From: Streptomyces noursei ATCC 11455
GTDB lineage: Bacteria; Actinomycetota; Actinomycetes; Streptomycetales; Streptomycetaceae
Reading direction: 5' to 3'
Length of the DNA: 64,000 bases
Assembly (NCBI RefSeq): GCF_001704275.1
Contig: NZ_CP011533.1
Span: forward strand, 7,254,001 to 7,318,000
A program made the position numbers and the translations under genes. Position 1 is the first letter of the stretch. The number at the start of each line of letters is the position of its first letter. The notes beneath the pieces were generated by a model. The model saw nothing but the letters and a program-made list of their open reading frames with translations. It did no database searches and was not told the DNA's origin. Shown here one piece after another: positions 1-64,000 of this stretch.

Positions 1-582
1 AGCGTGCCGCACGCCCTCGACGCCGGCATCGGCTACGTCCCCGAGGACCGGCACCGCGAGGGACTGGTCCCCGCCCGCAGCGTCGCGGAGAACGCCACCC
101 TGGCCGTCACCGGGCCGTTGGGGCCGTGCGGGACCGTCCTGCCCGCCCGGACCCGGGAGTTCGCCCGGCGGATGATCGCGGCGCTGGACATCAGGACCAC
201 CGGGCCCGACCAGCCGGTCTCCGGGCTCTCCGGCGGCAACCAGCAGAAGGTGGTGGTGGCCCGCGCGCTGGCCCGCGACCCCGCCGTCCTGGTCGCCGTC
301 CGCCCCACCAACGGCGTGGACGTCCGGTCCAAGGAGGCGCTGCTGGGCGTCGTACGGCAGGTCGCGGACGGCGGGCGCGGCGCGCTGATCGTCTCCGACG
401 AACCGGCCGACCTGCGGATCTGCGACCGGGTGGTGGCGGTCTTCCGCGGCCGGGTCCGGGCCGAGTTCCGCCGCGGCTGGCGCGAGGCGGACCTGGTGGC
501 CGCCGTGGAGGGCGTCACCGCCGGCACCCCCGGCCCGCCCACCGCACCGGACACCCCCACGACGGAAGGGACCGCGCCATGA
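1..582 (+). CDS. Sugar ABC transporter ATP-binding protein, C-terminal part
   Basis: Partial gene that enters from before the window; about 193 residues are visible. It is the second nucleotide-binding domain of an RbsA-type (CUT2) sugar importer ATPase. The ABC signature LSGGNQQKVVVARAL starts near visible residue 76. The Walker B region that follows reads VLVAVRPTNGVDV, without the usual Asp-Glu pair, so this half is probably catalytically degenerate, as in some other members of this family. The stop overlaps the permease start in an ATGA arrangement, so the two are translationally coupled. Substrate is inferred only from neighbours (aldose oxidation genes, possibly L-fucose). Confidence 0.88.
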   Translation, partial: SVPHALDAGIGYVPEDRHREGLVPARSVAENATLAVTGPLGPCGTVLPARTREFARRMIAALDIRTTGPDQPVSGLSGGNQQKVVVARALARDPAVLVAVRPTNGVDVRSKEALLGVVRQVADGGRGALIVSDEPADLRICDRVVAVFRGRVRAEFRRGWREADLVAAVEGVTAGTPGPPTAPDTPTTEGTAP

Positions 583-1610
583 CCGAGACCACGGCCCCAC
601 CGGCCGCCGACGCACCGCCGGCCGGCCCGGTGCGGCGCCCCCGGATCACGCCGGGCCGCTGGCGGGACTTCTCGCTCGTCCCGGTGATCCTGCTCCTCGG
701 CGTCATCGGCTTCATCGTCTCGCCGGCCTTCCTCACCGGGGACAACCTCATCGGCGTGGTCCAACAGTCCACCGAGCTGGGCCTGTTGGTGCTGGGCGAG
801 GCGCTGGTCCTGATCAGCGGGCGGATGGACCTGTCGCTGGAGTCGACGATCGGCCTGGCGCCGGTGGTCGCGCTGTGGCTGGTCCTGCCCGCCCACGGCG
901 GCCGGTTCGCCGGCCTGGGGCTGCTGCCCTCCTGGACGGCGGTCCCGCTGTGCCTGGCCGTGGGCGCGGCGATCGGCGCCGCGAACGGCTTCCTCATGCT
1001 CCGGCTGCGGGTCAACGGCTTCATCGCCACCCTCGGCATGCTCACCATGCTGCGCGGTCTGCACCTGGGCCTCTCCGAGGGCCGTTCGCTCGCCGACGTC
1101 CCGGACTCCTTCGCCTACCTGGGCCGGACCTCCTGGCTGGGCGTCCCGGCCGCCGTCTGGATCTGCCTGGCCCTCTTCGCGCTCGGCGGCGCGGCGCTCG
1201 GCTACCTCCGGCACGGCCGGGCGCTCTACGCGATCGGCGGCAACCCGGAGGCGGCCCGCGCGGCCGGCATCCGCACCGATCGGATCACCTGGACCGTCCT
1301 GGTCCTGGCCGGGGTCCTCGCCGCCTTCGCCGGCGTCCTGTACACCGGCCACTACGGCGCGGTCTCCGCCAGCCAGGGCAGCGGCTGGATCTTCCAGGTC
1401 TTCGCCGCCGCGGTGATCGGCGGCATCAGCCTCAAGGGCGGTCGCGGCACCCTCTTCGGGGCGCTCACCGGCGTGCTGACCCTCCAACTCGTCATCAACG
1501 TGATGACGCTGGGCGGGGTGCCACCGCTGTGGACGCAGTTCCTCAACGGCGCGATCATCCTCCTCGCGCTCGTCGTCTCCCGCTTCACCAGCGGCGAGAA
1601 GCAGGAGTGA
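579..1610 (+). CDS. Sugar ABC transporter permease (RbsC-like)
   Basis: Encodes 343 residues, typical for the BPD_transp_2 permeases that pair with RbsA-type ATPases. A Pro/Arg-rich cytoplasmic N-terminus of about 30 residues precedes many hydrophobic segments; GNPEAARAAGI, a loop typical of this family, lies in the second half, followed by GGISLKGGRGTLFGALTG near the C-terminus. The ATG at 579 overlaps the ATPase stop, fixing the start. The periplasmic binding protein is not visible and may lie before the window. Inferred role: membrane channel of the sugar importer feeding the dehydrogenase/lactonase genes downstream. Confidence 0.88.
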   Translation: MTETTAPPAADAPPAGPVRRPRITPGRWRDFSLVPVILLLGVIGFIVSPAFLTGDNLIGVVQQSTELGLLVLGEALVLISGRMDLSLESTIGLAPVVALWLVLPAHGGRFAGLGLLPSWTAVPLCLAVGAAIGAANGFLMLRLRVNGFIATLGMLTMLRGLHLGLSEGRSLADVPDSFAYLGRTSWLGVPAAVWICLALFALGGAALGYLRHGRALYAIGGNPEAARAAGIRTDRITWTVLVLAGVLAAFAGVLYTGHYGAVSASQGSGWIFQVFAAAVIGGISLKGGRGTLFGALTGVLTLQLVINVMTLGGVPPLWTQFLNGAIILLALVVSRFTSGEKQE

Positions 1611-1623
1611 AGGGGCCGCCGCC

Positions 1624-2637
1624 ATGAACCGTCCGCCCCACGGGCCACGGGAGTTGGGCCGCAGCGGCGTCGTCGTCCCGCCGCTGGGCCTGGGGTGCGC
1701 ACCGCTCGGCAACCTCTACCGCGCCGTCCCCGAGGAGCGCGCCGACGCGGTCGTCCGCACCGCCCTGGCCACCGGCGCCCGCTACCTCGACACCGCCCCG
1801 CACTACGGCGTCGGCCTCTCCGAGGAGCGCCTGGGCCGGGCGTTGCGCGGCGTCGACCGCGCCGGCTACGTGCTGTCCACCAAGGTCGGCCGCCGGCTCC
1901 GCCCGCTCGCGCCCGGCGAGGCGGCGGCCGGCGAGGGCTTCGTGGCCACCCCCGCCCGGGCCCGCGTCCGCGACCTGACCCGCGACGGCATCCGCGCCAC
2001 CCTGGAGGCGTCCCTGGACCGGCTCGGCGTGGCCGCGGTGGACATCGTCTACCTCCACGACGTCGAGGACCATCTGCGCGAGGTCTACGAGACCGGCTAC
2101 CCGGCCCTGGCCGCCCTCCGCGCCGAGGGCACCGTCCGGGCCATCGGCTTCGGCATGAACCACAGCGGCGTGCTGGCCCGTCTCGTCGCCGACCTGGACG
2201 TCGACGTGGTGCTGTGCGCCGGCCGCTGGACGCTGCTGGAGCGGACCGCGGTCGACGACCTGCTGCCGGTGTGCGCCCGGCGCGGCACCTCGGTGGTGGT
2301 CGGCGGGGTCTACAACTCCGGGCTGCTCGCCGACCCGTCGCCCGGCGCCCCCTACGACTACGCCCCGGCGCCGCCGGCGGTCCTGGCCCGGGCCCGCCGA
2401 CTGGCCGCCGTCTGCGCCGAGTTCGACGTGCCGCTGAAGGCGGCGGCGCTCCGCTTCCCGTTCGGGCATCCGGCCGTCGCCGCGGCGGTGGTCGGCGCCG
2501 CCGCGCCCGCCGAGGTCGCCGAGAACGCCGCCCTCTTCCGCCACCCCGTGCCCGACGGCCTCTGGCACGCCCTCGTCGCCCGTGGTCTGCTCGACCCGGA
2601 CCTGCCGCTGCCGCTGGGGCCCGTCGCCGACGTCTGA
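1624..2637 (+). CDS. Aldo/keto reductase, probable aldose 1-dehydrogenase
   Basis: A 337-residue AKR-superfamily protein. The catalytic tetrad is visible as Asp56 and Tyr61 (YLDTAPHYG), Lys87 (STKVG) and His145 (YLHD). The sequence resembles the L-fucose/D-threo-aldose 1-dehydrogenase branch, which oxidises the free sugar to its lactone with NAD(P). It starts 13 bases after the permease, with AAGGGG about 8 bases before the ATG, and is followed by a lactonase-type amidohydrolase. Inferred role: first step of a non-phosphorylating aldose pathway. L-fucose is the best guess, but L-galactose, D-arabinose or another aldose cannot be excluded. Confidence 0.8.
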   Translation: MNRPPHGPRELGRSGVVVPPLGLGCAPLGNLYRAVPEERADAVVRTALATGARYLDTAPHYGVGLSEERLGRALRGVDRAGYVLSTKVGRRLRPLAPGEAAAGEGFVATPARARVRDLTRDGIRATLEASLDRLGVAAVDIVYLHDVEDHLREVYETGYPALAALRAEGTVRAIGFGMNHSGVLARLVADLDVDVVLCAGRWTLLERTAVDDLLPVCARRGTSVVVGGVYNSGLLADPSPGAPYDYAPAPPAVLARARRLAAVCAEFDVPLKAAALRFPFGHPAVAAAVVGAAAPAEVAENAALFRHPVPDGLWHALVARGLLDPDLPLPLGPVADV

Positions 2638-2674
2638 CGCCCCGCCCGCCGACCCCGACCGGGGGAGCCGCCCG

Positions 2675-3523
2675 ATGCGCATCGACGCCCACCACCACCT
2701 CTGGGACCCCACCCGCCGCGCGCAGCCGTGGATGGACGGCCCCTGGGCCGACCCGATCCGCCGCCGCTACACCCAGGCCGACCTCGTCCCGCACCTCGCG
2801 GCGCACCGCATCGACGGCACCGTCCTGGTGCAGTCCTCCGCCTCGGACCGGGAGACCCTCGAACTCCTCGCCGTCGCCGCCGCGGACGGCCCGGTGCGCG
2901 GCGTCGTCGGCTGGGCCGACCTGACCGCCCCCGGGCTGCCGGACGCGCTCGCGGCGCTGCCCGCCGGGCTCGTCGGCCTGCGCCACCAGGTCCAGGACGA
3001 GCCCGACCCGGACTGGCTCGGCCGCCCCGACGTCCGGCGCGGTCTGCGCACCCTGGCGGACCGCGGCCTGGTCTACGACCTGCTGGTCACCCCGCGCGAA
3101 CTGCCCGCCGCGCAGGCCGTCGTACGGGCCCTGCCGGAGCTGTCCTTCGTGGTGGACCACGCCGCCAAACCGGCCGTCGCCCGCGGCGACTGGCAGCCCT
3201 GGGCGTCCGCGCTCACCGCCCTGGCCGCCCTCCCCAACGTCACCTGCAAGCTGTCCGGGCTGGTCACCGAGGCCGACTGGTCCGCCTGGCGGCCGCGGCA
3301 GGTCCTGCCCTACGCCCGGCACGCCCTGGACACCTTCGGCCCGAACCGGGTGATGTTCGGCTCCGACTGGCCGGTCTGCACCCTGGCCGCCGACTACGCC
3401 GACGTCGTCGCCCTCGCCGAGGCCGCCACCGGCCGGCTCACCGCGGCCGAGCGCGGGGCCGTCTTCGGCGGCACCGCGACCCGGGTCTACGGCCTCGCCG
3501 CACGGCCGCGGACCCGGCCATGA
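2675..3523 (+). CDS. Amidohydrolase, probable sugar-lactone hydrolase
   Basis: 282 residues. The N-terminal metal-binding motif is DAHHHLWD (residues 4-11). A central VVDHAAKP supplies another histidine, and the late MFGSDWPV carries the conserved aspartate of COG3618 amidohydrolases (L-fuconolactonase / L-rhamnono-lactonase type). The ATG at 2675 has GGGGGAG 7 bases upstream, so the longer in-frame opening from 2582, which overlaps the previous gene, is not used. Family members open sugar lactones to aldonic acids, exactly the product expected of the preceding dehydrogenase. Substrate is inferred from context. Confidence 0.8.
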   Translation: MRIDAHHHLWDPTRRAQPWMDGPWADPIRRRYTQADLVPHLAAHRIDGTVLVQSSASDRETLELLAVAAADGPVRGVVGWADLTAPGLPDALAALPAGLVGLRHQVQDEPDPDWLGRPDVRRGLRTLADRGLVYDLLVTPRELPAAQAVVRALPELSFVVDHAAKPAVARGDWQPWASALTALAALPNVTCKLSGLVTEADWSAWRPRQVLPYARHALDTFGPNRVMFGSDWPVCTLAADYADVVALAEAATGRLTAAERGAVFGGTATRVYGLAARPRTRP

Positions 3524-3728
3524 CACACCGGACACGACCTGGACAGGGCCCGTCCGGTGCGTCGGGTCGCGAGGCCGCGGCGTCCGGATTCCGCCAGCAC
3601 CGCCCGCCGCCCTGTCGGAGGATCGAGCCGTACCGCGGAGGAAGCCCTCCGGAAGCAGAGAAAGCATTCCGGATCCCGCCGAAGCGGTACGTACTGCTCG
3701 GATTTCGATGTGAGACAAGGTGATGACG

Positions 3729-4508
3729 ATGACGACGGCCACGACCCCCGCACCCACCGCGTCCGGCACCCGCCCGCTGACCGGCAAGGCGGCCCTGGTG
3801 ACCGGCGGCAGCCGGGGCATCGGCGCGGCGATCGCGGTGCGGCTGGCGGCCGACGGGGCGACGGTGGCGCTGACCTACCGGGACCGGGACGACCTGGCCG
3901 CCCAGGTGGTCGAGGAGATCACGGAGGCCGGCGGGCGGGCCTGGGCGATCCGGGCCGACGGCGCGGACCCGGAGGCGGTGCGCGCCTCGGTCGCCGCCGC
4001 GACCGACCGGATGGGGCGGCTGGACATCCTCGTCAACAACGCGGGCGCGGGCTTCATCGGCCCCTTCGAGGGGATCGCCCTCGACGACGTGGACCGGTTG
4101 CTGGCGACCAATGTCCGGGCCCCGTTCCTGACCGCGCAGGCCGCCGCCGCCCACCTCGGCGAGGGCGGCCGGATCATCTCGATCGGCAGCTGCATGGCCG
4201 AGCGGGTGGCCTTCCCCGGCGGTTCCCTCTACGCCACCAGCAAGGCCGCGCTCGTCGGCCTGACCAAGGCCCTGGCCCGGGAGCTGGGACCGCGCGGCAT
4301 CACCGTCAACGTCGTCCACCCCGGGCCCGTCGACACCGACATGAACCCCGCGGACGGCGAGAGCGCCGCGCTCCAGGCGCAGTTGACCTCGCTCGGCAGG
4401 TACGGGCAGCCGGCGGAGGTGGCGGCGACGGTGGCCCACCTGGCGGGCGACGGCGGCCGGTACATCACCGGTGCCGCGCTCGCGGTCGACGGCGGCTACG
4501 CGGCCTGA
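3729..4508 (+). CDS. SDR-family oxidoreductase
   Basis: 259-residue classical short-chain dehydrogenase/reductase. The cofactor motif TGGSRGIG is at residues 25-32, NNAG follows near residue 100, and the catalytic Ser (ISIGSCMA) and YATSK pair are present. Possible starts are GTG 3720, ATG 3723 and ATG 3729; AAGG at 3717 is best spaced for 3729, so I chose that. About 200 bases separate it from the lactonase and hold no gene. In oxidative fucose-type pathways an SDR oxidises the sugar or the 2-keto-3-deoxy acid; either role would fit. The exact substrate is unknown. Confidence 0.82.
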   Translation: MTTATTPAPTASGTRPLTGKAALVTGGSRGIGAAIAVRLAADGATVALTYRDRDDLAAQVVEEITEAGGRAWAIRADGADPEAVRASVAAATDRMGRLDILVNNAGAGFIGPFEGIALDDVDRLLATNVRAPFLTAQAAAAHLGEGGRIISIGSCMAERVAFPGGSLYATSKAALVGLTKALARELGPRGITVNVVHPGPVDTDMNPADGESAALQAQLTSLGRYGQPAEVAATVAHLAGDGGRYITGAALAVDGGYAA

Positions 4509-4527
4509 CCGCCGGCCGGCGCGGCCC

Positions 4528-5199
4528 TCACAGCGACGCCCGCAGCCACTGCTCCACGCTGGCGATGTGCACCGTCGCCCAGGCCCGCGCCGCCTCGGCG
4601 TCCCCGTCGCGCAACGCGCCGAGGATCGCCCGGTGCTCGGTGAGGGTGCGGGCCACCGCGCCCTCCTGGGTCAGCCCGCGCCAGATCCTGGCGCGGGTGG
4701 TCGGGCCGGACAGGCCGTCCAGGAGGGAGCAGAGCACCGCGTTCCCGGACGCGGCGACGATCCGGTGGTGGAACTCCAGGTCGCCGGCGACCAGCTCCTC
4801 CACCGACGGCGCCGGGCCCAGCGCGTCCAACTGCTCCTGGAGCGCGTCCAGTTCCGCCCGCGCGATCCGGCCGGCCGCCAGGCCCGTGGCGGCCGGCTCC
4901 AGGATCCGGCGGACGGCCAGGAACTCCAGCACCGTGTCGTCGCGGTGGAAGTCCACCACGAAGCTCATCGCCTCCAGCAGGAGTTGCGGGTCCAGGCTGG
5001 TGACGTAGGTGCCGTCGCCCTGGCGGACGTCCAGCACCCGGATCAGCGACAGCGCCCGCACCGCCTCCCGCAGGGAGTTGCGGGACAGCCCCAGTTCCGC
5101 GGCGAGTTCGCTCTCCTTGGGCAGCCGGTCGCCCGGCCGCAGCGCACCGGAGACGATCATCCCCTTGATCTTCTCGATGGCCTCGTCGGTGACCGCCAT
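4528..5199 (-). CDS. FadR-subfamily GntR transcriptional regulator
   Basis: 223 residues: an N-terminal winged helix (about residues 5-65, LPKESELAAELGLSRNSLRE) and a C-terminal FCD ligand domain with conserved His residues (EFHHRIV). The ATG at 5199 has GGGGAGG upstream; an in-frame ATG at 5253 lies inside the upstream palindrome and is rejected. Family members sense organic acids or sugar acids and usually act as repressors of the linked catabolic operon. It converges with the SDR gene. The perfect 17-bp palindrome 48 bases upstream suggests autoregulation. Confidence 0.86.
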   Translation of the reverse strand: MAVTDEAIEKIKGMIVSGALRPGDRLPKESELAAELGLSRNSLREAVRALSLIRVLDVRQGDGTYVTSLDPQLLLEAMSFVVDFHRDDTVLEFLAVRRILEPAATGLAAGRIARAELDALQEQLDALGPAPSVEELVAGDLEFHHRIVAASGNAVLCSLLDGLSGPTTRARIWRGLTQEGAVARTLTEHRAILGALRDGDAEAARAWATVHIASVEQWLRASL

Positions 5200-5246
5200 G
5201 GTCGTCCTCCCCGTCCGGACCCGCCCGGACGCTGCGGGCCCGCCCG

Positions 5247-5263
5247 CAGACATCCGATGTCTG
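5247..5263. promoter_or_regulatory. Palindromic operator candidate for the FadR-type regulator
   Basis: CAGACATCCGATGTCTG: two perfect 8-bp arms around one central C. It lies between the regulator start (5199) and the end of the monooxygenase gene (5290), where an autoregulatory operator would sit. FadR-family dimers bind short palindromes of this size. Binding is inferred from position and symmetry. Confidence 0.6.
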
Positions 5264-5289
5264 GGGGCATTATGGCCCGCGGGACGCGC

Positions 5290-6435
5290 TCAGCGCCCGT
5301 ACCCGCCCGCGCCGCCGTCCGCCGCGCCGTCCCGCGCCGCGTCCCGTGCGTCCAGCGCGTCCGGTGCTCCGTCGGCCGCCTCCCACAGCGTGCTGGGTGC
5401 CTCGCGGCGGACCACGGGGGCGATCTCCTCGGCGAACCGCTGGAGCGTCTCCAACTGTTCGGCGTGCGCCAGACCGAAGCCGTCCACGGTGATCGACTGG
5501 AGGTCGTGCCCGTACACCGCGTGACAGCCGAGGATCTTGTCGATGATCTGCTGCGGCGAGCCGATCAGCTGCGGACCGTCCGCGATGGCGTCCTCGATGG
5601 TGCGGAACGGGGTGTTGTAGCCCGCCCTGCCCGCCAGATGCGGTTGGAAGGTCTGGGCGACCTTCGCCTCGTAGAGGTCCTTGTAGCGGGCGATCGCCTC
5701 CCGTTCGCTGTTCGCGATCAGCAGCCCGCCGGAGCCGGCGGCCACCCGGGCACGCGCCGGGTCGTGCCCGTACGCGGCGAACCGCTCCCGGTAGTGCGCG
5801 ATCAGCTCGGCGTAGGCGGCGCGCGGCTGGATCGCGTTGGCGGTGAACAGCGGATCGCCGTACTTCGCGGCGAGTTCGGGGGAGTTGCGGCTGGTGGCGG
5901 AGCCGTGCCAGATCCGCGGCGGACCGCCGTACGGGCGCGGCACGGTCGTCACGTTCTTCAACGGCGGCCGGAACTCGCCCTCCCAGTCGACGTTCTCCTC
6001 GCTCCACAGCCGCCGCAGCAGTGCGTACTTCTCGGCCTGGAGGTCCCACTGCCGCTCCTCGTCGAGCCCGAAGAGGGCGAAGTGCCCCGCCTCCGCGCCC
6101 TTGCCGACGACCAGTTCCAGCCGCCCGCGGGCGAGTTGGGTGAGCGTGGCGTAGTCCTCGGCGACCCGCACCGGGTCGAGGATCGCCACGACGGCGACCC
6201 CGGTCTGCAGCCGGATCCGGGACGTCCGCGCGGCCAGCGCGCCCAGCACCACCGACGGGCTGGAGGAGAGGAAGGGGCCGGCGTGCCGTTCGCCGACGGC
6301 GTACGCGTCGAAGCCGAGCCGCTCGGCCGCCACGGCGGTCTCGACGACCTCCGCGAACCGGTCGGCGGGGGCGGGGAGCCGGCCGGTCAGCGGGTGCGGT
6401 GCATGGCCGATCAGGGAGAGCACGGAGAATTTCAT
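5290..6435 (-). CDS. LLM-class flavin-dependent monooxygenase
   Basis: 381 residues, luciferase-like (bacterial luciferase/F420 fold). Visible family features are the opening MKFSVLSLIG, YAVGERHAG, a GVAVVAILDPVRVAEDYATL stretch, and VGKGAE. The C-terminal 40 residues are Ala/Asp/Gly-rich and probably disordered. The ATG at 6435 is preceded by GGAAGGA; a longer opening from 6480 has no ribosome site. It is upstream of, and co-directional with, the FadR-type regulator but separated by the palindrome. Substrate is unknown; such enzymes oxidise varied small molecules with FMNH2 or F420H2. Confidence 0.8.
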   Translation of the reverse strand: MKFSVLSLIGHAPHPLTGRLPAPADRFAEVVETAVAAERLGFDAYAVGERHAGPFLSSSPSVVLGALAARTSRIRLQTGVAVVAILDPVRVAEDYATLTQLARGRLELVVGKGAEAGHFALFGLDEERQWDLQAEKYALLRRLWSEENVDWEGEFRPPLKNVTTVPRPYGGPPRIWHGSATSRNSPELAAKYGDPLFTANAIQPRAAYAELIAHYRERFAAYGHDPARARVAAGSGGLLIANSEREAIARYKDLYEAKVAQTFQPHLAGRAGYNTPFRTIEDAIADGPQLIGSPQQIIDKILGCHAVYGHDLQSITVDGFGLAHAEQLETLQRFAEEIAPVVRREAPSTLWEAADGAPDALDARDAARDGAADGGAGGYGR

Positions 6436-6538
6436 GGGGTCCTTCCGGCGTGGGGGCCACCCCGGCGGTGGTCCTCCCACTGTGCGCGCCGGACGTTGCC
6501 GCGGTGTGTCGGCCGCGTGGCACGGTGCCGCCGGACGG

Positions 6539-6575
6539 CCGCGGCGCGCGCCCCGAACGGGGACGCGCGCCGCGG
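6539..6575. terminator. Strong GC hairpin between glpD and the LLM gene
   Basis: Two perfect 12-bp arms (CCGCGGCGCGCG and CGCGCGCCGCGG) continue into CCCC/GGGG with a single bulged A and a GAAC tetraloop. It is followed on neither side by a long T run. It lies beyond the glpD terminator and likely acts as a second barrier to read-through. Confidence 0.6.
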
Positions 6576-6593
6576 TGTGCTCCGGGAAAAGGG

Positions 6594-6621
6594 GTCGGGG
6601 CGGCCCGTGGACCGCCCCGAC
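6594..6621 (-). terminator. Terminator of the glycerol operon
   Basis: Ten perfect base pairs (GTCGGGGCGG / CCGCCCCGAC) with an 8-base loop, about 30 bases past the glpD stop. Reading the minus strand, the stem is followed by CCCCTTTT, giving a short U tract. This is a standard intrinsic terminator layout. Confidence 0.75.
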
Positions 6622-6653
6622 TCACCTCACCTGTACAGGATTCTGACTATGCG

Positions 6654-8258
6654 TCAGCGCTTCAGCATGCTCTCGACCCGGGTGCGGATGTCGTCCGTGG
6701 CCAGGCCGCGGATGGTCAGCGTGGTCCGGCGGCGCAGCACGTCGTCGGCGGTCTCGGCCCACTCGTGGTCCCGGGCGTAGGCGACCTGCGCCCAGATCTC
6801 CGGCGCGTCCGGGTGGATCCGCTCGGCCAGCGCCGGGTCCTCGTTCGCCAGCCGGGCGATGTCGAAGGAGAGCGAGCCGTAGTGGGTGGCCAGGTGGCGC
6901 GCGGTGTCGGCGGACATCCGCGGGCCGGGGGTGCCGCCGTCGATCAGCAGCCGGTGCGCGACCGCGTTGGGGTTGGCGATACCGGGCAGCGGGAGCTTCT
7001 TCGGCAGCTGCGAGATCGGCTCCATGTCCTCGGCCAGCGGGTGGCCGGGCAGCGCGGCGAGCTTGTTCATCACCGTGCGGCCGATGTGCCGGAAGGTCGT
7101 CCACTTGCCGCCGGCCACCGACAGCATCCCGCCGCGGCCCTCGGTGACCACCGTCTCGCGCTTGGCCTTGGAGGTGTCGCCGGGGCCGCCGGGCAGCACC
7201 CGCAGACCGGCGAACGAGTAGGTGATCAGGTCGCGGGAGAGCTGCTGGTCACGGACGGAGAAGGCGGCCTCGTCCAGGATCTGGGCGGTGTCCTTCTCGT
7301 TGACCGCGACGTCCGCCGGGTCGCCCTCGTACTCCTCGTCGGTGGTACCGAGCAGCAGCATGTCCTCCCAGGGGAGGGCGAAGGTGATGCGGTACTTGTC
7401 GATCGGGGTGGCCAGCGCGGCCTTCCAGGGGGAGGTGCGCTTGAGGACCAGGTGCGCGCCCTTGGACAGGCGGATGGAGGGGGCCGCGTTGGGGTCCTCC
7501 ATCTTGCGCAGGTGGTCGACCCACGGGCCGGTGGCGTTGAGGACCAGGCGGGCGTTGACGCCGAACTCGGTGCCGTCCAGGCGGTCCTTGAGCTCCGCGC
7601 CGGTGACCCGGCCCTGGGTGAAGCGCAGGCCGGTGACCTCGGAGTGGTTCAGGACCGTGGCGCCGGCGTCGACCGCCGCGCGGACGGTCATCAGCGCCAT
7701 CCGGGAGTCGTTCATCTGGTCGTCGCCGTACACGGCCACGGCCTTGAGGTTCTCGGTGCGCAGCTCCGGCACGTCGCGCTGGGCCTTGGCCGGGCTTATG
7801 ACGTGGCCGACGCCGTCGCCGAACGCGGAGAGCGCGGAGTAGGCGAAGACGCCCGCGCCGAGCTTGGCGGCGCCGTGCGGGCCGCCCTTGTAGACCGGCA
7901 GGTAGAAGGTGAGCGGGTTGGCCAGGTGCGGGGCCACCTGGCGGGAGACCGCGCGGCGTTCGAAGTGGTTCTCCGCGACCAGCTTCACCGCACCGGTCTG
8001 CAGGTAGCGCAGACCGCCGTGCAGCAGCTTGGAGGAGGCGGAGGAGGTGGCGCCGGCGAAGTCACCGGCGTCCACCAGGGCAACCCGCAGTCCGGCCTGC
8101 GCGGCATGCCAGGCGGTGGAGATGCCCAGGATGCCGCCGCCGATCACCAGGAGGTCGTACGTCGCCTTGGACAGCTGCTCCCGGGTTTCGGCGCGGCTCG
8201 GCAGGGAACCGGCGGCCGGGTGCGTCCCGAGGGCCGGGACGCTCTGCAGGGTGCTCAT
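6654..8258 (-). CDS. glpD: Glycerol-3-phosphate dehydrogenase
   Basis: 534-residue FAD-dependent sn-glycerol-3-phosphate dehydrogenase, oxidising G3P to dihydroxyacetone phosphate at the membrane and passing electrons to quinone. The dinucleotide motif GGGILG (in DLLVIGGGILGIST) lies near residue 40, LLHGGLRYL and NATGPWVD are typical GlpD signatures, and the C-terminal DAO_C region ends in LTIRGLATDDIR. GAGGAG precedes the ATG at 8258; a longer opening reaching 8342 is rejected because it overlaps glpK. Third gene of glpF-glpK-glpD, 13 bases after glpK. Equivalent to gylB of the Streptomyces gyl operon. Confidence 0.95.
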   Translation of the reverse strand: MSTLQSVPALGTHPAAGSLPSRAETREQLSKATYDLLVIGGGILGISTAWHAAQAGLRVALVDAGDFAGATSSASSKLLHGGLRYLQTGAVKLVAENHFERRAVSRQVAPHLANPLTFYLPVYKGGPHGAAKLGAGVFAYSALSAFGDGVGHVISPAKAQRDVPELRTENLKAVAVYGDDQMNDSRMALMTVRAAVDAGATVLNHSEVTGLRFTQGRVTGAELKDRLDGTEFGVNARLVLNATGPWVDHLRKMEDPNAAPSIRLSKGAHLVLKRTSPWKAALATPIDKYRITFALPWEDMLLLGTTDEEYEGDPADVAVNEKDTAQILDEAAFSVRDQQLSRDLITYSFAGLRVLPGGPGDTSKAKRETVVTEGRGGMLSVAGGKWTTFRHIGRTVMNKLAALPGHPLAEDMEPISQLPKKLPLPGIANPNAVAHRLLIDGGTPGPRMSADTARHLATHYGSLSFDIARLANEDPALAERIHPDAPEIWAQVAYARDHEWAETADDVLRRRTTLTIRGLATDDIRTRVESMLKR

Positions 8259-8271
8259 GATGTGCTCCTCG

Positions 8272-9828
8272 TCAGCTCTCGTCGTCGAGCCAGCCCATGG
8301 TCCGCTCAACGGCCTTGAGCCAGTTCTTGTACTCGCGGTCACGGATGGCCGCGTCCATGCGGGGGGTCCATTCGGCGGCCCGGCGCCAGTTGGCGCGCAG
8401 TTCGTCGGTGCTGGACCAGAAGCCGACGGCCAGTCCGGCCGCGTAGGCAGCGCCGAGGCAGGTGGTCTCGGCGACCATCGGGCGCACCACGGGTGCGTCC
8501 AGGAAGTCCGAGATGGTCTGCATCAGCAGGTTGTTGGAGGTCATTCCGCCGTCGACCTTGAGCGCGGTCAGGTCGACACCGGAGTCCTTGGTCATGGCGT
8601 CGGTGATCTCGCGGGTCTGCCAGGCGGTGGCCTCGAGCACGGCACGGGCGATGTGCGCCTTGGTGACGTAGCGGGTCAGGCCGGCGATGACGCCGCGGGC
8701 GTCCGAGCGCCAGTACGGGGCGAACAGGCCGGAGAAGGCCGGCACGAAGTAGGCGCCGCCGTTGTCCTCGACGGTGCTGGCCAGCGTCTCGATCTCGGCC
8801 GCGCTGTTGATGAGCCCCATCTGGTCGCGCATCCACTGGACGAGCGAGCCGGTGACGGCGATGGAGCCTTCCAGGGCGTAGACCGGCTGCTCGTCGCCGA
8901 TCCGGTAACCGACCGTGGTCAGCAGCCCGTTGTAGGAGTTCACCGGCTGGTGGCCGGTGTTCATCAGCATGAAGGTGCCGGTGCCGTAGGTGGACTTGGC
9001 CTCGCCCTCGGCGAAGCAGGTCTGGCCGAAGAGCGCGGCCTGCTGGTCGCCGAGCGCGGAGGCGACCGGGACGCCTTCGAGCACACCGGCGGCGGTGGTG
9101 CCGTAGACCTCGGCGGAGGAACGGATCTCCGGCAGCAGGGCCGCCGGGATGTCCATCGACGCCAGGATCTTCTCGTCCCACTGCAGGGTGTGCAGGTTCA
9201 TCAGGAGGGTGCGCGAGGCGTTGGTGACGTCGGTGACGTGCCGACCGCCGTCGACGCCGCCGGTGAGGTTCCAGATGACCCAGGAGTCCATGGTGCCGAA
9301 GAGGATGTCGCCGCGCTCGGCGCGCTCGCGCAGCCCCTCGACGTTGTCCAGCAGCCAGCGGACCTTCGGGCCGGCGAAGTACGAGGCCAGCGGCAGGCCG
9401 GTCTCCCGGCGGAAGCGGTCCTGGCCGACGTTGCGGCCCAGTTCGCGGCAGAGCCCGTCGGTGCGGGTGTCCTGCCAGACGATGGCGTTGTGGACCGGCT
9501 CACCGGTGTGCTTGTCCCAAAGGAGGGTGGTCTCGCGCTGGTTGGTGATGCCGATCGCCTTGACGTCGGCCGAGGTGAAGCCGGGGTTGCTCTGCGCGGC
9601 CTTCTCGATGGCGCCCTCGACGACCTGCTGGACGTTGGCCCAGATCTCGCTGGCGTTGTGTTCGACCCAGCCCGGCTTGGGGAAGATCTGCTCGTGTTCC
9701 TTCTGGTCGACCGAGACGATCCGGCCGTCCCGGTCGAAGACGATGCAGCGGCTGGACGTGGTGCCCTGGTCGATCGCGGCGATGAACGGACCGTGGCCGT
9801 GCGAGGAGGTGCTGGGGGTGTCGCTCAT
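8272..9828 (-). CDS. glpK: Glycerol kinase
   Basis: 518 residues, FGGY carbohydrate kinase. [10 protein letters not shown] near residue 18 is the ATP-binding signature; [22 protein letters not shown] and [10 protein letters not shown] are characteristic of glycerol kinases. It phosphorylates glycerol to G3P for GlpD. A short Ser/His-rich N-terminal tail precedes the conserved fold. Middle gene of the operon: 49 bases after glpF and 13 before glpD, all on the minus strand. Corresponds to gylA in Streptomyces; glycerol induction is expected through the adjacent IclR-family regulator. Confidence 0.96.
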
Positions 9829-9877
9829 GGTGTGCTCCAGGTTTCGGTGCGGGCGGAGGCGTGGTGGGCGGGGCGGC

Positions 9878-10666
9878 TCAGGCGAACGCCAACTGGTAGA
9901 TGCCTCCGGCGAGGGCTCCGCCGATCAGCGGGCCGACGACCGGGATCCAGGCGTAGCCCCAGTCGGATCCGCCCTTGTTCGGCAGCGGCAGCAGCGCGTG
10001 CACGATGCGCGGACCGAGGTCGCGGACCGGGTTGATGGCGTAGCCGGTCGGTCCGCCCAGGGAGAGGCCGATGCCGGTGACGACCAGGGCGACCAGCAGT
10101 GTGCCGATCGCGCCCACGCCCTTGCCGTTGTCGCTCAGCCCGAGGGTGAGGATCGCCAGCACGAGCACGATGGTGGCGATGATCTCGGTGACGAGGTTCT
10201 GCACCACGTTCCGGATCTCCGGGCCGGTGGAGAAGATGCCCAGCACGGGGCCGGCCTTGGGAGCGGCGGCCGGGTCGACCATGCCCTCCTCGCCGAAGTG
10301 GCCGGACACCACCTCCGGGTCGGTCAGATGCGCCCGGAACTGCCCGTAGTACACCAGCCAGACCAGAACCGCGCCGATCATGGCCCCGAGGAACTCGCCG
10401 GCGAAGTACACCGGCACCTGACTCCACTCGATGCCGCCCTTGATCGCGAGACCGATGGTGACGGCGGGGTTGAGATGCGCGCCGGACTTGGCGGCGATGT
10501 AGGCACCCGTGAGGACGGCGAAGCCCCACCCGAAGGCGATGGCGACCCATCCGGCGTTGAACGCCTTGGAGCGCTTGAAGGTGACGGCGGCGCAGACGCC
10601 GCCGCCCATCAAGATCAGAACAGCGGTACCGATGGTCTCGCTGATGAAGATGTCGGAGCTGGACAC
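9878..10666 (-). CDS. glpF: Glycerol uptake facilitator (aquaglyceroporin)
   Basis: 262-residue MIP-family channel with six hydrophobic segments. The first NPA box is AHLNPAVT; the second reads [10 protein letters not shown], with Val in place of the usual Ala but with the Arg-Asp typical of glycerol channels. An extended external loop (around [15 protein letters not shown]) is present. The GTG start at 10666 has AAAGGAG 7 bases upstream, which decides against a longer reading from 10771. First gene of the glycerol operon (gylC in Streptomyces); promoter and operator-like repeats lie between 10667 and 10893. Confidence 0.94.
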
Positions 10667-10778
10667 CCGCGACTCCTTTGTCCTTCGTCCAGGGGAAGGC
10701 GAACCCCGGGTCCCTCCGGTGGTCCGCACCCTCCGAGAGGGCGTTGGTCGGCCCGCGGCAGTCCACACCATAACGCTT

Positions 10779-10806
10779 ATTGCCGTTAGGTGTTCGGCAA
10801 TGCCGA
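10779..10806. promoter_or_regulatory. Operator-like inverted repeats upstream of glpF
   Basis: Two overlapping symmetric elements in the AT-richer glpF promoter region: ATTGCCG (10779-10785) and CGGCAAT (10795-10801) separated by 9 bases, and TCGGCA-A-TGCCGA (10794-10806). A related sequence recurs in front of the IclR-type regulator at 11682-11698. Position and recurrence suggest binding sites of that regulator; this is inference. Confidence 0.5.
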
Positions 10807-10893
10807 CCGACGAACGGCAGTTTTATTTACCTCCCAGACCTCGTCAAGGGTTCTGTGGCGAAAAACTTAGGTGAACAATTGGGGCGTAAGGGG

Positions 10894-11658
10894 TCAGAAT
10901 CGCCCTGCTCCGAGGTCACGAGAGACCGCACGTGCGCAATCCCTCACAGCAGCGACGATTTCCGGCCGCAGCTCGCCGTCCCGGCACACCCGCTCCACGG
11001 CCCCGGCGACCCCCACCGCGCCCACCGGCATCCGGCGCCGGTCGTGGATCGGCGCGGCGATCGAGGCCACGCCCTCCCAGGTCTCCTCCACGTCCGCGGC
11101 CCAGCCGCGCGCCCGCGTGAGATCCAGCACCGTCTCGAAGTCCGGCAGCCCGGTCGTGGTCCGTGGCGTGAACGCCTCCCGCGCGCTCTCCACGGCCTCG
11201 CTGTGCGCCACCGGGTCGTAGGCCGACAGCACCTTGCCCAGCGCGGTGCTGTGCAGCGGCTGCATCGCGCCGACCTCCAGCACCTGCCGGCTGTCGTCGG
11301 GGCGGAAGACGTGGTGCACGATCAGTACGCCCTGCTGGTGCAGGACGCCCAGGTAGACGCTCTCCCCGCTGGAGCGGGCCAGATCGTCGGTCCATACCAG
11401 GGCGCGGGCCCGCAGCTCGTGGACGTCCAGGTAGCTGTTGCCCAGCCGTAGCAGCTCGGCGCCCAGCTGATAGCGGCCCGAGGTCGCGTCCTGCTCCACG
11501 AAGCCCTCCTGTTGGAGGGTGCGCAGGATGCCGTGGGCGGTGCCCTTGGCCAGGCCGAGCGAGGAGGAGATGTCGGAGAGACCCAGCCGCCGTTCTCCCC
11601 CGGCGAGCAGTCGCAGCATGGCGGCTGCTCGCTCCAGCGACTGGATGGTGCGTGCCAT
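10894..11658 (-). CDS. gylR: IclR-family regulator of glycerol catabolism (GylR-type)
   Basis: 254 residues: N-terminal winged helix (about 1-65; LGLSDISSSLGLAKGTAHGI) and a C-terminal IclR effector domain (LGKVLSAYDP, GVASIAAPIHD, GAVGVAG). The ATG at 11658 is preceded by GGAGG about 9 bases away. It lies immediately upstream of, and on the same strand as, glpF-glpK-glpD, matching the Streptomyces gylR-gylCABX arrangement, where GylR represses the operon and itself and is relieved by glycerol-3-phosphate. A degenerate palindrome in front of the gene supports autoregulation. Confidence 0.92.
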   Translation of the reverse strand: MARTIQSLERAAAMLRLLAGGERRLGLSDISSSLGLAKGTAHGILRTLQQEGFVEQDATSGRYQLGAELLRLGNSYLDVHELRARALVWTDDLARSSGESVYLGVLHQQGVLIVHHVFRPDDSRQVLEVGAMQPLHSTALGKVLSAYDPVAHSEAVESAREAFTPRTTTGLPDFETVLDLTRARGWAADVEETWEGVASIAAPIHDRRRMPVGAVGVAGAVERVCRDGELRPEIVAAVRDCARAVSRDLGAGRF

Positions 11659-11681
11659 CGGGGCGACCTCCGAAGTATCTG

Positions 11682-11716
11682 GTTCGACAATGCTGAACGA
11701 TATCGGCCCATGCCGA
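11682..11716. promoter_or_regulatory. Operator-like elements upstream of gylR
   Basis: GTTCGACA-A-TGCTGAAC (11682-11698, 6 of 8 arm pairs match) is followed by TCGGC-CCAT-GCCGA (11703-11716). The core CGRCAATGCYGA is shared with the element at 10794-10806 upstream of glpF. Likely autoregulatory sites of the IclR-type protein. Confidence 0.45.
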
Positions 11717-11838
11717 CCATGGGGAGTGGGCCGGGCGATCAACGATCATGGATAGCGGACCGGGCCGCGGTCGGTAACCGTTGTCCACGCCGTGGAATGG
11801 AGAACCCCTGTCCCGGCCCGGAAGCTACGCTGGCCGGG

Positions 11839-11862
11839 TGCGCCCTCTTCAGGAGGGGCGCA
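11839..11862 (+). promoter_or_regulatory. Structured leader of metH (hairpin, unassigned)
   Basis: A hairpin of seven G-C or A-U pairs plus one wobble (TGCGCCCT / GGGGCGCA, loop of 8) lies 36 bases before the metH start. It is followed by AAGCCGACAGCCGTCGCAAC, which can fold further. The leader does not contain the B12-riboswitch box, and I could not fit it to SAM-IV or SAH riboswitch consensuses with confidence. It may be an RNA control element or a simple 5' structure. Confidence 0.4.
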
Positions 11863-11897
11863 AAGCCGACAGCCGTCGCAACCACGGGAGCACCTCC

Positions 11898-14800
11898 ATG
11901 GCCTCGAATACGCCCTCGTCCACCAGCTCGTCCCGCGTCACCGCGCTCCGCGAGGCCCTCGCCTCACGGGTGGTGGTCGCCGACGGCGCCATGGGAACGA
12001 TGCTCCAGGCGCAGGATCCGACCCTGGAGGACTTCCAGCAGCTGGAGGGCTGCAACGAGATCCTCAACCTCACCCGCCCCGACATCGTGCGCTCGGTCCA
12101 CGAGGAGTACTTCGCGGTGGGCGTGGACTGCGTGGAGACCAACACCTTCGGCGCCAACTTCGCCGCCCTGGCCGAGTACGACATCCCCGAGCGGGTCTTC
12201 GAGCTGTCCGAGGCCGGTGCGGCGATCGCCCGCGAGGTGGCGGACGAGTTCACCGCCTCGACCGGCCAGCAGCGCTACGTCCTCGGCTCCATGGGCCCGG
12301 GCACCAAGCTCCCCACCCTCGGCCACGTCGACTACCTCATCCTGCGGGACGCCTACCAGCGCAACGCCGAGGGCATGATCGCCGGCGGCGCGGACGCCCT
12401 GCTGGTGGAGACCACCCAGGACCTCCTCCAGACCAAGGCCGCCGTGCTGGGCGCCCGCCGCGCCCTGGAGGCGACCGGCACCCACCTGCCGATCATCTGC
12501 TCGGTCACCGTCGAGACCACCGGCACGATGCTGCTGGGCTCGGAGATCGGCGCCGCGCTCACCGCGCTGGAGCCCCTGGGCATCGACATGATCGGCCTGA
12601 ACTGCGCCACCGGCCCGGCCGAGATGAGCGAGCACCTGCGCTACCTGGCCCGGCACTCCCGCATCCCGCTGTCCTGCATGCCCAACGCCGGCCTGCCGGT
12701 CCTGGGCAAGGACGGCGCGCACTACCCGCTGAGCGCCGCCGAGCTGGCCGACGCCCAGGAGACCTTCGTCGGCGAGTACGGGCTGTCCCTGGTGGGCGGC
12801 TGCTGCGGCACCACCCCCGAGCACCTCCGGCAGGTCGTCGAGCGGGTCCGGGGCATGGCGCCCACCGTCCGCGAACCGCGCCCCGAGCCCGGCGCGGCCT
12901 CCCTGTACCAGACCGTCCCGTTCCGCCAGGACACCTCCTACCTGGCGATCGGCGAGCGGACCAACGCCAACGGGTCGAAGAAGTTCCGCGAGGCGATGCT
13001 GGACGGCCGCTGGGACGACTGCGTGGAGATGGCCCGCGACCAGATCCGCGAGGGCGCGCACATGCTCGACCTGTGCGTGGACTACGTGGGTCGGGACGGC
13101 GTCGCCGACATGGAGGAGCTGGCCGGCCGCTTCGCCACCGCCTCCACCCTCCCGATCGTCCTGGACTCCACCGAGGTCGACGTCCTGCGGGCCGGGCTGC
13201 AGAAGCTCGGCGGCCGCGCGGTGATCAACTCCGTCAACTACGAGGACGGCGACGGCCCGGAGTCCCGCTTCGCGAAGGTGACGCGGCTGGCGGCCGAGCA
13301 CGGTGCGGCGCTGATCGCGCTGACCATCGACGAGGAGGGCCAGGCCCGCACCCCCGAGAAGAAGGTGGAGATCGCCGAGCGGCTGATCGACGACCTGACC
13401 GGCAACTGGGGCGTCCACGAGTCCGACATCCTCATCGACACCCTGACCTTCACCATCTGCACCGGCCAGGAGGAGTCGCGCAAGGACGGCATCGCCACCA
13501 TCGAGGCGATCCGGGAGCTGAAGCGGCGCCACCCCGACGTCCAGACCACCCTCGGCCTGTCCAACATCTCCTTCGGCCTGAACCCGGCCGCCCGCATCGT
13601 CCTGAACTCCGTCTTCCTGGACGAGTGCGTCAAGGCGGGCCTGGACTCGGCGATCGTGCACGCCTCGAAGATCCTTCCGATCGCCCGCTTCGACGAGGAG
13701 CAGGTCACCACGGCGCTCGACCTGATCTACGACCGGCGGCGCCCCGCGCAGGGGAACGAGCCGGCCTACGACCCGCTGCAGCGGCTGATGGAGCTCTTCG
13801 AGGGCGCCACCGCCAAGTCCCTCAAGGCCGACAAGGCCGCCGAGCTGGCCGCGCTGCCGCTGGAGGAGCGACTCAAGCGGCGCATCATCGACGGTGAGAA
13901 GAACGGCCTGGAGGACGACCTCGAAGCGGCCCTGGCGGACCGCCCGGCCCTCGACATCGTCAACGTGACCCTGCTGGACGGCATGAAGGTCGTCGGCGAG
14001 CTGTTCGGCTCCGGCCAGATGCAGCTGCCGTTCGTGCTCCAGTCCGCCGAGGTCATGAAGAGCGCGGTGGCCTACCTGGAGCCGCACATGGAGAAGTCCG
14101 ACGACGAGGGCAAGGGCACCATCGTGCTGGCCACCGTCCGCGGCGACGTCCACGACATCGGCAAGAACCTCGTCGACATCATCCTGTCCAACAACGGCTA
14201 CAACGTCGTCAACCTCGGCATCAAGCAGCCCGTCTCCGCGATCCTGGAGGCCGCCGAGGAACACAAGGCCGACGTCATCGGGATGTCCGGGCTCCTGGTC
14301 AAGTCCACGGTGATCATGAAGGAGAACCTGGAGGAGCTCAACCAGCGGAAGATGGCGGCCGACTACCCCGTCATCCTCGGCGGCGCCGCCCTCACCCGCG
14401 CCTACGTCGAACAGGACCTCCACGAGATCTACGAGGGCGAGGTCCGCTACGCCCGCGACGCCTTCGAGGGCCTGCGGCTGATGGACGCCCTGATCGCCGT
14501 CAAGCGCGGCGTGCCGGGCGCGACCCTGCCCGAGCTCAAGCAGCGGCGGGTGCCCCAGCGCGCGACACCGGCGGCCGGCGCCGCGGGCGGGAGCGCCGAC
14601 CCGGAGCCCGATCAGGGCGCCGTCCGCTCGGACGTGGCCACCGACAACCCGGTGCCCACCCCGCCGTTCTGGGGCACCCGGGTCATCAAGGGCATCCAGC
14701 TCGCCGACTACGCCTCCTGGCTGGACGAGGGCGCGCTCTTCAAGGGCCAGTGGGGGCTCAAGCAGGCCCGCACCGGCGAGGGCCCCACGTACGAGGAGCT

Positions 14801-15446
14801 GGTGGAGACCGAGGGCCGGCCGCGGCTGCGCGGCTGGCTGGACAAGCTCCAGACCGAGAACCTCCTGGAGGCGGCCGTCGTCTACGGCTACTTCCCCTGC
14901 GTCTCCAAGGGCGACGACCTGATCCTGCTGGGCGAGGACGGCACCGAGCGGACCCGCTTCACCTTCCCCCGCCAGCGCCGCGGACGCCGCCTGTGCCTGG
15001 CCGACTTCTTCCGTCCGGAGGAGTCCGGCGAGACGGACGTGGTCGGACTCCAGGTGGTCACCGTCGGTTCGAGGATCGGCGAGGCCACGGCCGAGCTGTT
15101 CGCGGCTAACTCCTACCGCGACTACCTCGAACTGCACGGCCTGTCCGTCCAGTTGGCCGAGGCGCTGGCCGAGTACTGGCACGCCCGGGTCCGGGCCGAG
15201 CTGGGCTTCGCGGGCGAGGACCCGGCGGACGTCGAGGACATGTTCGCGCTGAAGTACCGCGGCGCGCGCTTCTCCCTCGGCTACGGCGCCTGCCCCGACC
15301 TGGAGGACCGGGCCAAGATCGCGGACCTGCTCCAGCCGGAGCGCATCGGCGTCCAGCTCTCCGAGGAGTTCCAGCTCCACCCCGAGCAGTCCACCGACGC
15401 CATCGTCATCCACCACCCGGAAGCCAAGTACTTCAACGCGCGGTGA
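11898..15446 (+). CDS. metH: Cobalamin-dependent methionine synthase
   Basis: 1182 residues, full-length four-module MetH. Order: homocysteine-binding barrel (about 15-320, with zinc cysteines in NCATGP and GGCCGTT), pterin-binding domain (about 345-610; IGERTNANGSKKFREA), cobalamin cap and Rossmann domains with DVHDIGKN (axial ligand His752), and the C-terminal AdoMet reactivation domain (about 910-1180). A Pro/Ala-rich linker near 875-905 precedes the last module. It transfers methyl from 5-methyl-THF to homocysteine through B12. The ATG at 11898 has GGGAG 7 bases upstream. A strong terminator follows. Confidence 0.97.
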   Translation: MASNTPSSTSSSRVTALREALASRVVVADGAMGTMLQAQDPTLEDFQQLEGCNEILNLTRPDIVRSVHEEYFAVGVDCVETNTFGANFAALAEYDIPERVFELSEAGAAIAREVADEFTASTGQQRYVLGSMGPGTKLPTLGHVDYLILRDAYQRNAEGMIAGGADALLVETTQDLLQTKAAVLGARRALEATGTHLPIICSVTVETTGTMLLGSEIGAALTALEPLGIDMIGLNCATGPAEMSEHLRYLARHSRIPLSCMPNAGLPVLGKDGAHYPLSAAELADAQETFVGEYGLSLVGGCCGTTPEHLRQVVERVRGMAPTVREPRPEPGAASLYQTVPFRQDTSYLAIGERTNANGSKKFREAMLDGRWDDCVEMARDQIREGAHMLDLCVDYVGRDGVADMEELAGRFATASTLPIVLDSTEVDVLRAGLQKLGGRAVINSVNYEDGDGPESRFAKVTRLAAEHGAALIALTIDEEGQARTPEKKVEIAERLIDDLTGNWGVHESDILIDTLTFTICTGQEESRKDGIATIEAIRELKRRHPDVQTTLGLSNISFGLNPAARIVLNSVFLDECVKAGLDSAIVHASKILPIARFDEEQVTTALDLIYDRRRPAQGNEPAYDPLQRLMELFEGATAKSLKADKAAELAALPLEERLKRRIIDGEKNGLEDDLEAALADRPALDIVNVTLLDGMKVVGELFGSGQMQLPFVLQSAEVMKSAVAYLEPHMEKSDDEGKGTIVLATVRGDVHDIGKNLVDIILSNNGYNVVNLGIKQPVSAILEAAEEHKADVIGMSGLLVKSTVIMKENLEELNQRKMAADYPVILGGAALTRAYVEQDLHEIYEGEVRYARDAFEGLRLMDALIAVKRGVPGATLPELKQRRVPQRATPAAGAAGGSADPEPDQGAVRSDVATDNPVPTPPFWGTRVIKGIQLADYASWLDEGALFKGQWGLKQARTGEGPTYEELVETEGRPRLRGWLDKLQTENLLEAAVVYGYFPCVSKGDDLILLGEDGTERTRFTFPRQRRGRRLCLADFFRPEESGETDVVGLQVVTVGSRIGEATAELFAANSYRDYLELHGLSVQLAEALAEYWHARVRAELGFAGEDPADVEDMFALKYRGARFSLGYGACPDLEDRAKIADLLQPERIGVQLSEEFQLHPEQSTDAIVIHHPEAKYFNAR

Positions 15447-15497
15447 CGCACCGTAGTCGGTCGGCCCGGCGGTCGGCCCGTCGGACGCCCGGCGCGG

Positions 15498-15533
15498 CGC
15501 CCGGGGAAGCGGACCTTCCGCCTTCCCCGGGCG
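15498..15533 (+). terminator. metH terminator
   Basis: A perfect 12-bp stem (CGCCCGGGGAAG / CTTCCCCGGGCG) extended by CGGA/TCCG past a single bulged C. Located about 50 bases after the metH stop and before the HAD gene. No long T run, as usual for high-GC terminators. Confidence 0.75.
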
Positions 15534-15650
15534 TTCCGGCGCGCACGGTCGTACACTGGTCGATCCGGTAGTGGCCGGTCGTTTTCCCCCAGCCGGGGGT
15601 GGCGGCCGGCCTTTTCGTCCCTCCGGGGACGTCCCAACGGAGGTGGACGG

Positions 15651-16364
15651 ATGACCAGCAGCATCCCCGTAGTCGGCGTCTCCTCGGCCGAAGCCGTGAC
15701 CCTCCAGGCCGTTTTCCTCGATCTGGACGGCACCCTCGTGGACACCGAGGGCTTCTGGTGGGAGGCCGAGGCCGAGGTCTTCGCGCGGCTCGGCCACGTC
15801 CTGGAAGACAGCCATCGGGAGGTCGTGGTCGGCGGACCGATGTCCCGCAGCGCCGGCTATCTGCTGCGGGAGACCGGTGCCGACATCGGCCTGACGGAGC
15901 TGAGCACCCTGCTCAACGAGGCGTTCGTGGCCCGGATCGGCCGCGGCGTCCCGCTGATGCCGGGCGCCCGCCGACTGCTGTGCGAGCTGGCCGCGCACCG
16001 GGTGCCGGCCGCCCTGGTCTCCGCCTCGCACCGGACCATCATCGAGCGGATGCTGGACTCCCTCGGCCCGGAGAACTTCGTCCTCACGGTCGCCGGCGAC
16101 GACCTGATGCGCACTAAGCCGCACCCGGACCCGTATCTGACCGCCGCCGCCCGGCTGGGGGTGGACCCGACCCGCTGCGCCGTCGTCGAGGACACCCTGA
16201 CCGGCGTGCGGGCGGGGGAGGCGGCCGGCTGCCGGGTGGTCGCGGTGCCGTCCGTGACGCCCATCCCGCCGGCTCCCGGGCGGACCGTGGTGCGCTCCCT
16301 CGAAGAAGTCGATCTCCCTTTTCTCCAGGCGCTCATCACGGAAACCCAAGGGACCGTGCACTGA
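15651..16364 (+). CDS. HAD-family phosphatase
   Basis: 237-residue haloacid-dehalogenase superfamily hydrolase, beta-phosphoglucomutase-like subfamily. Motif I is FLDLDGTLVDTE (residues 22-33), motif II Ser/Thr is in ALVSASHR, motif III Lys in KPHPDPYL, and motif IV EDTLTGVRAGEAAG. A small helical cap lies between I and II. GGAGG sits 7 bases before the ATG. Such enzymes dephosphorylate sugar phosphates or related metabolites; nothing in the neighbourhood fixes the substrate. It stands alone between metH and a peptide-type binding protein. Confidence 0.88.
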   Translation: MTSSIPVVGVSSAEAVTLQAVFLDLDGTLVDTEGFWWEAEAEVFARLGHVLEDSHREVVVGGPMSRSAGYLLRETGADIGLTELSTLLNEAFVARIGRGVPLMPGARRLLCELAAHRVPAALVSASHRTIIERMLDSLGPENFVLTVAGDDLMRTKPHPDPYLTAAARLGVDPTRCAVVEDTLTGVRAGEAAGCRVVAVPSVTPIPPAPGRTVVRSLEEVDLPFLQALITETQGTVH

Positions 16365-16724
16365 GCGTGCTGTGCGGAATGCCCGGGAACTCACGGCAGC
16401 GATCCGCTTATTTTCCGTGACGAATACCCGGGCGAATTCTCGGCCCTACGAGGCCGCTAGGATGCGTGACGTTTCTCACGTGCCGGGCCGTCGACAGCGG
16501 CACCGGCAGGTGATCCAGAGGGCCCCGGTGGTGGTTTCTACGGGGGTAAGTGTCCGGATTGGTGGGGCAACGTGCGATACGTTCCGCCGTCCGGATATCG
16601 ATCACGCTGTCCCCGTTATCCCACCGCCTTATCGATGTAACTTCCTTGCGTCGATGACCCGCTGGCGGTGCCTACTAATCTCGACGCGAGCAACACCTCT
16701 GCGCTGATAAGGAACCTGCCGACG
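16365..16724 (+). promoter_or_regulatory. 360-base non-coding region upstream of the first binding protein
   Basis: No convincing gene. It is less GC-rich than its surroundings. CGTGA-CGTTTC-TCACG (16465-16480) is a perfect 5-bp-arm inverted repeat preceded by a possible -10 TAGGAT (16458-16463). AAGGAA near 16709 is the ribosome site for the gene at 16725. The repeat could be an operator; no local regulator is an obvious partner. Confidence 0.35.
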
Positions 16725-18335
16725 ATGAATCGCAAGACCTTGGTGCTGCCGGCGCTGGCTGCCGGTCTCCTCGCCCCGGCTCTCGCTGCTTGCGGCAACA
16801 CCGACGGCGCGAGCTCGGACGGCTCGCCGATCGTGGTCGGCGTCGCCTCGCAGATCGAGGCCACCAAGGCGGCGCCCGCGCCGCTGGATCCGGCGCAGGC
16901 GTACGACGTCGACGCCTGGAACGTGTTGCGCAGCACCTTCCAGACGCTGATGCGGCTGCCCCGGACCGGTACCGCCGTGGTGCCCGAGGCCGCCGAGTCG
17001 TGCGGCTTCCGGGACACCCAGAACGAGCAGTACCGCTGCACCCTGCGCAGCGGCCTGAAGTTCTCCAACGGCCACGACCTGACGGCCCAGGACGTGAAGT
17101 TCTCCTTCGACCGGATGCGGGCCATCAACTACACCAACGGCCCGGTGTCGCTGCTCGACGACATCGACCGGGTCGAGACGCCCAGCGACCGCGAGGTGGT
17201 CTTCCACCTCACCAAGCCGGACGCCACCTTCCCGCAGAAGCTCGCCACCCCCGCCGCGGCCATCGTCGACAGCCAGGTGTACCCCAGGAACAGCCTCTAC
17301 AAGGGCTGGGAGACGGTCGGCTCGGGCCCGTACACCGTCAAGACCGAGCACAGCGGCGACCGCCTCACCAAGGCCGTCTTCACCAAGAACCCCGAGTACA
17401 AGGGCGGGCTGACGGTGAAGAACGACAAGGTCGAGATGCGGTTCTTCGACGACTCGGCGGGCATGGCGGCGGCGCTCCGCAAGGGCGACGTCGACCTGCT
17501 GAGCCGCGGCCTGACGCCCGACGAGGTCAAGGGCCTGCAGAACTCCTCGGACAAGCACCTCACGCTCCAGGAGATGCCCGGCCAGGAGATCCGCTACATC
17601 GCCTTCAACATCAAGGACCCGGCCGTCTCCAACAAGGCCGTCCGGCAGGCGATCGCCCAGGTCGTCAACCGCTCCCAGCTGGTGCGCGACGTCTACTCGT
17701 ACACCGGTGACCCGCTCTACTCGCTCGTCCCCAGCGGCCTCACCGGGCACATCAACTCCTTCTACACCAAGTACGGCAACCCCGACGTCGCCGCCGCCCG
17801 GCAGACCCTCCAGCAGGCGAACATCACCACCCCGGTGAAGTTCACCCTGACCTACAGCAAGAACCACTACGGCCCCAACACGGCCAAGGAGTTCGCCGCC
17901 CTCCAGCAGCAGCTCAACAGCACCAAGCTGTTCGACGTCAGCATCAAGGGCATCGACCGCTGGCAGCAGTTCCGCACCGACGGGTCGAGCGGCAAGTACG
18001 CCGCCTACGGCATGGGGTGGTTCGCCGACATCCCCGACGCGGACAACTACATCGCGCCGTTCGTGGGCAAGGGGAACTTCCTCAACTCCCCCTACCGCAA
18101 CGACAAGATCGAGTCGCAGCTGATCCCCACCACCCGCCAGCAGACCGACCGCAACGCCGCCGGGGCCGGCTTCAAGCAGGCCCAGGACATCCTCGCCGAG
18201 GACGTCCCGTACCTCCCGCTGTGGCAGGGCAAGCAGTACGTCGCCGCCCATGACAACATCACCGGCGTCGAATGGGCCGTCAACTCCGCCTCGGCGCTGC
18301 AGATCTGGGAGCTGGGCCGCGGCGTCTCCAGCTGA
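16725..18335 (+). CDS. Peptide-type ABC transporter substrate-binding lipoprotein
   Basis: 536 residues, SBP_bac_5 (DppA/OppA) family. N-terminal signal with lipobox ALAACG (Cys near residue 23) predicts lipid attachment outside the membrane. Typical family motifs include CTLRSGLKFSNGHDLTAQDV, FNIKDPAVSNKAVRQAI and a late LPLWQGKQYV. Binding proteins of this family capture oligopeptides, dipeptides or other ligands for a permease. No permease or ATPase gene is linked here; a close paralogue follows directly. Start chosen at the ATG that leaves a proper signal peptide. Confidence 0.88.
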   Translation: MNRKTLVLPALAAGLLAPALAACGNTDGASSDGSPIVVGVASQIEATKAAPAPLDPAQAYDVDAWNVLRSTFQTLMRLPRTGTAVVPEAAESCGFRDTQNEQYRCTLRSGLKFSNGHDLTAQDVKFSFDRMRAINYTNGPVSLLDDIDRVETPSDREVVFHLTKPDATFPQKLATPAAAIVDSQVYPRNSLYKGWETVGSGPYTVKTEHSGDRLTKAVFTKNPEYKGGLTVKNDKVEMRFFDDSAGMAAALRKGDVDLLSRGLTPDEVKGLQNSSDKHLTLQEMPGQEIRYIAFNIKDPAVSNKAVRQAIAQVVNRSQLVRDVYSYTGDPLYSLVPSGLTGHINSFYTKYGNPDVAAARQTLQQANITTPVKFTLTYSKNHYGPNTAKEFAALQQQLNSTKLFDVSIKGIDRWQQFRTDGSSGKYAAYGMGWFADIPDADNYIAPFVGKGNFLNSPYRNDKIESQLIPTTRQQTDRNAAGAGFKQAQDILAEDVPYLPLWQGKQYVAAHDNITGVEWAVNSASALQIWELGRGVSS

Positions 18336-18418
18336 CCGCCGGCCCGCCCCGCACCGTCCACCGCCGCGGCACCCCGCCGCGGCCCGATCGGCACCACCAG
18401 AACGTGAGGAACCACCGA

Positions 18419-20014
18419 GTGAAGCGTGACCAGTGGCTGGCCGCCCCGATCGGAGCGGGGCTGGCGACAGTCCTGCTCGCGGTCGCCGGGTGCGGCACCG
18501 ACACCTCGGCGTCGTCCGGCCACGGCGAGCCCGTCGTCATGGGCACGACCGGCAAGGTCGTGGCCACCGACCCAGCCTCGGGCTATGACCCCGACTCCTG
18601 GCTGCTGTTCAACAACGTCTTCCAGTCGCTGCTCAGCTTCCCCAAGGGCCAGACGACGCCGGAACCGGAGGCCGCCGAGAGCTGCGGCTTCACCGGCTCC
18701 GACAGCAAGGTCTACCGCTGCACCCTCAAGGACGGCCTGACCTTCAGCAACGGTGACCAGCTCACCTCACAGGACGTCAAGTTCTCCTTCGACCGCATCC
18801 AGCGCATCAAGGACGACAAGGGTCCCGCCGTGATGTTCTCCGCCCTGGAGAGCGTCGAGACCCCGGACGCCAGGACGGTGGTCTTCCACCTCAAGTCGCC
18901 CGACGCCACCTTCCCCATGAAGATCGCCTCGGGCGCCGGCTCCATCGTCGACCACACCGCCTACCCCGCCGACCGGCTGCGCACCGACGGCAAGGCCGTC
19001 GGCTCGGGCGTCTACACCCTCGACTCCTACGGCCCCGAGCAGGCCAAGTTCTCGGTCAACTCGTCCTACAAGGGCCCCGCCAAGGCCAAGAACTCCGGGA
19101 TGACCCTGAAGTTCTACGCCAACCGCGACCAGCTCAAGAAGGCCGTCCAGGGCGGCGGCATCGACCTGGCCTACCGCGGCCTGGCCATGAAGGACATCGC
19201 CGCGCTGGACCAGGCGTCCCTGCACCAGCAGCACGGCACCCAGGTCGTCGAGGGCGGCAGCGCCGAGGTCATGCACCTGGTCTTCAACCTCAAGGACCCG
19301 GTCGCCGGCAAGCTCGGCGTCCGCAAGGCCATCGCCTACCTCCTGGACCGCTCCACCCTCGTCCGGGACGTCTACCAGCGCACCGCCGAACCGCTGTACT
19401 CGGTCGTCCCGGCCGGCATCACCGGCCACAACACCGCTTTCTTCAACACCTACGGCGACCGCCCGCAGCCCGACAAGGCCGCCGCCGCACTGCGCGACGC
19501 CGGCGTCCAGGGCAAGGTCCCGCTGACCCTGTGGGCCACCCCGGACCGGTACGGCCCCGGCACCGTCGCCGCCGTCCAGGAGATCGCCGAACAGCTCAAC
19601 GCCAGCGGCCTGTTCGAGGCCAAGGTGCACAGCGTGCCCACCCAGGAGTACGACCAGGGCATGGCCGGCGGCAAGTTCGGCGTCTACGTCAAGGGCTGGA
19701 TCCCCGACTACCCGGACCCGGACAACTTCACCCAGCCGTTCTTCGGCAAGGACAGCGTGCTGGCCAACCACTACAGCTCGCCCGACATCACCGGCCGGCT
19801 GCTGCCCGAGACGGCCGACCAGCCCAACCGCGGCGCCACCAAGGCCGCCTTCCGCGAGCTCCAGGACATCATCGCCAAGGACCTGCCGGTGATACCGATC
19901 TGGCAGGGCAAGCAGTACGCGGTGGCCCGCCAGGGAGTCTCCGGCCTGGAATGGACCCTGGACTCCTCGACCGTCTTCCGCTTCTGGGAGATCAGCAAGT
20001 CGACCGACGCCTGA
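18419..20014 (+). CDS. Second peptide-type substrate-binding lipoprotein (tandem paralogue)
   Basis: 531 residues, same SBP_bac_5 family as the preceding gene and clearly its duplicate: both share AAESCGF, YRCTL, FSNG, QDVKFSFDR, HLVFNLKDP-like and IWQGKQY segments in the same order. Lipobox LLAVAGCG gives a lipoprotein. The GTG at 18419 has GAGGA 8 bases upstream; the 83-base gap to the first copy suggests co-transcription. The two copies differ along their whole length, so they may bind different ligands. No membrane partner is encoded nearby, so a permease elsewhere must be shared. Confidence 0.88.
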   Translation: MKRDQWLAAPIGAGLATVLLAVAGCGTDTSASSGHGEPVVMGTTGKVVATDPASGYDPDSWLLFNNVFQSLLSFPKGQTTPEPEAAESCGFTGSDSKVYRCTLKDGLTFSNGDQLTSQDVKFSFDRIQRIKDDKGPAVMFSALESVETPDARTVVFHLKSPDATFPMKIASGAGSIVDHTAYPADRLRTDGKAVGSGVYTLDSYGPEQAKFSVNSSYKGPAKAKNSGMTLKFYANRDQLKKAVQGGGIDLAYRGLAMKDIAALDQASLHQQHGTQVVEGGSAEVMHLVFNLKDPVAGKLGVRKAIAYLLDRSTLVRDVYQRTAEPLYSVVPAGITGHNTAFFNTYGDRPQPDKAAAALRDAGVQGKVPLTLWATPDRYGPGTVAAVQEIAEQLNASGLFEAKVHSVPTQEYDQGMAGGKFGVYVKGWIPDYPDPDNFTQPFFGKDSVLANHYSSPDITGRLLPETADQPNRGATKAAFRELQDIIAKDLPVIPIWQGKQYAVARQGVSGLEWTLDSSTVFRFWEISKSTDA

Positions 20015-20040
20015 GCCGGACCGGCGGCACGCCGGAGCAG

Positions 20041-20090
20041 CACGGCGGCGGGGCCGGTCCGGGACTTCCCGGGCCGGCCCCGCCGCCGTG
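20041..20090. terminator. Bidirectional terminator hairpin
   Basis: A perfect 17-bp stem (CACGGCGGCGGGGCCGG / CCGGCCCCGCCGCCGTG), whose 16-base loop can itself pair (CCGGGA/TTCCCGG). It lies between the convergent binding-protein gene and response-regulator gene and probably serves both. Confidence 0.8.
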
Positions 20091-20115
20091 GGTGACGCCT
20101 TCGCCCGCGCGCGGC

Positions 20116-20787
20116 CTACTGGGCGCCGGGCCGCACCAGCCCGCTCTCGTAGGCGTACACCGCCGCCTGCACCCGGTCCCGCAGCCCCAGCTTCGTCAGC
20201 ACGTGGCCGACGTGCGTCTTGACCGTCGTCTCGCTGACGAACAGATCCGCCGCGATCTCCGCGTTCGACAGGCCGCGGGCCACCAGCTTCAGCACCTCCA
20301 CCTCCCGCTCGGTGAGCGTGTGGAGGGTGTTCGGCACCGGCTCCTCGCCCGACGGCAGATGGCCGGCGTACTTGTCCAGCAGGCGCCGGGTGATGCTGGG
20401 CGCGAGCATCGCCTCGCCCGCCGCCACCACCCGGATCGCCTGCACCAGCTCATGCGCCGGGGCGTCCTTGAGTAGGAAGCCGCTGGCCCCGGCCCGCAGC
20501 GCCTCGACGACGTACTCGTCCAGGTCGAACGTGGTCAGCACCAGCACCTTCGCCGGGCCGTCCTTCGCCGGGCCGGTGATCTGCCGGGTCGCCTCGACCC
20601 CGTCCATCCGCGGCATCCGGATGTCCATCAGCACCACATCGGGCTGCAGCGCCCGTACCTGTTCCAGTGCCTGGAGTCCGTCGCCCGCCTCACCGACGAC
20701 CGCCAGATCCTGCTCGGCCTCCAGAATCATCCGGAAACCCGTACGCAGCAGGGGCTGGTCGTCGACCAGCAGGACGCGGATTGCCAC
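20116..20787 (-). CDS. NarL/LuxR-family response regulator (no linked kinase)
   Basis: 223 residues: receiver domain (about 1-120) with the phospho-acceptor Asp55 in VVLMDIRMP, acidic pair DD (9-10) and Lys in FLLKDA; then a LuxR-type helix-turn-helix (about 155-215; LTEREVEVLKLVARG). The GTG start has AAGGAG 5 bases upstream. Such regulators are normally encoded next to a sensor kinase, but the upstream gene, 25 bases away on the same strand, is a RecB-family nuclease. It therefore probably shares that gene's DNA-damage-type promoter. Partner kinase and targets unknown. Confidence 0.9.
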   Translation of the reverse strand: MAIRVLLVDDQPLLRTGFRMILEAEQDLAVVGEAGDGLQALEQVRALQPDVVLMDIRMPRMDGVEATRQITGPAKDGPAKVLVLTTFDLDEYVVEALRAGASGFLLKDAPAHELVQAIRVVAAGEAMLAPSITRRLLDKYAGHLPSGEEPVPNTLHTLTEREVEVLKLVARGLSNAEIAADLFVSETTVKTHVGHVLTKLGLRDRVQAAVYAYESGLVRPGAQ

Positions 20788-20812
20788 TAGCTCTCCTTCG
20801 ACGGGGAGGGAT

Positions 20813-22063
20813 CTACTCGATCCGCTCCATTCTGCCCTGCGGCCCGGCCTCGCCGTCCGCCGGGCGCACCGAGTGCCCCTCCCGGGGCGCCGCCCCGGGC
20901 GCTCCGGCCGGATCGGCCGCCGTCGCCCGCACGGGCAACGGTTGCGTTTCCCGGGGGACGACCCCCGGACCCCCGGCCGGATCCGCCGCCGTCGCCCGCA
21001 CGGACAACGGCTGCGTTTCCCGGGGGACGACCCCCGGACCCCCGACCGGATCCGCCGCCGTCGCCCGCACGGACAACGGCTGCGTTTCCCGGGGGACGAC
21101 CCCCGGACCCCCGACCGGATCCGCCGCCGTCGCCCGCACGGGCAACGGATACACCGGGGGAGTGCCGCCGAACTCCGGGCAGTGCGCCTGGTGGTCGCAC
21201 CAGCCGCACAGTTTCGTCGGCCGCGGACGCCAGTCCCCGGTCTCCGTCGCCTGCTGGATCGCCTCCCACAGCGCCAGCAACTTCCGCTCCACGCCCCGCA
21301 GATCGCGTTCGTCCGGGTCGTACGTCAGCACCTCGCCGTTGCCCAGGTACACCAGTTGCAGCCGGCGCGGCACCACGCCCCGCAACCGCCACACCACCAG
21401 CGCGTAGAACTTCATCTGGAACAGCGCGCCCTCGGCGAACTGCGGCCGGGGCGCCTTGCCGGTCTTGTAGTCGACCAGCCGCACCTCGCCCGTCGGCGCC
21501 ACGTCGACCCGGTCGATGAACCCCCGCAGCCGCAGCCCGGACTCCAGCACCGTCTCGACGTACAGCTCGCGGTCGGCCGGCTCCAGCCGCGTCGGATCCT
21601 CCAGCGTGAACCAGCGGTCCACCAGCGCCTCGGCCTCCGCCAGCCACTGCCCCAACCGCTCCCCGTCCGCGTCGTCCGCGAACAACTCGGCCAGCTCGGG
21701 GCGCTTGGCCAGCAGCTTCTCCCACTCGACCGGCACCAGCGCGCGGGCCCCGACGGCCGTGCGCTGCGCCGCGGGGGCGTCGAAGAGCCGCTCCAGCACG
21801 GCGTGCACCACCGTGCCCCGGGTCGCCGCCGGGCTCGGCTTCTCCGGCAACTTGTCGATCACACGGAAGCGGTAGAGCAGCGGGCACTGCATGAAGTCGC
21901 TCGCCCGCGACGGCGACAGCGCCACCGGCGGCTGCGCCCCGCCCCGCGCCGGCTCCACGGCCCCCGCCGGCACCGCACCCTGCGCCGGCACCGCGGCCGC
22001 CGCCGCCGGCTCCGGACCGCCGCCCGGCGCCTCCGCCTCGGTCTTCTCCGTGCTCCATCCCAT
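20813..22063 (-). CDS. RecB-family nuclease (PD-(D/E)XK, Cas4-like fold)
   Basis: 416 residues. The nuclease core (about residues 55-310) has SPSRASDFMQCPLLYRFR, RGTVVHAVLE, GFIDRVD, VRLVDYKTGK (the D-x-K catalytic core) and a C-terminal CGWCDHQAHCPEF cluster which, with the early Cys, could hold an iron-sulfur cluster as in AddB/Cas4 relatives. After residue 315 come four copies of a 23-residue repeat (see repeat entry). The ATG at 22061-22063 has no ribosome site but lies 7 bases after the -10 of a perfect DNA-damage promoter, implying leaderless translation. Likely DNA repair function. Confidence 0.85.
   Translation of the reverse strand: MGWSTEKTEAEAPGGGPEPAAAAAVPAQGAVPAGAVEPARGGAQPPVALSPSRASDFMQCPLLYRFRVIDKLPEKPSPAATRGTVVHAVLERLFDAPAAQRTAVGARALVPVEWEKLLAKRPELAELFADDADGERLGQWLAEAEALVDRWFTLEDPTRLEPADRELYVETVLESGLRLRGFIDRVDVAPTGEVRLVDYKTGKAPRPQFAEGALFQMKFYALVVWRLRGVVPRRLQLVYLGNGEVLTYDPDERDLRGVERKLLALWEAIQQATETGDWRPRPTKLCGWCDHQAHCPEFGGTPPVYPLPVRATAADPVGGPGVVPRETQPLSVRATAADPVGGPGVVPRETQPLSVRATAADPAGGPGVVPRETQPLPVRATAADPAGAPGAAPREGHSVRPADGEAGPQGRMERIE
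20910..21151 (-). repeat. 69-bp in-frame tandem repeat inside the RecB-family gene
   Basis: Three full 69-base units begin at 20910, 20979 and 21048 and a partial fourth at 21117; copies 2 and 3 are nearly identical. Each encodes 23 residues, with RATAADPxGGPGVVPRE as the conserved core. A decayed unit (APGAAPREG) continues the array towards the C-terminus. The repeat is Pro/Gly-rich and probably disordered. Length in multiples of three keeps the frame, so copy number can vary without breaking the nuclease. Confidence 0.95.
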
Positions 22064-22070
22064 GCACAGA

Positions 22071-22093
22071 ACCCTACGGCCCGCCACTGACAA
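22071..22093 (-). promoter_or_regulatory. RecA-NDp (PafBC-type) DNA-damage promoter
   Basis: On the minus strand: TTGTCAGTG, 8 bases, TAGGGT. This matches the actinobacterial RecA-independent damage promoter TTGTCRGTG-N8-TANNNT at every defined position, and also the Streptomyces recA form with TTGTCAGTGGC and TAG..T. The ATG of the RecB-family gene is 7 bases after the -10, so the transcript should begin at the start codon. In mycobacteria this motif is activated by PafBC, which is encoded 16 kb away here. Confidence 0.85.
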
Positions 22094-22248
22094 TCGCCGA
22101 CGCGTCACCGACGGTGAGACCGCTGCCCGACCCCGCGGCCGAGTGCGGCCGGAAGCTCCGCATACCATCGACGTCGGGCACCTTTGCCCTGCATGATCGA
22201 GTTGTCAGACAGTGCAGGTGCCGTAGCCGTATTCGACGAGGGGACGCC

Positions 22249-23553
22249 GTGGACGAGAGCGGGAAGCCGCAGGACCCCCAGGAGTCGGGGCCGGACCGGC
22301 CGCCCCAGCCGACCGAACACGCCCCCGACGGACCCCAGCCGCCGTCCCCGGGCACCCCGGGCACACCAGGGGGAGAGGACCGGGCGCACACCGAGCCGAA
22401 GGCCCCCGGCGGCGGCATCCTCATGGGCCGCCCCTTCGGTGTGCCCGTCTACGTCGCGCCCAGTTGGTTCCTGGTCGCCGCCCTGATCACCTGGGTGTTC
22501 GGCGGCCAGTTGGAGCGGGTCCTCCCCGAGTTGGGCGCCGCCCGCTACCTGGTCTCCCTGTTCTTCGCGGTCGCCTTCTACGCCTCGGTGCTCGTCCACG
22601 AACTCGCGCACACCGTCGCGGCGATCCGCTTCAAGCTCCCCGTCCGCCGGATCCAGCTCCAGTTCTTCGGCGGCGTCTCGGAGATAGAGAAGGAGACCGA
22701 GACCCCCGGGCGGGAGTTCGTCCTGGCCTTCGTCGGCCCGCTCCTCTCCCTGGTCCTCGCCGGCGTCTTCTACGTGGGCATGCAACTGGTCGAACCGGGC
22801 ACCGTCCCCGGCGTGCTGCTCGCCGGCCTGATGATCTCCAACCTCATCGTCGCCGTCTTCAACCTGCTCCCCGGCCTCCCCCTGGACGGCGGCCGGATGC
22901 TGCGCGCCGTCGTCTGGAAGCTCACCGGCAGGCCGATGAGCGGCACCGTCGCCGCCGCCTGGGTCGGCCGCGCGCTGGCCGTCACCGTCCTCATCGGCCT
23001 GCCGCTGCTCACCCACACCGGCGCCCTCGGCCGGGCCCCCGAGGAGATCGGCGGCGCCGACTCGCTCACCGACGCCCTGCTCGCCGCGATCCTCGCCGCG
23101 ATCATCTGGACCGGCGCCGGCAACAGCCTTCGCATGGCCCGCCTGCGCGAACGCCTCCCCGGCCTCACCGCCCGTACGCTCACCCGGCGCGCCATCCCCG
23201 TCGAGACCGACACCCCGCTGTCCGAGGCGCTGCGCCGCGCCGACGACGCCGGCGCCCGCGCCCTGGTCGTCGTCGACCGGCAGGGATTCCCCACCGCCCT
23301 GGTCCGCGAGGCCGCCATCGTCGGCATCCCCGAGCACCGCCGCCCCTGGGTCACGGTCGGCACCCTCGCCCAGGACCTCAAGGACGGCATGCGGGTCGGC
23401 GCCGAGCTCGCCGGCGAGGACCTCCTGGACCACCTGCGCGCCACCCCCGCCACGGAATACCTCGTCGTCGAGCACTCCGGCGAGATCTACGGCGTCCTCT
23501 CCACCAGCGACGTGGAACGCGCCTTCGTGGCCGCCATGGCCCGCACGCCCTGA
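22249..23553 (+). CDS. Site-2-type M50 metalloprotease with CBS domains
   Basis: 434 residues. A Pro-rich cytoplasmic N-terminus (1-55) is followed by several membrane segments. The zinc motif HELAH is at residues 117-121 and the second metal site is in NLLPGLPLDGG. Two C-terminal CBS-like repeats (about 310-430) suggest nucleotide or ligand sensing. Site-2 proteases cut membrane-embedded substrates such as anti-sigma factors. The GTG at 22249 has GAGGGGA upstream. A TTGTCA / TAGCCG pair near 22204-22231 is a possible promoter in the region shared with the divergent RecB-family gene. Commonly found in this neighbourhood in actinobacteria. Confidence 0.88.
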   Translation: MDESGKPQDPQESGPDRPPQPTEHAPDGPQPPSPGTPGTPGGEDRAHTEPKAPGGGILMGRPFGVPVYVAPSWFLVAALITWVFGGQLERVLPELGAARYLVSLFFAVAFYASVLVHELAHTVAAIRFKLPVRRIQLQFFGGVSEIEKETETPGREFVLAFVGPLLSLVLAGVFYVGMQLVEPGTVPGVLLAGLMISNLIVAVFNLLPGLPLDGGRMLRAVVWKLTGRPMSGTVAAAWVGRALAVTVLIGLPLLTHTGALGRAPEEIGGADSLTDALLAAILAAIIWTGAGNSLRMARLRERLPGLTARTLTRRAIPVETDTPLSEALRRADDAGARALVVVDRQGFPTALVREAAIVGIPEHRRPWVTVGTLAQDLKDGMRVGAELAGEDLLDHLRATPATEYLVVEHSGEIYGVLSTSDVERAFVAAMARTP

Positions 23554-23563
23554 CCGATCGCCC

Positions 23564-23642
23564 CGGAACCCCCGGTCCGGAACATCCGCCCAGGAACACC
23601 CGGTCCGGAACCCGCGACCGGGAACCCGGAACCCGCGACCCG
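23564..23642. repeat. Short GGAACCC-based tandem repeats
   Basis: The non-coding 281 bases between the M50 protease and trmI begin with repeats: CCCGGTCCGGAAC at 23571 and 23599 (28 apart) and GGAACCCGCGACC at 23607 and 23628 (21 apart), both periods being multiples of seven. A perfect palindrome CCCCCAGCTGGGGG follows at 23736-23749. No gene seen in this stretch. Confidence 0.7.
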
Positions 23643-23834
23643 GTGCACCCGGCCGCCTCTCCGACGCCCGGCCCGGGCGCTCGCCCCGCGGGCATCCGGT
23701 TCCGGGCGGGCATGACCGGGCCCGCCCCTGGGCAGCCCCCAGCTGGGGGGCCGGCCCCGTTCGACGGGCCCGGGGGAGAGGCCGGTCCGGCGCCCGCGGT
23801 ACGGGGGACGCCAAACGGCCGGTAGGCTGGTCAC

Positions 23835-24830
23835 ATGTCCGAACCGACCGGTGCCGCCCGCCGTCGCGGGCCCTTCAAGGTCGGGGACCAGGTCCAGCTC
23901 ACCGACCCCAAGGGACGCCACTACACCTTCACGCTCGAAGAGGGCAAGAGCTTCCACACCCACAAGGGAGCCTTCCCCCACGACGAGCTGATCGGCGCGC
24001 CCGAGGGCAGTGTTGTCCGTACCACCGGAAACGTCGCTTACCTCGCGCTGCGTCCCCTGCTCCCCGACTACGTCCTGTCCATGCCCCGCGGTGCCGCCGT
24101 GGTCTACCCCAAGGACGCGGGGCAGATCCTGGCGATGGCCGACATCTTCCCCGGCGCCCGCGTCGTCGAGGCGGGGGTGGGATCCGGCTCGCTCAGCAGC
24201 TTCCTGCTGCGCGCCATCGGCGACGACGGCATGCTGCACTCCTACGAGCGCCGCGCCGACTTCGCCGAGATCGCCACCCAGAACGTGGAGCGCTACTTCG
24301 GCGGTCCGCACCCCGCCTGGACGCTCACCGTCGGCGACCTCCAGGACAACCTCTCCGACACCGACGTCGACCGGGTCATCCTGGACATGCTGGCCCCCTG
24401 GGAGTGCCTGGAGGCCGTCTCCAAGGCCCTGGTGCCCGGCGGCATCCTCTGCGCCTACGTGGCGACGACGACGCAGCTGGCCCGCACCGTGGAGGCGATC
24501 CGCGAACACGGCACCTTCAACGAGCCGTCGGCCTGGGAAACCATGGTCCGCACCTGGCACGTGGAGGGCCTGGCCGTCCGCCCCGACCACCGCATGATCG
24601 GCCACACCGGCTTCCTGCTGACCGCCCGCCGGCTGGCGGACGGCGTCGAGCCCCCGCTGCGCCGCCGCCGGCCCGCGAAGGGCGCTTACGGCGAGGACTA
24701 CACCGGTCCCGGTGGGCGGGAACCGGCAGCGTCGGGCGGGCGGGAGAAGAGCGCCCCCGGCAAGCCCGACGGCGCCGCCGCGGCCGACCTCACCGCCGAC
24801 CTCGCGGACGGGTCGCCCGAGCGCGGCTGA
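23835..24830 (+). CDS. trmI: tRNA (adenine-58-N1) methyltransferase
   Basis: 331 residues. N-terminal beta domain (about 10-75, KVGDQVQLTDPKGRHYTF) then a Rossmann methyltransferase with SAM-binding VVEAGVGSGSLSSFLL (near 112-127) and the acceptor motif LDMLAPWE. This is the bacterial TrmI architecture, which makes m1A58 in the tRNA T-loop. The last 50 residues are an Ala/Gly/Asp-rich tail longer than in most homologues and probably disordered. Sits upstream of arc, as in many actinobacteria. Confidence 0.93.
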   Translation: MSEPTGAARRRGPFKVGDQVQLTDPKGRHYTFTLEEGKSFHTHKGAFPHDELIGAPEGSVVRTTGNVAYLALRPLLPDYVLSMPRGAAVVYPKDAGQILAMADIFPGARVVEAGVGSGSLSSFLLRAIGDDGMLHSYERRADFAEIATQNVERYFGGPHPAWTLTVGDLQDNLSDTDVDRVILDMLAPWECLEAVSKALVPGGILCAYVATTTQLARTVEAIREHGTFNEPSAWETMVRTWHVEGLAVRPDHRMIGHTGFLLTARRLADGVEPPLRRRRPAKGAYGEDYTGPGGREPAASGGREKSAPGKPDGAAAADLTADLADGSPERG

Positions 24831-24858
24831 CACCGGCCGAGAGGCCACCGAACCGACC

Positions 24859-24903
24859 GGCGCCGCCGACGAGTTCCCCCGAGCGGGAACCGTCGGCGGC
24901 GCC
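24859..24903 (+). terminator. trmI terminator
   Basis: A perfect 12-bp outer stem (GGCGCCGCCGAC / GTCGGCGGCGCC) with an inner TTCCC/GGGAA stem across a short asymmetric bulge, about 30 bases past the trmI stop. Confidence 0.75.
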
Positions 24904-25033
24904 GCTTCGTTCCCCTCGCGAACCGGTGCGGAAATCGTGGAAAACTCCGCCCCCGCCGGTTCCTTGCCGCCGCCCGCTGTGGAACGATGCTGGGCACTCC
25001 CACCGCCACAGCACCTCACAGGAGTTACCCCGC

Positions 25034-25624
25034 GTGCAGCCCTTGGCAGGCCAGGACCTGTTGCACACCCAGCCCCACCCCATGCACTGGCTCGCCACCG
25101 CCACCGCCGTCTCGGCCGTGATCGCGGTCTCGTCCCTCGTCCAACCCCCCAGTGCCACCGCCAACGCCGCCAGTGCGTCGTCCGTCAAGGACGCCCCGGT
25201 CGCCGCGGCGGCCCCCGACCCGGGCCGGGTGGCCTTCCCCGTCAACTGCGGACCCAACCGCCTCGACGTGGTCCGCAAGGTCTCCGGGGACCTCGACGGC
25301 GCGGGCGGCATCCAGACCGTCGCCGTGGTCCGCTGCCACAGCGGGGCCGGCACCCCACCCAGCGGCGTCTACGTCCTCGCCCAGCCCTCGGACCCCAAGG
25401 CCGCTCCACGCATCGTGGCGACGCTCCTGGCGCCCGCCCAGCGGCTCTCCGTCCAGGACATCGACCTGGAGGGCCGCGTCGTCTCCGCGACCGTCCAGGG
25501 CTATTCCTCACCTGACGTGCCGCGCTACATGCCGGACGTGCACAAGACCGTCAAGTGGCAATGGCAAGGCGGGAAGTTCGTCCAGAGCGAACTCCCCGCC
25601 GATACGGCAACCGAGGGTGCCTGA
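25034..25624 (+). CDS. Secreted or membrane-anchored protein of unknown function
   Basis: 196 residues. A hydrophobic segment at about 17-35 (HWLATATAVSAVIAVSSLVQ) acts as signal peptide or anchor, followed by a soluble domain of about 130 residues with one conserved Cys pair (VNCGPN and VRCHSG, likely a disulfide) and VSGDLDGAGGIQTVAVVRC, reminiscent of FG-GAP/VCBS-like extracellular beta folds. Start is GTG 25034 with GGAG 9 bases upstream. I do not recognise a function; it stands alone between trmI and the ferredoxin. Confidence 0.75.
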   Translation: MQPLAGQDLLHTQPHPMHWLATATAVSAVIAVSSLVQPPSATANAASASSVKDAPVAAAAPDPGRVAFPVNCGPNRLDVVRKVSGDLDGAGGIQTVAVVRCHSGAGTPPSGVYVLAQPSDPKAAPRIVATLLAPAQRLSVQDIDLEGRVVSATVQGYSSPDVPRYMPDVHKTVKWQWQGGKFVQSELPADTATEGA

Positions 25625-25725
25625 TTCCTCACACGGCGTGCGGGCGTCCCGTGTTCCGCTACGCCGTGCCTACGTCGTCTCTACGCCGCGTCCGCGCCGT
25701 GTCTACTCGGCGTCGGCGCGGCCGG

Positions 25726-26019
25726 TCACTCCGCGTCCGGCCCGTAGACCTCGACGAGATCCGCGACCCGGCGCACGTGGATGCAGTCGCCGGGGCACTC
25801 CTTGGCCGAGTCCCGCACGTCATTGAGCAGCGGCAACGGCACGCGGGTTGTGGCGCCCTTCTCCTGCAGGAGCTCGTCGTCGGGGCTCTTGACGTACGCC
25901 AGGCCGTCGATGTCCAGCTCGAAGACCTCCGGCGCGTACTGCGCGCAGATCCCGTCCCCGGTGCACAGGTCCTGGTCGATCCAGACTTCCAGCTCCGGTG
26001 CTTCGTCCTGCGCGGTCAT
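25726..26019 (-). CDS. Ferredoxin
   Basis: 97 residues. Cluster ligands: Cys19 and Cys25 (DLCTGDGICAQYAPEVF) and Cys75 in ECPGDC; a Cys79 follows closely. The C-x5-C ... C-P spacing is that of single [3Fe-4S]-type actinobacterial ferredoxins, with Cys79 extra. An internal insertion (about 45-66, PDDELLQEKGATTRVPLPLL) is longer than usual. It is divergent from arc across about 250 bases. Redox partner unknown; it is a small electron carrier. Its place next to arc is a recurrent actinobacterial arrangement. Confidence 0.88.
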   Translation of the reverse strand: MTAQDEAPELEVWIDQDLCTGDGICAQYAPEVFELDIDGLAYVKSPDDELLQEKGATTRVPLPLLNDVRDSAKECPGDCIHVRRVADLVEVYGPDAE

Positions 26020-26268
26020 CTCGCCTGCCGTTCTTGCGTACGTGAACCGTTTTTGCCTAAGTGGCGCCAGCCCTGACGGGTGTTGACCGACTCGACGATA
26101 CAACCGCTCGCTTTCCGATGTTGTTGGGTGGGTATTCCCCTGGCGTGAGGACGTGCGCAAGGGTGAAGATCGGACACACCCCGACAGTCTTTTCGATCTA
26201 GGGGTTTCAACCTGCACCGGCCCAGGTAGGGTCTGGAAGCGTCCAGCTCCTTGGAGGAGGTGAGGACC

Positions 26269-28035
26269 GTGGCAGCCCACGACGACGACATCAACCGCGG
26301 CATCCGGCCGGGGCGCGGGTCTGAAGATCCAGCCGGTCAGGTTGCCTATCTTGAGCAGGAGATCGCCGTCCTGCGACGCAAGCTCGCCGACTCTCCGCGG
26401 CACACGAGGATTCTCGAAGAGCGGATCGTCGAGCTGCAGACCAACCTGGCCGGCGTTTCCGCTCAGAATGAACGCCTCGCCAATACGCTCCGCGAGGCCC
26501 GCGACCAGATCGTCGCCCTCAAGGAGGAGGTCGACCGGCTCGCGCAGCCGCCCGCCGGTTTCGGCGTCTTCCTGCAGGCGAACGAGGACGGCACCGTCGA
26601 CATCTTCACCGGGGGCCGCAAGCTCCGGGTGAACGTCAGCCCCAGCGTCGAGGCCGAGGACCTCCGGCGCGGCCAAGAGGTGATGCTCAACGAAGCACTC
26701 AACGTGGTCGAGGCCATGGAGTTCGAGAGTGCCGGCGACATCGTCACCCTCAAGGAAGTCCTGGAGGACGGCGAGCGCGCGCTGGTCATCGGGCACACCG
26801 ACGAGGAGCGGGTGGTGCGGCTCGCCGAGCCGCTGCTGGACATCACCATCCGCCCCGGCGACGCCCTGCTGCTCGACTCCCGCTCCGGCTACGTCTACGA
26901 GGTCATCCCCAAGAGCGAGGTCGAGGAGCTGGTCCTCGAAGAGGTCCCGGACATCGACTACACCAAGATCGGCGGTCTGAGCGGTCAGATCGAGCTGATC
27001 CGGGACGCGGTCGAGCTCCCCTACCTCTACCCGGACCTCTTCAAGGAGCACGAACTCCGCCCGCCCAAGGGCGTCTTGCTCTACGGCCCGCCCGGCTGTG
27101 GCAAGACCCTCATCGCCAAGGCGGTCGCCAACTCCCTTGCCAAGAAGGTCGCCGAGGTGACCGGGCAGCCCGCCGGGAAGAGCTTCTTCCTGAACATCAA
27201 GGGCCCCGAGCTGCTCAACAAGTACGTCGGCGAAACCGAGCGGCACATCCGCCTGGTCTTCCAACGGGCCAGGGAGAAGGCCAGCGAGGGCACGCCCGTC
27301 ATCGTCTTCTTCGACGAGATGGACTCCCTCTTCCGGACCCGTGGCTCCGGAGTCAGCTCGGACGTGGAGAACACCATCGTCCCGCAGCTGCTCTCCGAGA
27401 TCGACGGCGTCGAGGGCCTGGAGAACGTGATCGTGATCGGCGCCTCGAACCGCGAGGACATGATCGACCCCGCGATCCTGCGCCCCGGTCGCCTCGACGT
27501 GAAGATCAAGATCGAGCGTCCGGACGCGGAGGCCGCCAAGGACATCTTCTCGAAGTACCTCACGGAAAGGCTCCCGCTGCACTCCGACGATCTCGCCGAG
27601 CACGGGAATTCCCGTAAGGCGGCGGTCAGCGGAATGATCCAGTCGGTCGTCGAGCAGATGTACGCGGAATCCGAGGAAAACCGTTTCCTGGAGGTCACCT
27701 ATGCCAATGGTGACAAGGAAGTCCTCTACTTCAAGGACTTCAACTCCGGCGCGATGATCGAAAACATCGTGGGTCGTGCCAAGAAGATGGCCATCAAGGC
27801 TTTCCTGGAGCACAACCAGAAAGGTCTGCGGGTCTCCCACCTCCTCCAGGCATGCGTGGACGAGTTCAAGGAGAACGAGGACCTGCCCAACACCACCAAC
27901 CCGGACGACTGGGCCCGGATCTCCGGAAAGAAGGGTGAGCGGATCGTCTACATCCGCACCCTGGTCACCGGAAAGCAGGGCGCGGACACCGGTCGCTCCA
28001 TCGACACGGTGGCGAATACCGGCCAATACCTGTAA
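26269..28035 (+). CDS. arc: Proteasome-activating AAA ATPase ARC (Mpa)
   Basis: 588 residues. N-terminal coiled coil (about 25-80) binds Pup, followed by tandem OB folds (about 90-230) and an AAA module with Walker A GPPGCGKT (273-280), Walker [13 protein letters not shown] and SRH residues ([19 protein letters not shown]). It ends in GQYL, the C-terminal tail that docks into the 20S core. It unfolds pupylated proteins and feeds them to PrcAB. The GTG at 26269 (VAAHDDD) is preceded by GGAGGAGG; the resulting length is that of known Streptomyces ARC. Possible -10 TAGGGT at 26226-26231. Confidence 0.96.
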
Positions 28036-28044
28036 CACCGCTCG

Positions 28045-28082
28045 CCGGCTGCGGATGTCCTGCACGGGGCGTCCGCAGCCGG
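28045..28082 (+). terminator. Hairpin after arc
   Basis: An 11-bp perfect stem (CCGGCTGCGGA / TCCGCAGCCGG) with a 16-base loop directly after the arc stop. It probably limits read-through into dop, which then needs its own promoter in the remaining 230 bases. No strong T run. Confidence 0.55.
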
Positions 28083-28309
28083 ACGCATTTCCGGGGGCGG
28101 CGGATCGCCCCGGCGAGCCGGCGACGGATCGGGGAAAACCGGACTGGAGCAATGACTGTAATGATCTCCCCAGCGCCGCAAAGGCGTTCTAGGCTCTTCG
28201 GTACCGCTGCGTCTCGCTGTGCGGACGCGGGGAACGCACACGGACCGGAAGCGCAGCGGTTTTCGAGCGCCTGCCCCATCCGGGGGCGCCGCCGGGCAAG
28301 GAGGGCCGC

Positions 28310-29821
28310 ATGACCGTACGGCGAGTAATGGGCATCGAGACGGAGTACGGGATCTCCGTCCCCGGCCACCCGAACGCCAATGCCATGCTCACCTCGTCCC
28401 AGGTCGTCAACGCCTACGCGGCGGCGATGCACCGGGCACGACGTGCCCGCTGGGACTTCGAGGAGGAGAACCCGCTGCGGGACGCCCGCGGCTTCGACCT
28501 CGCCCGCGAGGCCGCCGACTCCAGCCAGCTGACGGACGAGGACATCGGCCTGGCCAATGTCATCCTCACCAACGGGGCCAGGCTCTACGTCGACCACGCA
28601 CACCCCGAGTACAGCGCGCCCGAGGTCACCAACCCGCGGGACGCGGTCCTGTGGGACAAGGCCGGCGAGCGGATCATGGCCGAGGCCGCCGAGCGCGCGG
28701 CCCAGGTCCCCGGTGCCCAGCCCATCCACCTCTACAAGAACAACACCGACAACAAGGGCGCCTCCTACGGGACGCACGAGAACTACCTGATGAAACGGGA
28801 GACCCCGTTCTCGGACATCGTGCGCCACCTGACGCCGTTCTTCGTCTCCCGGCAGGTGGTCACCGGCGCCGGACGCGTCGGCATCGGCCAGGACGGCCAC
28901 GAGCACGGTTTCCAGCTCAGCCAGCGCGCCGACTACTTCGAGGTGGAGGTGGGCCTGGAGACGACCCTCAAGCGGCCCATCATCAACACCCGCGACGAGC
29001 CGCACGCGGACGCCGAGAAGTACCGCCGGCTGCACGTGATCATCGGCGACGCCAACCTCTCCGAGATCTCGACGTACCTGAAGCTGGGCACCACCGCGCT
29101 GGTGCTGTCCATGATCGAGGACGGCTTCATCGCCGTCGATCTCGCCGTCGACCAGCCGGTACGCACCCTCCACCACGTCTCGCACGACCCGTCGCTGCGC
29201 CATCTGATCTCCCTCCGCAGCGGGCGCACGCTGACCGCGGTGCAGCTCCAGATGGAGTACTTCGAGCTGGCCCGCAAGTACGTCGAGGACCGCTACGGCG
29301 CGGACGCCGACGAGCAGACCCGGGACGTGCTCTCCCGTTGGGAGGACGTGCTGGGACGGCTGGAGAACGACCCGATGAGCCTGTCGGGCGAGCTGGACTG
29401 GGTCGCCAAGCGGGAGCTGATGGAGGGCTACCGCCGTCGTGACGGCCTGGACTGGGACGCCGCGCGGCTGCACCTCATCGACCTCCAGTACGCCGACGTG
29501 CGCCCCGAGAAGGGCCTGTACAACCGTCTGGTGGCCCGCGGCAGGATGAAGCGGCTGCTGGACGAGCCGGCGGTCGAACAGGCCGAGCTGAAGCCCCCGG
29601 AGGACACCAGGGCCTACTTCCGCGGCCGCTGCCTGGAGCAGTACGCGGACGACGTGGCCGCCGCCTCCTGGGATTCGGTCATCTTCGATCTGCCCGGTCG
29701 TGACTCTCTGCAGCGGGTGCCCACGTTGGAGCCGCTGCGTGGGACCCGTAAGCACGTGAAGGAGCTGCTGGACCGCTGTCGGACGGCAGAAGAGCTGGTC
29801 AGGACGTTGTCCGGACGCTGA
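28310..29821 (+). CDS. dop: Deamidase of Pup
   Basis: 503 residues, carboxylate-amine ligase-like fold shared with PafA. GIETEYG near residue 8 gives the metal/ATP glutamate, and [14 protein letters not shown] carries Asp95, the position of the catalytic aspartate described for Dop. [18 protein letters not shown] and [19 protein letters not shown] are shared with PafA. It deamidates the C-terminal Gln of Pup to Glu and can also remove Pup. AAGGAGG precedes the ATG. Lies between arc and pup; the longer N-terminal region distinguishes it from the 453-residue PafA. Confidence 0.96.
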
Positions 29822-30009
29822 AGCGGGGCAGGTTCATGGCAAATGCACCATGATCCACGGCTGATCCACGGCTGAAACGACCGCGGTGCGGGAATCATCG
29901 AGGTGACTCCCGGGCGTTGCAGCAAGTGCAGGGCCGATGTCGGACCCTGCTTGTAGGGTCGGATCTTGAAGGTCACATCGAGCGGGGCAAACCGAGCGGG
30001 GTGAGGGAT

Positions 30010-30228
30010 ATGGCGACCAAGGACAGCGGCGGCGGACAGCAGCGGGCCACCCGGTCCACCGAAGAGGTCGAGGAGCAGACGCAGGACGCGGAGGCGTCGG
30101 GGGACCTCAAGGAACGCCAGGAGAAATTGTCCGACGACGTGGATTCCGTCCTGGACGAGATCGACGACGTCCTCGAAGAAAACGCTGAGGATTTCGTGCG
30201 GTCATTTGTCCAAAAAGGCGGACAGTAA
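30010..30228 (+). CDS. pup: Prokaryotic ubiquitin-like protein Pup
   Basis: 72 residues, mostly charged and disordered, with a helix-forming stretch (DLKERQEKLSDDVDSVLDEI) that binds the ARC coiled coil, and the C-terminal FVQKGGQ. Ending in Gln rather than Glu means it must be deamidated by Dop before PafA can ligate it to lysines. The start ATG at 30010 (MATKDSGGG) follows GTGAGGG. It lies 188 bases after dop. Downstream is a decayed gene rather than prcB directly. Confidence 0.97.
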   Translation: MATKDSGGGQQRATRSTEEVEEQTQDAEASGDLKERQEKLSDDVDSVLDEIDDVLEENAEDFVRSFVQKGGQ

Positions 30229-30364
30229 CCGCAAATCGGGCGCATATATCTGACGCTCGCCGGTCGGTGTGCCGTGCGCGGGGGGAAGAGGAATTCCCAC
30301 GCACGGCGCCCGGCCGGCGCGCATGGCTTCGGGCGGTGCCGCCCGGTCCGTTCGATATCGGGAT

Positions 30365-30551
30365 CCCACGATGTGGATCACGGCTCCGGGGCGGGTAGGG
30401 TCCGAGGCGTACGCTGCTTCAGCTGCAACGCAACCTTGGGTCAATTCAAGGAGTCGGCCGGACGTACCTCGGGCGGGCGGCCGAGTATCCGGAAGGAAAC
30501 GTGTGGAAGCCAACACTCCAAGCACCGGGCGTCTGCCGGCTGCCTTCCTGA
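30365..30551 (+). pseudogene. Relic of a recombination endonuclease VII gene
   Basis: Three reading frames each hold one piece of the endonuclease VII (His-Asn-His/Cys) signature in the right order: frame 1 has [20 protein letters not shown] then LGQFKE, frame 2 has RPDVPR, frame 3 has [20 protein letters not shown] and a stop at 30549-30551. In intact homologues these are continuous (HVDHDHxTGxVRGVxCFxCN ... LGQFKxRPD ... YLEGNxWKPT). Two frameshifts and loss of the N-terminal half make it a pseudogene. Its tail overlaps the prcB start by 49 bases. Recognition rests on recalled family sequence. Confidence 0.75.
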
Positions 30552-31348
30552 CGCCTGGATCCTCGTCCTTCGTGGACTTCCTCGGGCGGCACGCGCCCGA
30601 ACTGTTGCCGGGCAACCGCCCGCTGCCGTCGGTGCAGGGGGTCATCGAGGCCCCGCACGGCACGACCATCGTGGCGGCCTCGTTCCCCGGCGGTGTGGTG
30701 CTCGCCGGCGACCGCCGGGCGACGATGGGCAACGTCATCGCACAGCGCGACATCGAGAAGGTCTTCCCGGCCGACGAGTACTCGGCGGTCGGCATCGCGG
30801 GCACGGCCGGTCTCGCGGTGGAGATGGTCAAGCTGTTCCAGCTGGAACTGGAGCACTTCGAGAAGGTCGAGGGGGCCCAACTCTCCCTGGAGGGCAAGGC
30901 GAACCGGCTCTCGACGATGATCCGCAGCAACCTCGGGATGGCCATGCAGGGCCTCGCCGTGGTGCCGCTGTTCGCCGGCTACGACCTCGACCGCGAGAAG
31001 GGCCGGATCTTCTCCTACGACGTCACCGGCGGGCGCTCGGAGGAGCACGGCTTCGCGGCGACCGGCTCCGGCTCGGTCTTCGCGCGCGGCGCGCTCAAGA
31101 AGCTCTTCCGGGAGGACTTCACGGAGCATCAGGCCGCCACCGCCGTCGTGCAGGCGCTCTACGACGCCGCCGACGACGACTCGGCGACCGGTGGGCCGGA
31201 CATGGCGCGGCGGATCTACCCGATCGTCACGGCGATCACCGAAGAGGGCTTCAAGAAGCTGACCGAGGCCGAGGTCTCGGAGATCGCCCGTGCCGTGCAC
31301 GAGCGCCGCCTCGACCAGCCCGACGGCCCGCGCGCCGCGCTGCTCTGA
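30503..31348 (+). CDS. prcB: 20S proteasome beta subunit
   Basis: 281 residues from GTG 30503, with AAGGA 5 bases upstream. A 53-residue propeptide ends at Gly53; autocleavage exposes the nucleophile Thr54 ([21 protein letters not shown]), with the conserved Asp and Lys of the active site (RRATMG, KVFPAD). It assembles with PrcA into the four-ring core that degrades pupylated proteins in the cytoplasm. Longer in-frame readings to 30269 run through the endonuclease VII relic and are rejected. prcA follows after 70 bases. Confidence 0.96.
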
Positions 31349-31418
31349 CGGGACGGATGGTTCCGCGGTGCGCCCCCAGACAGCGAGAGAGCTTTTGACA
31401 GGAAGGGACGGATAGCCG

Positions 31419-32294
31419 GTGTCGACGCCGTTCTATGTCTCACCCCAGCAGGCCATGGCCGACCGCGCCGAGTACGCCCGCAAGGGCATCGCGCGCGGTC
31501 GTAGCGTGGTGGTGCTGCAGTACACCGACGGCGTGCTCTTCGTCGCCGAGAATCCCTCCCGCGCCCTCCACAAGGTCAGCGAGATCTACGACCGGATCGC
31601 CTTCGCGGCGGTCGGCAAGTACAACGAGTTCGAGAACCTGAGGATCGGCGGCGTCCGCTACGCCGACCTGCGTGGTTACACCTACGACCGGGAGGACGTG
31701 ACCGCCCGCGGGCTGGCTAACGTCTATGCCCAGACGCTCGGCACGATCTTCTCCAGCGCGGCCGAGAAGCCCTACGAGGTCGAGCTGATCGTCGCCGAGG
31801 TCGGCAACGCCCCCGAGGACGACCAGATCTACCGGCTGCCGCACGACGGCTCGATCGTGGACGAGCACGGCTCGGTCGCGGTGGGCGGCAACGCCGACCA
31901 GATCAGCAGCTACCTCGACCAGCGCCACCGGGACGGCATGACCCTGGCGGAGGCGCTCCGGCTGGCGGTGGACTCGCTCTCCCGGGACACCAACGGCGGC
32001 GAGCGCACGCTGACCGCCGAGCACCTCGAAGTGGCGGTGCTGGACCGCACCCGCCCGCAGAAGCGGAAGTTCAAGCGGGTCCTGGGGCGGCAGCTGTCCC
32101 GGCTGCTGGACGAACACGCCGCCGGGGAGCAGGAGAAGGACGGGCCCACGGAGAGCACGGGGGAGTCCTCGGGCACCGGCCCCTCCGACGGGAACGGCAA
32201 GGGCGCCGGCAAGGGCGGCGCCGCGCGGAAGAACGGCTCAGGTGCGTCCGCGGCGGACGGCGACGAGCCGGAGTCCGGCGCCGCGGACGACTGA
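31419..32294 (+). CDS. prcA: 20S proteasome alpha subunit
   Basis: 291 residues, GTG start. The N-terminal helix and gate region ([23 protein letters not shown], residues split by the gate) leads into the alpha fold with [19 protein letters not shown], and [19 protein letters not shown]. Lacking a catalytic Thr, it forms the outer rings and the docking pockets for the ARC tail. The C-terminal 65 residues are a Gly/Ser/Lys-rich, probably disordered tail, longer than in mycobacterial PrcA. A terminator hairpin follows, so pafA is not part of this transcript. Confidence 0.95.
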
Positions 32295-32330
32295 GGACCG
32301 CGGCACACCGCTTCCGGGCCGGCCGCCCGG

Positions 32331-32372
32331 ACCGCGCGCCCCGGTGGGTCATCACCCGCCGGGGCGCGCGGT
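32331..32372. terminator. Bidirectional terminator between prcA and the LacI-type gene
   Basis: A perfect 14-bp stem (ACCGCGCGCCCCGG / CCGGGGCGCGCGGT) with an inner GGGT/ACCC pairing. It overlaps the last codons of the convergent LacI-family gene. Confidence 0.75.
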
Positions 32373-33452
32373 GTTGTGCGGGGCGCCCGGCGGCGGCGCC
32401 GTGGAGCCGCGCGGGACGAGGGCGACGGGGAGGGTGGCGGCATCGGTCGGGGCGCCGTCCAGGACGGCCATCAGGGCCCGCATCCCCGCCTCGCCGAACT
32501 CCTCGGCGGGCAGCCGCACGGTCGTCAGTTCCGGCTCCACGGCCACGGCGAGGGCCAGGTCGTCGAAGCCGGTGACCGAGACGTCCTCGGGGATCCGCAG
32601 GCCGAGCCGGCGCACCGCCTTGCAGGCGCCGGCGGCGATGATGTCGTCGTCGCACAGCAGGGCGGTGGGGCGGGGCCCGGGGGCGGTCAGCGCGGTGTGT
32701 GCGGCCCGCAGGCCGGCGTCCACGCCCAGCGCGGTGGGCACCCGGTGCACGACCACGTCCGGGGTGCCGGCCAGGGCGTCGGTGAGGGTCCGGGTGCGGA
32801 CGGCGAAGGTCCAGGAGTCCACGTCGGCCGCGAGATGGGCGATCCGGCGGTGTCCGAGGCCGGTGAGGTGGGCGGCCAACTGCCGCACGCCGTCGGCGAT
32901 GTCGAGGTTCACGGTGGCCGAGGCGGTGGCGTCGCCCGGGTCGCTGTCGAGCATGACCAGCGGCAGTCCGGCGGTGCGCAGCGCGGCCAGGGCGTCGGCC
33001 GCCATCGACGAGGCGATCACGCCGTCCAGGGCGGCCGAGGCGGAGGCGAACGGGTCGCGGGCCGGGCCGATGCCCTCGGGCGAGGGGTAGAGGACCACGC
33101 CGAAGTCGTGGTCGGCGGCGATCCGGGCGGCTCCCGTATAGACCCGCGCGAAGAACTCCGTGGTGAGCGCGGGGACGACGAGCAGCGCGGTGCGGGTGCG
33201 GCCGGTGCGCAGGCTGCGGGCGGCGAGGTTGGGGCGGTAGCCCAGTTCGCGGGCGGCGGCCCGGACCGCCTCGGCCTTGCCGGGGGAGACCCGACCGCGC
33301 CATTTGTCGCCGAGGACCAGGGAGACCGCGGCCTGCGAGACGCCGGCGGCGCGGGCGACGTCGCGGCTGGTGACCCGGGCGGCGGCCCGGCCGGGGGTGC
33401 CTGTCCGCGCGAGTTCGGGGACGGTGGGCGCGGCGCCCTCGTGGCTGCTCAC
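32352..33452 (-). CDS. LacI-family transcriptional regulator
   Basis: About 366 residues. N-terminal helix-turn-helix VTSRDVARAAGVSQAAVSLVL, hinge helix NLAARSLRTGRT, then a sugar-binding-like effector domain (IASSMAADALAALRTAGLPL, CDDDIIAAGACKAVRRLGL, VTGFDDLALA). The GTG at 33452 has AAGGAG 11 bases upstream; ATG 33509 (extra 19 residues) lacks a ribosome site but remains possible. Divergent from an MFS gene with an inverted repeat between them, so it most likely controls that transporter. It interrupts the proteasome cluster between prcA and pafA. Confidence 0.88.
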   Translation of the reverse strand: MSSHEGAAPTVPELARTGTPGRAAARVTSRDVARAAGVSQAAVSLVLGDKWRGRVSPGKAEAVRAAARELGYRPNLAARSLRTGRTRTALLVVPALTTEFFARVYTGAARIAADHDFGVVLYPSPEGIGPARDPFASASAALDGVIASSMAADALAALRTAGLPLVMLDSDPGDATASATVNLDIADGVRQLAAHLTGLGHRRIAHLAADVDSWTFAVRTRTLTDALAGTPDVVVHRVPTALGVDAGLRAAHTALTAPGPRPTALLCDDDIIAAGACKAVRRLGLRIPEDVSVTGFDDLALAVAVEPELTTVRLPAEEFGEAGMRALMAVLDGAPTDAATLPVALVPRGSTAPPPGAPHNTARPGG

Positions 33453-33512
33453 CGGGTGCGTCACTCCTTGGGTCCGGCACTGCGGGGTGGACCCGCGGGT
33501 TGCCGCCATGGT

Positions 33513-33537
33513 ACGTATGACGCCGCAAGTTATACGT
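33513..33537. promoter_or_regulatory. Operator candidate between the LacI-type and MFS genes
   Basis: ACGTATGAC (33513-33521) and GTTATACGT (33529-33537) form an inverted repeat with 8 of 9 arm bases matching and 7 bases between. It is in the divergent intergenic region, AT-rich compared with its surroundings, and a natural site for the adjacent LacI-family dimer. Confidence 0.55.
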
Positions 33538-33576
33538 AACACGTCCCGGCGTCGGACCGGGCGGAGAGGGGCAGGC

Positions 33577-34836
33577 GTGGCCGCGGGATATGCGGATTTG
33601 CTCAGGACCCGGTATGCCGCCCGGCTGCTGGCCGGGACCCTGATCGGCCGGTTGCCGAACGCCACCGCGGCGCTGGCGCTGGTGCTCTTCGTCCGGGGTC
33701 AGGGCGGCAGCTACGCCCTGGCCGGCGCGCTGTCCGCGATCTACGGCGTCTGCAACGCCATCGGCCAGCCGTTGCTCGGCCGCGCGGTGGATCTCTACGG
33801 CCAGCCCCGGGTGATGCTGCCCGCCTCGGTGCTCTCCGCGCTCGGCATGGCGCTGCTCGCCGCCGTCGGGGTGGAGCCGCGCTGGGCCGCCTACGGTGCG
33901 GTGGCGATCGCCGGGTTCTTCACCCCGCCGCTGGAGGGCGGGCTGCGGGCGCTGTGGCCCGGGGTGCTCCAGCGGGCGGACCGGGTGCACGCCGCGTACG
34001 CGCTCGACGCGGTGGCCCAGGAAGTCATGTTCGCGGTCGGGCCGTTGCTGGTCACGCTCTGCGTGGCGGCCTGGTCGCCCGGGGCGGCGCTGCTGGTGAT
34101 CAACGCGATCGGGGTGCTCGGCGCGCTCTCCGTCGTGGTCTCCGCGCCGTCGCGGCAGTGGCGCAGCGCGCCCCGGGACGCGCACTGGCTCGGCGCCCTG
34201 CGCTCGCCCGGGATGCTGGTGCTGATCGGCGCGTTCTTCTTCGTCGGGCTGGCGCTGGGGTCGATCGCGGTGGCGGCGGTCGCCTACTCCGACCGGCACG
34301 GCGGCGGGATGGTCTCCAGCTGTCTGCTCTCCGCGCTCGGCCTGGGCGCGCTGCTCGGTGGCCTGGTCTACGGCGCCCGGCAGTGGCCGGGGCGTCCGGA
34401 GGCGCGACTGCGGCTGCTCGTGGCGCTGCTGTCGCTGGGCTATCTCCCGCTGTTCCTGGTGCCCGGGGTGGCCGGGATGACGGCGCTGACCGGTCTCGCC
34501 GGGGTGTTCCTCGCGCCTTCCCTGGCCTGCGCGTTCGTGGTGGTGGACCGGCATGCGCCCAAGGGGACGGTGACGGAGGCGTTCTCCTGGTTGGTGACGA
34601 CGTTCGGGGTCGGCTCGGCGGTGGGCGCCTCGGTGGCCGGCCCGGTGCTGGAGGACGGCGGACCGGCCTCGGGGTTCGCGGTCGCCGGCGCCTCCGGAGT
34701 CGCCGCGCTGCTGGTGCTTTTGTCGATGAAGCGATTCCTCGGGGAACCGGTGATGCCCGCCGCCGGTGCGGTCCGGGCGGAAAATGATCGAAACGGGGCC
34801 GTCGAACCCGGTTTCAGAGCAGGCCATCAGGCGTAA
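33577..34836 (+). CDS. MFS transporter
   Basis: 419 residues with about 12 hydrophobic helices. GRAVDLYGQPRV between helices 2 and 3 is the MFS loop motif. GTG 33577 has GGAGAGG upstream; longer readings run into the divergent regulator. It is of the drug/sugar-efflux-like type with no clear substrate. Control by the divergent LacI-family protein is inferred from the shared operator-like repeat. It ends 9 bases before pafA, so pafA may be partly transcribed with it. Confidence 0.85.
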   Translation: MAAGYADLLRTRYAARLLAGTLIGRLPNATAALALVLFVRGQGGSYALAGALSAIYGVCNAIGQPLLGRAVDLYGQPRVMLPASVLSALGMALLAAVGVEPRWAAYGAVAIAGFFTPPLEGGLRALWPGVLQRADRVHAAYALDAVAQEVMFAVGPLLVTLCVAAWSPGAALLVINAIGVLGALSVVVSAPSRQWRSAPRDAHWLGALRSPGMLVLIGAFFFVGLALGSIAVAAVAYSDRHGGGMVSSCLLSALGLGALLGGLVYGARQWPGRPEARLRLLVALLSLGYLPLFLVPGVAGMTALTGLAGVFLAPSLACAFVVVDRHAPKGTVTEAFSWLVTTFGVGSAVGASVAGPVLEDGGPASGFAVAGASGVAALLVLLSMKRFLGEPVMPAAGAVRAENDRNGAVEPGFRAGHQA

Positions 34837-34845
34837 TGTTCAGTC

Positions 34846-36207
34846 ATGGACCGCCGCATTTTCGGGCTGGAGAACGAGTACGGCGTCACGTGCACGTTCA
34901 GGGGACAGCGCCGACTGTCGCCTGACGAAGTGGCGCGGTACCTCTTCCGCCGTGTCGTGTCATGGGGCCGCAGCAGCAATGTCTTCCTGCGGAACGGCGC
35001 CCGCCTGTACTTGGACGTGGGTTCACACCCGGAATACGCAACTCCCGAGTGCGACAACGTGACCGAGCTGGTCACCCACGACAAGGCCGGCGAACGCATT
35101 CTCGAAGGTCTGCTCGTCGACGCCGAACGCCGCCTGCACGAGGAGGGAATCGCGGGCGACGTCTATCTCTTCAAGAACAACACCGATTCGGCGGGAAACT
35201 CCTACGGCTGCCACGAGAACTATCTCGTGGCCCGGCACGGCGAGTTCTCCCGGCTCGCGGACATCCTCATTCCGTTCCTCGTCACCCGGCAGCTGCTGTG
35301 CGGCGCCGGCAAGGTGCTGCAGACGCCGCGTGGCGCGGTCTACTGCGTCAGTCAGCGCGCCGAGCACATCTGGGAGGGCGTCTCCTCGGCGACCACCCGC
35401 TCCCGGCCGATCATCAACACCCGGGACGAACCGCACGCGGACGCCGAGCGCTACCGCCGTCTGCACGTCATCGTCGGTGACTCCAACATGTCCGAGACCA
35501 CGATGATGCTCAAGGTCGGCGCCACCGACCTCGTGCTGCGGATGATCGAGGCGGGCACCGTCATGCGCGATCTGACGCTGGAGAACCCGATCCGGGCGAT
35601 CCGCGAGGTCAGTCATGACACCACCGGACAGCGCAAGGTGCGGTTGGCCAGCGGACGTGAGGCGTCCGCGCTCGAAGTGCAACAGGAGTACTACGAAAAG
35701 GCCGTGGATTTCTGCGACCGCCGCGGAATCCGCACCGGCACCGTCGAGCGCGTCCTGGAGTTGTGGGGCCGCACGCTGGAAGCCGTTCGCGACCAGGAGC
35801 TGGACCGTATTGCGACCGAGATCGACTGGGTGATGAAACATCAGCTCATCGAGCGGTATCGCGCGAAGCACAACATCAGCATGTCCCATCCGCGCGTGGC
35901 CCAGATAGACCTCGCGTATCACGACATCCACCGCCGCCGGGGTCTTTACTACCTCCTGGAGCGGAAGGGGCAAGCGGCGCGGATCTGCAACGACTTGAAG
36001 ATCTTCGAGGGCAAGTCGGTTCCGCCGCAGACCACGCGCGCGCGGTTGCGCGGCGACTTCATTCGCCGGGCCCAGGAACAGCGTCGTGATTTCACGGTCG
36101 ACTGGGTGCATCTGAAGCTCAATGACCAGGCACAGCGCACGGTCCTGTGCAAGGACCCGTTCCGTTCCGTGGACGACCGGGTGGAGAAGCTGATCGCCGG
36201 AATGTGA
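34846..36207 (+). CDS. pafA: Pup-protein ligase
   Basis: 453 residues, the usual length in Streptomyces. GLENEYG at residues 7-13 supplies the metal/ATP glutamate (Glu9); [14 protein letters not shown] has Asp57, the equivalent of the catalytic base in PafA/Dop. [18 protein letters not shown] and [19 protein letters not shown] are shared with Dop. Using ATP it phosphorylates the C-terminal Glu of deamidated Pup and joins it to substrate lysines. The ATG starts 9 bases after the MFS stop with no clear ribosome site. A strong terminator follows. Confidence 0.96.
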
Positions 36208-36227
36208 GTGTCCGGAATGCGCAAGGG

Positions 36228-36257
36228 TGCGCCGGGAGCGTGAATGCTCCCGGCGCA
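36228..36257 (+). terminator. pafA terminator
   Basis: A perfect 12-bp stem (TGCGCCGGGAGC / GCTCCCGGCGCA) with a 6-base loop, 20 bases after the pafA stop. Confidence 0.8.
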
Positions 36258-36361
36258 TCGTCGTGTCGGGCCGGGCCGCTGTGTTTACCGGAAGCGGCCA
36301 CAGCGACAGGTCGTAGAGTGGCGGGCATTGCCCATCTACCCCACGAGCCCGAGTTGGACAG

Positions 36362-37378
36362 ATGCTGAATTCTCCCGGGGGGCGCTTCCCCCGCCCCTTC
36401 GCCACGCACACCCGTCGCGCCGTCGCTGCCGCGCTGGCGGTGCCCGTTCTGCTCCTCACCGCCGCCTGCGGGTCCGACGACGGCAAGACCTCCGACGAGG
36501 CGGTGGTCAAGGTGACGGGCAAGCCCGGTGCGAAGCCGACGATCTCCGTGCCCAAGGACGCCAAGCCGGCCGACAAGGCCGTCACCAAGACCCTGGTCGA
36601 GGGCAAGGGCGCGGTGGTCAACAAGGGCGACCTGGTGCGGCTGGACTTCTCCGCGCAGACCATGAAGGGCCAGAACCTCGGTAGCAGCTGGACGCCGCAG
36701 CCGGGCGCCAAGCCGGGTGCGGCGCGCACCCAGGTCGTCACCGAGGTCACCGACCAGATGACGCAGCAGATGCTGCCGCCGAAGGTGCTGACCGCCGCGG
36801 CCGGGCAGAAGGTCGGCGGCCGGTTCGAGGTCGAGGGCACCGCCAAGGCGCTGATCGGCGAGGGCCTTAACCCGCAGTCGGGGATCAAGCCGGAGGACGG
36901 CCTGGTCTGGGTCGTCGACGTGGTCGGCGCGAAGAAGGTGGACAAGAAGGCGAAGGCCGAGGGCACCCAGGCGGCGCCGGAGGACGGGATGCCGGAGGCC
37001 AAGGCCGAGGACGACAAGGCCGCGACGATCACCATCCCCAAGGGGGAGAAGGCGCCCACCGACCTCAAGCAGCAGGTGCTGATCCAGGGCAAGGGCCCGG
37101 AGGTCAAGGCCGGTGACGGCCTGATCGCCCAGTACACCGGCGTGAAGTGGGAGGACGGGAAGAAGTTCGACTCGTCGTGGGACCACGGTGGCGCGACCGC
37201 CTTCCAGATCGGCACCGGGCAGGTCGTCCAGGGCTGGGACCAGGCGCTGGTCGGCAAGCACGTCGGGGACCGGGTGGAGATCGTGATCCCGCCGAAGCTG
37301 GGCTACGGCGCCAGCCCGCAGCACGAGCTGGCGAAGAACACCCTGGTCTTCGTGGTCGACATCGTCGGCACGGTCTGA
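36362..37378 (+). CDS. FKBP-type peptidyl-prolyl isomerase lipoprotein
   Basis: 338 residues. Signal peptide with lipobox LLTAACG (Cys36 region) makes it extracytoplasmic. Two FKBP-like modules are visible: a degenerate one at about 80-195 (LVRLDFSAQTMKGQNLGSSW) and a canonical one at about 245-338 (YTGVKWEDGKKFDSSWD, GQVVQGWDQALVGKHVGDR, IPPKLGYG). It should assist proline isomerisation of secreted proteins. Followed by a cytoplasmic single-domain FKBP after 69 bases, so probably one unit. Confidence 0.9.
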   Translation: MLNSPGGRFPRPFATHTRRAVAAALAVPVLLLTAACGSDDGKTSDEAVVKVTGKPGAKPTISVPKDAKPADKAVTKTLVEGKGAVVNKGDLVRLDFSAQTMKGQNLGSSWTPQPGAKPGAARTQVVTEVTDQMTQQMLPPKVLTAAAGQKVGGRFEVEGTAKALIGEGLNPQSGIKPEDGLVWVVDVVGAKKVDKKAKAEGTQAAPEDGMPEAKAEDDKAATITIPKGEKAPTDLKQQVLIQGKGPEVKAGDGLIAQYTGVKWEDGKKFDSSWDHGGATAFQIGTGQVVQGWDQALVGKHVGDRVEIVIPPKLGYGASPQHELAKNTLVFVVDIVGTV

Positions 37379-37447
37379 CCCGGGTGACCTGCGCGATCTG
37401 CCAGACTGACCCGGTAATCGCAAAGATTCGCAAGTAGGAGCACATAC

Positions 37448-37822
37448 GTGAACATCGACAAGCCCGAGATCGACTTCCCCGAGGGCCCGGTTCCCACTGA
37501 CCTGGAGATCGTGGACCTGTGGGAGGGCGACGGGCCGGTCGCCAAGGCCGGGGACATGGTCTCCGTGCACTACGTCGGCGTCTCCTTCAGCACCGGCGAG
37601 GAGTTCGACGCGAGCTGGAACCGCGGCAAGCCGCTCCAGTTCCAGCTGGGCGCCGGTCAGGTCATCGCGGGTTGGGACCAGGGTGTGCAGGGCATGAAGG
37701 TGGGCGGCCGGCGTCGGCTGACCATCCCGCCGCACCTCGCCTACGGTGAGCGCGGCGCCGGCGGTGGCCGGATCGCGCCCAACGAGTCGCTGATCTTCGT
37801 CTGCGACCTGGTCGCCGTCTGA
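37448..37822 (+). CDS. FKBP-type peptidyl-prolyl cis-trans isomerase
   Basis: 124 residues, a single FKBP domain: VSVHYVGVSFSTGEEFDASW, GQVIAGWDQGVQGMKVGGRR, IPPHLAYGERGAGG and the closing LIFVCDLVAV hold the conserved active-site aromatics. No signal peptide, so cytoplasmic. GTG start with TAGGAG 7 bases upstream. Paralogous to the lipoprotein FKBP just before it. A terminator with T run separates it from pafB. Confidence 0.94.
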   Translation: MNIDKPEIDFPEGPVPTDLEIVDLWEGDGPVAKAGDMVSVHYVGVSFSTGEEFDASWNRGKPLQFQLGAGQVIAGWDQGVQGMKVGGRRRLTIPPHLAYGERGAGGGRIAPNESLIFVCDLVAV

Positions 37823-37842
37823 GACGCCCGTAGGACGCAGTG

Positions 37843-37878
37843 AGGGTCCGCGCCGACCGGCGCGGGCCCTCCGCTTTT
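37843..37878 (+). terminator. Terminator after the FKBP gene
   Basis: A 12-bp stem with one T-G wobble (AGGGTCCGCGCC / GGCGCGGGCCCT), a GACC loop, then CCGCTTTT: an intrinsic terminator 20 bases past the FKBP stop. Directly after it, TTGCGG and TACGGT with 16-base spacing look like the pafB promoter. Confidence 0.8.
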
Positions 37879-37936
37879 GCGGTACGCACCCAGGGCGGTA
37901 CGGTCACCCGTTGGGAGCCAACGAGAAAGGGCGTCG

Positions 37937-38947
37937 ATGGCGATTGCCAAGGCCGAGCGGCTGATGAATCTGGCGCTGTGCCTGCTGGGGACGCGACGCC
38001 CGCTGAGCAAGCACGAGCTGCGGTCTTCGATCGAGGCCTATGTCGAAGCCTTCGGGCCGGGCGCGGGGACGGGCTTCGGGACGGGGAGCACCGCCGGCGA
38101 CGACTCCTTCAACCGGATGTTCGAGCGGGACAAGGACGACCTGCGCGAGCTGGGCCTGGTCATCGAGACCGTGGACGGCATCGACGGCGAGGTCGGCTAC
38201 CTCGCCCGCCGCGACAGCAACCGGCTGCCCCCGATCACGCTGGACGCCGAGGAGTCCGCGGCCCTCGGGCTGGCCGCCAAGGTCTGGCAGCAGGCCCGGC
38301 TGGCCGGCGCGGCCAGTGGCGCCCTGCAGAAGCTGCGGGCCGCCGGGATGCCGCTGGCCGGGGAGCGCGACGAGGTGGAGGCGGCAGCGCCGCACAGCGC
38401 GCTGGAGCCCCGCATCCCCACCCACGAGGCGGCTTTCGAACCGCTGATGCTGGCCTGCCGGGACCGCCGCCCGGTCGTCTTCGACTACCGCAAGTCCAAC
38501 GCCGCCCACCCCGAGCAGCGGCACATCGAGCCCTGGATCCTGGAGTGCTGGCGCGGCCACTGGTACGTCGCCGGCTGGGACCGGGACCGCGGCGCCGAGC
38601 GGGTCTTCCGGCTCTCCCGGATCACCGGCAAGGTCCGTTCCCGGCAGGGGAAGTTCACCGCGCCGGTGCCCGACCACGTCACCGTCCGCGAGACCGTCGA
38701 GCGCTGGGCGGGGGAGACCGCCACCGGCACCGCGCGGATCAAGCTCCGCACCGGGCACGGCTATCCGCTGCGCGCCCGGGCGCTGGCCGTCCGCGCGCTG
38801 GACGGTGACTGGGACGAGCTGGAGATCCCCTACGGGCACGGACTCGACGCCTGGCTGGTGGAGTTCGGGCCCGATGTGGTCGTACTGGAACCGGCGGAGC
38901 TGCGGGCCGAGGTCATCGACCGGCTGCGCGCGGTGGCCAAGGGCTGA
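37937..38947 (+). CDS. pafB: WYL-domain regulator PafB
   Basis: 336 residues: N-terminal winged helix (about 1-75, LMNLALCLLGTRRPLSKHEL; DKDDLRELGLVIET) and a WYL domain (about 180-270, PVVFDYRKSN, GHWYVAGWDRDRGAERVFRLSRI) plus the C-terminal WCX extension. With PafC it forms the activator that, in mycobacteria, switches on RecA-independent DNA-damage promoters in response to nucleic-acid ligands. ATG 37937 has GAAAGG 6 bases upstream. Its gene is 14 bases from pafC. Two promoters of the target type are present in this window. Confidence 0.94.
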   Translation: MAIAKAERLMNLALCLLGTRRPLSKHELRSSIEAYVEAFGPGAGTGFGTGSTAGDDSFNRMFERDKDDLRELGLVIETVDGIDGEVGYLARRDSNRLPPITLDAEESAALGLAAKVWQQARLAGAASGALQKLRAAGMPLAGERDEVEAAAPHSALEPRIPTHEAAFEPLMLACRDRRPVVFDYRKSNAAHPEQRHIEPWILECWRGHWYVAGWDRDRGAERVFRLSRITGKVRSRQGKFTAPVPDHVTVRETVERWAGETATGTARIKLRTGHGYPLRARALAVRALDGDWDELEIPYGHGLDAWLVEFGPDVVVLEPAELRAEVIDRLRAVAKG

Positions 38948-38961
38948 GTGGGGGACGGAAC

Positions 38962-39912
38962 ATGGCTACGAACGCGATCGACCAGACCCGCCGGATGCTG
39001 TCGCTGGTGACCTATCTGCGCGAGCGCCCCGGCGCCCGCGTCAACGACGTCGCCCGGGCCTTCGGCATCACCGAGGACGAGCTGATCGCCGACCTCGACG
39101 TGCTGCCGATGTGCGGGACGAGCTTCCGCGGCGGCGATCTGATGGACATCGACACCGACGGCGACCGGATCTGGTGGCACAACCCCGACGACGTCGCCGA
39201 GCCGCTGCGGCTGGCCGCCGACGAGGCCACCGCGCTGCTGGTGGCGGCCCGCGCGGTGGCCACCCTCCCCGGGCTGCGCGAGGGCGACCGGCAGGCGCTG
39301 CTGCGGGCCACCGCCAAGCTGGAGGCGGCGGCCGGCGAGGCGGCCGGGGCCAGCTCCCGGCTGTCGGTGACCTTCGAGTCCGAGGGCGGGGTCTTCGCCG
39401 ACGTGGACCGCGCCATCGCCGAGCGGCGTCGGCTGTGGCTGCGCTATTACTCCCCGGCCCGCGACGAGCTGACCGAGCGCGAGGTGGACCCGATCCGGCT
39501 CTTCGCCGTCGGCCACACCTACGTGGAGGCGTGGTGCCGGCTCTCCGAGGCCCGGCGCACCTTCCGCCTCGACCGGGTCGCCGAGATCAGACTGCTGGAC
39601 GCGCCCGCCGACCCGCCGCCGGTCGAGCTGCGCGACCTGTCGGAAGGGCTGGTCCAGCCCGCGGCCGAGGATCCCGAGGTCGCCATCGAGGTCGGGCCCG
39701 GCGGCCGATGGGTCGCCGAGTACTACCCGCACGACAGTGCCGAGGAACTCCCCGACGGGGGCCTGCGGATCACCCTGCGCACGCCCGACCCGGCGTCGCT
39801 GCGCCGGCTGGCGCTCCGGCTGGGCGGGGACGGCCGGATCGTGTCGCCGCCGGCGCTGGCGGCCAGCGCCCGGCAGGCCGCCCGGCAGGCGCTCACGGCG
39901 TACGGCGAGTGA
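38962..39912 (+). CDS. pafC: WYL-domain regulator PafC
   Basis: 316 residues, paralogous to PafB: winged helix (about 1-70, LSLVTYLRERPGARVNDVAR), WYL domain (about 140-215, RRRLWLRYYSPARDELTERE, GHTYVEAWCRLSEARRTFRL) and WCX tail. It acts together with PafB as the DNA-damage transcription activator. The ATG at 38962 is 14 bases after pafB, preceded by GGGGGACGG, and the two are clearly one operon. Confidence 0.94.
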   Translation: MATNAIDQTRRMLSLVTYLRERPGARVNDVARAFGITEDELIADLDVLPMCGTSFRGGDLMDIDTDGDRIWWHNPDDVAEPLRLAADEATALLVAARAVATLPGLREGDRQALLRATAKLEAAAGEAAGASSRLSVTFESEGGVFADVDRAIAERRRLWLRYYSPARDELTEREVDPIRLFAVGHTYVEAWCRLSEARRTFRLDRVAEIRLLDAPADPPPVELRDLSEGLVQPAAEDPEVAIEVGPGGRWVAEYYPHDSAEELPDGGLRITLRTPDPASLRRLALRLGGDGRIVSPPALAASARQAARQALTAYGE

Positions 39913-39969
39913 GACCGGCCCGCCCTGGCGGCGGGCCGGCGCACCGATGACCGTAGGAGGCAGCGAAGG

Positions 39970-40230
39970 ATGACGACCACGATGGCGACGACCACTCTGG
40001 CGGACATGGCCGCTCCGGTGCTCTTCAAGGCGGCCTGCCCGGAGTGCCGAGGGCGCTTCGAGCTCGCCTCGGACGCCTTCCGGCTGGCCATCGGCGCCAG
40101 CCGCCGCACCACCTTCTACTCCTTCACCTGCCCCGACTGCGGCCGGGCGGTGCGCCGGCCGGCCGGGGAGCGGATCGTCGAGCTGCTGACCGGTGGCGGG
40201 GTGCGCACGCTGCGGTTGCACACTGGCTGA
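39970..40230 (+). CDS. Small zinc-ribbon-like protein
   Basis: 86 residues with two CxxC pairs (AACPECRGRF and FTCPDCGRAV) 25 residues apart, consistent with a single treble-clef or zinc-ribbon site. The rest is basic and compact. TAGGAGG precedes the ATG by 9 bases. It follows pafC by 57 bases and is followed by a small membrane protein and tatA. I do not recognise a function. Confidence 0.75.
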   Translation: MTTTMATTTLADMAAPVLFKAACPECRGRFELASDAFRLAIGASRRTTFYSFTCPDCGRAVRRPAGERIVELLTGGGVRTLRLHTG

Positions 40231-40290
40231 TCGGTGCCGCGCGCCGTCCGCCGGGCCCGTCGGGCCGGAGCGGCCCGATAGGCTCGCCCC

Positions 40291-40500
40291 ATGCTCTGGC
40301 CCATGATCGCTGTCGCCCTCGGTTTCCTGGGGATCGCCGTCCTCGGAGTCCTCGCCATCCGTGTCTTCGCGGAGGTGCGGCGGCTGGCCAGGGAGGTCGG
40401 CACGGCGACCGAGCGGATCCAGCGGGCCGCACAGGACCTGGAACGCGCCGCGGTGCCGCTCGCCTCCCGGATGCACGACGTGGGACGCGACCGTAGCTGA
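40291..40500 (+). CDS. Small membrane-anchored protein
   Basis: 69 residues: one N-terminal transmembrane helix (about 5-25, IAVALGFLGIAVLGVLAIRV) followed by an amphipathic, coiled-coil-like helix (VRRLAREVGTATERIQRAAQ). The overall shape recalls TatA or DUF948-type proteins, but it lacks the Tat Gly-Lys-Lys hinge. ATG 40291; ribosome site weak. Function unknown; placed between the pafC operon and tatA. Confidence 0.6.
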   Translation: MLWPMIAVALGFLGIAVLGVLAIRVFAEVRRLAREVGTATERIQRAAQDLERAAVPLASRMHDVGRDRS

Positions 40501-40708
40501 CGGCGGCAGCACCCTGCTGACGCGGACGTCCGGAAGGTAGGCTGCTCAGCGGTTCAGATACCGCGGTGGCGCGGTCAATCCACAGGATGCACGGGGATTG
40601 CCGGACGTTCACCGCCGAACGTTACGATCGAGGCACCACCAGGACGCCAGTCCGACTCCATCGGCAGGCACCACAGGAGACGCCGCCCCGGCGAGAAGGT
40701 AGTCGCAC

Positions 40709-41008
40709 ATGCTAGCCAACCTGAGGCTCCCCGAGATTCTGCTGATCATCGCCGTGATCTTCCTGCTGTTCGGCGCGAAGAAGCTTCCGGACATGGCGCG
40801 TTCGCTCGGCAAGTCGGCCCGCATCCTCAAGAGCGAGGCCAAGGCGATGAAGAAGGAGAGCGAGGCGGAGCGGACGGCTGACGCCGGCACCGCGTCGCAG
40901 GCTCCGGCCGACGCTGCCCAGCAGGCGCCTCGTACGATTCAGGCTGCGCCCGGTGACGTGGCCAGCTCGCGCCCCGTGGCAGAGCCGAACCGCACCAACC
41001 AGAGCTGA
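40709..41008 (+). CDS. tatA: Sec-independent translocase subunit TatA
   Basis: 99 residues. Short N-terminal transmembrane helix ([16 protein letters not shown]), then the hinge [15 protein letters not shown] and an amphipathic helix ([15 protein letters not shown]), followed by an Ala/Pro-rich acidic tail, as in actinobacterial TatA. With TatC (and TatB elsewhere) it exports folded twin-arginine proteins. AAGG precedes the ATG. An ACGTTC/GAACGT inverted repeat near 40608-40625 is in the upstream non-coding stretch. tatC follows after 63 bases. Confidence 0.93.
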
Positions 41009-41071
41009 CCCAGCCGATCCCGGCCGTGCCGACGCCGTCGGTGCGGCTGACGTACGAGACGAGGAAGTGGG

Positions 41072-42028
41072 TTGCTCAAGTCTGCCCGCAATCAGCAGAA
41101 GGACCCCGAGGGGCGGATGCCCCTCGCGGCGCATCTGCGTGAGCTGCGCAACCGGCTGCTGAAATCGGTGCTCGCGATCCTCGTGGTCACCGTCGTCGCC
41201 ATGTGGCAGTACGACCCCATCGCCCATTTCATCACCGGGCCGACCATCGCCGCCGTGGGCTGCCCCAAGGGTGGTGTTTCCGCCGGTGGGCAGCCCCATC
41301 CGTGCGCGGAGATCGTCGCGAACGGCTTCATCGCGCCGTTCACGATCATGCTCAAGCTGTCGCTGACCGTGGGCCTGGTCGCAGCCAGCCCGCTCTGGCT
41401 CTACCAGCTGTGGGCCTTCCTCGCTCCCGGCCTGCACAAGCACGAGAAGAAGTACGCGCTGAGCTTCGTGGCCGCCGGTGCGCCGCTCTTCCTGGGTGGC
41501 GCCTACCTCGCCTACGCGGTGCTGCCGACCACCGCGGGCGCGCTGGTCGGCCTGACCCCGAGCGACTGGTCCAACCTCTTCCCGGCCGACGACTTCTTCG
41601 ACATCGTCACGCGGATGGTCCTGGTCTTCGGGCTGTCCTTCGAGCTGCCGCTGCTGCTGGTGCTGCTGAACTTCGGTGGCGTGCTCACCGGTAAGCGGGT
41701 GCTGAGCTGGTGGCGGTTCATGGTGCTGGGCATCACGATCTTCGCGGCGGTCGCCACGCCGACCGGTGACCCGCTGACGATGTCGCTGCTGGCCGCGCCG
41801 ATCGTGCTGCTGTACTTCGGCGCCGTGGGCATCTGCTTGTTCAACGACCGCCGCCGGCGGCTGGCCAACCCCGACCGGGAACTGGCCGACGACGAGGCGT
41901 CCGAGCTCGACCTGACGCCCACCGACATCGAGGCGATCGAGCCGGTCGCGCCGACCCGGATGCTGCCGGAGCAGGCCGACGGGGACGGAACCAAGGACGG
42001 GCGCCGCGGTTACGACGACGTCACGTGA
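41072..42028 (+). CDS. tatC: Sec-independent translocase subunit TatC
   Basis: 318 residues, six hydrophobic helices. The N-terminal MPLAAHLRELRNRLLKSVLA is the TatC signature with the twin-arginine-binding Glu; FAPFTIM-like (IAPFTIMLKL) and ATPTGDPLTM in the last helices are conserved. An external loop with two Cys (GCPKGG, HPCAE) is a Streptomyces feature. TTG start at 41072 with GAGGAAG upstream. The acidic C-terminal tail is cytoplasmic. Confidence 0.94.
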   Translation: MLKSARNQQKDPEGRMPLAAHLRELRNRLLKSVLAILVVTVVAMWQYDPIAHFITGPTIAAVGCPKGGVSAGGQPHPCAEIVANGFIAPFTIMLKLSLTVGLVAASPLWLYQLWAFLAPGLHKHEKKYALSFVAAGAPLFLGGAYLAYAVLPTTAGALVGLTPSDWSNLFPADDFFDIVTRMVLVFGLSFELPLLLVLLNFGGVLTGKRVLSWWRFMVLGITIFAAVATPTGDPLTMSLLAAPIVLLYFGAVGICLFNDRRRRLANPDRELADDEASELDLTPTDIEAIEPVAPTRMLPEQADGDGTKDGRRGYDDVT

Positions 42029-42178
42029 GGTGACGGGTAGTCGCGGGGTCACTTGAAGTGACCTTCCGCGGAACGGATTTCGCGGCCCCCGCGCTCTTCG
42101 AGCCGGGGGCCGCTGCTGTGGGGGGCAGTGGTCGGGTGACGGGCGGGAGGGTAAAGGGCCGCCATAAAGATCCGGTCG

Positions 42179-42201
42179 ATGTCAGAGGTGGCCGGTAGTC
42201 T
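42179..42201 (+). promoter_or_regulatory. RecA-NDp-like (PafBC-type) promoter of helY
   Basis: ATGTCAGAG, exactly 8 bases, then TAGTCT: 7 of 9 positions of TTGTCRGTG and a matching TANNNT with correct spacing. The ATG of helY is 10 bases after the -10, giving a nearly leaderless transcript and explaining the absent ribosome site. pafB/pafC end 2.3 kb upstream. Confidence 0.65.
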
Positions 42202-42211
42202 CGTAAGCACG

Positions 42212-45028
42212 ATGACCGAGGACATGTCCCCTGCTGAGCGCTATGCCGCCGCCAAAGTCCGCGCGGCCGAGCAGGCCACCGCACTCGCGCCGTTCCGGGA
42301 GCTGTACGACTTCGACCTGGACGCGTACCAGGTCGAGGCGTGCCAGGCCCTGGAGGCCGGAAAGGGTGTGCTGGTCGCCGCTCCCACCGGATCCGGCAAG
42401 ACGATCGTCGGCGAGTTCGCCGTCCACCTGGCCCTGACACAGGGCCGAAAATGTTTCTACACCACGCCGATCAAGGCGTTGTCCAACCAGAAGTTCCAGG
42501 ACCTGGTCAAGCGCTACGGTCCCGAGAAGGTCGGTCTGCTGACCGGCGACAACAGCGTCAACGGCGACGCCCCGGTGGTCGTGATGACCACCGAGGTGCT
42601 GCGCAACATGCTCTACGCCGGTTCGCAGTCGCTGAACGGCCTGGGTCATGTCGTCATGGACGAGGTGCACTACCTCTCCGACCGCTTCCGCGGCGCCGTC
42701 TGGGAAGAGGTGATCATCCACCTCCCGGAGTCGGTGACGCTGGTGTCGCTGTCGGCGACGGTCTCCAACGCCGAGGAGTTCGGCGACTGGTTGGACACCG
42801 TCCGCGGCGACACCGAGGTGATCGTCTCCGAGCACCGCCCGGTCCCGCTGTGGCAGCACGTCCTCGCCGGTCGCCGGATCTACGACCTCTTCGAGGAGCG
42901 GGACGGTGCCACCGGCAGCCGCCGCGAGGTCAATCCCGACCTGGAGCGGCTGGCCCGGATGGAGGGCAGCCGGCCGACGTTCGGCCGGGACAAGCGGCGC
43001 GGCCGCACGATGCGCGAGGCCGACCGGGAGCGGGAGCGGCGGCAGCGCGCCCGGATCTGGACGCCGAGCCGGCCCGAGGTGATCGACCGGCTGGACAACG
43101 AGGGGCTGCTGCCGGCGATCACCTTCATCTTCAGCCGCGCCGGCTGCGAGGCGGCCGTCCAGCAGTGCCTCCACTCCGGCCTGCGGCTCAACGACACCGA
43201 GGCCCGGGAGAAGGTCCGCCGGATAGTCGAGGCCCGGACGGCCGGCATTCCGGACGACGACCTGCACGTGCTCGGCTACTTCGAGTGGTTGGAGGGCCTG
43301 GAGCGGGGCATCGCGGCGCACCACGCCGGGATGCTGCCCACCTTCAAGGAGGTCGTCGAGGAGCTGTTCGTCAAGGGCCTGGTCAAGGCCGTCTTCGCGA
43401 CCGAGACGCTGGCGCTGGGCATCAACATGCCCGCGCGGTCGGTGGTGTTGGAGAAGCTCGTCAAGTGGAACGGCGAACAGCACGCCGACATCACCCCCGG
43501 CGAGTACACCCAGCTGACCGGCCGGGCGGGGCGGCGCGGGATCGACGTCGAGGGCCATGCGGTGGTGCTGTGGCAGCGCGGGATGAACCCGGCCGCGCTG
43601 GCCGGTCTCGCCGGGACCCGGACGTACCCGCTGCGCTCGTCCTTCAAGCCGTCGTACAACATGGCGGTCAATCTCGTCTCGCAGTTCGGGCGGCACCGTT
43701 CGCGGGAGCTGCTGGAGATGTCGTTCGCGCAGTTCCAGGCCGACAGGTCGGTGGTCGGCATCACCCGTCAGGTGCAGCGGAACGAGGAGGGCCTGGGCGG
43801 ATACCGCGAGGCGATGATCTGCCACCTCGGCGACTTCGAGGAGTACTCGCGGCTGCGGCGGGAGTTGAAGGACCGCGAGACCGAACTCGCCAAGCAGGGC
43901 GCGGTCCAGCGGCGGGCGGCCGCCGCGGCGGCGCTGGAGAAGCTCCGGCCGGGCGATGTCATCCACGTGCCGACGGGCAAGTACGCCGGACTGGCGCTGG
44001 TGCTGGATCCCGGTATGCCCTCCGGGCGGACCAACGGCCACCGCGGCCTGGACGCCCACGACGGCCCGCGGCCACTGGTCCTCACCGCCGAGCGGCAGGT
44101 CAAGCGGCTCGCTTCGATCGACTTCCCGGTGCCGGTGGCGGCCCTGGACCGGATGCGGATCCCGCGCACCTTCAACGCCCGCAGCCCGCAGTCGCGTCGC
44201 GATCTGGCGTCCGCCCTGCGCACCAAGGCCGGCCACCTGGTGCCCTCGCGGCACCGCAAGCCGCGCGGGGAGGCGGCCGACGACCGCGAGGTCGCCCGGC
44301 TGCGCAAGGACATCCGCGCGCATCCCTGCCACGGCTGCGACGAGCGGGAGGACCACGCCCGCTGGGCGGAGCGCTACCACCGGCTGCTGCGGGACACCCG
44401 CCAGTTGGAGCGCCGGATCGAGGGCCGGACGAACACCATCGCCCGCACTTTCGACCGGATCTGCGCGCTGCTGACCGAGCTGGACTACCTCGAGGGCGAC
44501 ACCGTCACCGACGAGGGTCGCCGACTGGGCCGCCTCTACGGCGAGTTGGACCTGCTGGCCAGCGAGTGTCTGCGGGAGGGCGTCTGGGAGGACCTCGGCC
44601 CCGCGGAGCTGGCGGCCTGCGCCTCGGCGCTGGTCTACGAGGCGCGGCAGGCGGACGACGCGGTGGCGCCGAAGCTCCCGGTCGGCAAGGCGCGGGACGC
44701 GCTGGCGGAGATGGTGCGCATCTGGGGCCGGCTGGACGCCCTGGAGGAGGACCACAAGATCAGCCAGGCGGAGGGCGTCGGCCAGCGCGAGCCCGATCTG
44801 GGGTTCGCCTGGGCGGCGTACCGCTGGGCCTCCGGCTTCGGCCTCGACGAGGTGCTGAGCGAGGCGGACATGCCGGCCGGCGACTTCGTCCGCTGGTGCA
44901 AGCAGCTGGTGGACGTCCTCGGGCAGATCGCGGCGGCGGCGCCGACCGAGGGCACGGTGGCGCGGTCCGCGCGCAAGGCGATGGACGGGGTGCTGCGCGG
45001 AGTCGTGGCGTACTCGTCGGTCGGCTGA
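42212..45028 (+). CDS. helY: DExH-box RNA/DNA helicase (Ski2/Mtr4-like, HelY)
   Basis: 938 residues. Helicase core: Walker A AAPTGSGKT (about 58-66), DEVH motif VMDEVHYLS, SLSATVSNAEEF (motif III), then a RecA2 domain with AAHHAGMLP and QLTGRAGRRGID (motif VI). The C-terminal third is the DSHCT domain typical of Ski2/Mtr4 relatives. A Cys pair (HPCHGCDE) lies near 704. Homologous to mycobacterial HelY, next to tatC in the same order. An in-frame ATG at 42179 is rejected because it falls in the promoter motif. Confidence 0.92.
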   Translation: MTEDMSPAERYAAAKVRAAEQATALAPFRELYDFDLDAYQVEACQALEAGKGVLVAAPTGSGKTIVGEFAVHLALTQGRKCFYTTPIKALSNQKFQDLVKRYGPEKVGLLTGDNSVNGDAPVVVMTTEVLRNMLYAGSQSLNGLGHVVMDEVHYLSDRFRGAVWEEVIIHLPESVTLVSLSATVSNAEEFGDWLDTVRGDTEVIVSEHRPVPLWQHVLAGRRIYDLFEERDGATGSRREVNPDLERLARMEGSRPTFGRDKRRGRTMREADRERERRQRARIWTPSRPEVIDRLDNEGLLPAITFIFSRAGCEAAVQQCLHSGLRLNDTEAREKVRRIVEARTAGIPDDDLHVLGYFEWLEGLERGIAAHHAGMLPTFKEVVEELFVKGLVKAVFATETLALGINMPARSVVLEKLVKWNGEQHADITPGEYTQLTGRAGRRGIDVEGHAVVLWQRGMNPAALAGLAGTRTYPLRSSFKPSYNMAVNLVSQFGRHRSRELLEMSFAQFQADRSVVGITRQVQRNEEGLGGYREAMICHLGDFEEYSRLRRELKDRETELAKQGAVQRRAAAAAALEKLRPGDVIHVPTGKYAGLALVLDPGMPSGRTNGHRGLDAHDGPRPLVLTAERQVKRLASIDFPVPVAALDRMRIPRTFNARSPQSRRDLASALRTKAGHLVPSRHRKPRGEAADDREVARLRKDIRAHPCHGCDEREDHARWAERYHRLLRDTRQLERRIEGRTNTIARTFDRICALLTELDYLEGDTVTDEGRRLGRLYGELDLLASECLREGVWEDLGPAELAACASALVYEARQADDAVAPKLPVGKARDALAEMVRIWGRLDALEEDHKISQAEGVGQREPDLGFAWAAYRWASGFGLDEVLSEADMPAGDFVRWCKQLVDVLGQIAAAAPTEGTVARSARKAMDGVLRGVVAYSSVG

Positions 45029-45050
45029 CCGGCTGACCGGCTGACCGGCT

Positions 45051-45097
45051 GCCGGGCCGTGGCGTCGGAGCGGGATGTTCCGACGCCACGGCCCGGC
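45051..45097. terminator. Very strong terminator after helY
   Basis: A perfect 19-bp stem (GCCGGGCCGTGGCGTCGGA and its complement) with a 9-base loop, between the convergent helY and monooxygenase genes. It is preceded by three tandem copies of GCTGACCGG at about 45024-45050. Confidence 0.85.
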
Positions 45098-45117
45098 GGG
45101 TGCCGCGGCGGCAGCGG

Positions 45118-46242
45118 TCAGGACGCCGTGCGCTCCGCCGCCCGTTCGGTGCCGCGCCGGGCGTCGCGCTTGGCGACCTCCTCGCGGACGATCGGGATGA
45201 CCTGCCGTCCGAAGTCGATGGCGTCGTCGAGCAGGTCGTAGCCGCGTGCGGAGAGGATGGTCACGCCCAGGTCGTAGTAGTCCAGCAGTGCCTGGGCGAC
45301 GGTCTCCGGCGTGCCGACCAGGGCGGTGGAGTTGCCGGCGCCGCCGGTCTCCGCCGCGGTCGGCGTCCACAGCGCCCGGTCGTGCCGCTCGCCCTGCGCG
45401 GCCACCGCCAACAGCCGCTGCGAGCCGGCGTTCTGAGGGCTCGTCAGCGGATGGCGGCGGCTGAGTGCCCCGCCCGCCTTGCGGGCCTTGATCCGGGCCA
45501 GGGTGTGGTGTGCCTTCTCCCAGGCCAGCTCCTCGGTGGGCGCGATGATCGGCCGGAAGGCGACCTGGATCCTGGGTACGTCGGTGCGGCCGGCCGCGGC
45601 GGCGGCCGCCTTGATCGACGCGATCTGCTCGGCGGTCTGCGCCAGCGGCTCGCCCCACAGGCAGTAGATGTCCGCCTCGGCGCCGCCCGCCGCGTAGGCC
45701 GCCGGTGACGAGCCGCCGAACGACACCTGCGGATGCGGCTGCTGTACGGGGAAGGTGTCGGAGACGAAGTCCTGGAAGCGGTAGTGCGCGCCCTCGTGGT
45801 CGAAGGGCTCCTTGCTCGTCCAGACCTTCTTGACGATCCGGATGTACTCGCGGGTGCGGGCGTAGCGCTCGTCCTTGGTGAGGGTGTCGCCCTCGCGGCG
45901 CTGCTCGTGGTCGTTGCCGCCGGTGATGAAGTGCACCGCGAGCCGGCCGTCGCTGATCCGGTCCAGCGTGGCGAAGGTCTTGGCGGCGAACGTCGGGTAG
46001 GAGACGTTGGGGCGGTGCGCCACCAGGAGCTGGAGCCGCTCGGTGCGGGCCGCGACATAGGCGGCGGCCGGGGAGGGGTCGGGGGAGCCGGAACCGTAGG
46101 CGAACAGGACCCGGTCCCAGCCGTACTCCTCGTGGGCGCGGGCGAGTCGGAGGGTGTAGTCCTTGTCGAAGGAGGCGCCGGAGCGCGGGGTGACTTCGGA
46201 ACCGTCGTGGGTGGCGGCTATGCCGAGGAACTCGACAGGCAT
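45118..46242 (-). CDS. SsuD-like FMNH2-dependent alkanesulfonate-type monooxygenase
   Basis: 374 residues, luciferase-like fold. FITGGNDHEQRREGD, LTKDERYARTREY and VSFGGSSPAAY are typical of the SsuD/NtaA-like group, which releases sulfite from alkanesulfonates using FMNH2. ATG 46242 has GAGG 7 bases upstream. A 25-codon leader ORF ending in a cysteine pair lies 127 bases upstream, the arrangement of cysteine-responsive attenuators in actinobacteria, supporting a role in sulfur supply. No sulfonate transporter is adjacent on this strand. Confidence 0.8.
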   Translation of the reverse strand: MPVEFLGIAATHDGSEVTPRSGASFDKDYTLRLARAHEEYGWDRVLFAYGSGSPDPSPAAAYVAARTERLQLLVAHRPNVSYPTFAAKTFATLDRISDGRLAVHFITGGNDHEQRREGDTLTKDERYARTREYIRIVKKVWTSKEPFDHEGAHYRFQDFVSDTFPVQQPHPQVSFGGSSPAAYAAGGAEADIYCLWGEPLAQTAEQIASIKAAAAAAGRTDVPRIQVAFRPIIAPTEELAWEKAHHTLARIKARKAGGALSRRHPLTSPQNAGSQRLLAVAAQGERHDRALWTPTAAETGGAGNSTALVGTPETVAQALLDYYDLGVTILSARGYDLLDDAIDFGRQVIPIVREEVAKRDARRGTERAAERTAS

Positions 46243-46369
46243 GGGTGCGGCCTCGTCTTCTCGTCGATCATGCGTGGGTGGGCATGCGAGGGCATGCGCG
46301 GTGCGCGGGAATACCGGCAGGGCGACATGCGGGTGTGCGGGGCGGTGTGCCCGGCGCGACACCGTGACG

Positions 46370-46447
46370 TCAGAGGCAACAGGAGGCGGACCACACGCGA
46401 CCGAAGTCGATGTGGTCCCGGGTGACCAGCCGTTGCTGAGGTCGCAT
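46370..46447 (-). CDS. Cysteine-type leader peptide (putative attenuator)
   Basis: 25 codons. It contains LVTRDHIDFGRV and ends SASCCL, the pattern of the short actinobacterial leader peptides (basic start, R-x-H-I/V-D-L/F core, Cys-rich tail) found before sulfur-assimilation genes. In mycobacteria such peptides stall ribosomes when cysteinyl-tRNA is scarce and so adjust downstream expression. Start is ATG 46447. The 330 bases between 46243 and 46572 hold only this ORF and short hairpins such as GGTGT/ACACC just after it. Confidence 0.75.
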   Translation of the reverse strand: MRPQQRLVTRDHIDFGRVWSASCCL

Positions 46448-46572
46448 GGGGCCAGTGGAACAGGCAGGTCCATGCGCCGTCAACCATTGCTCGGGAAAGC
46501 ATGTGCCGTCGGATGCCGGTTGCTGCCGCGCGCTCGGCTTCCCGTGCCTCCCCAACTTGCGTGACGGGGGCG

Positions 46573-47025
46573 TCAGTTCGACGCCTCCGGTCGTCGTTTC
46601 CGGCCTCGTAGGCGGAGCGTGCCGCGCAGGCACAGGAAGAGCAGGACGCCGAGGGGGGCGAGCAGGACGGTGAGGATCAGCAGCGGGCCCATCACCAGGG
46701 GGTGGATGCCCAGGGTGCGCGCCTCGCGGTACATCCACTGGCCGAGGAAGAGGTCCCAGGCGATCAGCTGCGCCCAGATCGCCCCGGCGCCGCCGCCGAG
46801 GGCCAGCAGCCGCTGGAATCCGGCCAGGTCCGGGCGGCTCACCGCGGCCCACAGCTGCGGGAGGACCGGTATCGCCAGGGCGAGGTAGACGCCGATGACC
46901 GGCACCATCGGCAGCGGTGAGGCGGCCATCCGGTCGGTCCAGCGGCGGCCGGGCGCGAGGATCAGCAGGGCCCAGAACGGGGCCGCGAGGGTGAAGGCGA
47001 GACTGAACAGGGTGCGGTCGGTCAT
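46573..47025 (-). CDS. ABA4-like (DUF4281) membrane protein
   Basis: 150 residues with four hydrophobic helices. FSLAFTLAAPFWALLILAPG and WAQLIAWDLFLGQWMYREAR, then HPLVMGPLLILTVLLAPLG, match the small ABA4-like integral membrane family of unknown enzymatic role (in plants linked to neoxanthin). ATG 47025 overlaps the stop of the upstream membrane-protein gene (ATGA), so the two are translationally coupled. Regulation by the divergent MerR-type gene is inferred. Confidence 0.78.
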   Translation of the reverse strand: MTDRTLFSLAFTLAAPFWALLILAPGRRWTDRMAASPLPMVPVIGVYLALAIPVLPQLWAAVSRPDLAGFQRLLALGGGAGAIWAQLIAWDLFLGQWMYREARTLGIHPLVMGPLLILTVLLAPLGVLLFLCLRGTLRLRGRKRRPEASN

Positions 47026-47999
47026 CGGGTCGACTCCGTTGTGCGGTGGGTCTGTTCGGTGGCGGTGGCGGTGGCAGTGGCGGTGGCAGTGGGGGAACGG
47101 CGGAGCGCCGCGCAGCCACCGGCCGTGGTGGCGACGACGAGGGCGGTCAGCGCGGTGAGGGTGACCGCGTCGGGGTGGATCAGGGCCTGGCCGCGCAGTG
47201 CCTGCCAGGTCACCAGCGCGAGCAGCCCGGTGAGGAAACCGGCGGCGGTGAGCACCAGCCGCAGCCGGACCCGCTCGTCGCGCAGTCGGGCGCCGCGGCG
47301 GGCCAGCGCCTCGATCGCGTAGAGGAAGAGCGGCAGGGCCTGGAGGGCGTGCATGCCGACGAAGTGCGGGATGCGCAGATCGCCGCCGTCCGTGTTCCAG
47401 CCGGTCAGCGGCATGGCCGGGCCGCCGTCGGGGACGCCGACGCTGTGCGCGCCGATGAGGGCGGGTGCGAGGCCCGCGGCCCGCTGGGCCTGCTGCTCGG
47501 GGGTGGGTGTCACCATCAGCCCGCCGAGCAGCAGTCCGGCCAGGGCGATCAGTGCGCCGAGCCGGATCGCCCAGGTCGTGGCGCGGTCGCCCAGCCGGGC
47601 CCGGAACAGCAGCACCGCGATGACCAGGGTGGCGGTCCACAGGGCGATGATGGTGCCGCCCATGACCAGGAACAGGGCCCGGTCCAGCGGGGTTTCGATG
47701 TTGAAGTGACTGCGCCGGCCGCGCAACGTCTGGCCGACGATGATCGCCATCTCGATCAGGCCGGCGACCACGACGGTGTGCGCGGCCCGGGTGCCGGCCC
47801 GGCTCGGGGCGGGGCGGCGGGACAGCATCCAGGCCAGCGTCAGCCCGTAGGCGGCGAACGACACCGCGAACTTCAGCGGTTTGAACCAGATCGGCGCGCC
47901 GACCAGAACGCGGTCGTCGACGATCATCCCGATCGCCGCGACCACGGCCAGTGCGGCCATCGCCCATGAGAAGCCGAGCAGTGAACGGTATCTGGACAT
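47022..47999 (-). CDS. Multi-pass membrane protein of unknown function
   Basis: 325 residues with about eight hydrophobic segments; conserved-looking stretches are PIWFKPLKFAVSFAAYGLTL and HFVGMHALQALPLFLYAIE. A run of alternating Ala-Thr near the C-terminus (TATATATATATE) is encoded by repeats of a GGTGGC/GGCAGT hexamer at about 47058-47090. ATG 47999 chosen; GTG 48005 is an alternative with an equally weak ribosome site. Coupled to the ABA4-like gene and divergent from a MerR regulator. Function unknown. Confidence 0.72.
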   Translation of the reverse strand: MSRYRSLLGFSWAMAALAVVAAIGMIVDDRVLVGAPIWFKPLKFAVSFAAYGLTLAWMLSRRPAPSRAGTRAAHTVVVAGLIEMAIIVGQTLRGRRSHFNIETPLDRALFLVMGGTIIALWTATLVIAVLLFRARLGDRATTWAIRLGALIALAGLLLGGLMVTPTPEQQAQRAAGLAPALIGAHSVGVPDGGPAMPLTGWNTDGGDLRIPHFVGMHALQALPLFLYAIEALARRGARLRDERVRLRLVLTAAGFLTGLLALVTWQALRGQALIHPDAVTLTALTALVVATTAGGCAALRRSPTATATATATATEQTHRTTESTR

Positions 48000-48026
48000 G
48001 CGCACGGAACCCCCGGAGAAACAGCG

Positions 48027-48079
48027 GATAGTTGCACTATGGATAGCGATGCTCTCCACTATCTGATAGTGCGACTATC
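48027..48079. promoter_or_regulatory. Inverted-repeat operator between the membrane pair and the MerR gene
   Basis: GATAGTTGCACTATG (48027-48041) and, in opposite orientation, GATAGTGCGACTATC (48065-48079) are inverted copies differing at two positions. Overlapping the second is a perfect palindrome CACTATC-T-GATAGTG (48057-48071). The whole region is markedly AT-rich. It lies in the divergent promoter region and is the obvious binding site for the MerR-type regulator. Confidence 0.65.
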
Positions 48080-48183
48080 TATGATGAGAGGTCGATTGAC
48101 AAGACCGGGTGGTTGGTGGGGCGCCCGGACATTCCGGAACACGCGGATCCCGGGACCGGGGTCCGGGAGGAAGAGGGCGTCGG

Positions 48184-48900
48184 ATGCGCATTGGCGAGTT
48201 GAGCCGTGAGACGGGCGTGGCGGTCCCGACGATCAAGTTCTACGTCCGCGAGGGGCTGTTGCCCGCGGGCCGGCTCACCAGCCCCAACCAGGCCAGCTAC
48301 GACGAGAGTCACGTCCGCAGGCTGCGGCTGATCCGCGGGCTGATCGACGTCGGCGGGCTCTCGGTCGCGACGGTGCGCGAGGTGCTGGCCGCCGTCGACG
48401 CGCCGGGAGAGTCGGTGCACAAGGTGCTCGGGGCGGCGCACGACGCGATCACCCCGGTGCCGCCCGGCCGCCCGGAGGGGCTGCCGCGGGCCCGTCGGAC
48501 GGTCGCGGAGCTGATCCGTCGGCGCGGCTGGCTGGCCGAGGAGGACCACCCGGCCGCCGAGGCGATGGCGGTCGCGCTGGCCGCCTTCCAGGACCTCGGG
48601 CAGGGCGCGTTCGTGGAGGTGCTCGACGACTACGCCGAGGCGTGCGAGCGGATCGCCGACGCCGACCTGGCGTACGTGGGGCGCCACGCGGACGTGGAGG
48701 AGCTGGTGGAGAGCGTGGTGGTGGGGACCGTCCTGGGCGACGCGGTGCTCACCGCGCTGCGGCGGTTGGCGCACGTGGACCGCTCGGCGCGGCGGTACGA
48801 GGAGCACGGGGAGGGCCGACCGGTGGCGCGGGACGCCGCGGACGAGGGGACGGAGAAGGGCGGCGCCGACCCGTCCTGGGTCGCGCCGCCCTCGATGTGA
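48184..48900 (+). CDS. MerR-family transcriptional regulator
   Basis: 238 residues. MRIGELSRETGVAVPTIKFY at the start is the MerR winged helix-turn-helix, followed by VRRLRLIRGLIDVGGLSVAT and a dimerisation helix; the C-terminal 140 residues are an effector domain of helical character (YAEACERIADADLAYVGRHA). No metal-binding Cys pair, so a small-molecule sensor is more likely. GGAAGAG precedes the ATG. Divergent from the coupled membrane genes with inverted repeats between; ends 7 bases before the convergent SIP gene. Confidence 0.85.
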   Translation: MRIGELSRETGVAVPTIKFYVREGLLPAGRLTSPNQASYDESHVRRLRLIRGLIDVGGLSVATVREVLAAVDAPGESVHKVLGAAHDAITPVPPGRPEGLPRARRTVAELIRRRGWLAEEDHPAAEAMAVALAAFQDLGQGAFVEVLDDYAEACERIADADLAYVGRHADVEELVESVVVGTVLGDAVLTALRRLAHVDRSARRYEEHGEGRPVARDAADEGTEKGGADPSWVAPPSM

Positions 48901-48907
48901 TGGAGCG

Positions 48908-49759
48908 TCAGGCCGCCGCCGCGGGCTCCTGCTCCGCCTCCACCTGGTCGTTCCAGGCGCGCTTGCCGGCCTGCCAGCCGTCCTCGTCGTGGCCGGTGCG
49001 CCAGTAGCCGGAGATCGACAGCGCCTCGCGGGGGACGGCGTGCTCGACGCGGAGCAGCTTGCGCAGCTCCTTCACGCAGCCCGCCTCGCCGTGCACGAAC
49101 GCCTGGACCCGGCCCGGGGGGAACGTGAGCGCCCGTACGGCGGAGACCAGTTCGCGGCCGACCGGGGCGGCGCCGCGGAACAGCCAGCTGACCGTCACGC
49201 CGGGCGGCGCGGTCAGCTCCTGCCGCTCCTCGGCGTCGGCGACCTCGACGAAGGCGTGCCCCACCGCGTCCGCCGGCATCCCGGCCAGTGCGGCGGCGAT
49301 GGCCGGCAGGGCGCTCTCGTCGCCGGCCAGCAGGTGCCAGTCGGCGGTGGTGTCCGGGGCGTAGGCGCCGCCGGGGCCGAGGAACGTGATCTCGTCACCC
49401 GGCCGGGCGGCCAACGCCCACGGCCCGGCCAGCCCCGTGTCGCCGTGGACGACGAAGTCCACGGTCAGCTCGCGCGCTGCCGGGTCCCAGGCGCGCACGG
49501 TGTACGTGCGCGTCCGGGGCCACTGGTCGCGCGGCAGCTCGGCCCGGATGCGGCCCATGTCGAAGGGCTCGGGGTAGCTGACGTGCGGCAGCGGGAAGAC
49601 CAGCTTGACGTAGTGGTCGGTGTAGGTGCCCGCGTCGAACGCGGCCAGTCCCTCGCCGCCCAGGACGACCCGCATCATGTGCGGGGTGAGCCGCTCGGTA
49701 CGCCGCACCCGGGCGCGGTGCAGTGTGGGCGTGCTGCGGGCCGGTCGCTCTGCTGCCAC
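48908..49759 (-). CDS. Siderophore-interacting protein (FAD ferric-siderophore reductase)
   Basis: 283 residues, SIP family. The FAD-binding barrel (about 10-125) has RTYTVRAWDP and a VDFVVHGDTGLAGPWA loop; the C-terminal NAD(P)-like domain (about 135-260) has AGDESALPAIAAAL and ends SGYWRTGHDEDGW. It reduces ferric siderophores in the cytoplasm to release iron. GTG 49759 has GGGAG 7 bases upstream. A 16-of-19 match to the DmdR/IdeR iron box sits 56 bases before the start, so it should be repressed by iron. Confidence 0.92.
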   Translation of the reverse strand: MAAERPARSTPTLHRARVRRTERLTPHMMRVVLGGEGLAAFDAGTYTDHYVKLVFPLPHVSYPEPFDMGRIRAELPRDQWPRTRTYTVRAWDPAARELTVDFVVHGDTGLAGPWALAARPGDEITFLGPGGAYAPDTTADWHLLAGDESALPAIAAALAGMPADAVGHAFVEVADAEERQELTAPPGVTVSWLFRGAAPVGRELVSAVRALTFPPGRVQAFVHGEAGCVKELRKLLRVEHAVPREALSISGYWRTGHDEDGWQAGKRAWNDQVEAEQEPAAAA

Positions 49760-49814
49760 GGTCGTCTCCCCTGACGCGGTCGAGGGCGGGCGCGCTTGCG
49801 GGCGGCACCGCCGG

Positions 49815-49833
49815 TTAGGTTTACCTAACCTAA
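49815..49833 (-). promoter_or_regulatory. DmdR1/IdeR iron box
   Basis: TTAGGTTTACCTAACCTAA: 16 of 19 positions match the actinobacterial iron-box consensus TTAGGTTAGGCTAACCTAA. It lies between the exonuclease stop and the SIP start, where a DtxR-family repressor would block SIP transcription in iron-replete cells. Confidence 0.85.
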
Positions 49834-49837
49834 CAGG

Positions 49838-50776
49838 TCACCGTCGCAGTGTGACCAACAACCGCTGCAATGCGCCGCCCAGACCCCACTGTGCGGCCAG
49901 CGCCTCCAGCCGCTCCGGGTCGGCCGGCTCGTCCGGCAGCGCATGGTCGACGTCCGGCACCGGGACGTCGGTCGCCACCCGGACCACCTTCGGGGCCACC
50001 GCCAGATAGGGGCGCGCCTCGGTGAGCCGCTTGCGCTGCGCCGGGGTGATCTTGGAGGACGGGTCCTCGGCGGCGGCGATGATCCCGGCCAGGTCGCCGT
50101 AGGCGTCCAGCAGCTTGGCGGCGGTCTTCTCGCCGACGCCCGGGACGCCCGGCAGGCCGTCGCTGGGGTCGCCGCGCAGCAGCGCCAGGTCCGCGTAGCC
50201 GGGGCCGTCCACGCCGTACTTCTCGTGCAGCAGCGCCCCGTCGGTGAGTTGGAGGGTGCCGACGCCCTTGAGGGGGTACAGGACGCGGATGCCGCGGGCG
50301 TCGTCGACGAGCTGGAAGAGGTCGCGGTCGCCGGTGACGATGTCGACCGGGCCCTTCGCCCGCGCGGTCAGGGTGCCGATGACGTCGTCGGCCTCGTAGC
50401 CCGCGGCGCCGATCCGGGCGATGCCCAGCGCGTCGAGCACCTCCTCGATCACCGGGACCTGCGGGGAGAGGGTGTCCGGGATCTCTTCCGCGTCGGGCGC
50501 GGCCGAGCCCGCGGGGGCTTCCTCGGCGACCCGGTGCGCCTTGTAGGAGGGGATCAGGTCGACCCGCCACTGGGGGCGCCAGTCGAAGTCCATGCAGGCG
50601 ACCAGGTCGTCGGGGTGGTGGTCCTGGACGAGCCGGGCGATGAAGTCCAGCAGTCCGCGCACCGCGTTCACCGGGGTGCCGTCCGGGGCTTTGACCGATT
50701 CCGGTACCCCGAAATAGGCGCGGAAGTACAGGGAGGCGGTGTCGAGGAGCATCAGGCGTCGAGTCACACCCCGCAT
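49838..50776 (-). CDS. 5'-3' exonuclease (FEN/PolA N-terminal type)
   Basis: 312 residues, stand-alone homologue of the 5'-nuclease domain of DNA polymerase I. MLLDTASLYFRAYFG carries the first metal Asp, ACMDFDWRPQWR and AGYEADDVIGTLTA and IVTGDRDLFQLVDD the acidic cluster, and GVPGVGEKTAAKLL the helix-hairpin-helix. Removes 5' flaps or RNA primers. Starts at ATG 50776, with GTG 50767 possible; neither has a strong ribosome site. A Pro/Ala/Glu-rich insertion near 120-140 is larger than in PolA. Confidence 0.88.
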   Translation of the reverse strand: MRGVTRRLMLLDTASLYFRAYFGVPESVKAPDGTPVNAVRGLLDFIARLVQDHHPDDLVACMDFDWRPQWRVDLIPSYKAHRVAEEAPAGSAAPDAEEIPDTLSPQVPVIEEVLDALGIARIGAAGYEADDVIGTLTARAKGPVDIVTGDRDLFQLVDDARGIRVLYPLKGVGTLQLTDGALLHEKYGVDGPGYADLALLRGDPSDGLPGVPGVGEKTAAKLLDAYGDLAGIIAAAEDPSSKITPAQRKRLTEARPYLAVAPKVVRVATDVPVPDVDHALPDEPADPERLEALAAQWGLGGALQRLLVTLRR

Positions 50777-50997
50777 GATGCCGTATGCCCCAAACGTGCC
50801 TGCGTTGTGAGCTGAATCACCGATGTGTTTGAGCCCTAAAAAGCCGGGCAGGCGCGCAGCCGGAGCGGGCCCGGCCGGACATTTCCCCACACCGCCGGTG
50901 ACGACGAGCGGAACTCGTCCCGCACCACGACCTGCCGACCCAGCGGACGGCCCCTGCGGGGTGGCGGGTCGTTTCTCGTGCGACAAGAGAGGTATAT

Positions 50998-52149
50998 GTG
51001 TCCAGGCTGCAAGCCGAGCACCTGTACAAGGTGTTCGGCAGACGACCCGAGGACGCGGTCCGCAAACTCCAGGCCGGCGCCGGCCGGGGCGAGTTGCGGG
51101 CCGAAGGCACCACCGCCGCGGTGATCGACGCCTCCATCGAGGTGGACGAGGGCCAGATCTTCGTCGTCATGGGTCTGTCCGGATCCGGCAAGTCCACGCT
51201 GCTGCGCATGCTGAACGGGCTGCTGGAACCGACCTCGGGCACCGTCCGCTTCGACGGCCAGGACCTCACCTCGCTCAGCGACAAGGAGCTGCGCACCGTC
51301 CGGTCCCGGAAGATCTCCATGGTCTTCCAGCACTTCGCGCTCTTCCCGCACCGCAGCGTGCTGGAGAACGCCGCCTACGGTCTGGAGGTCCAGGGCGTGG
51401 CGCGTGCCGAGCGGGAGCGGCGCGCGACCCAGGCGCTGGAACTCGCCGGGCTCAAGGGCTGGGAGAAGTCCTGGCCGGACGAGCTCTCCGGCGGCATGCA
51501 GCAGCGGGTCGGCCTGGCCCGCGCGCTGGCCACCGACGCCGATCTGCTGCTGATGGACGAGTCGTTCAGCGCGCTCGACCCGCTGATCCGCCGCGACATG
51601 CAGGACCAGCTGCTGGAGCTCCAGAAGACGCTGAAGAAGACCATCGTCTTCATCACCCACGACCTCAACGAGGCGATGCGGCTCGGCGACCGGATCGCGG
51701 TCATGCGCGACGGCCGGATCGTCCAGACCGGCAGCGCCGAGGACATCCTCGTCCGGCCCGCCAACGACTATGTCGCCTCCTTCATCCAGGACGTGGACCG
51801 CAGTCGGGTGCTGACCGCCGGTGCGGTCATGGCGGAGGTCGGCACCGTCCTCGGCATGACCTGCCCGGACGGCACGAAGCTCGGCACCGCCGCCGAGTTC
51901 CGGGCCGCCGCGCCCGCCACCGTCGACACCGAGACCCCGCTCGTCGAGCTGTTCAGCGCCTGTTCGGCCAGCGGCGTACCGGTCGCGGTCACCGACGAGC
52001 GCGGCGAACTGGCCGGCGCGGTCACCGCCGAGCGGCTGCTCGCCGTCCTCGGCGAGCCGGGCCGACCGGCTCCCGCCGTGCCGACCCGGTCCGGGTCCGC
52101 CGCCACGACCGGGACCGCGACCGAGGGGACGGTGGCCGCCGATGCCTAG
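50998..52149 (+). CDS. Glycine betaine/proline-type ABC transporter ATPase (OpuAA/ProV)
   Basis: 383 residues. ABC domain with Walker A GLSGSGKST (about 59-67), signature LSGGMQQRVGLARAL, Walker B DLLLMDESFSALDPL and H-loop FITHDLNEA; a C-terminal CBS region (about 290-360) is typical of osmotically regulated OpuA/ProV. An N-terminal insertion before Walker A (KLQAGAGRGELRAEGTTAA) is longer than in ProV. GTG start with AGAGAGG upstream. Overlaps the permease by 8 bases (stop TAG, ATG inside), so translation is coupled. Energises uptake of compatible solutes. Confidence 0.92.
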   Translation: MSRLQAEHLYKVFGRRPEDAVRKLQAGAGRGELRAEGTTAAVIDASIEVDEGQIFVVMGLSGSGKSTLLRMLNGLLEPTSGTVRFDGQDLTSLSDKELRTVRSRKISMVFQHFALFPHRSVLENAAYGLEVQGVARAERERRATQALELAGLKGWEKSWPDELSGGMQQRVGLARALATDADLLLMDESFSALDPLIRRDMQDQLLELQKTLKKTIVFITHDLNEAMRLGDRIAVMRDGRIVQTGSAEDILVRPANDYVASFIQDVDRSRVLTAGAVMAEVGTVLGMTCPDGTKLGTAAEFRAAAPATVDTETPLVELFSACSASGVPVAVTDERGELAGAVTAERLLAVLGEPGRPAPAVPTRSGSAATTGTATEGTVAADA

Positions 52150-54742
52150 GATCCAGATAGGCAGTTGGGCCAACGACGCCGTCAACTGGCTGCGGGACAA
52201 CCTCGACTGGCTGTTCAACCTCATCACCACGGTCCTGAACGGCCTCTACAACGCCATCCACACCGTCCTCGCGGCCCCCGAACCGCTGATCCTCGCGGGC
52301 ATCCTGGCGGTGCTCGCCTGGTGGCTGCGCGGGCTGCCGGCCGCGGTGCTCACCTTCCTCGGCTTCGCGCTGATCGACTCCGTCCAGCAGTGGAACCCGA
52401 CCATCGAGTCGCTCTCGCTGGTGCTGGTGGCCTGTCTGATCACCATCGTGGTCGCGGTGCCGCTGGGCATCTGGGCGGCCCGCAGCAAGGTCGTCGGCGG
52501 GGTGTTGCGCCCCGTGCTGGACCTGATGCAGACCATGCCGGCGATGGTCTACCTCATCCCCGGCATCCTCTTCTTCGGCCTCGGTGTCGTCCCCGGCATC
52601 GTCGCCACCATCGTCTTCTCCATGCCGCCCGCGGTGCGGATGACCGAGCTGGGCATCCGGCAGGTGGACGAGGAACTGGTCGAGGCGGCCGAGGCGTTCG
52701 GCACCCACCCGCGGCGCACCCTCCTGCGGGTGCAGCTGCCGCTGGCGCTGCCCACGATCATGGCCGGAATCAACCAGGTCATCATGCTCGCGCTGTCCAT
52801 GGTCGTGATCGCCGGCATGGTCGGCGGCGGCGGCCTGGGCGCCTCCGTCTACAACGCCATCAGCTCGGTCAACGTGGCCCTGGGCGCCGAGGCCGGCCTC
52901 GCCGTGGTCATCCTCGCCATGTACCTGGACCGGATGACCGGCGCGCTCAACCAGCGGGTCTCGCCGCTCGGCCGGCGGGCGCTGGCCAAGGCGCAGGCGG
53001 CGCTGGGCGGATGGAAGTTCCTGCACTGGCGGCCGGCGACCTCGGTGGCCATGGTCGGCGTCGTCGTCCTGGCGCTGCTGGCCGGCGGGATGAGCTACCT
53101 GAACAAGGGCGGCGGCGCCGGGTCCGGCGGCAACGGCAAGCCGATCACCCTGGGCTACGTCAACTGGGACGAGGGCAAGGCCACCACCTACCTCTGGAAG
53201 GAGATCCTGGAGCAGCGCGGCTACAAGCCCAAGGTCCAGGCGCTGGAGGCCGGCCCGCTCTTCGCCGGGCAGGCCCGCGGCGACATCGACGTCCAGACCA
53301 ACGCCTGGCTGCCGGTCACCCACGCCGAGTACTGGAACAAGTACAAGGACAAGCTGGAGGACCTCGGCACCTGGTACGACAAGACCTCGCTGGAGATCGC
53401 GGTCCCGTCGTACGTCAAGGACGTCAGGACGCTCGACGACCTCAAGGGCAGGGCCGCCGAGTTCGGCGGCAGGATCACCGGCATCGAGCCGGGCGCCGGC
53501 GAGATGAAGATCCTCAAGGACAAGGTCCTCAAGGACTACGGCCTCGGCGGCGAGTACCAGGTGCAGGAGTCCAGCACCGCCTCCATGCTGAGCGAGCTGG
53601 ACCGCGCCATCCACACCAAGAAGCCGATCGCGGTCACCCTGTGGTCCCCGCACTGGGCGTACGACAAGTACCAGCTCACCAAGCTCAAGGACCCCAAGGG
53701 CTCCTTCGGCTCCGGCGACGGCCTGCACCTGATCGGCCGCAAGGGCTTCGGCAAGGACCTGCCCGAGGTCGCGAAGTGGATGAAGAACTTCCATCTCGAC
53801 GAGAAGCAGCTCACCAGCCTGGAGAACGACATCAAGTCGGCCGGTGAGGGCCATGAGCAGGACGGCGTCCGCACCTGGCTGAAGAAGAACCCGGGCCTGG
53901 TCGAGAAGATCGCCCCGTCCGCGCACGCCACCTACGCCAAGGGCGAGGACGCGGGCAAGGCCCCCCACATCGGCTACCCGGCGTGGGACGAGGGCATCGC
54001 CACCGCCTACCTGTGGAAGAACGTCCTGGAGAAGCGCGGCTACCACCCCGACCTGCGCAACCTCGACGTCGGACCGATGTGGACCGGCCTGTCCACCGGC
54101 CAGATCGACGTGGAGACCGACGGCTGGCTGCCGATCGCCCAGAAGCAGTACTGGGACAGGTACAAGGACGATCTGGTCGACGTCGGTGCCTGGTACGACA
54201 AGACCTCGTTGGAGATCGCGGTCCCGTCGTACGTCAAGGACGTCAAGACGATGGACGACCTGCGGAAGCACAAGGACGAGTTCCAGGGCAAGATCATCGG
54301 CATCGAGCCGGGCACCGGCGAGATGCAGCGCCTGAAGAGCACCGTGCTGCCCGCCTACGGCCTGACGGACTTCGAGGTCACCTCGGCCGGCACCAGCGCG
54401 ATGCTCGCGGAACTGGACCGGGCGTACCACAAGAAGGAGCCGATCGCGGTCGTCCTGTGGTCGCCGCACTGGGCGTACAGCAAGTACCAGCTCACCAAGC
54501 TCGCCGACCCCAAGGGCACCTGGGGCGCCAACAACCAGATCAAGACGCTCGCCAACAAGAGCTTCCCGGACAAGTTCCCGGAGTTCCACGGCTGGCTGAA
54601 GAACTGGAAGATGACGCCCGACGAGCTCGGCAGCCTGGAGCAGGACATCCAGGACGCCGGAAAGGGCAACGAGGACAAGGGCGTCGAGAAGTGGATCGAC
54701 GACCACCCGGGCATCGTGGACAAGATGGCACCGGTGAAGTAG
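52142..54742 (+). CDS. Betaine-type ABC permease fused to two substrate-binding domains
   Basis: 866 residues. Residues 1-330 form a ProW/OpuAB permease (RVQLPLALPTIMAGINQ is the coupling loop) ending in a transmembrane helix. Two OpuAC-like binding domains follow, about 333-600 and 605-866, each with a YVNWDEG/YPAWDEG opening, a Trp-rich pocket (AWLPVTHAEYW, GWLPIAQKQYW) and WSPHWAY. The ligand pocket aromatics suggest quaternary amines such as glycine betaine. Two tandem domains per chain give four per dimer. Coupled to the ATPase gene; terminator follows. Confidence 0.93.
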   Translation: MPRIQIGSWANDAVNWLRDNLDWLFNLITTVLNGLYNAIHTVLAAPEPLILAGILAVLAWWLRGLPAAVLTFLGFALIDSVQQWNPTIESLSLVLVACLITIVVAVPLGIWAARSKVVGGVLRPVLDLMQTMPAMVYLIPGILFFGLGVVPGIVATIVFSMPPAVRMTELGIRQVDEELVEAAEAFGTHPRRTLLRVQLPLALPTIMAGINQVIMLALSMVVIAGMVGGGGLGASVYNAISSVNVALGAEAGLAVVILAMYLDRMTGALNQRVSPLGRRALAKAQAALGGWKFLHWRPATSVAMVGVVVLALLAGGMSYLNKGGGAGSGGNGKPITLGYVNWDEGKATTYLWKEILEQRGYKPKVQALEAGPLFAGQARGDIDVQTNAWLPVTHAEYWNKYKDKLEDLGTWYDKTSLEIAVPSYVKDVRTLDDLKGRAAEFGGRITGIEPGAGEMKILKDKVLKDYGLGGEYQVQESSTASMLSELDRAIHTKKPIAVTLWSPHWAYDKYQLTKLKDPKGSFGSGDGLHLIGRKGFGKDLPEVAKWMKNFHLDEKQLTSLENDIKSAGEGHEQDGVRTWLKKNPGLVEKIAPSAHATYAKGEDAGKAPHIGYPAWDEGIATAYLWKNVLEKRGYHPDLRNLDVGPMWTGLSTGQIDVETDGWLPIAQKQYWDRYKDDLVDVGAWYDKTSLEIAVPSYVKDVKTMDDLRKHKDEFQGKIIGIEPGTGEMQRLKSTVLPAYGLTDFEVTSAGTSAMLAELDRAYHKKEPIAVVLWSPHWAYSKYQLTKLADPKGTWGANNQIKTLANKSFPDKFPEFHGWLKNWKMTPDELGSLEQDIQDAGKGNEDKGVEKWIDDHPGIVDKMAPVK

Positions 54743-54764
54743 CCCCGGACCACGGGCACATGGC

Positions 54765-54805
54765 GGCGCGCCCCGCCCCGGCAACGGCCGGTGGCGGGGC
54801 GCGCC
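54765..54805 (+). terminator. Terminator of the betaine-transporter operon
   Basis: A 13-bp outer stem (GGCGCGCCCCGCC / GGCGGGGCGCGCC) continues as CCGGC/GCCGG past one bulged T and closes with an AACG tetraloop, about 25 bases after the stop. Confidence 0.85.
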
Positions 54806-54949
54806 GTCGTTCCCGGACGCGGTGGCGGCGGCCCGCCACCTGACTGGGCGCGTCCGCCTGGCCCGGCGGGCCGGTCGGTGGTTCGCTCGCCCTGTGCCGG
54901 TGTCCGTCCTCGGCGGCCACAGTGGCCGCGGCCGGCCCGGGAGCCGACC

Positions 54950-55387
54950 GTGAACCCTGCCCGACCGACCGCCGCCGTGCTGCTCGGCCTCCTCGCGGTC
55001 ACCCTGGCCGCACCGGCGGCCCGGGCCACGGCCGAGCCCGATCCGGTGGTGGCCGGCGAGCGGGTCAGCATCAACGACGGTGGATGGTGCGGGCCGATCC
55101 GGCACGCCACCGCGGCCTCGGAGCTGTTCGGGGCGGTGGCGCTGCGGCCCGGCGTCCGGGGAATGGCCGCGGAGGTCCGGGTCGGCCAGGAGGTGGCGCC
55201 GGGTCGCTACCAGGTGACCATCGAGTGCGGGCGCGGCGGGGCCCGGCACGTCGACAGCGTGACGGTGACCGAGGGGCGGGCCGACTCCGTCGGCGCGGCG
55301 CAGGTGATCGGGGGGTTGGCGCTGTTGGCGGTGGCGGGTGGGGCGGCGTATCGGCTGCGGCGGAAGGGGGCCGCTGCGCTTGGTTGA
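54950..55387 (+). CDS. Secreted protein with C-terminal membrane anchor
   Basis: 145 residues. Cleavable-looking signal peptide (VLLGLLAVTLAAPAARA), a soluble part with two Cys (GGWCGPIRH, TIECGRGG; possible disulfide), then a C-terminal hydrophobic segment (VIGGLALLAVAGGAAYRL) and basic tail. There is no LPxTG, so it is probably simply anchored. GTG 54950 has CGGGAG upstream. No function recognised. Confidence 0.7.
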   Translation: MNPARPTAAVLLGLLAVTLAAPAARATAEPDPVVAGERVSINDGGWCGPIRHATAASELFGAVALRPGVRGMAAEVRVGQEVAPGRYQVTIECGRGGARHVDSVTVTEGRADSVGAAQVIGGLALLAVAGGAAYRLRRKGAAALG

Positions 55388-55463
55388 CCTCCCACGTTGT
55401 CGGGTTTCCCGCCGTGGGCCTGCGGCCGGCCGCCTCCCGCGTTGTCGGCTGTCCCGCCGTGGG
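55388..55463. repeat. 31-bp direct repeat in the intergenic region
   Basis: 55388-55418 and 55433-55463 are two 31-base copies (CCTCCC.CGTTGTCGG.T.T then CCCGCCGTGGG) differing at four or so positions, with a 45-base period. CCTGCGGC-type segments follow each. The stretch 55388-55581 holds no gene. Confidence 0.75.
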
Positions 55464-55581
55464 GGTTTGCCTTGTGCGCCTGCGGCGCGGGGTTGTTGGG
55501 CCCGTCACCTCCCGAAGTGGGTGGGAAAGACGGTGGGTGGGGGCTGGCGTGAGTGGTGTGGTGGGCGCGTACGGTGGGGGG

Positions 55582-56325
55582 ATGGGGCTGCGGGTGGTGT
55601 CGCTGGTGCCGTCGTTGACCGAGGCGGTGGCGGTGAGTGCGCCGGGGACGGTGGTCGGGGCGACCGACTGGTGCAGTCATCCGGTGGGGCTGGACGTCGT
55701 GCGGATCGGTGGGACCAAGAACCCCGATACCGAACGGATCGCCCGTCTGGCGCCGGATCTGGTGCTCGCCAATGAGGAGGAGAACCGTCCGCAGGACCTC
55801 GACGCGCTGCGGGCCGCGGGGCTGACCGTCATGGTCACCGAGGTCCGCACCCTGGAGCAGGCGTTCCGGGAGCTGGCGCGGGTGCTGGTGGAGGGCTGCG
55901 GGCTGGCTCGGCCCGGGTGGTTGGACGCCGCCGAGGAGGCATGGCGGGCGCTGCCGAGCGGGCCGCCGGAGCGGGCCGCGGTGGTGCCGATCTGGCGGCG
56001 GCCCTGGATGGTGTTGGGGCGGGACACCTTCGCCGGGGACGTGCTGGCCCGGCTCGGGGTGCGCAACGTCCACGCCGGGCACGCCGAGCGGTATCCGCGG
56101 ATCCCGCTGGAGGACCTCCGTTCCACGTCGGCGGACCTGGTCGTGCTGCCCGACGAGCCCTACCGCTTCACCGCACAGGACGGGCCCGAGGCGTTCCCCG
56201 GGCTGCCCGCCGCACTGCTCAGCGGGCGCCATCTGACCTGGTACGGGCCCTCGTTGGTGGAGGCGCCGAAGGTGCTGGCGGCGGCCCTGGACGGGCCGGC
56301 GCTGCTCCGCGGCACCGGCCCCTGA
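55582..56325 (+). CDS. Helical-backbone metal receptor (BtuF-like, cytosolic)
   Basis: 247 residues, fold of cobalamin/ferric-siderophore binding proteins: VVSLVPSLTEAVAV, GATDWCSHP, IGGTKNPDTERIARLAPDLV and RNVHAGHAERYPRI are characteristic. It lacks a signal peptide or lipobox, so unlike BtuF it should be cytoplasmic. Such proteins are often annotated cobalamin-binding; ligand here is unproven. ATG at 55582 follows GGTGGGGG. Ends 4 bases from the convergent TDT-transporter gene without a terminator between. Confidence 0.75.
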   Translation: MGLRVVSLVPSLTEAVAVSAPGTVVGATDWCSHPVGLDVVRIGGTKNPDTERIARLAPDLVLANEEENRPQDLDALRAAGLTVMVTEVRTLEQAFRELARVLVEGCGLARPGWLDAAEEAWRALPSGPPERAAVVPIWRRPWMVLGRDTFAGDVLARLGVRNVHAGHAERYPRIPLEDLRSTSADLVVLPDEPYRFTAQDGPEAFPGLPAALLSGRHLTWYGPSLVEAPKVLAAALDGPALLRGTGP

Positions 56326-56329
56326 GCCG

Positions 56330-57484
56330 TCAGGCCGCCGTCCGGCGGGGCGCCGCGGCGGGCGGCGGGGCCAGCAGGGTGCCGCGCAGCAGGCCGTGGG
56401 CGGTGCGCGTGCCGGCCACCACGACCGCGATGACCAGGAGCGCGAACAGCGCCGTCGCGAGCCAGCCGAAGGCCGTCAGCCCGGTGTGCCGGGCCAGGCC
56501 GGCGGCGCCGGTGACACAGGTGCCGAGGGGGAAGGTGAAGCCCCACCAGGTCATCGCGAAGCCCATGCCGTGGCGGACCGCGCGCACCACCAGCGCCGTC
56601 GCCAGCACCAGCCACAGCAGCGCGAAGCCCAGCACCGGCACCCCGTAGAGCACCGCGAAGGCGCTCATGGCGTGCGCGTACGAGGGGACGACGACGCCGG
56701 GGGCGGCGTCGGCGAGGTTGTTGACGGCGGTGGTGGACTGGCCCAGCGGACCGAGGACGAGGAAGAGGGTGGGGGTGAGGGCGAGCGGCAGCGGCCCGTG
56801 GTGGATCAGCCGGCTGAGCACCAGCGGCAGCACCAGCACGGTCATCAGCAGCGACATACCGAAGAGCGCGTAGCACCCCAGCAGCAGCGTCTCGCGCGGC
56901 TGGCCGGGCGGCAGGTGCGGCACCAGTGCGGGGCCCAGCGCGGCCGAGACCATCGGGGCGACCAGCGGCAGCAGCCACACCGGTGAGGCGCTGCCCTCGG
57001 TGATCCGGTGCCGGACCACCATCAGGTACGGGATGCCCGCGGCGGCGGCCAGGCCGACCAGGGTTCCGACGGACCACAGCACCGCGTCGGCGGCGACCGC
57101 GGCGGGCTCGCCGAGCACGTCCTTGCCGACCGCCAGGGTGCCGCCGCCGACCGCGAGCAGCGCCATGGACAGGCACCCGTAGAACGGGGCGACGGTCGGG
57201 TCGAGCAGGTGGCGGCGGGCCTGGTCGCGGTGGCGGATCCAGTGGACGGTGCGGGCGGCCAACAGGGTGAGCAGCATCAGCGCCGACAGCGCCCAGACCA
57301 CCCGGTAGGCCGTGCGGAGGCCGGGGGCGGCGAGCGGCAGCGTCGCGCCGGCGTTGGCGACGATCGCGGTGCCCATGACGGCGGCGTACCAGTTCGGGCC
57401 GAGGTGACGGACCGAGGGGCCGGTGCCGGGGGAGCCGCCGCTGGTGGCGGGGTTCCGGGACGGGGTGGGGGCGAGCGTTGGCAT
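56330..57484 (-). CDS. TDT-family (TehA/SLAC1-like) transporter
   Basis: 384 residues with ten hydrophobic helices. GPNWYAAVMGTAIVANAG at the start, an AFGMSLL-like pore segment (ALFGMSLLMTVLV), and MTWWGFTFPLGTCVTGAAGL are TDT signatures; members carry tellurite, sulfite, C4-dicarboxylates or anions. ATG 57484 (GGAG upstream). Divergent from a LysR regulator across 70 bases, which probably controls it. Substrate not determinable here. Confidence 0.85.
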   Translation of the reverse strand: MPTLAPTPSRNPATSGGSPGTGPSVRHLGPNWYAAVMGTAIVANAGATLPLAAPGLRTAYRVVWALSALMLLTLLAARTVHWIRHRDQARRHLLDPTVAPFYGCLSMALLAVGGGTLAVGKDVLGEPAAVAADAVLWSVGTLVGLAAAAGIPYLMVVRHRITEGSASPVWLLPLVAPMVSAALGPALVPHLPPGQPRETLLLGCYALFGMSLLMTVLVLPLVLSRLIHHGPLPLALTPTLFLVLGPLGQSTTAVNNLADAAPGVVVPSYAHAMSAFAVLYGVPVLGFALLWLVLATALVVRAVRHGMGFAMTWWGFTFPLGTCVTGAAGLARHTGLTAFGWLATALFALLVIAVVVAGTRTAHGLLRGTLLAPPPAAAPRRTAA

Positions 57485-57554
57485 GTCTCCAGGTTCGGCG
57501 GAGCGCGGCGTGCCCACCAGAGATCTTGTTTCTATGAGGGCATAAGCTGGGGTT

Positions 57555-58508
57555 ATGAGTGGGGAGAGCAAGGGGCGGCCGGTCGAGCCGCCGGACGCCG
57601 GGGTGCCGCTGCACCACCGGGTGCCCGACCTCGGGGCGCTGGAGCTGCTGCTCGCCGTCGCCCGGCTCGGCAGTCTGGGCCGGGCCGCCCGCACACTGGG
57701 CATCACCCAGCCGGCCGCCAGCAGCCGGATCCGGTCCATGGAGCGGCAGTTGGGGGTGGCGCTGGTCGAGCGGTCGCCGCGCGGCTCCCGGCTCACCGAC
57801 GCCGGGGTGCTGGTCACCGACTGGGCGCGCCGGGTGGTGGAGGCCGCCGAGGCGTTCGACGCCGGCACCCAGGCGCTGCGCGGGCGGCGCGACTCCCGGC
57901 TGCGGGTCGCGGCCAGCATGACGATCGCCGAGTACCTGCTGCCCGGCTGGCTGATCGCGCTGCGCGCCCAGCGCCCGGGGACGGCCGTGTCGCTGCTGGC
58001 CGGGAACTCCCGGGTGGTCGCCGAGCGGCTGCTGGCGGGCGAGGCGGACCTCGGCTTCGTGGAGGGGTTGGAGGTCCCGGCGGGGCTGGACGGCGCGGTG
58101 ATCGGCCACGACCGGCTGATCGTGGTGGCCGCGCCGTCCCACCCCTGGGCCCGGCGGCGCACCGAACTGACCGCCGTCGAGCTGGCCGCCACACCGCTGA
58201 TCCTGCGCGAGCGCGGCTCGGGCACCCGCCAGGTGCTGGACGCGGCACTGGCCGAGGCGGGCGGGCTGGCCGAGCCGCTGCTGGAGCTGGCCTCGACCAC
58301 CGCGGTGAAGTCGGCGGTGGTCAGCGAGGCGGCCCCGTCCGTGGTGAGCGAGCTGGCGGTCCGCGAGGAGCTGACCGCCGGCCGGCTGGTGCAGGTCCCG
58401 GTGCGCGCGCTGCGGCTGGGCCGGGAGCTGCGCGCGGTGTGGCCGGCCGGCCAGCGCCCGGTGGGACCGGCCCGCGATCTGCTGGGGCTGACCCGGCGCG
58501 CGCCCTGA
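57555..58508 (+). CDS. LysR-family transcriptional regulator
   Basis: 317 residues. HTH at about 25-85 (LGALELLLAVARLGSLGRAA, ITQPAASSRIRSMERQLG), LysR substrate domain with GEADLGFVEG and LRERGSGTRQVLDAAL. A 20-residue N-terminal extension precedes the HTH. Divergently transcribed from the TDT transporter; the 70-base gap has the LysR-type shape and contains AT-rich sequence (CTTGTTTCTATGAGGGCAT) suitable for its binding. Sulfite/sulfur-related CysB-like regulators look similar, but ligand is unknown. Confidence 0.88.
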   Translation: MSGESKGRPVEPPDAGVPLHHRVPDLGALELLLAVARLGSLGRAARTLGITQPAASSRIRSMERQLGVALVERSPRGSRLTDAGVLVTDWARRVVEAAEAFDAGTQALRGRRDSRLRVAASMTIAEYLLPGWLIALRAQRPGTAVSLLAGNSRVVAERLLAGEADLGFVEGLEVPAGLDGAVIGHDRLIVVAAPSHPWARRRTELTAVELAATPLILRERGSGTRQVLDAALAEAGGLAEPLLELASTTAVKSAVVSEAAPSVVSELAVREELTAGRLVQVPVRALRLGRELRAVWPAGQRPVGPARDLLGLTRRAP

Positions 58509-58532
58509 CCCGGCCGGGGCCGGCCGCGGCCG

Positions 58533-59861
58533 TCAGCCCGCCCCGGCCGGTGCGGTCCGGCCGCCCGCGTCCAGCCGGCCGAAGAGCGCCGACAGCAGCG
58601 CGGCGGTGAGCGCGGCGGCCGGCACGCCGCTGCCGAAGAGGGTGTGCGCCCAGTCGGGCAGCGGCGCGTACAGCCGCGGGGCCAGGACGGGGAGCAGGCC
58701 GGCCAGCAGGGCCAGGGCGACGACGGTGGAGGCGGCGCGGTCGGTGAGGTCGGTGCGGCGCAGCATGTCGATGCCCATGGCGGCGATCACCGCGTAGATC
58801 ACCAGGGCGGCGCCGCCGACGACCGGCACCGGCAGCGCCGCCAGCAGCCGGGTGACCGGCGCCAGCAGCCCGCAGACGACCAGCAGTGCCCCGGCCGCCG
58901 CGGTCACGAACCGGCTGCGCACGCCGGTGAGTCGGACGATGCCGATGTTCTCCGCACTGGTCACCATCGTCGTGCCGCCGAGCAGCCCGGCGGCGAGCGA
59001 GGCCACCGCGTCCGCGCGGGCGGTGCGCGGCACGTCGCGGGCCGGCTCCGGGGTCCGGCCCACCGCCTCGCTGTTGAGCACCGTCTGACCGGTCGCCTCG
59101 GCGAGCGAGGCGAGCGCGAAGACCAGCAGCGGGAGCGCGGCGAGCAGATCGAAGTGCGGCGCGCCGTACGGGAGGAGGCGGGGGAGGGCCAGCACCGCGT
59201 CTCCCGGGACCGCGCGGAACGGGACGCCGGTCAGGGCCGCGACGGCGGTGCCCACCGCCATGCCCAGCAGCACCGACAGCTGTCGCAGTACGCCGCGCAG
59301 CAGCAGGAGGCCGAGTGCGGTGGCGGCGACGGTGACCAGCGCCGGACCGCTGCCGACGGCCGCCATCGGGGCCGCCGTTGCGACCATGTTGACGCCGATG
59401 ACCAGCACCGTGGTGCCCATCACCAGCGGCGGGAAGAACCGCACGATCCGCCCGTACAGCGGCAGCGCGGCCAGCAGCAGCGCGGCCGCGAGCAGCACCG
59501 CGCCGGAGGCGGTGGCCGGGCCGTGCTCCCGGGCGATCTGGAGGAAGAGGGCCGCCGCCGCGCCGCCGGGCAGCATCATGAACGGCAGCCGGGCGCCGAT
59601 CCCCAGCACCCCGAAGGACTGCAGCAGTGCCCCGACGCCGCACAGCACGAGGGTCGCGCTGAGCAGGGCGGCGGTGCGGTCGGGCGGCAGGCGCAACCCG
59701 CCGGCCAGCAGGAAGACGGTGGAGACCGGCGCGGCGAGCATCGCCAGGACGTGCTGGGCGGCGAGCGGCACCAGCCGGGACGGGGGTACCTCCCTGCTCT
59801 TCGAGAGCTTGGGGGAGGCATCCGTGCGTCCTCCGGTGCCGCGACGGCGTGCGGCGGCCAT
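58533..59861 (-). CDS. NCS2-family nucleobase permease
   Basis: 442 residues, about 12 transmembrane helices. LAAQHVLAMLAAPV is the first NCS2 signature and SLAEATGQTVLNSEAVGRTP, GLLGGTTMVTSAENIGIVRLTGVRSR the central ones; family members take up uracil, xanthine or urate by proton symport. The N-terminal cytoplasmic tail contains DASPKLSKSREVPPS, encoded by a recurrent Streptomyces-type inverted repeat. It starts 3 bases after the ASST-like gene stop, so the two form an operon. Confidence 0.88.
   Translation of the reverse strand: MAAARRRGTGGRTDASPKLSKSREVPPSRLVPLAAQHVLAMLAAPVSTVFLLAGGLRLPPDRTAALLSATLVLCGVGALLQSFGVLGIGARLPFMMLPGGAAAALFLQIAREHGPATASGAVLLAAALLLAALPLYGRIVRFFPPLVMGTTVLVIGVNMVATAAPMAAVGSGPALVTVAATALGLLLLRGVLRQLSVLLGMAVGTAVAALTGVPFRAVPGDAVLALPRLLPYGAPHFDLLAALPLLVFALASLAEATGQTVLNSEAVGRTPEPARDVPRTARADAVASLAAGLLGGTTMVTSAENIGIVRLTGVRSRFVTAAAGALLVVCGLLAPVTRLLAALPVPVVGGAALVIYAVIAAMGIDMLRRTDLTDRAASTVVALALLAGLLPVLAPRLYAPLPDWAHTLFGSGVPAAALTAALLSALFGRLDAGGRTAPAGAG
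59783..59823. repeat. Inverted repeat element inside the NCS2 gene
   Basis: CCTCCC ... GGGAGG and, within it, GCTCT-TCG-AGAGC form a hairpin. This sequence type (CCTCCC-GCTCT..AGAGC-TTGGGGGAGGC) recurs across Streptomyces genomes as a short interspersed element. Here it lies in frame in the coding sequence, adding about 12 residues to the tail before the first helix. Confidence 0.6.
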
Positions 59862-59864
59862 CGC

Positions 59865-60998
59865 TCACACCTGCCGCTTCAGCCAGGGGAGTTCCCCGGC
59901 GGCGTAGCGGTAGGCGCGGAAGACCGCGTTGTGCCGGCTGGGGAACAGCTCGCCGACCTCCGGTTCGTGGTAGCCGCCGAACTCCGGGACGACGTACTCC
60001 CAGCACACCTGCCCCTCGGCGGTGACCTCGAAGAGCCGGCCGGCGGGGGAGTCGGTGACCAGGGTGTTGCCGTTGGGCAGTCGCTGGGCGCTGCCCATGA
60101 ACGGCGCGAAGAACGCCTCCCGGGCCGGGTCGTGGTACTCCCAGACCACCGTGCCGGTGGCCCGTTCCACCTCGATGACGCGGGAGTGGGGCACGTCGCA
60201 GCCGGGTCGGAAGACGCCGTTGTCGAAGATCAGGAAGTTGCCGTTCGGCAGCTCGGTGGGATGGTGCTGCTGGGAGACCACGCCGGGCCCGGTGCGCCAG
60301 AGCACCTCGCCGGTCGCCCGGCTGATGACGATCACCGCCGAGGTGCTGCGCAGGCTGGCCAGGACGTTGCCGTCGGCGAGCGGTAGCACGGAGTTGATCA
60401 GCGGCCAGTGCTCGCGGGAGTAGGCGGGGTGCAGGGCGTGGTCGTCCGGGTCGAGGTGGTCGGCGGCGTTCCAGGACCACAACAGCCGCCCGTCCGCGTC
60501 GACTTCGCGGAGGGTGTCGGCGTACACCGTGCCGTCCGGGGCGGAGTCGGGGACGCCGCCGCGGACCGCCGCGGCCCGGTCGCCGGTGAGCGGCTCCAGC
60601 GCGGAGTAGAGGATCCGCCCGTCGCCGTGGTGGTGGGCGTCGTGGTGCTGGAGCGGATCGGTGAAGGAGCGCAGCACCGTGCCGTCCGGGGCGATCTCCT
60701 GCATCAGCCCGCCGCGGTACTTGTGCCACATCGGGAAGAGTGCGTGCTGGTCCGGGAGGGTGGCGTTGTAGGCGAGGTTGCCGTTGGGGAGGATGCGGGC
60801 GTGACGGCCGGGGCGGTGCGGCAGCTGCCAGCGGTGGACGACGGTGCCGCGCAGGTCGATCAGCAGGACCTGGCCGCCGCCGGTGAGCGGGGCGTAGAGC
60901 GTGTAGCCGTCGTACGCGACGGTGGCGTCGAGCGCGATCAGGCCGGTGCCGCGGCGGCGCCGTGTGTTTTGATCGACTGCGGTATGGCCGGAGGTCAT
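59865..60998 (-). CDS. Arylsulfotransferase (ASST)-like protein
   Basis: 377 residues, beta-propeller-type ASST family: YDGYTLYAPLTGGGQVLLID and repeated PNGNxLV/ADGNVLASL blades are visible (NGNLAYNATL, DGNVLASLRS, NGNFLIFDNG, NGNTLVTDSP). Catalytic-type His are present (HHDAHHHGDG, QHHPTE). Family members transfer sulfate between phenols without PAPS, but are usually exported; no signal peptide is present here, so this one seems cytoplasmic. GAGGGGA precedes ATG 60998. Upstream region carries the TCAAAC repeats shared with a divergent XRE regulator. Confidence 0.78.
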   Translation of the reverse strand: MTSGHTAVDQNTRRRRGTGLIALDATVAYDGYTLYAPLTGGGQVLLIDLRGTVVHRWQLPHRPGRHARILPNGNLAYNATLPDQHALFPMWHKYRGGLMQEIAPDGTVLRSFTDPLQHHDAHHHGDGRILYSALEPLTGDRAAAVRGGVPDSAPDGTVYADTLREVDADGRLLWSWNAADHLDPDDHALHPAYSREHWPLINSVLPLADGNVLASLRSTSAVIVISRATGEVLWRTGPGVVSQQHHPTELPNGNFLIFDNGVFRPGCDVPHSRVIEVERATGTVVWEYHDPAREAFFAPFMGSAQRLPNGNTLVTDSPAGRLFEVTAEGQVCWEYVVPEFGGYHEPEVGELFPSRHNAVFRAYRYAAGELPWLKRQV

Positions 60999-61013
60999 GC
61001 CGAATTCCCCTCG

Positions 61014-61054
61014 TCAAACTACGTCTTGTCAAACTTTGTTTGATGGGATCAAAC
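61014..61054. promoter_or_regulatory. TCAAAC repeat cluster, operator of the XRE-cupin regulator
   Basis: TCAAAC at 61014-61019, a perfect palindrome TCAAAC-TTT-GTTTGA at 61029-61043, and TCAAAC at 61049-61054, all within 41 bases of the AT-richer divergent promoter region. It is the likely site of the adjacent XRE-cupin protein, possibly covering both promoters. Confidence 0.6.
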
Positions 61055-61145
61055 AGCGTAGACGCTAGGGGCGGAGTGTTGCAGCGCCGTGAACGGCTCG
61101 ATAAGGAGTGTGCGGGTGCGCGAGGGCGTCGGTGAGGAGCGAGGG

Positions 61146-61709
61146 ATGGGCGGGGCCGAGGCCGCGGCGGAGGTCCCGCGGGTGGGGGCGGCGGTCCGCC
61201 GGCGGCGCCGCGCGCGGGAGTTGACGCTGGCCGACCTCGCCCGCGCCACCGGGCTGTCCGCGCCCTTCCTCAGCCAGGTCGAGAACGACCGGGCCCGACC
61301 CAGCATGCGCTCGCTCCAGCTGATCGCCGACGCCCTGGAGACCACCGCCGTCCGGCTGCTGGCCGCCGCCGACGGGCCGCGCACGGTCGATGTGGTGCGG
61401 GCCGACTCCGCCGCGGTCCCCGAGGACGGCGAGGTCGGCCGGGTGCGCCCGCTGGTCCGCGGCCACCAGCAGCTGCACGCCCTGGAGTTCACCGGCCGGC
61501 ACGACTGGCGGCGCGAATTCCGGCATCCGCACGACGAATTGATGTACGTCGTCCAGGGCGCGGTGGAGGCCGAGGCGGACGGCCACCGCTACGAGCTCGG
61601 ACCGGGCGACACCCTCTACTGCTCCGGTGGGGTCACCCACCGCTGGCGGGCGCTGGTCCCGGAGAGCCGGGTGCTGCTGGTGGGGGTGTCGGACGACTTC
61701 CGGGGCTGA
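61146..61709 (+). CDS. XRE-family regulator with C-terminal cupin sensor
   Basis: 187 residues: XRE helix-turn-helix (about 15-70; RELTLADLARATGLSAPFLS, QVENDRARPSMRSLQLIADA) and a cupin (about 110-185; HPHDELMYVVQGAVEAEADG, LGPGDTLYCSGGVTHRWRAL). Such PuuR-type regulators respond to small metabolites and repress amine or nitrogen catabolism. ATG 61146 has GAGGAG 6 bases upstream; GTG 61116 with a perfect AAGGAG is an equally good start and would add 10 residues. Divergent from the ASST-like gene; near a PuuD-type hydrolase. Confidence 0.85.
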   Translation: MGGAEAAAEVPRVGAAVRRRRRARELTLADLARATGLSAPFLSQVENDRARPSMRSLQLIADALETTAVRLLAAADGPRTVDVVRADSAAVPEDGEVGRVRPLVRGHQQLHALEFTGRHDWRREFRHPHDELMYVVQGAVEAEADGHRYELGPGDTLYCSGGVTHRWRALVPESRVLLVGVSDDFRG

Positions 61710-61800
61710 GCCGCCGAGGGCCCGGCCCGGACCCTGCGCGACGGGCGTTGTCGGACCCGCACGCTACTGTGTGCGCAATCGTCGATCGCGGCCCGCCGAA

Positions 61801-61827
61801 GCGGGCGCCCGGTGGTCGGGCGCCCGC
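61801..61827. terminator. Bidirectional terminator
   Basis: A perfect 11-bp stem (GCGGGCGCCCG / CGGGCGCCCGC) with a 5-base loop between the convergent XRE-cupin and PuuD-type genes. Confidence 0.75.
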
Positions 61828-61842
61828 CGGGCCGTCAGGGGT

Positions 61843-62553
61843 TCACACCCCGGCCGGGGACGCCTCGCGGGCCGCCGCCACCAGCGCGTCCATCACCCGG
61901 GTGTCCTCGCCGGCCTCCGGATGCCACTGCACCGCCAGCGTGAAGGCCGGTGCGTCCGGCAGCTCCACCGCCTCGATGGTGCCGTCCGCCGCGTGGGCCG
62001 AGGCCACCAGCCCGCGGCCGAGCCGGTCCACCGCCTGGTGGTGGTAGGTCGGCACGGCCACCGGCTCGGGCAGCGCGGCGGCCAGCAGCGTGCCGGGCAC
62101 CGGCTCGATGTCGTGCCGGCCGAAGACCCCGGGCGGGCCGGAGTGTCCGTCCAGGTGCTGGACGAGGGTGCCGCCGAGCGCCACGTTCAGCAGCTGGAGC
62201 CCCCGGCAGATGCCCAGCAGCGGCACCCGGGCCGCCAACGCCGCCTCGATCAGGGCCAGTTCCCAGGCGTCCCGGTCCGGCGCGGGCGGGCCGGTCCGGG
62301 GGTGCGGCTCGGCGCCGTAGCGGTCCGGGGCGATGTCCGCGCCGCCGGCGATCACCAGTCCGTCCAGTCGGGCGACGGTCGCCGCGGCGGTCTCCGGGTC
62401 GCCGGGCGGCAACAGCGCCGCCAGCCCGCCCGAGCGCCGCACCAGGCGGGGGTATCCGGCGGGCACCAGCGCGGCGGGCAGCGTCCACACCCCCCACCGG
62501 GCCTCTTCCTGGTAGGTGCTGATGCCGATGAGGGGCGGCTGCGGCTGGGACAT
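61843..62553 (-). CDS. PuuD-type gamma-glutamyl amidohydrolase (class I glutamine amidotransferase fold)
   Basis: 236 residues, peptidase C26 family. Nucleophile Cys in LLGICRGLQLLN, catalytic His/Glu in VQWHPEAGED, and LVIAGGADIAPDRYG near the oxyanion loop are all visible. PuuD-like enzymes cleave gamma-glutamyl amides (gamma-glutamyl-GABA and relatives). CGGAGG precedes the ATG. It lies 36 bases after an ethanolamine-type permease on the same strand, so removal of a gamma-glutamyl group from an amine adduct (for instance gamma-glutamyl-ethanolamine or its oxidation products) is a reasonable inference. Confidence 0.85.
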   Translation of the reverse strand: MSQPQPPLIGISTYQEEARWGVWTLPAALVPAGYPRLVRRSGGLAALLPPGDPETAAATVARLDGLVIAGGADIAPDRYGAEPHPRTGPPAPDRDAWELALIEAALAARVPLLGICRGLQLLNVALGGTLVQHLDGHSGPPGVFGRHDIEPVPGTLLAAALPEPVAVPTYHHQAVDRLGRGLVASAHAADGTIEAVELPDAPAFTLAVQWHPEAGEDTRVMDALVAAAREASPAGV

Positions 62554-62589
62554 CGGGTGGTTCCTCCGTACGGTGCGGTGCGGTGCGGG

Positions 62590-64000
62590 TCAGTCGCGTT
62601 CGAGTTCGGCCTCGGCGGCGGCCAGTGCCGCGAACTCCTCCTCGGGCGCGGCGGCCACCAGCCGGTGGCGGGAGTAGAAGGCGAAGTAGGCCAGGGCGAC
62701 CCCGTAGACGCCGAGCGCGATGAAGGCGGCCTCCTTGTCGACCAGGAACGTCGCCACCAGCGCCGAGCATGCCAGCACGAAGGCGACGGCGGAGGTCAGC
62801 ATGCCGCCAGGGGTGCGGTACGGGCGGTGCAGACCGGGCTCGCGACGGCGCAGCACGAGGTGCGAAAGGGCCATCAGCGCATAGGAGATGGTGGCGCCGA
62901 AGACCGCGACGTTGAGCATCCGGGCGCCGTCGCCGGTCGCCGCGGCGAGCCCGAAGCCCAGCGCGCCGGGGACCAGCAGCCCCAGGTAGGGCGCCTTGCG
63001 GCGGCTGGTCAGGGAGAGGAAGCGGGGCAGGTAGCCGGCCCGGGAGAGCGCGAAGAGCTGCCGGGAGCCGGCGAAGATCAGGGAGAAGAAGGACGCCACC
63101 AGGCCGGCCAGTCCGGCGTAGTTGACGATCCGGCTGACCGTGGTCGGGGTGCCGTGCGGCTGGAGCGCCTGGACCAGCGGGTCGCCGACGGACTGGATCG
63201 CGGCCGAGCCGCGCGCCCCGGTGGCCGCGACGAAGGTGATCAGCGCGAGCAGCAGCAGGATGCCCATCGCGGCGGCCATCGCCCGGGGCAGTGAGCGGAC
63301 CGGGTCCTTGGTCTCCTCGGCCGCCAGCGGCACGCCCTCCACGCCCAGGAAGAACCACATGCCGAACGGGAACGCCGCCCAGATCCCCAACACGCCGAAC
63401 GGCAGCCAGGAACTCGCCCCGAAGGCACCGGACTTGACCGGGATGTCGTTGAGCGCGTCCACATGGAAGTCGCTGAGCGCGGCGACCGCGAAGACCAGCA
63501 GCGCGGCGACCGCGACCGCGGTGACGATCAGGCTGAACCGCAGCGCCTCGCCCACGCCCCACAGGTGGATCCCGATGAAGATCACGAAGCAGGCGAGATA
63601 GACCGGCCAGCTGGAGTGCAGCCCGAACAGACCCAGCGATTCGACGTAGTCGCCGATGAAGATGGAGATCGCGGCCGGCGCCAGCACGTACTCGATCAGG
63701 ATCGCGGTGCCGGTCAGGAAGCCGCCCCAGGTGCCCAGCGCGCGCCGGGCGAAGCCGTAGCCGCCGCCCGCGGTGGGCAGGATCGAGGCCAGCTCCGCCA
63801 GCGCGAAGACCAGGCAGGTGTACATCAGGCCCATCAGGACGGCGGCTATCGCCAGCCCGCCGAAGCCGCCCTGCGCGAGCCCGTTGTTCCAGCCGGAGAA
63901 GTCGCCGGAGACGACATAGGCGACCCCCAGGCCGGTCAGCAGCAGCGGGCCGGCGCTGCCGCGGCGCAGCGTCCGCCGCTCCAGATAGGCGTCGCCGTCG
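62590..64000 (-). CDS. APC-family permease, ethanolamine-permease-like (partial)
   Basis: At least 470 residues visible; the N-terminus lies beyond the window end. Reading the end of the window adds YLERRTLRRGSAGPLLLTGL and GVAYVVSGDFSGWNNGLAQG, the start of the first transmembrane helix and the family signature of ethanolamine permeases. LPTAGGGYGFARRALG, YVLAPAAISIFIGDYVESL and FLGVEGVPLAAEETKDPVRS are APC features. Downstream on the same strand is the PuuD-type hydrolase, suggesting a nitrogen-scavenging operon. In Streptomyces, gamma-glutamylation of ethanolamine by a GlnA4-type enzyme is described; that gene would lie beyond the window. Confidence 0.85.
   Translation of the reverse strand, partial: DGDAYLERRTLRRGSAGPLLLTGLGVAYVVSGDFSGWNNGLAQGGFGGLAIAAVLMGLMYTCLVFALAELASILPTAGGGYGFARRALGTWGGFLTGTAILIEYVLAPAAISIFIGDYVESLGLFGLHSSWPVYLACFVIFIGIHLWGVGEALRFSLIVTAVAVAALLVFAVAALSDFHVDALNDIPVKSGAFGASSWLPFGVLGIWAAFPFGMWFFLGVEGVPLAAEETKDPVRSLPRAMAAAMGILLLLALITFVAATGARGSAAIQSVGDPLVQALQPHGTPTTVSRIVNYAGLAGLVASFFSLIFAGSRQLFALSRAGYLPRFLSLTSRRKAPYLGLLVPGALGFGLAAATGDGARMLNVAVFGATISYALMALSHLVLRRREPGLHRPYRTPGGMLTSAVAFVLACSALVATFLVDKEAAFIALGVYGVALAYFAFYSRHRLVAAAPEEEFAALAAAEAELERD

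Follow-up and report, generated by a model that had tools for sequence, protein, structure and literature searches.

A predicted PafBC-type promoter fused to the start codon of a RecB-family nuclease gene in Streptomyces noursei and its conservation among relatives

Introduction

Mycobacterial PafBC is described as being activated by single-stranded DNA and as inserting between promoter DNA and domain 4 of the sigma factor, with PafB reading an element near -26 (PMC11804915). The promoters of this class, also known as RecA-NDp, combine a -26 element and a -10 element at a characteristic spacing (TGTCRG-N10-TANNNT), and repair genes lie downstream of them. A RecB-like gene is among the likely targets. 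Under mitomycin C, M. tuberculosis with a recA deletion overexpressed rv2119 compared with the equally treated wild type, and PafBC-driven overexpression was enhanced in the recA deletion strain (PMC8151990). At Rv1955/higB1 of M. tuberculosis, where a RecA-NDp promoter has been mapped, a leader of about 50 nt precedes the start codon (PMC2897130, PMC3968373), in contrast to the start-fused site described below. Within the genus Streptomyces, a promoter of the same type was assigned from sequence to SCO6735 of S. coelicolor, a gene that is induced 5-fold by UV (PMC5087735). Unlike the gene examined here, SCO6735 encodes a macrodomain hydrolase, and PafBC is not mentioned in the text of that paper (0 occurrences). 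According to a 2022 study of the SOS response in S. venezuelae, an initial search suggested a lack of conservation of the M. smegmatis PafBC motif in that species, and it is still to be demonstrated that Streptomyces has a response independent of RecA and LexA (PMC9380542).

Here we describe a site in a stretch of 64,000 nucleotides from S. noursei ATCC 11455 (NZ_CP011533.1, positions 7,254,001 to 7,318,000; hereafter the window, to which coordinates refer). The site resembles the mycobacterial class in both promoter elements and their spacing, in the type of gene downstream and in the presence of pafBC, and differs from it in that the action of PafBC in S. noursei is a prediction. It adds one more promoter to the known PafBC/RecA-NDp class and is of value for how broadly it is conserved, for the disagreement with the printed statement on Streptomyces, and for a leaderless layout that is seemingly found at most exact sites.

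Results and discussion

The promoter element and the start codon

Readout of the minus strand from 22093 to 22071 gave TTGTCAGTG GCGGGCCG TAGGGT, followed by TCTGTGC (22070-22064) and an ATG at 22063-22061. A preliminary description of this DNA had claimed a perfect PafBC-type match here, with the -10 hexamer set 7 bases ahead of the ATG, and both statements held. All 12 defined positions of TTGTCRGTG-N8-TANNNT were matched, and the exact pattern occurred once in the window and not at all in 100 dinucleotide shuffles. The element at about -26, TTGTCAGTG, occupies 22085..22093, the -10 hexamer TAGGGT occupies 22071..22076, and the gap TCTGTGC occupies 22064..22070, all on the minus strand. Transcription is predicted to start within 22064..22070 or at the ATG. 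That no ribosome site is present, as was also claimed, is inexact to the letter, as AGGG within TAGGGT sits 8 nt before the ATG, yet it stands in substance, as this AGGG is not conserved. Relatives carry TAAGGT, TATGGT, TACGCT or TAGGCT at the same position, and AGGG was rejected as a Shine-Dalgarno sequence.

If the gene were instead repressed by LexA as part of the SOS response, the motif would be incidental. A LexA regulon exists in Streptomyces (PMC9380542), but no GAACNNNNGTTC-like site with at most one mismatch was found between 22064 and 22250, the nearest being at 21608, inside the nuclease gene. The window holds 20 such sites in all, equal to the 17.5 expected by chance. Since rv2119 was, in addition, overexpressed without RecA (PMC8151990), we regard LexA control of this gene as exceedingly improbable.

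A one-mismatch PafBC-like sequence was also seen on the plus strand at 22203-22224, directed toward the divergent gene for an M50 (site-2 type) protease (22249..23553, plus strand, start codon assumed; Peptidase_M50). This near match was present in 0 of 10 genus relatives, and the idea that the M50 gene has a PafBC promoter of its own was rejected on that ground.

The nuclease

The gene behind the promoter (20813..22063, minus strand) runs for 416 codons from the ATG at 22063 to a stop at 20813-20815. Its product (416 aa, encoded by 20816-22063) matched Pfam PDDEXK_1 at 129.9 bits against a cut-off of 22, which bore out the RecB-family nuclease named in the preliminary description. Alignment of 16 sequences revealed invariant H87, D184, D198 and K200, including the catalytic D and the DxK of PD-(D/E)XK nucleases, and four invariant cysteines, of which C60 is N-terminal and C286, C289 and C295 are C-terminal to the nuclease core. 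We take this to be the cysteine pattern of Cas4, AddB and other iron-sulphur nucleases, and the enzyme is probably of the iron-sulphur type. Its likeness to Cas4 and AddB covers the PD-(D/E)XK core, the arrangement of the cysteines and weak profile matches. In contrast, scores of 38.3 bits against a cut-off of 65 for Cas4 and of 51.1 bits against 486.5 for AddB place the protein outside both families, and its gene stands alone beside the proteasome cluster. No solved structure matched the nuclease in sequence at E values up to 1.

Rv2119, listed as RecB family exonuclease 3 in a table in PMC2587704, is a RecB-family nuclease like the window protein. Mycobacterial relatives, compared here in place of the Rv2119 sequence itself, were 52-58% identical to the window protein over the aligned part and had the same promoter layout. 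The window protein differs in its longer N-terminus and in a C-terminal tail that bears a repeat. This is a 69-bp tandem repeat of 3.6 copies, 97% alike, which lies in frame at 20904-21148; none of the remaining 15 sequences in the alignment showed it. The nuclease was present in 125 of the 148 sampled genomes of the bacterial class.

Conservation upstream of nuclease genes

Upstream DNA was compared for 110 nuclease loci, selected by hand to the exclusion of weaker, partial, second and some passed-over matches. Scored over the 12 defined positions, the best match had 0 mismatches in 5 regions, 1 in 33, 2 in 24, 3 in 23, 4 in 20 and 5 in 5, while the best matches in reversed, reverse-complement and shuffled controls never had fewer than 3 mismatches. 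In all 62 homologues with 0-2 mismatches, a start codon lay in frame 4-10 nt beyond the -10 hexamer. When the relaxed PafBC consensus of the M. tuberculosis study was used (TGTC(GG/AG/AC)-N10-TA-N3-T; PMC8151990), 73/110 regions matched, compared with 0/110 for either of two controls. For 72 of these 73 regions, an in-frame start followed 4-10 nt past the -10. By best match, a start 4-10 nt on was found at 96 of the 110 loci, a figure that includes 12 of the 20 loci whose best match had 4 mismatches, where some of the matches likely arose by chance (e.g. locus L137); the gap was 6, 7 or 8 nt in 89 of these 96 relatives. The strong columns among the 96 were TGTCRG and TANNGT, with the T, the A and the last T of the hexamer at 97-98% and a flat profile upstream, a pattern explained in part by the choice of best matches. 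A similar analysis of mycobacterial records covered 80 nuclease loci, the top-ranking 80 out of 342 relatives and hence close to the query, with M. tuberculosis not included. Here 71 loci had 0-2 mismatches and 78 had a start codon in frame after 6 or 7 nt, and reversed controls had at least 4 mismatches. Taken together, these comparisons support a conserved PafBC-type (RecA-NDp) promoter that is widely kept in the class, both in its motif and in its spacing from the start codon. The 7-nt gap and its conservation suggest that the nuclease mRNA is probably leaderless.

TANNNT is the usual -10 hexamer of the housekeeping sigma factor, and an ordinary sigma-HrdB promoter, constitutively expressed, might merely resemble the motif. 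However, the 11 bases between TTGTCA and TAGGGT are too short a spacing for a sigma-70 -35, TTGACA-like hexamers at the proper spacing were no commoner than in a shifted control among the 96 relatives, and the conserved part is the TGTCRG block itself. An ordinary sigma-70 promoter was rejected on the spacing and the -35 test, and we consider constitutive expression from such a promoter distinctly improbable.

The relatives also bear on the position of the start codon. The reading frame is open upstream to an ATG at 22168, and a start there (451 codons) would place the motif inside the gene, without function. In contrast, the start that follows the motif was in frame in 62/62 relatives with 0-2 mismatches, the open frame upstream of it ranged from 9 to 1560 nt without pattern, and conservation of the protein began at LSPSR. 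The upstream ATG was rejected on the frames of the relatives and on this conservation, and its use as the true start is hardly credible.

No start-positioned match was found at 14 of the 110 nuclease homologues (3 of family f17, 5 of family f25 and six others). Family f25, with genomes of 1.3-2.2 Mb, had lost the start-positioned motif at 5 of 9 nuclease loci.

The proteasome cluster and pafBC

The proteasome cluster and the nearby pafBC genes given in the preliminary description were both recovered. The cluster comprises genes for the proteasome ATPase (Mpa/ARC; 26251..28035, plus strand; TIGR03689, 837.5 bits), Dop (28310..29821, plus strand; TIGR03688, 816.7 bits), the proteasome beta and alpha subunits, and PafA (34846..36207, plus strand; TIGR03686, 760.8 bits). 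About 16 kb from the nuclease start lie a gene in the PafB position, encoding a protein with WYL and WCX domains (37877..38947, plus strand), and pafC, with HTH_PafC, WYL and WCX domains (38962..39912, plus strand), as identified by domain profile matches. This proximity is not evidence of regulation, because a transcription factor acts in trans. In 30 genomes picked for having the nuclease and PafC on one large contig, the distance between the two was 1.9-33 kb in 30/30, and about 2 kb in nine, all of family f25.

The PafC domain was found in 140 of the 148 sampled genomes, and many genomes encode several proteins that match it. We sought a clean co-loss of PafC and the motif among these genomes and did not find one. 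Among 5 PafC-negative genomes whose nuclease gene was fetched, the start-positioned match was kept in 3 and absent in 2, and PafC-positive genomes without such a match exist, including 3/3 genomes of a single f17 genus, in which PafC is present and the nuclease has no start-positioned match. Two near-complete genomes of family f29 (G029 and G080) kept a relaxed match directly before the nuclease start; PafB and PafC were not detectable in either, and the exact motif occurred nowhere in either genome. In these genomes, either PafBC was lost recently, or it was missed in the assemblies, or another protein reads the motif. The f29 genomes and the multiplicity of PafC-domain proteins would agree with an element read by another damage-responsive activator with the same motif, perhaps another WYL protein. 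The motif, however, is the one published for PafBC (PMC8223512, PMC8151990), and with PafC present in nearly all sampled genomes we judge a different activator to be unlikely.

It is highly likely, judging from the sequence comparisons, that the 23-bp element is a PafBC-dependent promoter of the RecA-NDp class that drives the RecB-family nuclease gene and is fused to its start codon. In the proposed mechanism, DNA damage would give rise to single-stranded DNA, which would bind PafBC, and PafBC would let housekeeping RNA polymerase use a promoter with TGTCRG near -26 and a TANNNT -10 hexamer, without a -35. Transcription would begin at the ATG or within a few bases of it, and ribosomes would translate the leaderless mRNA from its 5' end, yielding a PD-(D/E)XK nuclease, probably of the iron-sulphur type, that may process DNA ends or repair intermediates. 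In S. noursei we infer the action of PafBC, the damage induction and the leaderless 5' end, as well as the role of the nuclease. Damage induction without a need for RecA is the most likely behaviour of the gene, because the mycobacterial PafBC layout fits and because of the data on rv2119 in the recA deletion strain. The nuclease promoter would make a good reporter, since its layout is common to mycobacteria.

Exact sites across the genome and the genus

The preliminary description had proposed a genome-wide search in which recA and other repair genes were expected to share the motif, and this is what the search revealed. The 9.8-Mb genome contained 34 exact matches compared with 0 for the pattern read backwards. 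Across 41 genomes of the genus there were 1056 exact matches (11-44 per genome, median 23) and 5 matches to the reversed pattern, and at least one exact match was found in 109 of the 148 genomes sampled in the class. A chance match at the nuclease gene was rejected on the window shuffles, these reversed-pattern counts and the controls on the upstream regions of homologues.

The genes behind all 34 sites were read from 3 kb around each. Repair-type genes comprised recA, uvrB, uvrC, mfd, pcrA, xthA, ruvC, dnaX and rarA, together with genes for a second UvrD-type helicase, an AlkZ-like glycosylase, a methylated-DNA methyltransferase and a protein with RecD2-type domains. One site precedes a DarG-like macrodomain gene, perhaps a relative of SCO6735. 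Genes without an obvious repair role were prfB, folC, cofGH (F420 cofactor), phoH, a DUF2797 gene, and those for a chorismate mutase, an ABC transporter, an ABC permease and a CoA-transferase; a few sites had no clear gene behind them. A paper by Ahel in 2002 reportedly deals with the recA promoter of S. rimosus.

Sharing of the motif with recA and ruvC does not exclude other control, because both genes are reported LexA targets in S. venezuelae (PMC9380542), and dual control of the two genes in that species is possible. The motif is common in the 41 genus genomes, a set in which S. venezuelae was not examined by name, and it lies at repair genes; this stands against the suggestion in PMC9380542 that the motif is not conserved. 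With a gene list and single-base predictions at hand, the open question of a RecA/LexA-independent response in Streptomyces becomes directly testable.

Start codons at the exact sites

Exact sites were scored as leaderless when an ATG or GTG lay 5-9 nt after the -10 hexamer and opened a frame of at least 50 codons. This test was positive at 24/34 sites in the genome of the window, 14/19 in genome G134, 17/20 in G128 and 12/20 in two genomes of genus g4, which was taken as Mycobacterium; the sites fetched were 20 of 21 exact sites in G128 and 20 of 21 in G003 and G049 together. The frequency of ATG or GTG was 0.16-0.19 per position at 5-9 nt compared with 0.02-0.03 at 10-59 nt. In S. coelicolor, leaderless transcripts account for 21% of primary starts (PMC4895711). 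Binomial tests against this share, counting any ATG or GTG at 5-9 nt (24/34, 15/19 and 17/20), gave 8e-10, 1e-7 and 2e-9, values that are rough because sites within one genome are partly paralogous. Over the 41 genus genomes, the motif-gap-start pattern gave 652 matches per 1056 motif matches, with double counts included where two start codons fit one site.

In the genome of the window, the frame carried a recognised family at 19 of the 24 positive sites. The case of recA is ambiguous, as its usual start lies 36 nt further in. Leadered exceptions were mfd, ruvC and phoH in this genome and, in the two g4 genomes, their recA-like genes. The genes prfB (release factor 2), cofGH and folC have the exact motif in the leaderless position in the same genome. 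Genome G134 contains several exact leaderless motifs, with DUF222 genes behind 2/2 tested and others that begin alike.

The fused layout of promoter and start codon suggests that damage signalling and leaderless translation may be linked, an idea open to testing. It is possible, though doubtful on present evidence, that Actinomycetia have a PafBC damage regulon of leaderless design, with most exact sites fused to a start codon at a gap of 6-8 nt, and that the same unit drives Wadjet in the genus. If this were true, translation in the damage response would also follow the leaderless route, and this could give its products an advantage whenever ordinary initiation is impaired. Under stress, E. 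coli MazF gives rise to ribosomes with a preference for leaderless mRNA, as recounted in PMC3968373, and a ribosome preference of this type is the kind of advantage that such a reading would need. In the excerpts of open-access papers mentioning both 'PafBC' and 'leaderless', a leaderless PafBC regulon is not stated.

Wadjet jetA genes

One of the 34 sites, with the exact motif 7 nt before a GTG, precedes a gene that matched the PADLOC profile JetA3 at 614 bits (jetA; locus record L040:1001-2566, in genome coordinates G000:C1:7720276 onward). The start of a JetC3 gene lies behind it, and no JetB match was obtained at this site. At jetA, this unit of promoter and start codon, with the start in frame after 6-7 nt, was found in 27/29 genus genomes and in 9/9 further ones (36/38). 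One of the two misses has a broken gene, and the other has the exact motif but fails the frame test. JetA was present in 16 of the 148 genomes sampled across the class, 11 of them in the genus of the window; the motif was absent at the five JetA genes outside the genus, all of family f18. No paper linking Wadjet and the PafBC promoter was among the literature matches listed. If the unit does place Wadjet (Jet), an anti-plasmid condensin, under PafBC, plasmid defence would be tied to the single-stranded DNA damage signal. Two genomes carried second jetA copies: the one in G154 was without the motif, and the one in G112, 41% identical, had the exact motif with a longer leader.
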